Positions 1-13,930 of a DNA stretch of 13,930 nucleotides are shown here, in pieces. Origin of the DNA: Actinomycetes bacterium. GTDB taxonomy: Bacteria; Actinomycetota; Acidimicrobiia; Acidimicrobiales; Palsa-688. How positions within the stretch are numbered: position 1 is the first letter of the stretch; every line of letters begins with the position of its first letter. Made by a program: the position numbers and the translations under genes. Below the pieces are notes generated by a model, which was given only the letters and a program-made list of their open reading frames with translations, made no database searches and was not told the DNA's origin. Location: the NCBI GenBank assembly GCA_021811865.1, contig JAKAQB010000080.1, positions 1 through 13,930 of the forward strand, read 5' to 3'.

Positions 1-12
1 AACGCCGCTTAT

Positions 13-75
13 CCCGCGGGTGGGCCGCCGATCAGGCCACGTTGGAGCAGCTCGGGCCCAAACGTGAAGACCTCA
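13..75. mobile_element. Right end of a second, diverged copy of the outer element
   Basis: This stretch matches the right end of the outer element (5688-5750) in the same orientation and with identical spacing. CCCGCGGGTG at 13-22 and 5688-5697 is followed 44 bases later by CCCAAACG in both. The middle part is only moderately similar, but the last 16 bases, AAACGTGAAGACCTCA (60-75), are identical. I read it as the right terminus of a related element whose body lies left of the window. No gene is visible in 1-75. Confidence 0.6.
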
Positions 76-78
76 CCG

Positions 79-94
79 TGAGGTCTTCACGTTT
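79..94 (+). repeat. Left terminal inverted repeat of the outer element
   Basis: TGAGGTCTTCACGTTT is the exact complement of 5735-5750. It also pairs with 60-75 across the 3-base spacer CCG, so two outward-facing ends abut here. A weaker related motif, TCTTCACATTTGGGG, follows at about 107-121 and may be a second transposase-binding site. Confidence 0.75.
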
Positions 95-118
95 CGGAGG
101 CCTCCATCTTCACATTTG

Positions 119-152
119 GGGTGTGACACCCAGGGAGCCGGGCGTGACACCC
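119..152. repeat. Paired subterminal repeats GGGYGTGACACCC
   Basis: GGGTGTGACACCC (119-131) and GGGCGTGACACCC (140-152) are direct copies 21 bp apart, about two helical turns. The first is itself a palindrome around a central G. Their place just inside the left terminus suggests protein-binding sites for transposition. This is inference from position and spacing; no such pair was seen at the right end. Confidence 0.45.
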
Positions 153-158
153 GCGAGT

Positions 159-174
159 GGCCCCTCTTGGGGCC
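159..174 (-). terminator. Stem-loop downstream of the transposase gene
   Basis: GGCCCC (159-164) and GGGGCC (169-174) form a 6-bp stem with a 4-base loop. It lies about 75 bases beyond the transposase stop codon on the minus strand. There is no clear U tract, so termination is only one possible role. Confidence 0.3.
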
Positions 175-184
175 GTTCGTCGCA

Positions 185-2155
185 TCATGGCCCGGTCACG
201 GGCGCTTGGGATCCCCCGTGGTCCGGCAGGCGCTGGAGCGGAGGCGCGACTACGGCGGCGCGTTGACGCTCGCCCCGGCGAGCTCGGCCAAGGTCCGTCG
301 CCGGCGGCGACGCTTCCTCGGCTCCCGTGGAGCTATCGGGCGTGCCGCCTGGGCCTCGTGCACCTCGAACGCGTCGATAAGGCCGAAGTTGACGACGACG
401 CAGGCGCAGGCGAGGAACAGCCCGAGCCCGGCGACGCCCGACAGCTTGCACCAGCCCCGCACGTCGACGTTGATCCCGGCGGGGTCCTTGAGGCGCGAGT
501 TCGACCGCTCGACGGCGCTGCGCCGGCCGTAGGAGGAACGGTGTGCGGGTGAGGGATAGTCGTGCTTCTGGGCCGTCTTGGTGTTCACGACGCAATCGGC
601 TCAGCTCCGAGGCGGGACTTTGACCCTCCTTTGAGGTCGCCGGAAGAGGGATCTTGAACGAGATCTCGACTCGATCGTCGACGACGGTCACCTTCTCGAT
701 GACGGTGCGGACGAGCTGCTGACGTCGAGCGAAGTTCATGGCGGCGAGCTGGCTCCTCACCGTGGCCGCGAACTCGTCGATCCGACCGGCGAGATCGGTC
801 GCCGTCCGCTTCTGCCGAGAGGCACTCTGCAGCTGCTGTTCGAGCTCGCCGGTGCGATCGGCAATGGGCCTCCGACGTGTCTCGAGCTCCCGCAGCGTGA
901 TCGCACCTGCCTGATAGGCGTCGAGGAGTCGGGACTGTTGCGCACGGAGCTCAGCGAGCTGGCGGGCGGCACCGTCGTCCATGGCGTCGTCGCTGGCGGC
1001 AGCGCAACTCTGCAGGATCAGCTCCGGATGCTCGAGGTGCCGCAGCACCTCTCCCCAGACGAGCTCGTCGAGCTCGTCAGCGCGGGCGGCGGGCTGGGAG
1101 CAGCGGAGATGCTCGGCCCGCAGGTGCATGGGCAGGGCGTTGGTGCACCGGTAGTAGCAGTAGAGGGGGCCTTCTCCCTTCTTCCTCTGCTGGGTTTGGC
1201 GGGACTGCCCGCACTCCCCGCAGCGCACGAGGTAGCGCAGGAGGTAGCGATCGGTCGAGCCGTGGCGCGGGCTGAACGCCCGGTTGCGCTCATGCTGGGC
1301 CTGGGAACGCGTCCAGGTCTCCATGTCGACGATGGCTGGGATGGTGACGCCGATCCACTCGTCTTCGGGTCTCGTCTCTCGGATGGGGCGATGGTCGGCG
1401 GTGTAGTGCGGAAGACGTGGGCGGTCGGTGTGGACGATGCGGCGGTTGTAGTAGAGCGTCCCCGTGTAGGCGGCTTGGCGAAGGATCGGCCCGACCGTGC
1501 CGGGGTGCCAGACGCGCCCGCCGGCGGGCGCCGGGATCCCGGCCTCCATCAATCGGATGGCGATCTCGCGGATCGTGACGTCACCGCTCGCATGCCAGGC
1601 GAACATCTGGCGCACGACGGCCGCTTCCTCCTCGACGACCTCGACGCGTCCGGGCTGGCCAAGGGAGGCGGGCAGTTTGCGGTAGCCGTAGGGGACACGG
1701 CCGGAGACGACTTCTCCCTGGCGCGCCCGCCAGAGCTTGCCGCGCCGGTTCCGGTCGACGATCTTCGTGCGCTCGAACTCGGCCACCGCTGCCTGGATCT
1801 GGGCGAGCAGTCGTCCTTGCGGGTCGTCGGCACGGCCGCCCTCCAAGAAGAGGACCGAGACGCCGAAGCGCGCCAGCTCCTCGAGGACGAGCGCCTGGTG
1901 GACGTAGTTGCGGGCGAGGCGATCGGGGCACAGGACGACGACGGTGTCGATGCGGCGGGCCGCCGCGGCGTCACGGAGCTGGTCGAGCCCGGGTCGGTCA
2001 AGGCGCGCCCCGGAGTAGCCGTCGTCGGTGCAGCTCAGCTCGACGTGCCAGCCCTCGGCGGTCGCTCTCGCCTCGAGGGCCTCGATCTGCGAGCCGATGG
2101 TCCGCTCCCTCTCCTGGCGCTCGGTGGACACCCTGGCATACAGGCCGACTCTCAC
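185..2155 (-). CDS. Large serine recombinase of the inner element
   Basis: This predicted site-specific serine recombinase should integrate and excise the inner element. The catalytic domain starts with YARVST (nucleophile Ser10) and includes the CPDRLARN segment near 76-83. A recombinase domain follows at about 150-290. A zinc ribbon has cysteines at 312, 315, 333, 337 and perhaps 352, then a coiled coil at about 397-445. The GTG start at 2155 follows AAGGAGG at good spacing. Conserved-looking sequence ends near residue 505 (IPLP). The element boundary at 580 falls at about residue 526, and beyond it the frame runs through the split transposase out of its proper frame, adding about 129 arginine-rich residues to the stop at 185. 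In the excised circle the same frame would instead enter 3155-3021 and end after 44 other residues. The family assignment is firm; the tail swap is inference. Confidence 0.9.
   Translation of the reverse strand: MRVGLYARVSTERQERERTIGSQIEALEARATAEGWHVELSCTDDGYSGARLDRPGLDQLRDAAAARRIDTVVVLCPDRLARNYVHQALVLEELARFGVSVLFLEGGRADDPQGRLLAQIQAAVAEFERTKIVDRNRRGKLWRARQGEVVSGRVPYGYRKLPASLGQPGRVEVVEEEAAVVRQMFAWHASGDVTIREIAIRLMEAGIPAPAGGRVWHPGTVGPILRQAAYTGTLYYNRRIVHTDRPRLPHYTADHRPIRETRPEDEWIGVTIPAIVDMETWTRSQAQHERNRAFSPRHGSTDRYLLRYLVRCGECGQSRQTQQRKKGEGPLYCYYRCTNALPMHLRAEHLRCSQPAARADELDELVWGEVLRHLEHPELILQSCAAASDDAMDDGAARQLAELRAQQSRLLDAYQAGAITLRELETRRRPIADRTGELEQQLQSASRQKRTATDLAGRIDEFAATVRSQLAAMNFARRQQLVRTVIEKVTVVDDRVEISFKIPLPATSKEGQSPASELSRLRREHQDGPEARLSLTRTPFLLRPAQRRRAVELAPQGPRRDQRRRAGLVQAVGRRRARAVPRLRLRRRQLRPYRRVRGARGPGGTPDSSTGAEEASPPATDLGRARRGERQRAAVVAPPLQRLPDHGGSQAPVTGP
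250..600 (-). pseudogene. DDE transposase, C-terminal part (split gene)
   Basis: This is the C-terminal third of the transposase whose N-terminal part lies at 3155-4342. True transposase sequence runs from 579 to 250. It contains DYPSP, then VERSNSRLKD, whose Glu (residue 418 of the rebuilt protein) is the likely third catalytic acid. Next come RGWCKL, a hydrophobic stretch ending NFGLIDAFE, and a basic RKRRRRRR tail before the stop. From memory, this order matches the end of intact actinobacterial transposases of the family. A GTG at 588 could start a 112-residue fragment, but it would lack both catalytic aspartates. Separation from the N-terminal half is explained by insertion of the inner element. 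Confidence 0.8.
574..599. other. Left attachment junction of the inner element
   Basis: CGTCTT (574-579) is the block shared with 3155-3160, where transposase sequence meets element sequence. On the element side, CGACGCAATCGG (588-599) is the inverted counterpart of CCGATTGTGTCG at 3139-3150, with 11 of 12 positions complementary. These are the two arms expected of a serine-integrase attP. Leftward from 573 the sequence is transposase. Confidence 0.75.
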
Positions 2156-2171
2156 CGGCTTCCTCCTTCGG

Positions 2172-2402
2172 TCAGGTCGCTTCGGTCAGCAGCTGGTAGG
2201 CGGCGGTCAGGGCCGCCAGTCGTGGGTCGTCACCGGTCCAGCGCGGCTCGGGAGCCTCCGAGACGGCGACGCGCCACGCCGGGCGACCCGACGCCAGGCC
2301 GAAGAGCCCGTAGCGGGCGAGGCGACGGGCGTCCTCGCTGTCGGCGGGCGTGCCGCCGAGCGCACTCGCTCGCAGCTCTTCGTAGCGCGGCGCCCAGGAC
2401 AC
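2172..2402 (-). CDS. Small unknown protein between HTH and recombinase genes
   Basis: About 76 residues, of unknown function. The protein begins VSWAPRYEELRASALGG and ends AALTAAYQLLTEAT. It is rich in Ala, Arg and Trp with no membrane segment. I chose the GTG at 2402 because it begins one base after the upstream gene's stop and opens the part that looks conserved. An in-frame GTG at 2435 would add 11 residues and overlap the upstream gene by 32 bases. The stop lies 16 bases before the recombinase start, so all three genes are probably co-transcribed. I recall similar small proteins at this position in related actinobacterial cassettes; a recombination accessory role is possible but unproven. 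Confidence 0.6.
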   Translation of the reverse strand: MSWAPRYEELRASALGGTPADSEDARRLARYGLFGLASGRPAWRVAVSEAPEPRWTGDDPRLAALTAAYQLLTEAT

Positions 2403-2403
2403 C

Positions 2404-2877
2404 TCACGCCTCGCCCGCGTGAGACGACGCGCCACTTTTGGGCACCAGCAGTCGCTCCACCGTCCGTCGGTGCAGCCGGATGCCGAAGCGATCCTCGACT
2501 TTCGAGGCCAGTTCAGGTCCCGACAGCCCGGGGTCCTGCGCCTTCGCGTCGCGGACGAAGGTGACGATCTCGACGGTCGCCTTGAGCGGGCCCTTGCGGC
2601 CGCGCTTGCCCTCGGCGAGGCCAGCGATGCCCCGGGCGTCGAGCGCCCGCCGCAAGGTGTAGAAGGTCTGGCGGCTCACTCCGAAGAGCCGGCACGCTTC
2701 GACCACGCTCATCTCGCCCCTCGCCGGACCGCGGAGCATTTCGTAGCGAACCTGGAGGCGGTCCTCGGCGTCGAAGAACTCCGGGTGGGTGCGGAAGGGG
2801 TCGGCGAGCACGCTCTCGGGCGTCGGGTTGAGCGCCCCCTGCAGCTGCAGCGCTCGGCGCTTCTGGGTGTCGGCCAC
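2404..2877 (-). CDS. Helix-turn-helix DNA-binding protein of the inner element
   Basis: A 157-residue protein resembling the DNA-binding part of IS481/IS630-type transposases but with no catalytic domain. A first helix-turn-helix lies at about residues 55-95 (SVVEACRLFGVSRQTFYTLR, then GIAGLAEGKRGRKGP). A second winged region at about 110-145 contains LSGPELASKVEDRFGIRLHR. It probably binds the element's att or promoter DNA, as a directionality factor or regulator (inference). The GTG start at 2877 has only a weak ribosome site. The gene is first in the operon, ahead of the small protein and the recombinase. Confidence 0.75.
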   Translation of the reverse strand: MADTQKRRALQLQGALNPTPESVLADPFRTHPEFFDAEDRLQVRYEMLRGPARGEMSVVEACRLFGVSRQTFYTLRRALDARGIAGLAEGKRGRKGPLKATVEIVTFVRDAKAQDPGLSGPELASKVEDRFGIRLHRRTVERLLVPKSGASSHAGEA

Positions 2878-3138
2878 GTCCAGACTCTACTGATTCCTCG
2901 CCGAGTTGTCATGCATTATGCGCCTACAGATGTCCTGCTACCCAACACGACCCCCTTCTATTGCTACATTGCCAGGATGTGCCGGCTCAGGCAGGCACTC
3001 TTTACCTGACACTGCGACATTCATTCGCTGACACTTGGTGGAGCAGGGCGCCGAGCGATGAGACGCTCTTGGACACGCCTCTTGCGAATCAGCGGCTGGT
3101 CGGGATCCAAGTCGATTGCCAGCGCGAACCAAACGTGT
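2878..3138 (-). promoter_or_regulatory. Upstream region of the inner operon, containing an alternative recombinase tail
   Basis: On the minus strand, a CATAAT -10-like hexamer lies about 45 bases before the helix-turn-helix start, with a poor -35 (TTGGGT) 19 bases further upstream. TGACACT is repeated at 3007-3013 and 3029-3035, 22 bp apart. The stretch 3155-3021 is open on the minus strand for 44 codons, ending in SVSE and TGA. It reads in frame from the recombinase if the element circularises. Promoter strength cannot be judged. Confidence 0.35.
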
Positions 3139-4342
3139 CCGATTGTGTCGGCTTCGTCTTCGCGTTGACCTGGGGCGGGACCGTGACGCTCTTTCGCGTG
3201 CAGCAGACCGGCGGCTCCTCCGGCGGCGAGAAGACTTCGGGTCGTGCATAGGCAAGCGCCATCGAGGCCGGACGATGCAGGCAGCGGAGCTTTTGGAGCT
3301 CGGCCGGGCAGGCGACGCGGTGGTAGCCATCGGCGTCGTCGTGGGTGAGCCGGCCGAGCTTGTAACGGGCGAGCTCGGCGCAGCGCTCGTCGTGCGCCGC
3401 GACCTCCTCTCTGCTCGCGCCTCGGGGAAGCGGGCCAAGGGAGAGAAGCGCCGTTGGCGTGGCCGGGCAGTACAGGTTCCCGTTGTGGCAGATCGCCCCG
3501 GCGAAGGTCCCCTTCGGGCCTCGGTCGTTCGGGTGCAGGTCGACGACGAGGCTTGCCCCGGCGGTCCGAAGCGGGAGCGCGAAGTGCTCGGGGACCTTGT
3601 AGGCGTAGCCCGAGTCGGCGAGCACGTCGTGCAGAACGACGCCGCAGGCGGCGCTGTTCGTCACCACGGCGACGAAGGACGGCACCGGGTCGTGGCGGCA
3701 CGAGGCGAGCTGGACCCGGCGGATGAGCTCGGGGACAGGTCCTCCGCGCTCGTCTCTCACCATCGTCATCAACGAGCCGTAGTAGCCGAAGAACAGCTCG
3801 TCGCGCTGGCCCGGGCCGTCGCCTCGCCGATGCCCCCAGGTCGCCTCGGGATCGGCGCAGGGCCCGCCCTCTTCGGCCGGGGGGCGAAAGAAGGAGGGCA
3901 CGTCGGTCCAGTCGATCGCGTAGGAGCTCGATGCGTCCTTGTAGGGGATTGGGATGCTCGCCTCGACGAGGAGGTCGCAGAGCTCCTGGAGCGCCTCGGA
4001 CGGGGCCCCATCGGGACGGTCCTTTGTAAGCGCCTTCGCCACAAGGTGCATCGTGTACTCGACCTGGCGATAGGTGAGGAGATGCGGGCCAGCCCGCCAG
4101 GGCGTCACGATCCCGAGGCGGACCTTCTCGGGCGGATCGAGGCCGACGAGGACGGCGTGCACGCCGGACAGATAGGCCACCTGGTGCCCCTCGGACAGGC
4201 AGGCGCACATGCCGAGAAGGAGGGTGCGCACGGCGAGCTGGCGCGGCCGGACCCCCATCGGCAGGCCCGCCTCGATGGCGGCGATCGCCTTCGCTGTCGC
4301 CGGCTCGTCGAGCACCGCCTCGAGGCGGGCGAGCTCGATCAC
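3089..4342 (-). pseudogene. DDE transposase, N-terminal part (split gene)
   Basis: This is the N-terminal 396 residues of the outer element's transposase plus 21 junk residues read from the inner element. The GTG start at 4342 overlaps the upstream gene's TGA (GTGA), with AAGGAG just before it, so translation is probably coupled. RNase H-fold features are the aspartate in AIDWTD (Asp144 or Asp147) and DSGYAYK (Asp243). The third acid, Glu418 of the rebuilt protein, is stranded at about 508-510. True sequence ends at VNAKT at 3155; the frame then stops at 3089. Rejoined to 573-250 it gives a continuous 503-residue protein. As it stands it lacks the last catalytic residue. Confidence 0.85.
3139..3160. 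other. Right attachment junction of the inner element
   Basis: CCGATTGTGTCGG (3139-3151) is the inverted arm matching 588-599. CGTCTT (3155-3160) is the shared block, and transposase sequence continues to the right. In the reconstructed 42-bp attP, the centre of symmetry falls at 3159/3160, inside the shared block. Confidence 0.75.
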
Positions 4343-5235
4343 CTGCTCCTTGCTCCAAGGAGGGCGACGGCGGCCTCCTCGCTCGGCGAGGGGACGTGGC
4401 TGACGAGGTCGCCCAGGCGCTGCGAGCAGGAGATCCCAGCCGCGTCCATGAAGGCCGCAAGGCCGATCGTCTCGGCCACCTGGACGAGGTAGGAGGAGCG
4501 CAGCCGCGCCGGCTCGAGGCGGGGCAGGTCGGCCCCGCCAGAGAGCGATCTGATGAGCGGGTTCGTCACGTTGTGGCTTGTGGGGTTGTGACCTGAGACG
4601 AGGTAGCGGGCACCGAAGAAGGAAGCCGCCGAGACCAAGCGGTCGTGGAAGTCCGAGAGCACCGGCACGGCCCGGGGACGGCGCCCGGCGACGAGGACGA
4701 GCAAACCACCCGAGCGAGACACGACGTCCTCCCCCCGCACACCTCGCAGCTCCCCGCCGACGAGGCCCGCCCCGGCCCCGAGGCAGATGAGGGCCGACGC
4801 CCTCTGTCGACGAAGTGGGGTCGGCTGGGCGTCGCAGAGCGCGAGGTAGCCGGCGAGCTCTCGGGGAGAGTACGGCGCCTTTGCTCGTTCCCGGGGCATC
4901 GCGACGGGAGCGGGCGGCTGGCCGACGAGCACGGCGCGGGCGAGGTGGCGCAGGTTCGCCCGCAGCGTCCGGCGCGTCGGGGGGCTGCCGGCATGGGGGG
5001 AGCAAACGAAGCGCTCGACGAGCGAGGTGCGAAGCAGCGCCTCTTCCTCGAGGGGGAGGCCGATACGAAGCCCGAAGCCGGCGAGCTTGCCGGCTGCGAA
5101 CAAGAGCGCCTTCGCCCGCTCAGGGCTGTTCGGTGCGGCCGTCTCGACGACCCGGCGGGCGAAGGCGGCGGCCTCGGGGGGAAGCGAGCGCGGCGCCCAG
5201 GCGACGATCACCTCGGGTGGCGACGGTCGGGTCAT
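4339..5235 (-). CDS. Tyrosine-recombinase-like accessory protein of the outer element
   Basis: A 298-residue protein with the layout of a phage-integrase-fold recombinase: an N-terminal helical core-binding region (about 1-130), then a domain with LGAGAGLVGGELRGVRGEDV, RRPRAVPVL and LEPARLRSSYL. The normal catalytic residues look degenerate. The first Arg of the GLRxxEL motif is Val, the HxLR box reads ARLR, and the C-terminal Tyr region reads LVSHVPS. It may therefore bind DNA without cutting it, as an accessory to the DDE transposase (inference). The ATG at 5235 sits about 7 bases after TATATA, suggesting a leaderless message. Its stop overlaps the transposase GTG. A weak-homology site-specific integrase label is the alternative. 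Confidence 0.7.
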   Translation of the reverse strand: MTRPSPPEVIVAWAPRSLPPEAAAFARRVVETAAPNSPERAKALLFAAGKLAGFGLRIGLPLEEEALLRTSLVERFVCSPHAGSPPTRRTLRANLRHLARAVLVGQPPAPVAMPRERAKAPYSPRELAGYLALCDAQPTPLRRQRASALICLGAGAGLVGGELRGVRGEDVVSRSGGLLVLVAGRRPRAVPVLSDFHDRLVSAASFFGARYLVSGHNPTSHNVTNPLIRSLSGGADLPRLEPARLRSSYLVQVAETIGLAAFMDAAGISCSQRLGDLVSHVPSPSEEAAVALLGARSR

Positions 5236-5298
5236 CGCACCGTATATATACAGTACGCTCACCTCGCGGTGGTGGATGATCCGTGGGAAGGTGATCGT
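5236..5298. promoter_or_regulatory. Divergent promoter region of the outer element
   Basis: The 63-bp gap separates two diverging genes. GTATATATAC (5242-5251) is a perfect palindrome, AT-rich against its surroundings. On the minus strand TATATA ends 7 bases before the ATG at 5235. On the plus strand TACAGT (5249-5254) could be the -10 for the rightward gene. No good -35 is visible for either, so an activator or extended -10 may be used. Confidence 0.5.
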
Positions 5299-5649
5299 GT
5301 GGCGTTGAGCCCGGCACAGTGCGACGAGACGAGACGCATCGCGACCGAGCTCGCCAGGCTCGCCGTCTCGGGCCAGGTGCTGCCCGGCAGCATCGCCGAG
5401 CGGCGAACCCACTGCGGCCGTGCGGGCTGTCGGTGCATGGCGGACCCGCCCCAGCCCCATGGCCCCTACTTCCAGTGGACCCGCAAGGTCGCGAGCAGGA
5501 CCGTCGGCCGGTGGCTGTCGGCCGAGCAGGCCGCGGACTACCGGGTCTTCATCGAGAACGACCGCCGCCTGCACGAGCTGCTCGCCCGCCTCGAGGCGAT
5601 CGGGATCGCTGCCTTGGAGGCCGATCCCCGCACCAGGCGCAAGGTCTGA
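5299..5649 (+). CDS. DUF6788 family protein
   Basis: A 116-residue protein recognised as DUF6788, a family common in actinobacterial mobile elements and of unknown function. The core runs from about residue 30: GSIAERRTHCGRAGCRC, PHGPYFQWTRKVASRTVGRW, then LSAEQAADYRVFIENDRRLH and a C-terminal helix. The CxxxxCxC cluster may bind metal. The GTG start at 5299 follows GGGAAGG with 7-base spacing. It is transcribed away from the recombinase-like gene and lies about 100 bp inside the right terminus. A role in DNA binding or in regulating transposition is possible but not shown. Confidence 0.75.
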   Translation: MALSPAQCDETRRIATELARLAVSGQVLPGSIAERRTHCGRAGCRCMADPPQPHGPYFQWTRKVASRTVGRWLSAEQAADYRVFIENDRRLHELLARLEAIGIAALEADPRTRRKV

Positions 5650-5734
5650 TGCGGGCTGTGGACAGCGCGCGGGTGGCTCGCGCCTAACCCGCGGGTGAGG
5701 CCCCGCTCAGCGACCGAACGGGCAGCTCCCGCCC

Positions 5735-5750
5735 AAACGTGAAGACCTCA
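5735..5750 (-). repeat. Right terminal inverted repeat of the outer element
   Basis: AAACGTGAAGACCTCA is the exact complement of 79-94 and is followed by CCG, as on the left side. Just outside (about 5757-5781), TTGGATCTTCGCGTC loosely resembles a left terminus and may be a decayed remnant of another copy. Confidence 0.75.
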
Positions 5751-5827
5751 CCGCATATTTTGGATCTTCGCGTCTTTCGGGCTGACCGTCCTGGTCTTTC
5801 GTGCTGTTTCGTGGCACTCCGACGGGG

Positions 5828-5862
5828 TTGTCCACAGAGTTTATCGACCCGATTATCGACCC
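5828..5862 (+). repeat. DnaA-box-like site plus tandem TTATCGACCC repeats
   Basis: TTGTCCACA at 5828-5836 is followed by TTATCGACCC twice with a 12-bp period. Together these resemble a small origin or initiator-binding site, but no replication gene is near and a single DnaA box is weak evidence. Confidence 0.35.
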
Positions 5863-5883
5863 CTGATCACCCTGCCATAGGCA

Positions 5884-6012
5884 GCCCTACGCACGGGGTT
5901 CTCGTTACGCAGGGGCCGTACGCTGGGAGTTCGCGGGTGTCGGGCTCAAGGCGTTTTCTCGTGGCCGGGTTTGCCCTACGCAGCCCTACCGCAGCATGGG
6001 GCAGTGCCCTAC
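5884..6012 (+). repeat. GCCCTACGCA repeats, left side of island
   Basis: Four related copies occur at 5884-5893, 5973-5982, 5983-5993 and 6006-6012 (the last is partial). Similar GCCCTATGCAG copies lie on the other side of the two-gene island, at 8284-8294 and 8383-8393, plus an inverted copy at 8362-8370. They may be recombinase-binding or transposase-binding end sequences. Confidence 0.45.
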
Positions 6013-6252
6013 TCGACGCGAATGGAGAAGGCGACGGCGAGGCGCGGACCGTTCGACCGCAAGGAATGCGCATCGCGTCAGCCGTGGAGGTCGAGCGCTC
6101 AGCTAGCTAGCCAGCCGCTCTGAGTGGTGGACGTCGAGCATGGCGGAACGACACGGATCGCGAGTCCCCGCTCAGAGGATCGGGTCGCGAGTCGTCATCG
6201 AGCCGCTCCTGTCGCACCCCTTGCGTAGGCTCCTCGTCCAGGAGGTGAGCCC

Positions 6253-6999
6253 GTGGCTGATCACAGCGCGATTGAGTGGACCGAGGCTACTTGGAATCCG
6301 ACGACTGGCTGCGACCGAACGTCGCCTGGATGCGATCACTGCTATGCGCTCACGCTAGCGCGAAGACTGAAGGCAATGGGCAACCCCAAGTACCAAGTCG
6401 ACGGTGATCCGCGCACTTCAGGTCCGGGGTTCGGGATCGCGATCCACAAGGACCAGCTCGACTTGCCTAGGCGATGGGCCACGCCGCGGACGATCTTCGT
6501 CAACTCGATGAGCGACCTCTTCCACCCTGCCGTGCCCGACTCGTTCATAGCGGATGTCTTCGCCGTCATAAGCGACACCCCTCGCCATACGTACCAGGTT
6601 CTCACGAAGCGGTCGAGACGACTCGCCGCGCTTGCCAATACGCTCCGCTGGCCCGAGAACCTATGGATGGGCGTGAGCGTCGAAAGTGCTCGGTACACCT
6701 TCCGTATCGGCGACCTTCGAAAGACTCCAGCGGCGACGAAGTTCTTGTCGATCGAGCCACTCCTCGGACCGGTAGGCAAGCTTGATCTTGACGGCGTCCA
6801 ATGGGTCATCGTCGGGGGCGAGTCGGGTTATGGCGCACGTCCCGTCGAGTACGAATGGATAGTTGAGGTGCGGGACCAGTGCGCTGCAGACGGCGTTCCC
6901 TTCTTCTTCAAACAGTGGGGAGGCAGAACCCCGAAGTCCGGCGGAAGGGAACTCGACGGTCGGCATTGGGATGAAATGCCGCGGAGACTGGTCGGCTGA
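6253..6999 (+). CDS. DUF5131 (phage Gp37/Gp68-like) family protein
   Basis: A 248-residue protein close to the usual length of the family. The N-terminus has IEWTEATWNP then the three-cysteine motif C-x6-C-x2-C (Cys20, Cys27, Cys30), which resembles an iron-sulfur or radical-SAM-like ligand set. Later landmarks are FVNSMSDLFHP (about residue 85), YQVLTKRSRR, WMGVSVE, FLSIEPLLGP and VGGESG, with FFKQWGG near the C-terminus. The biochemical function is not established to my knowledge. The GTG start at 6253 follows GGAGG with 7-base spacing. Its stop abuts the next gene's ATG, so the pair is one transcription unit. Base composition looks less GC-rich than the flanking genes, suggesting transfer. 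Confidence 0.9.
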   Translation: MADHSAIEWTEATWNPTTGCDRTSPGCDHCYALTLARRLKAMGNPKYQVDGDPRTSGPGFGIAIHKDQLDLPRRWATPRTIFVNSMSDLFHPAVPDSFIADVFAVISDTPRHTYQVLTKRSRRLAALANTLRWPENLWMGVSVESARYTFRIGDLRKTPAATKFLSIEPLLGPVGKLDLDGVQWVIVGGESGYGARPVEYEWIVEVRDQCAADGVPFFFKQWGGRTPKSGGRELDGRHWDEMPRRLVG

Positions 7000-8076
7000 A
7001 TGGCGGTTCCAAAGGACGTCGTGTGGGACCGCGACCCACACACCGAGGCGAAGCACGACTTGCTGAAGATCTACCTGGATGCCTGGTTCCCGATCATGGC
7101 ATCGAGATGGTTGTCGACTGGGATCTGCTATGTCGACGCCTTCGCCGGACCCGGCGAGTACCGCGACGGCAGCGTGGGGTCGCCGATCATCGCACTGGAT
7201 GCTGCTTGCCGGTCTGACGTCAGTCAGTACCCGACTGAGGTACAGCTGGTCTTCGTCGAGAAGGAGCCCGATCGGTTCGCGCATCTCGAATCGATGGTTG
7301 TAGGTCGGAACCTGGCCCGGCGATGCCATGTGACGAGGAAGCTGGGTGCCTGCGAGGAAGTGCTCCTCCCCGAACTCGATCAGATCAAGGTATCGAAAGG
7401 ACCGGTGTTTGCGAACTTTGACGGCTGGGGTGTGGACACGCCTTTTGAACTCATCAAGTGTGTCGGCCAAGGGAAGCGACCTGAAGTTCTCGTCACGTTT
7501 CACTCGCAGTGGTTCACGCGTTTTGCCGGGCAAGAGGAAGTCGGTGCGGGTGACCGAGTCTTCGGTGATCGCCAATGGCGGGCAGTAGCAGATCTCCCAA
7601 GTCCGATCGAGAAGAGGAGATATCTCGTCGACGAGTATCGTCGGCGCCTCACCGAGGCAGGGTTCCCATATCACCTGACGTTCGAGCTGGTCGACGAAGG
7701 TGGCCATCCGCTCTTCCTCGTGTTCGGGACGACGCAGGAAATCGGCGTGGAGAAGATGAAGGACGCCATGTGGCGAGTGGACACCGTGTCTGGATCGAAG
7801 TTCAGAGACCCTCGCGATCCGAACCAGCTGGCATTCGATCTCTCGGACGGCGACCCGAATCTCACCCTGCTCCTGCAGCAGATCCGGGAGCAACTGGATC
7901 AAGGTCCGAAGACCCTCTTTGAGCTACAGCAGTTTGCCCTTCTCGAGACCGTCTTCAAGAAAGTACACGCGAAGACCGCTGTGGACCGCTTGGAGGCCGA
8001 CGGAAAGGTCACGTGCCGACGCGCTCGGGCCTATGAGCAGTTTATAGTACAGAGAGCTGCAGACTCGCTGTTCTGA
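7000..8076 (+). CDS. tcmP: Three-Cys-motif partner protein TcmP
   Basis: A 358-residue protein recognised as TcmP, which is typically encoded beside a DUF5131 gene, as here. It has DPHTEAKHDLLKIYLDAWFP near the N-terminus. YVDAFAGPGEY (residues 44-54) resembles a SAM-binding motif I, and QLVFVEKEPDRF (about 82-93) fits the acidic residue after strand 2. FANFDGWGVDTPF (about 137-149) is in a motif IV-like position. I infer a Rossmann methyltransferase-like fold with an unknown substrate. The C-terminal 90 residues look like a winged-helix region. The ATG is directly after the upstream TGA. No terminator follows immediately; a stem-loop lies 85 bases downstream. Confidence 0.9.
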   Translation: MAVPKDVVWDRDPHTEAKHDLLKIYLDAWFPIMASRWLSTGICYVDAFAGPGEYRDGSVGSPIIALDAACRSDVSQYPTEVQLVFVEKEPDRFAHLESMVVGRNLARRCHVTRKLGACEEVLLPELDQIKVSKGPVFANFDGWGVDTPFELIKCVGQGKRPEVLVTFHSQWFTRFAGQEEVGAGDRVFGDRQWRAVADLPSPIEKRRYLVDEYRRRLTEAGFPYHLTFELVDEGGHPLFLVFGTTQEIGVEKMKDAMWRVDTVSGSKFRDPRDPNQLAFDLSDGDPNLTLLLQQIREQLDQGPKTLFELQQFALLETVFKKVHAKTAVDRLEADGKVTCRRARAYEQFIVQRAADSLF

Positions 8077-8160
8077 GCGCATGATGATCGAGCGCGTTGG
8101 CGTCGGGCTCGTAACGGAGCAGTCGGCGGTTCGGACTTCACCCCCGCCACCAACGAATCG

Positions 8161-8203
8161 CTGGTCGGCGCGCCTTGTTCCTAAGGCACAGGCGCCTGAC
8201 CAG
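8161..8203 (+). terminator. Stem-loop downstream of tcmP
   Basis: CTGGTC (8161-8166) and GGCGC (8167-8171) pair with GCGCC (8192-8196) and GACCAG (8198-8203), leaving a 20-base loop and one bulged T. There is no U tract, so this could be a terminator or a recombination-site palindrome. Confidence 0.35.
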
Positions 8204-8283
8204 CGTGTTCGCGTCCGGGCCGAGGTCGCAGATCGGGGTTTCTCGGGGCTTTTTCTCGGGACCTACTCAACTTCGCGCACGGT

Positions 8284-8393
8284 GCCCTATGCAGGTGGGC
8301 ACGGGCGCATACGGCGCGTACGCTGCGGCTTCGCGATAGCCGGATTGGCCTGCGAGCGGCCGCATAGGGCGGCACTGGTGCAGCCCTATGCAG
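8284..8393 (+). repeat. GCCCTATGCAG repeats, right side of island
   Basis: GCCCTATGCAG occurs at 8284-8294 and 8383-8393. An inverted GCATAGGGC at 8362-8370 pairs perfectly with 8383-8391 around a 12-base spacer. They resemble the GCCCTACGCA copies left of the island, suggesting one family of sites bracketing the two genes. Confidence 0.45.
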
Positions 8394-8401
8394 TTGCACT
8401 G

Positions 8402-8476
8402 CTCAAGAGGTCGCCGTTGCCAGCACCGTAGCGGTGCTGTTCCGCAGGGGTTCGAGTCCCCTCGGGAGGTCTTGAG
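8402..8476 (+). other. tRNA-like structured segment
   Basis: AGGGG (8446-8450), TTCGAGT (8451-8457) and CCCCT (8458-8462) form a textbook tRNA T-arm. CAGCACCG (8421-8428) and CGGTGCTG (8432-8439) form an 8-bp hairpin with loop TAG. CTCAAGA (8402-8408) pairs with TCTTGAG (8470-8476). Seven bases (CGGGAGG) separate the T-arm from that outer stem, and no D-arm or anticodon arm fits, so this is not a complete tRNA. It may be the 3' part of a tRNA left by integration, or a mimic. Confidence 0.3.
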
Positions 8477-8748
8477 GTGGCATAAGGCGAAACCGTTTGC
8501 CCAGGTAGACGGCGTGACCGTTCAGTTGCCCCGGTCGAACACCGTCACCCGTCTGGGTACGGGCGATCGGTAGCCCCTGTTGGCGGCATGACTTCCTGAG
8601 GCCCCTGACGCGACGCTCGGCCGTGCTGTTCGGTGACGCGGCATTGGCCCGGCAGCGTGCCCAGCGGGGAGGATGAGCGGTCCCTGAACGCGAGGGACCC
8701 CTCCCCGCGGCTCTGTTTGGCAACGAACGCGAGAAGGGGTCCAAGGCG
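8477..8748. other. Non-coding stretch upstream of the DUF6431 gene, with a long hairpin
   Basis: No convincing gene is seen here. The main structure is a strong two-part hairpin: GCGGGGAGG (8664-8672) with CCTCCCCGC (8700-8708), and inside it GGTCCCT (8679-8685) with AGGGACC (8693-8699), leaving a 6-base bulge. It ends 40 bases before the next start codon. It could shield the downstream element from outside transcription, or mark the element's end. Confidence 0.4.
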
Positions 8749-9432
8749 GTGTTGCCACCTGTGGCCATCGTATGGCCCTGCGCGCTGTCCGTCGACGCCT
8801 ACGCGTCGCTCGGCAAGGACGTCGAGGTCCCGCGCCCGGACTGCCCCGACTGCTCGGCGGCGATGATCTTCTGGTCTGGCTACATCCGTCCGCTCCGGGT
8901 GCTCGGAGCCTGCGTGCGCCTCTTCGTGCGCCGGGCGCGCTGTCGCGACTGCACGGTCACCCACGCCCTGCTGCCGGCGTTCGCGCTCTCGAAGCGCCTC
9001 GATGCCGTCGAGACGGTGGGCGAAGCGATCGAGGCCGTGATCGAGGGCCGAAGCGGCGTGCGACCCGTCGCCTCGGCGCTTCGGGTCCCGTACACGACCG
9101 CACGTGGCTGGCTGCGTCGGTTCGTCGAGCGCTCCGGCGAGATCGCGATGTCCTTTGCCGCCCTCGCGATCGATCTCGGTGCTGGCGAGCTGGCGGGATC
9201 ACCGCTCCCCGGCTCACCGGGAGCTGTCGGGGCGCTTCGCCGGGCCTTCGCTGCTGCGTGCGCGCTTCCGGGCTGGGTGCTTGTTGGCGCCTGGCGCTTC
9301 TGTTCGGTCGCAAGCGGCGGGCGGCTGATCGCCGCCAACACCATCTCGCCCTACCTCGTCGTCGGCAGGAGGCGTTTCATGCCTCCTGCCCCATTTCCCC
9401 GTGACGAGGAGGACCGAACAGGTGGAACCTGA
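8749..9432 (+). CDS. DUF6431 zinc-ribbon protein
   Basis: A 227-residue protein of the DUF6431 type, usually found just upstream of a DDE transposase in actinobacterial insertion elements. A four-cysteine ribbon is formed by Cys32, Cys35, Cys65 and Cys68 (CPDC and CRDC). A helix-turn-helix-like segment follows at about 90-125: SGVRPVASALRVPYTTARGW then LRRF. The C-terminal half is Ala- and Gly-rich. It is probably a DNA-binding accessory to transposition (inference). The GTG at 8749 follows AAGGGG at about 9 bases. The gene overlaps the transposase start by 11 bases, implying coupled translation. Confidence 0.75.
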   Translation: MLPPVAIVWPCALSVDAYASLGKDVEVPRPDCPDCSAAMIFWSGYIRPLRVLGACVRLFVRRARCRDCTVTHALLPAFALSKRLDAVETVGEAIEAVIEGRSGVRPVASALRVPYTTARGWLRRFVERSGEIAMSFAALAIDLGAGELAGSPLPGSPGAVGALRRAFAAACALPGWVLVGAWRFCSVASGGRLIAANTISPYLVVGRRRFMPPAPFPRDEEDRTGGT

Positions 9433-9832
9433 CCAGTCCGAGCAGATCGCGATCCACCGCTTCTCGGTGATCGCCGAGGCGACGAACGAGCGCCTCACAA
9501 AGGCCGAGCGCGGCGCGATCGTGCGGGCCATCGCCGAGCGCACCCAGCAGCATCCCGACGGGACGCAGCGCCGCTACTCGCGCTCGAGCATCGACCGGTG
9601 GATCCGGGCGTGGCGCAAGGACGGCCTCGCCGGGCTGCGCCCAGGTCCGCGATCAGACACCGGCGCGGTGCGCGCCCATCCCGAGCTGTTCGCCGAGGCC
9701 TGTGCGCTCCGCCTCGAGCTGCCGACTGTTGAGCGACCGTGTCGCTCAACATCCGTGCCGCTCCAGTCGTGCCTGTCTCGGGTGCTCCTCTTACCGGGCC
9801 AGACGGAGAACCGCGCCGGCAACAGCACCTAG
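9422..9832 (+). pseudogene. DDE transposase, truncated after its N-terminal DNA-binding region
   Basis: The GTG at 9422 lies 9 bases after AGGAGG; an in-frame GTG at 9401 is less likely. About 100 residues look genuine: ERLTKAERGAIVRAIAERTQ, RRYSRSSIDRWIRAWRKDGL, AGLRPGPRSDTGAVR, and HPELFAEACALRLELP. This is the helix-turn-helix front of an IS481- or Mu-like transposase. The match ends near 9724, where a perfect inverted repeat begins, and the remaining residues to the stop at 9832 are unrelated. The whole catalytic domain is missing, so the protein cannot transpose. It overlaps the DUF6431 gene, with which it once formed one element. Confidence 0.7.
9727..9751. repeat. Perfect 11-bp inverted repeat at the transposase breakpoint
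   Basis: TGTTGAGCGAC (9727-9737) and GTCGCTCAACA (9741-9751) flank the 3-base spacer CGT. The TG...CA outer ends look like insertion-sequence termini, and the repeat lies exactly where transposase homology stops. It could be element ends left by an internal deletion, or a terminator without a U tract. Confidence 0.5.
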
Positions 9833-9993
9833 CGCCTCCGGCACCGGGAAGGATCGCCTGCGGGCGGGACGGGGTCACCCAGCTCACCTCACCCAGACGG
9901 TGGGCGCCTTGCTCGCCGCCGTGGACAGCACGTATCGCTCCAGCATCGACCCGAGCGGCCGCGGTGTCGCCGGCGAGAGGGAGCAACGGTCTC
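9752..9993. other. Intergenic stretch, nothing recognised
   Basis: After the transposase homology ends I see no gene, RNA or clear repeat up to the stop of the ribbon-helix-helix gene. Codons continue open to 9832 without recognisable protein. No terminator for the leftward operon is evident. Confidence 0.4.
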
Positions 9994-10203
9994 TCAGGCA
10001 GACGCTGGCAGATTGCGCGGTGGACGCCCGCGGCGTGGCAGGGCACCCGCATCCTTCGGAAGACGCCCCGCTTGACGGAGCGCCTCCCGAAGGAGCACCT
10101 CGATCTGCGCGGTAGTGCTGCGTACCTCATCGGCTGCCCACCGGGCCAGCGCGTCGTAGACGCGCGGATCCATCCGGATGAGGACGTTCTTGCGTTCAGC
10201 CAC
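9994..10203 (-). CDS. Ribbon-helix-helix (Arc/CopG-like) DNA-binding protein
   Basis: A 69-residue protein: MAERKNVLIRMDPRVYDALA (strand and helix A), RWAADEVRSTTAQIEVLLRE (helix B), then a basic Pro-rich tail. This is the pattern of Arc-like ribbon-helix-helix regulators that follow SPFH genes in actinobacteria. The GTG start at 10203 follows GGGAG at about 9-10 bases and lies 18 bases past the SPFH stop, so the two are probably co-transcribed. It may repress the operon through the palindrome at 11182-11193 (inference). Confidence 0.8.
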   Translation of the reverse strand: MAERKNVLIRMDPRVYDALARWAADEVRSTTAQIEVLLREALRQAGRLPKDAGALPRRGRPPRNLPASA

Positions 10204-10221
10204 GGGCAGTCGGCTCCCGGC

Positions 10222-11147
10222 TCACAGATACAACGAGCCGGTGTTGACCATGGGCTGCGTGCCGTGGTGGCTGCAAAGATCGACAAGGAGATTGCTGACC
10301 ATCGTCGCCTTTCGCTCCTCGTCGAGCTCTACCACGTGCTCTCGCTCGAGACGGTCGGGCGCGAGCTCGACCATGCCGACAGCTCTGTCGACGATCTGCT
10401 GACGCGCCGCCACGATGGCGGCGGCCTGCTGGCGCCTCGACATGGCCTGCGCGATCTCGGGCGCGCACGCGACGCGGGCGAGCTGGCGTTCGAGGATGGC
10501 GACGCCAGCCGCTGCAACTCTTCGTTTGACCTCGAAAGAGAGCCGCTCGGAGATCTCGGCAGCATTGGCGCTGAGCGAGGGTTCCCCCTCGTCGACGGGC
10601 TGGAAGCGGTGGTCGGCGACCACCTGACGAAGGGCCATCTCGCACTGAGTCCCGACGAGCTGGGCGACGTCTTCGACCTCGAAGCTCGCGAGCGCAGTGC
10701 CTGTCACTCGCCAGTTGGCGGTAATCGCAACCTCGACCGGTATACCGTCGAGGTCGTTGACCTTCAATGTCGCGCTCTGGTGGGTTCGCAGCCTCGTCGA
10801 GATCCGGTGGCGCGTCGAGCCGGGCCGCACCCGCCACGAGCCCGGTCCTCTTAGGCTCCCGACACAGCTACCGAGGTATTGGACCACGACCGCCTCACCC
10901 GGCGCGACCCTCGTCAATCCTTGAAGACCGACAGCGCCGGCCCCAGGAGCGCGGCGGCGCCGATCCAAAGGCGCACCCGACCGCTTCCGGCGCCGTGGGT
11001 CGAGGAACGAACGGCCAAGGCGAACAGCACAACCCCACCGGCACGGCCAGCCAGGCTGAGGCGTAGGAGCGCGGCTCCGGCAGTGCTGCTCAGCGGCACC
11101 TCGCGAAGCTCGTCGGAGAGCATCCGCGGATTTCCCCCTGGCGCCAT
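10222..11147 (-). pseudogene. SPFH/band 7 membrane protein, apparently frameshifted
   Basis: SPFH proteins scaffold membrane microdomains. The N-terminal frame starts at ATG 11147, after GGAGGG, and has two hydrophobic segments (GGVVLFALAV and WIGAAALLGPALSVF) before a stop at 10914. The SPFH domain lies in the -1 frame: LTRVAPGEAVVVQYLG, TLKVNDLDGIPVEVAITANW, the helical region PEIAQAMSRRQQAAAIVAAR, and the end VNTGSLYL at 10222. The segments join cleanly near 10920. The 926-base span is one base short of whole codons, so a single missing base would restore 308 residues. No clear slippery heptamer is seen. It could be a true mutation or a sequencing error; independent start of the SPFH part at a TTG near 10919 is possible but would lack the membrane anchor. 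Confidence 0.7.
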
Positions 11148-11163
11148 GTAGTCCCTCCAACCC

Positions 11164-11202
11164 TTGACCTGGCACGAGTATAGTGATATCACTTTCGCTG
11201 TG
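11164..11202. promoter_or_regulatory. Divergent promoters with a shared palindromic operator
   Basis: On the plus strand TTGACC (11164-11169), a 17-base spacer and TATCAC (11187-11192) form a promoter. Its expected start is at about 11199-11200, exactly at the GTG of the ABC gene. On the minus strand TATACT (11182-11177) is a good -10 for the SPFH gene. AGTGATATCACT (11182-11193) is a perfect 12-bp palindrome overlapping both -10 elements. A dimeric repressor binding here would control both directions; the ribbon-helix-helix protein is a candidate. Confidence 0.6.
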
Positions 11203-12237
11203 GTGGCGGGCGAGCCGGATACGAGCCCCGCTGGACGGGGCTCGACGAGCACCGGCCAGCAGGAGCGTTCGACTGCACGCCCTCGCACGAGTCCGGATGC
11301 TGCCGCACTTCGCGTCGAGCACCTGACCAAGCGCTTCGGCAGCCGCTTTGCCTTCGATGACGTGTCCTTCGAAGTCGGCTACGGCGAGGTGTTCGGCTTC
11401 CTCGGACCGAACGGGGCAGGTAAGACGACGACCGTGCGGACGCTCGGCACGCTGCTCTCGCCCAGCTCCGGGTCGGCGACGGTGGCAGGGGTCGAGTTGC
11501 GCCCGGAGAACGGACCGGCCATCCGGTCCCGGATCTCGATCATGCCGGAGTCTCCGGGCCTCTACCTGCGCCTCACGGCGGCAGAGAATCTCGAGTGCTT
11601 CGCGCGCCTCTACCGCCTGTCCGATCCGCACGAGCGCATCGCGCACGCGCTGCGGGCGGTAAACCTCACCGAGAGGGCCGACGATCTCTGCCGGTCGCTC
11701 TCCAAGGGCCTTCGCCAGCGGGTGGCGCTGGCGAGAGCGCTGCTCAACGACCCGGCGGTCCTCTTCCTCGACGAGCCCACCTCTGGGCTCGACCCGGTCG
11801 CGACGCGAGAGGTGCACGAGCTCGTCGCGACGCTCAAGGACCGCGGCGTGACCATCTTCTTGACGACCCACCGCCTGGAGGAGGCCGAGCGGCTCTGTGA
11901 CCGCGTCGCCATCCTCAACACGACGCTGCGCCTCGTGGGCCGCCCCGGCGAGCTGCGCGACCAGCTCTTCACGAGGAGCCTCGAGGTCCGGCTGCGTACC
12001 GAGCTTCCCGACCCCGCCCCGGTGTTCGCGAGACTTCCCGGGGTCGAGAGCTGGAAGGCTGAGCCGCCCTCCTCCTACACGTTGACCGTGTCGGATCCCG
12101 ACGCTCTTGCGCCCGAGGTCGCCCGAGCCCTCGTGCGCGCCGGCGCGGACATCTGCTCGATCGGTGAGTCCGGCCACTCCCTCGAAGACGTCTACCTGCA
12201 GCTCGTCGACGAGGACGTGGAGGCGAAGCGGCGATGA
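11200..12237 (+). CDS. ABC transporter ATP-binding protein
   Basis: A 345-residue ATPase energising an exporter-type ABC-2 system. Walker A is GPNGAGKTT (residues 69-77), the signature region is SKGLRQRVALARAL, Walker B is VLFLDEPTSGLD, and the H-loop is LTTHRLEEAERL. The last 90 residues form a divergent accessory domain typical of drug, antibiotic or Na exporters. I chose GTG 11200 because a promoter predicts transcription starting there, giving a leaderless message; GTG 11203 and an upstream TTG at 11164 are alternatives. The first 35 residues are a Ser/Thr/Pro-rich extension before the usual LRVEHLTKRFG start. Its stop overlaps the permease ATG (ATGA). The substrate cannot be told. Confidence 0.9.
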   Translation: MVAGEPDTSPAGRGSTSTGQQERSTARPRTSPDAAALRVEHLTKRFGSRFAFDDVSFEVGYGEVFGFLGPNGAGKTTTVRTLGTLLSPSSGSATVAGVELRPENGPAIRSRISIMPESPGLYLRLTAAENLECFARLYRLSDPHERIAHALRAVNLTERADDLCRSLSKGLRQRVALARALLNDPAVLFLDEPTSGLDPVATREVHELVATLKDRGVTIFLTTHRLEEAERLCDRVAILNTTLRLVGRPGELRDQLFTRSLEVRLRTELPDPAPVFARLPGVESWKAEPPSSYTLTVSDPDALAPEVARALVRAGADICSIGESGHSLEDVYLQLVDEDVEAKRR

Positions 12238-12968
12238 GCTTCAGCTGGGCTCGGATCTGGGCGATCCTGCAAAAGGAGCTGCGCGACTACCGCCGCAACC
12301 GATTCGTCATTGCCACCATGGCAATGCTGCCGGTGATCTTCGTGATCGTGCCGACGATCGAGCTCTTGACCATCAGGGCCTCTGTGAGCAGCGCCAAGCT
12401 CGATACGCGGATCGGGATCGCCCTGCTCTACATGCTCGTCATCCCGGCGATCGTGCCGTCCGTCCTCGCGGCGTACTCCGTCGTCGGCGAGCGCGAGCAA
12501 GGCACCCTCGAGCCCGTCCTCATCACCCCGATCCGCCGCGAGGAGTTCCTCGTCGGAAAGGCCCTGGCGGTGCTCCTCCCCACCCTTGTCATCGCCTACC
12601 TGGTCTTCGGCATCTTCCTCGGCATCGCGGCGGTCGTCGCCCAGCCCGCCGTCTCCGCGGTCATCTTCGAGCGCTCGCATGTGCTCGTGCAGCTGCTCTT
12701 CACGCCGCTGATCGCCGGTTGGTCGATCTGGGTCGGCATCGCCATATCCGCGCGCTCTGGTGACGTGCGCGCCGCCCAGCAGCTCGGCACGTTCGCCAGC
12801 CTTCCCCCGCTCGGCATCGTCGCCTTGATGTCCTTCAACGTGATCACCCCGACGCTCGGGCTCGCCCTCGGGCTCGCAGCCGCCTTGCTGGTCGCCGATG
12901 GTCTCGGATGGAGGGCGGTGTCCGCGATGTTCGACCGGGAGCGGCTCGTCGGTGGCACGCGCAGCTGA
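12234..12968 (+). CDS. ABC-2 type transporter permease
   Basis: A 244-residue membrane protein that forms the translocation path for the preceding ATPase. After a short cytosolic start with ILQKELRDYRRNR come about six hydrophobic segments: roughly 24-44, 62-82, 108-132, 150-172, 188-204 and 206-222. Between the second and third is the loop EREQGTLEPVLITPIRREEF, characteristic of ABC-2 permeases. The ATG overlaps the ATPase stop by four bases, so translation is coupled. A TGA ends the gene at 12968, with no obvious terminator after it. Confidence 0.88.
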   Translation: MSFSWARIWAILQKELRDYRRNRFVIATMAMLPVIFVIVPTIELLTIRASVSSAKLDTRIGIALLYMLVIPAIVPSVLAAYSVVGEREQGTLEPVLITPIRREEFLVGKALAVLLPTLVIAYLVFGIFLGIAAVVAQPAVSAVIFERSHVLVQLLFTPLIAGWSIWVGIAISARSGDVRAAQQLGTFASLPPLGIVALMSFNVITPTLGLALGLAAALLVADGLGWRAVSAMFDRERLVGGTRS

Positions 12969-13025
12969 CCCCCGCGTCGCAACACCGGACGCAGCGCAAT
13001 GACGAGACGGATAAGGAGACATGGG

Positions 13026-13331
13026 TTGTCGGCAACGCTCAAGCTGACGAGGGCAGGAGCCGGAATGGAGCTCCGTCGCGGAGTGTTCGAGATCCTGGTC
13101 GACGGGGAGCACGTCGGTTCCATCGAATGGCACGGCGAGGTGGAGATCCCGGTCGATCCGGGACGCCACAGCCTCCGGCTGCGAGCGGGCAGGCTTGCGA
13201 GTCGACCTCACGCGTTCGACGCTGGCGAGGGAACGGTCGTGTCCTTCCGGTGCCACGGAGCGATGATGTGGCCGCGCTACGTCGCGTCGATGGTCAAGCC
13301 CGACCTCGCCATTTCGCTCCTGCGCGAGTGA
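13026..13331 (+). CDS. Small beta-rich hypothetical protein
   Basis: A 101-residue protein of unknown function. The N-terminal two thirds alternate hydrophobic and polar residues (FEILVDGEHVGSIEWHGEVE, then IPVDPGRHSLRLRAG), like a small PEGA-like beta sandwich. The tail has a hydrophobic patch (MMWPRYVASM). I chose TTG 13026 because AAGGAG (13013-13018) lies 7 bases upstream and the protein then opens as SATLKLTR. An ATG at 12999 would add 9 residues but has no ribosome site. It lies 57 bases after the permease, so it may share the transcript. Confidence 0.65.
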   Translation: MSATLKLTRAGAGMELRRGVFEILVDGEHVGSIEWHGEVEIPVDPGRHSLRLRAGRLASRPHAFDAGEGTVVSFRCHGAMMWPRYVASMVKPDLAISLLRE

Positions 13332-13659
13332 TCAGCTGACCCGCCCCGCAGCCGCGGGTCTCCGATGGCGGACGGTGGCCGCGATGCTCGGCCGTGAACG
13401 GACCGTGACCGGCAGGCGCGGGCGACCCCTCGGCTCCACCGCCTCACCCCCTGCTTCTGGACAGCCGTGCGCAACCTCACCTGTCGGGAGCTGAACACAC
13501 GCTAAGGAACAGTTCACCGGTCCGAGGAGACAGTTCACCCGCGGTCGTCCTCGCGTTGTCGGGGCCGTCACGAGGGCGCCATAAGGTCGCCACACGCGCG
13601 GCCGGCAACGGCCGGCGCCCCCCAATCTGGTGGCACCAGACGACGAACAGGAGCGATGA
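13332..13659 (+). promoter_or_regulatory. Upstream region of the solute-binding protein gene, with paired repeats
   Basis: No gene is seen in this stretch. ACAGTTCACC occurs at 13509-13518 and again at 13530-13539, 21 bp apart, i.e. on the same helical face; these are candidate regulator sites. A weak promoter (TTGTCG at 13556-13561, CATAAG at 13580-13585, 18-base spacer) follows. AGGAG at 13649-13653 is the ribosome site of the next gene. Confidence 0.45.
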
Positions 13660-13930
13660 ATGCCCAGGAAGACAAGCCCTCGGGGCACAAGGTTGAGCGA
13701 CCCGTCGACCCGTGCCGCAGAGCAGGGCGCGGCTCGCAGCGCGCGCCGCGTCACGGCGATGGCGACCCTCGGTGCGACGGCACTCGTGGCGAGCGCGTCG
13801 AGCGCCGCAGCGAGCACTCATGCCCGGCCGGCGACCTCCTCACCGGTCGCGATCCAGCTCTGGGAGTCCCACAACGGCGGGCCCGTCGGCGGTGCCATGA
13901 GCGCCCTCGTCGACAAGTTCGACGCGACCC
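13660..13930 (+). CDS. Extracellular solute-binding protein, N-terminus only
   Basis: The gene is cut by the window end, with 90 codons visible. It starts at ATG 13660, 6 bases after AGGAG; an overlapping ATG at 13656 is in a different frame and is not used. A long basic N-region is followed by a hydrophobic core (AMATLGATALVASASSAAAS), so this is a Sec- or possibly Tat-type signal peptide without a lipobox cysteine in view. The mature start reads VAIQLWESHNGGPVGGAMSA then LVDKFDAT, typical of sugar-type family 1 solute-binding proteins of ABC importers. It should capture a solute outside the membrane; transporter genes would be expected further right. Confidence 0.75.
   Translation, partial: MPRKTSPRGTRLSDPSTRAAEQGAARSARRVTAMATLGATALVASASSAAASTHARPATSSPVAIQLWESHNGGPVGGAMSALVDKFDAT

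Follow-up and report, generated by a model that had tools for sequence, protein, structure and literature searches.

A compact bacterial integrative element with attP inside its serine recombinase gene: integration replaces the encoded C-terminal tail

Integrases of the archaeal SSV type, known as suicidal integrases, carry the att site within their own gene, and integration divides this gene; a review describes such self-disrupting recombinases as exclusively archaeal (PMC8371274). A second described arrangement is the integration-dependent immunity of mycobacteriophage BPs, where attP lies within a gene whose product has different C-termini in the virus and the prophage, as outlined in PMC4557955. 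The element described here shares these features, with attP inside its own recombinase gene and a C-terminus that depends on integration. However, SSV-type integrases are tyrosine recombinases and their split detaches the catalytic part, whereas the bacterial enzyme studied here is a serine recombinase with a Resolvase domain in which only the tail is exchanged and the catalytic and zinc ribbon domains remain undivided. In BPs, attP sits in the repressor gene and the viral product ends in a degradation tag that is lost on integration, whereas here it sits in the recombinase gene. The attP of Pseudomonas phage phiCTX reportedly overlaps the 3' end of int, which encodes a tyrosine integrase. Sequence comparison with solved structures gave the serine integrases of SPbeta (YokA/SprA) and A118/LI among the best matches (9dxh, E = 6.8e-31; 4kis, E = 9.3e-17). 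Genes of both these kinds of integrase have a normal stop outside attP, and the enzymes use a separate recombination directionality factor (RDF), unlike what we propose below. Assignment to IS607 serine transposases or to the SCC cassette recombinases CcrA/B/C was rejected, the scores being below the NCBIfam cut-offs (39.5 bits versus 110 for the former; 110.5 bits versus 900 for CcrB, the best of the latter).

The window (the whole stretch of DNA analysed, 13,930 nucleotides) contains a large serine recombinase ORF running from a GTG at 2155 on the minus strand to a stop at 185, giving 656 residues in the integrated state; one database record (P0001) is identical to this protein. The N-terminal Resolvase, Recombinase and zinc ribbon domains all score above the Pfam cut-offs. 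The features of the locus are as follows.

185..577, minus strand: stretch in which the integrated recombinase frame runs on into the target gene, not in the target's own frame, completing 656 aa
250..577, minus strand: 3' portion of the target gene that the element interrupts, transposase-like according to the sequence-only reading, no Pfam match
578..579, minus strand: crossover core AA at one end, the same 2 bp as at 3159..3160
580..595, minus strand: attP half-arm within the 3' coding end of the recombinase gene, TTGCGTCGTGAACACC, which translates as LRREH, in the 16-2-16 geometry common to 40 elements
580..2155, minus strand: large serine recombinase body, 525 codons plus one base, with Resolvase, Recombinase and zinc ribbon domains and no stop before the crossover
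2172..2435, minus strand: 87-aa ORF that overlaps the HTH gene and matches nothing in Pfam or NCBIfam, present in 6 of 40 elements including this one
2404..2877, minus strand: HTH protein of 157 aa (HTH_28/29/32), present in 20 of 40 elements including this one
3021..3158, minus strand: detached recombinase 3' segment, 45 residues plus stop, in frame with the body only in the circle
3143..3158, minus strand: attP half-arm of the opposite end, GACGAAGCCGACACAA, which also supplies the opening codons of the detached tail
3159..3160, minus strand: crossover core AA at the other end, the same 2 bp as at 578..579
3161..4415, minus strand: 5' portion of the target gene that the element interrupts, extent taken from the flank join, start of the gene provisional

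The element is a compact integrative element of ~2.58 kb (578-3158). Its two arms agree at only 9 of 16 positions, and both ends carry the same 2-bp crossover core, as is characteristic of large serine recombinases. When the flanks are joined at AA, a single open target ORF is recovered, and an uninterrupted homologue of the target (G001 C640, L136) spans the restored junction with 60% identity over 126 residues. The sequence-only reading had held that the recombinase has no stop before the element boundary and that joining the ends would yield 571 residues. Both statements were reproduced, the tail of the in silico joined frame running from 3158 to a stop at 3021-3023. The tail proposed there, 44 residues beginning with EADTIGH (3155), is borne out by the sequence but was started one codon late. 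The split tail of the window recombinase is thus confirmed, and its natural tail appears to be encoded only in the free-circle state of the element, with the catalytic and zinc ribbon domains both staying on the body side after integration. The only promoter-like match in the stretch scanned (2912-2884) weakly suggests an operon promoter shortly past the tail stop. Separate expression of the tail as a peptide is unlikely in the window because, as judged by eye, its first 16 codons include no in-frame ATG, GTG or TTG.

The same architecture recurs in related elements. We assembled 40 elements whose ends are defined and share one fixed geometry, 16-2-16; they fall into 37 clusters at 90%. The tails of L017, L034, L058 and L073, in which the match to the body begins late or is broken, were placed by this geometry. 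The recombinase frame is open through the crossover core in all 40, despite 15 different linker lengths, and on joining the ends it enters the segment at the opposite end in every case. In 29 of 38 elements the two ends have the same core dinucleotide, versus ~2.4 expected at 1 in 16; in the other nine they differ. The arm motif is strong in 50 of 79 non-duplicate loci and occurs in frame 0 only in 47 of these 50, which are not independent because the sequences are related. Integrated-form homologues among the matches listed likewise read through into divergent tails, which, counted from the motif onward, are 6 to 273 residues long (97 homologues) and look unconstrained. Some relatives share one integrated tail, as if inserted in the same target. 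Fusion of the recombinase to the target protein was rejected, since the window's integrated tail is read in a different frame from the target and homologue tails are mostly unlike one another. Half of the elements (20/40) have no detected HTH gene, and 19 of these 20 are only ~1.7-2.2 kb long; in most small elements the gap between tail stop and recombinase start is only ~200-270 nt. The window element itself does carry two extra small genes. Matching places number 15, 12 and 8 in genomes G003, G006 and G010, counting several kinds of relatives and not recent copies alone. The split-gene architecture of the family is thus well supported.

The detached segment also evolves as coding sequence. 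In five groups chosen by hand, tail pN/pS in the joined frame is 0.41, 0.38, 0.44, 0.26 and 0.32, versus 0.77-4.04 in the other frames, and purifying selection spans some 17-38 codons, reaching past the arms. Permutation of codon positions gave P = 0.0003, 0.011 and 0.035 in three groups, and in three groups the joined frame is free of stops. The tails of the window and L001 share 16 of 38 residues and the same stop, with a BLOSUM score of 1.92 in the joined frame versus -0.03 in the others; their pN/pS of 0.8 is saturated (other frames, 0.9 and 1.47). A profile built from one group failed to recover tails outside that group, so that conservation is demonstrated within groups only. Within that scope, comparison of relatives establishes that selection acts on the detached segment at the protein level. 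Accidental read-through would predict homologues with a stop before residue 527 and an unconserved alternative tail; instead all 40 elements read through and tails are conserved within groups. An accident was rejected on the open frames, the codon selection on the tail and the frame-0 arm motif.

Both states are on record for a distant relative, phage WOVitA1 of Wolbachia, whose recombinase aligns with 63% of the joined L033 protein at 34.1% identity. In packaged DNA (KX522565) the frame runs through attP to give 579 aa, whereas the prophage record (HQ906662) encodes 550 aa with a different C-terminus. The joined form therefore exists naturally in this phage. The likeness to the window lies in a homologous serine recombinase, a frame passing through attP and a C-terminus changed by integration; unlike the ~2.58-kb window element, WOVitA1 is a 65-kb phage. 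Its attP was already reported, in passages that do not remark on the C-terminal swap (PMC5062602). The expectation that circle and integrated enzymes differ in their tails is accordingly supported beyond the window, and elements in other bacteria and in this insect-symbiont phage appear to be built like the window element.

Neither a circle nor a joined attP was observed for the window's element. Joined attP patterns were absent from viral contigs (0 for two patterns) and from genomes (0/385 and 0/394), and the joined L036 stretch gave a match to a single plasmid record, confined to 40 bases of one end. When a large protein set was probed for contiguous full-length proteins, the L054 tail yielded one candidate and no match, and the L033 tail gave one match (P0121) among 152 scored candidates. 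Taken together, these probes of groups other than the window's revealed no joined form, with few candidates scored. P0121 was rejected as a full-length form, being a tyrosine integrase that runs in frame into such a tail, and is read as an attL record. The element of Ca. Fukatsuia is a contrary case: it has nine copies with about five different left flanks, and its joined tail is out of frame because the left end is, by eye, one base short compared with relatives. Three of the nine copies also have an interrupted recombinase. It seems that in Ca. Fukatsuia the tail is dispensable or that movement occurs in trans or passively.

The best explanation, which we consider probable, is a compact element with an attP-split recombinase whose full-length circle form integrates and whose tail-swapped form excises. 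With attP in frame inside the gene and the last 45 codons at the opposite end, integration removes the tail and substitutes whatever the flank encodes. The circle would express the full-length enzyme, acting on attP x attB, and the integrated element could make only the tail-swapped enzyme, presumably able to excise through attL x attR. The latter would have to excise, since small relatives without room for a second gene occupy many places per genome. Integration and excision would themselves reset the tail, making a built-in directionality switch, and the small elements lacking an HTH gene fit control without a separate directionality factor. C-terminal fusions of integrase and RDF alter directionality, and the C-terminus of LI integrase lies close to the coiled coil, as described in PMC5737554; by analogy, the tail may act at the coiled coil. 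We infer a directional role from sequence comparisons, and the earlier suggestion that the tail biases direction or affects stability is plausible.

Other readings were weighed against this switch. The full-length circle enzyme might integrate and then be locked, tail loss leaving it inactive or unstable so that the insertion is stable and excision needs a complete enzyme in trans. The logic would be that of the archaeal suicidal integrases as presented in PMC8371274, and the seemingly unconstrained integrated tails would suit it. Nevertheless, we regard it as unlikely: the catalytic and zinc ribbon domains remain with the body, and the small elements offer little room for genes importing a circle, yet relatives sit at many places in some genomes. 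WOVitA1, too, makes particles though its prophage record encodes the swapped form, although another prophage might help.

A still less likely reading is that the tail alters half-life or amount rather than the direction of the reaction, as with the BPs repressor, which sets a precedent for a C-terminal switch with attP in the gene (PMC4557955). Circle tails end in VSE, RRR and the like and do not look like an ssrA tag, and the selected stretch exceeds what a short degron needs. Finally, the overlap might be mere economy: the body would need residues encoded by the arm, a stop would be supplied elsewhere, and the tail would be kept for DNA reasons (arm, operator), the swap having no role. Arms are indeed conserved as DNA, TGTCA repeats overlap the tail stop region in some elements, and the Ca. 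Fukatsuia copies tolerate an out-of-frame tail. Such economy is nevertheless very improbable given codon-level selection past the arms in all five groups, the stop-free joined frames, the stop shared by the window and L001 and the absence of in-frame start codons early in the window tail.

Whether the proposed switch defines a class is a more tentative matter. It is conceivable, though we would stop short of calling it probable, that serine recombinases across bacteria form a class in which the circle enzyme only integrates, the integrated enzyme with its random tail only excises, no RDF is needed and excision resets the switch, with phage WO behaving likewise. Control of direction is central to the biology of serine integrases and to their use in genome engineering, and separate factors are hard to predict; nature seems to offer here single-protein systems with two encoded C-termini that can be compared directly. 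The finding would add bacterial serine enzymes to the self-splitting recombinases, alongside the archaeal tyrosine enzymes. The unrelated C-terminal extensions on many annotated recombinases of the family would also be accounted for, as read-through into flanking DNA.

The element in the window sits within another gene and encodes a large serine recombinase with Resolvase, Recombinase and zinc ribbon domains (Pfam).

Features of the window element
Start 2155, stop 185, minus strand: large serine recombinase, integrated frame, 656 residues
578-579 and 3159-3160: crossover dinucleotide AA, both element ends
3021-3023, joined frame: tail stop of the joined recombinase
2404-2877: HTH protein gene (HTH gene in 20/40 elements)
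2172-2435: 87-aa ORF overlapping the HTH gene (in 6/40 elements)

Joining the window flanks at AA restores a single target ORF, and an uninterrupted homologue in genome G001 (C640, L136) spans the junction with 60% identity over 126 residues and no stops. Together these fix the position of the crossover. The target has no match in Pfam; thus, 'transposase' stays a label of the sequence-only reading. Reading the minus frame confirmed the claim that the recombinase remains open past the element boundary, for 656 residues, to the stop at 185. The 571-residue product proposed for the joined ends was also recovered, with the correction that its tail begins one codon earlier and comprises 45 residues past the crossover, not 44. 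The window arms are identical at just 9 of 16 positions. Downstream of the interrupted target, near the left edge, lies a 20-nt near-perfect palindrome (57-97; 95% complementary, 1-nt loop). Elsewhere in the window, a DUF5131 gene precedes one encoding a GMT-like wHTH domain (6253-8076); together they may constitute cargo of a different mobile unit.

A protein search with the window recombinase scored 7990 candidates and yielded 2299 relatives, of which 120 were listed. Among listed relatives with 60-84% identity and at least 96% query coverage, lengths lie between 531 and 697 aa. In these proteins conservation stops at a short 'LRS'-like motif (residues 521-523 in the window), beyond which they mostly diverge; some have a common tail, as if inserted in the same target. 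The last body strand is alignable in 114 of the 120 homologues, with the motif no more than 60 residues away in 97 and its 'DLC' variant, read by eye, in 13 more; the motif is absent from the other four (P0032, P0039, P0043, P0104). Counted from the motif on, the 97 proteins have 6 to 273 residues (median 85, records at contig ends included). Such diversity of C-terminal lengths and sequences is expected of read-through into differing flanks. P0121, recorded as a tyrosine integrase of 409 aa, runs in frame to an actinobacterial-type tail at its end and is probably an attL fusion, so that such chimeras are present in databases.

The best-matching phage records are those of Wolbachia phage WO, in which the joined form occurs naturally. 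The packaged WOVitA1 record is 34.1% identical to the joined L033 protein over 63%. KX522565 was obtained from purified particles and its attP was confirmed by Sanger sequencing, as stated in passages of PMC5062602. Its recombinase passes through ...GEIFNLQHCTGRH into DVYNNVTKNNIIEFSRIIPRVFLCSKRGN..., ending at 579 residues, whereas that of the prophage record HQ906662 is identical up to LQHCTGRH and then ends NSEAIVFAFANLQIKR, at 550 residues. Past the junction, 280 bases of phage DNA are 100% identical to the far end of the prophage record. HQ906662 ends 47 bases before the limit of the right-end match and therefore does not include the left junction. Thus, for this distant relative, two recombinase C-termini are documented in deposited sequence (recombinase loci L139, L141 and L142); the passages of the phage WO literature consulted contain no remark on the difference.

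Comparable elements were sought among 80 genome, 24 viral and one plasmid loci, plus further genome loci. An ungapped inverted-repeat search compared the recombinase 3' end with upstream DNA at 83 loci, including the window, whose own ends were derived from the interrupted target. By eye, 43 loci were accepted (the second-ranked repeat being taken in L008, L021 and L025), and a TTGCG-type motif in recombinase phase, as required for this count, was found in 40 of them but not in L065, L118 and L127. After omission of L056, whose left end has no counterpart, 39 loci and the window gave 40 elements (37 clusters at 90%); another 39 loci were left unclassed. When phase was not required, 50 of 79 non-duplicate loci matched the motif at 8 or 9 of 9 positions, and the best match was confined to frame 0 in 47 (L035 ties; L086 and L127 differ). 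All 40 elements have a 16-nt arm, a 2-bp core and a 16-nt arm; of 38 comparable elements, 29 have the same core at the two ends, and the right-hand core was used where the ends differ. In 40/40 the recombinase frame crosses the core without a stop, and the linkers, 12 to 38 codons long, come in 15 distinct lengths. This answers positively whether attP lies in the 3' coding end in other elements too. Insertion sites at eight loci (L015, L020, L044, L050-L053, L071) resemble motifs conserved in genes of other mobile elements, putatively IS transposases, istB-like genes and group II intron reverse transcriptases; the elements may hitchhike on such carriers.

When the ends are joined by this geometry, the frame enters an opposite-end segment that is similar within groups, for example VHxPNAIxxLRFxxxLPF and then arginines in a group made up mostly of alphaproteobacteria, and HQRNAKLxLTVTL...GLYxxPxHRRRLRRP in actinobacteria. 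The L105 tail is uncertain because its joined frame extends as far as the recombinase start. The window and L001 tails share 16 of 38 residues and the same stop (bodies 61% identical), with a BLOSUM score per residue of 1.92 in the joined frame versus -0.03 in both others. Column permutation revealed excess third-position change in three groups (P = 0.035, 0.0003 and 0.011 for 16, 7 and 4 loci), none with stops in the joined frame. Joined-frame pN/pS in five author-chosen groups was 0.41, 0.38, 0.44, 0.26 and 0.32 (other frames, 0.77-4.04), and 0.7 and 0.8 in two saturated sets, one being the window with L001. A profile built from one group misses the tails of other groups (best frame correct in 9/21); likeness is therefore established within groups only, not as homology across them. 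Since integration severs the tail from the body, selection on it in the joined frame suggests that the joined state is functional.

Against this stand nine copies read in Ca. Fukatsuia symbiotica (L060, L062-L065, L067, L075-L077), which share ~99.4-99.9% identity across 2.0 kb; about five distinct left flanks occur among them. Their left end, judged by eye, is one base shorter than in relatives, placing the joined tail out of frame, and the recombinase is interrupted in three of the nine. For these copies, either the tail can be dispensed with or movement is in trans or along with their hosts. No joined forms were found for the groups probed.

The elements form two length classes, ~1.7-2.2 kb and ~2.6-2.8 kb. 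An HTH gene is present in 20 of the 21 larger ones, including the window (exception, L034), and was found in none of the 19 smaller. The HTH protein and the overlapping 87-aa ORF product are candidate regulators or directionality factors. Most small elements have just ~200-270 nt from tail stop to recombinase start, leaving little room for a directionality factor. Two TGTCA boxes cover the tail stop and following spacer in the window (~3005-3036), L001, L002, L006, L009 and L014, and TGTCA lies directly upstream of the attP arm in 11/40 elements, of which 10 carry the HTH gene; the boxes are possible operators of the HTH protein.

Relatives occupy 15, 12 and 8 places within single genomes. Excision would have to use the only enzyme then encodable, the tail-swapped integrated form, and re-integration would be carried out by the full-length enzyme of the circle. 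From this we infer a tail-dependent direction, in which body plus foreign tail would excise and body plus own tail would integrate. In BPs phages attP is located in the repressor gene (passages of PMC4557955), and the covered passages of a large serine recombinase survey (PMC10083194) do not mention attP within the enzyme's own gene. Titles and abstract openings searched, a scope outside most subscription journals, contained no description of such a serine recombinase. We take phiCTX to be a parallel. We place the system among large serine recombinase elements and regard it as a new form of self-splitting recombinase.
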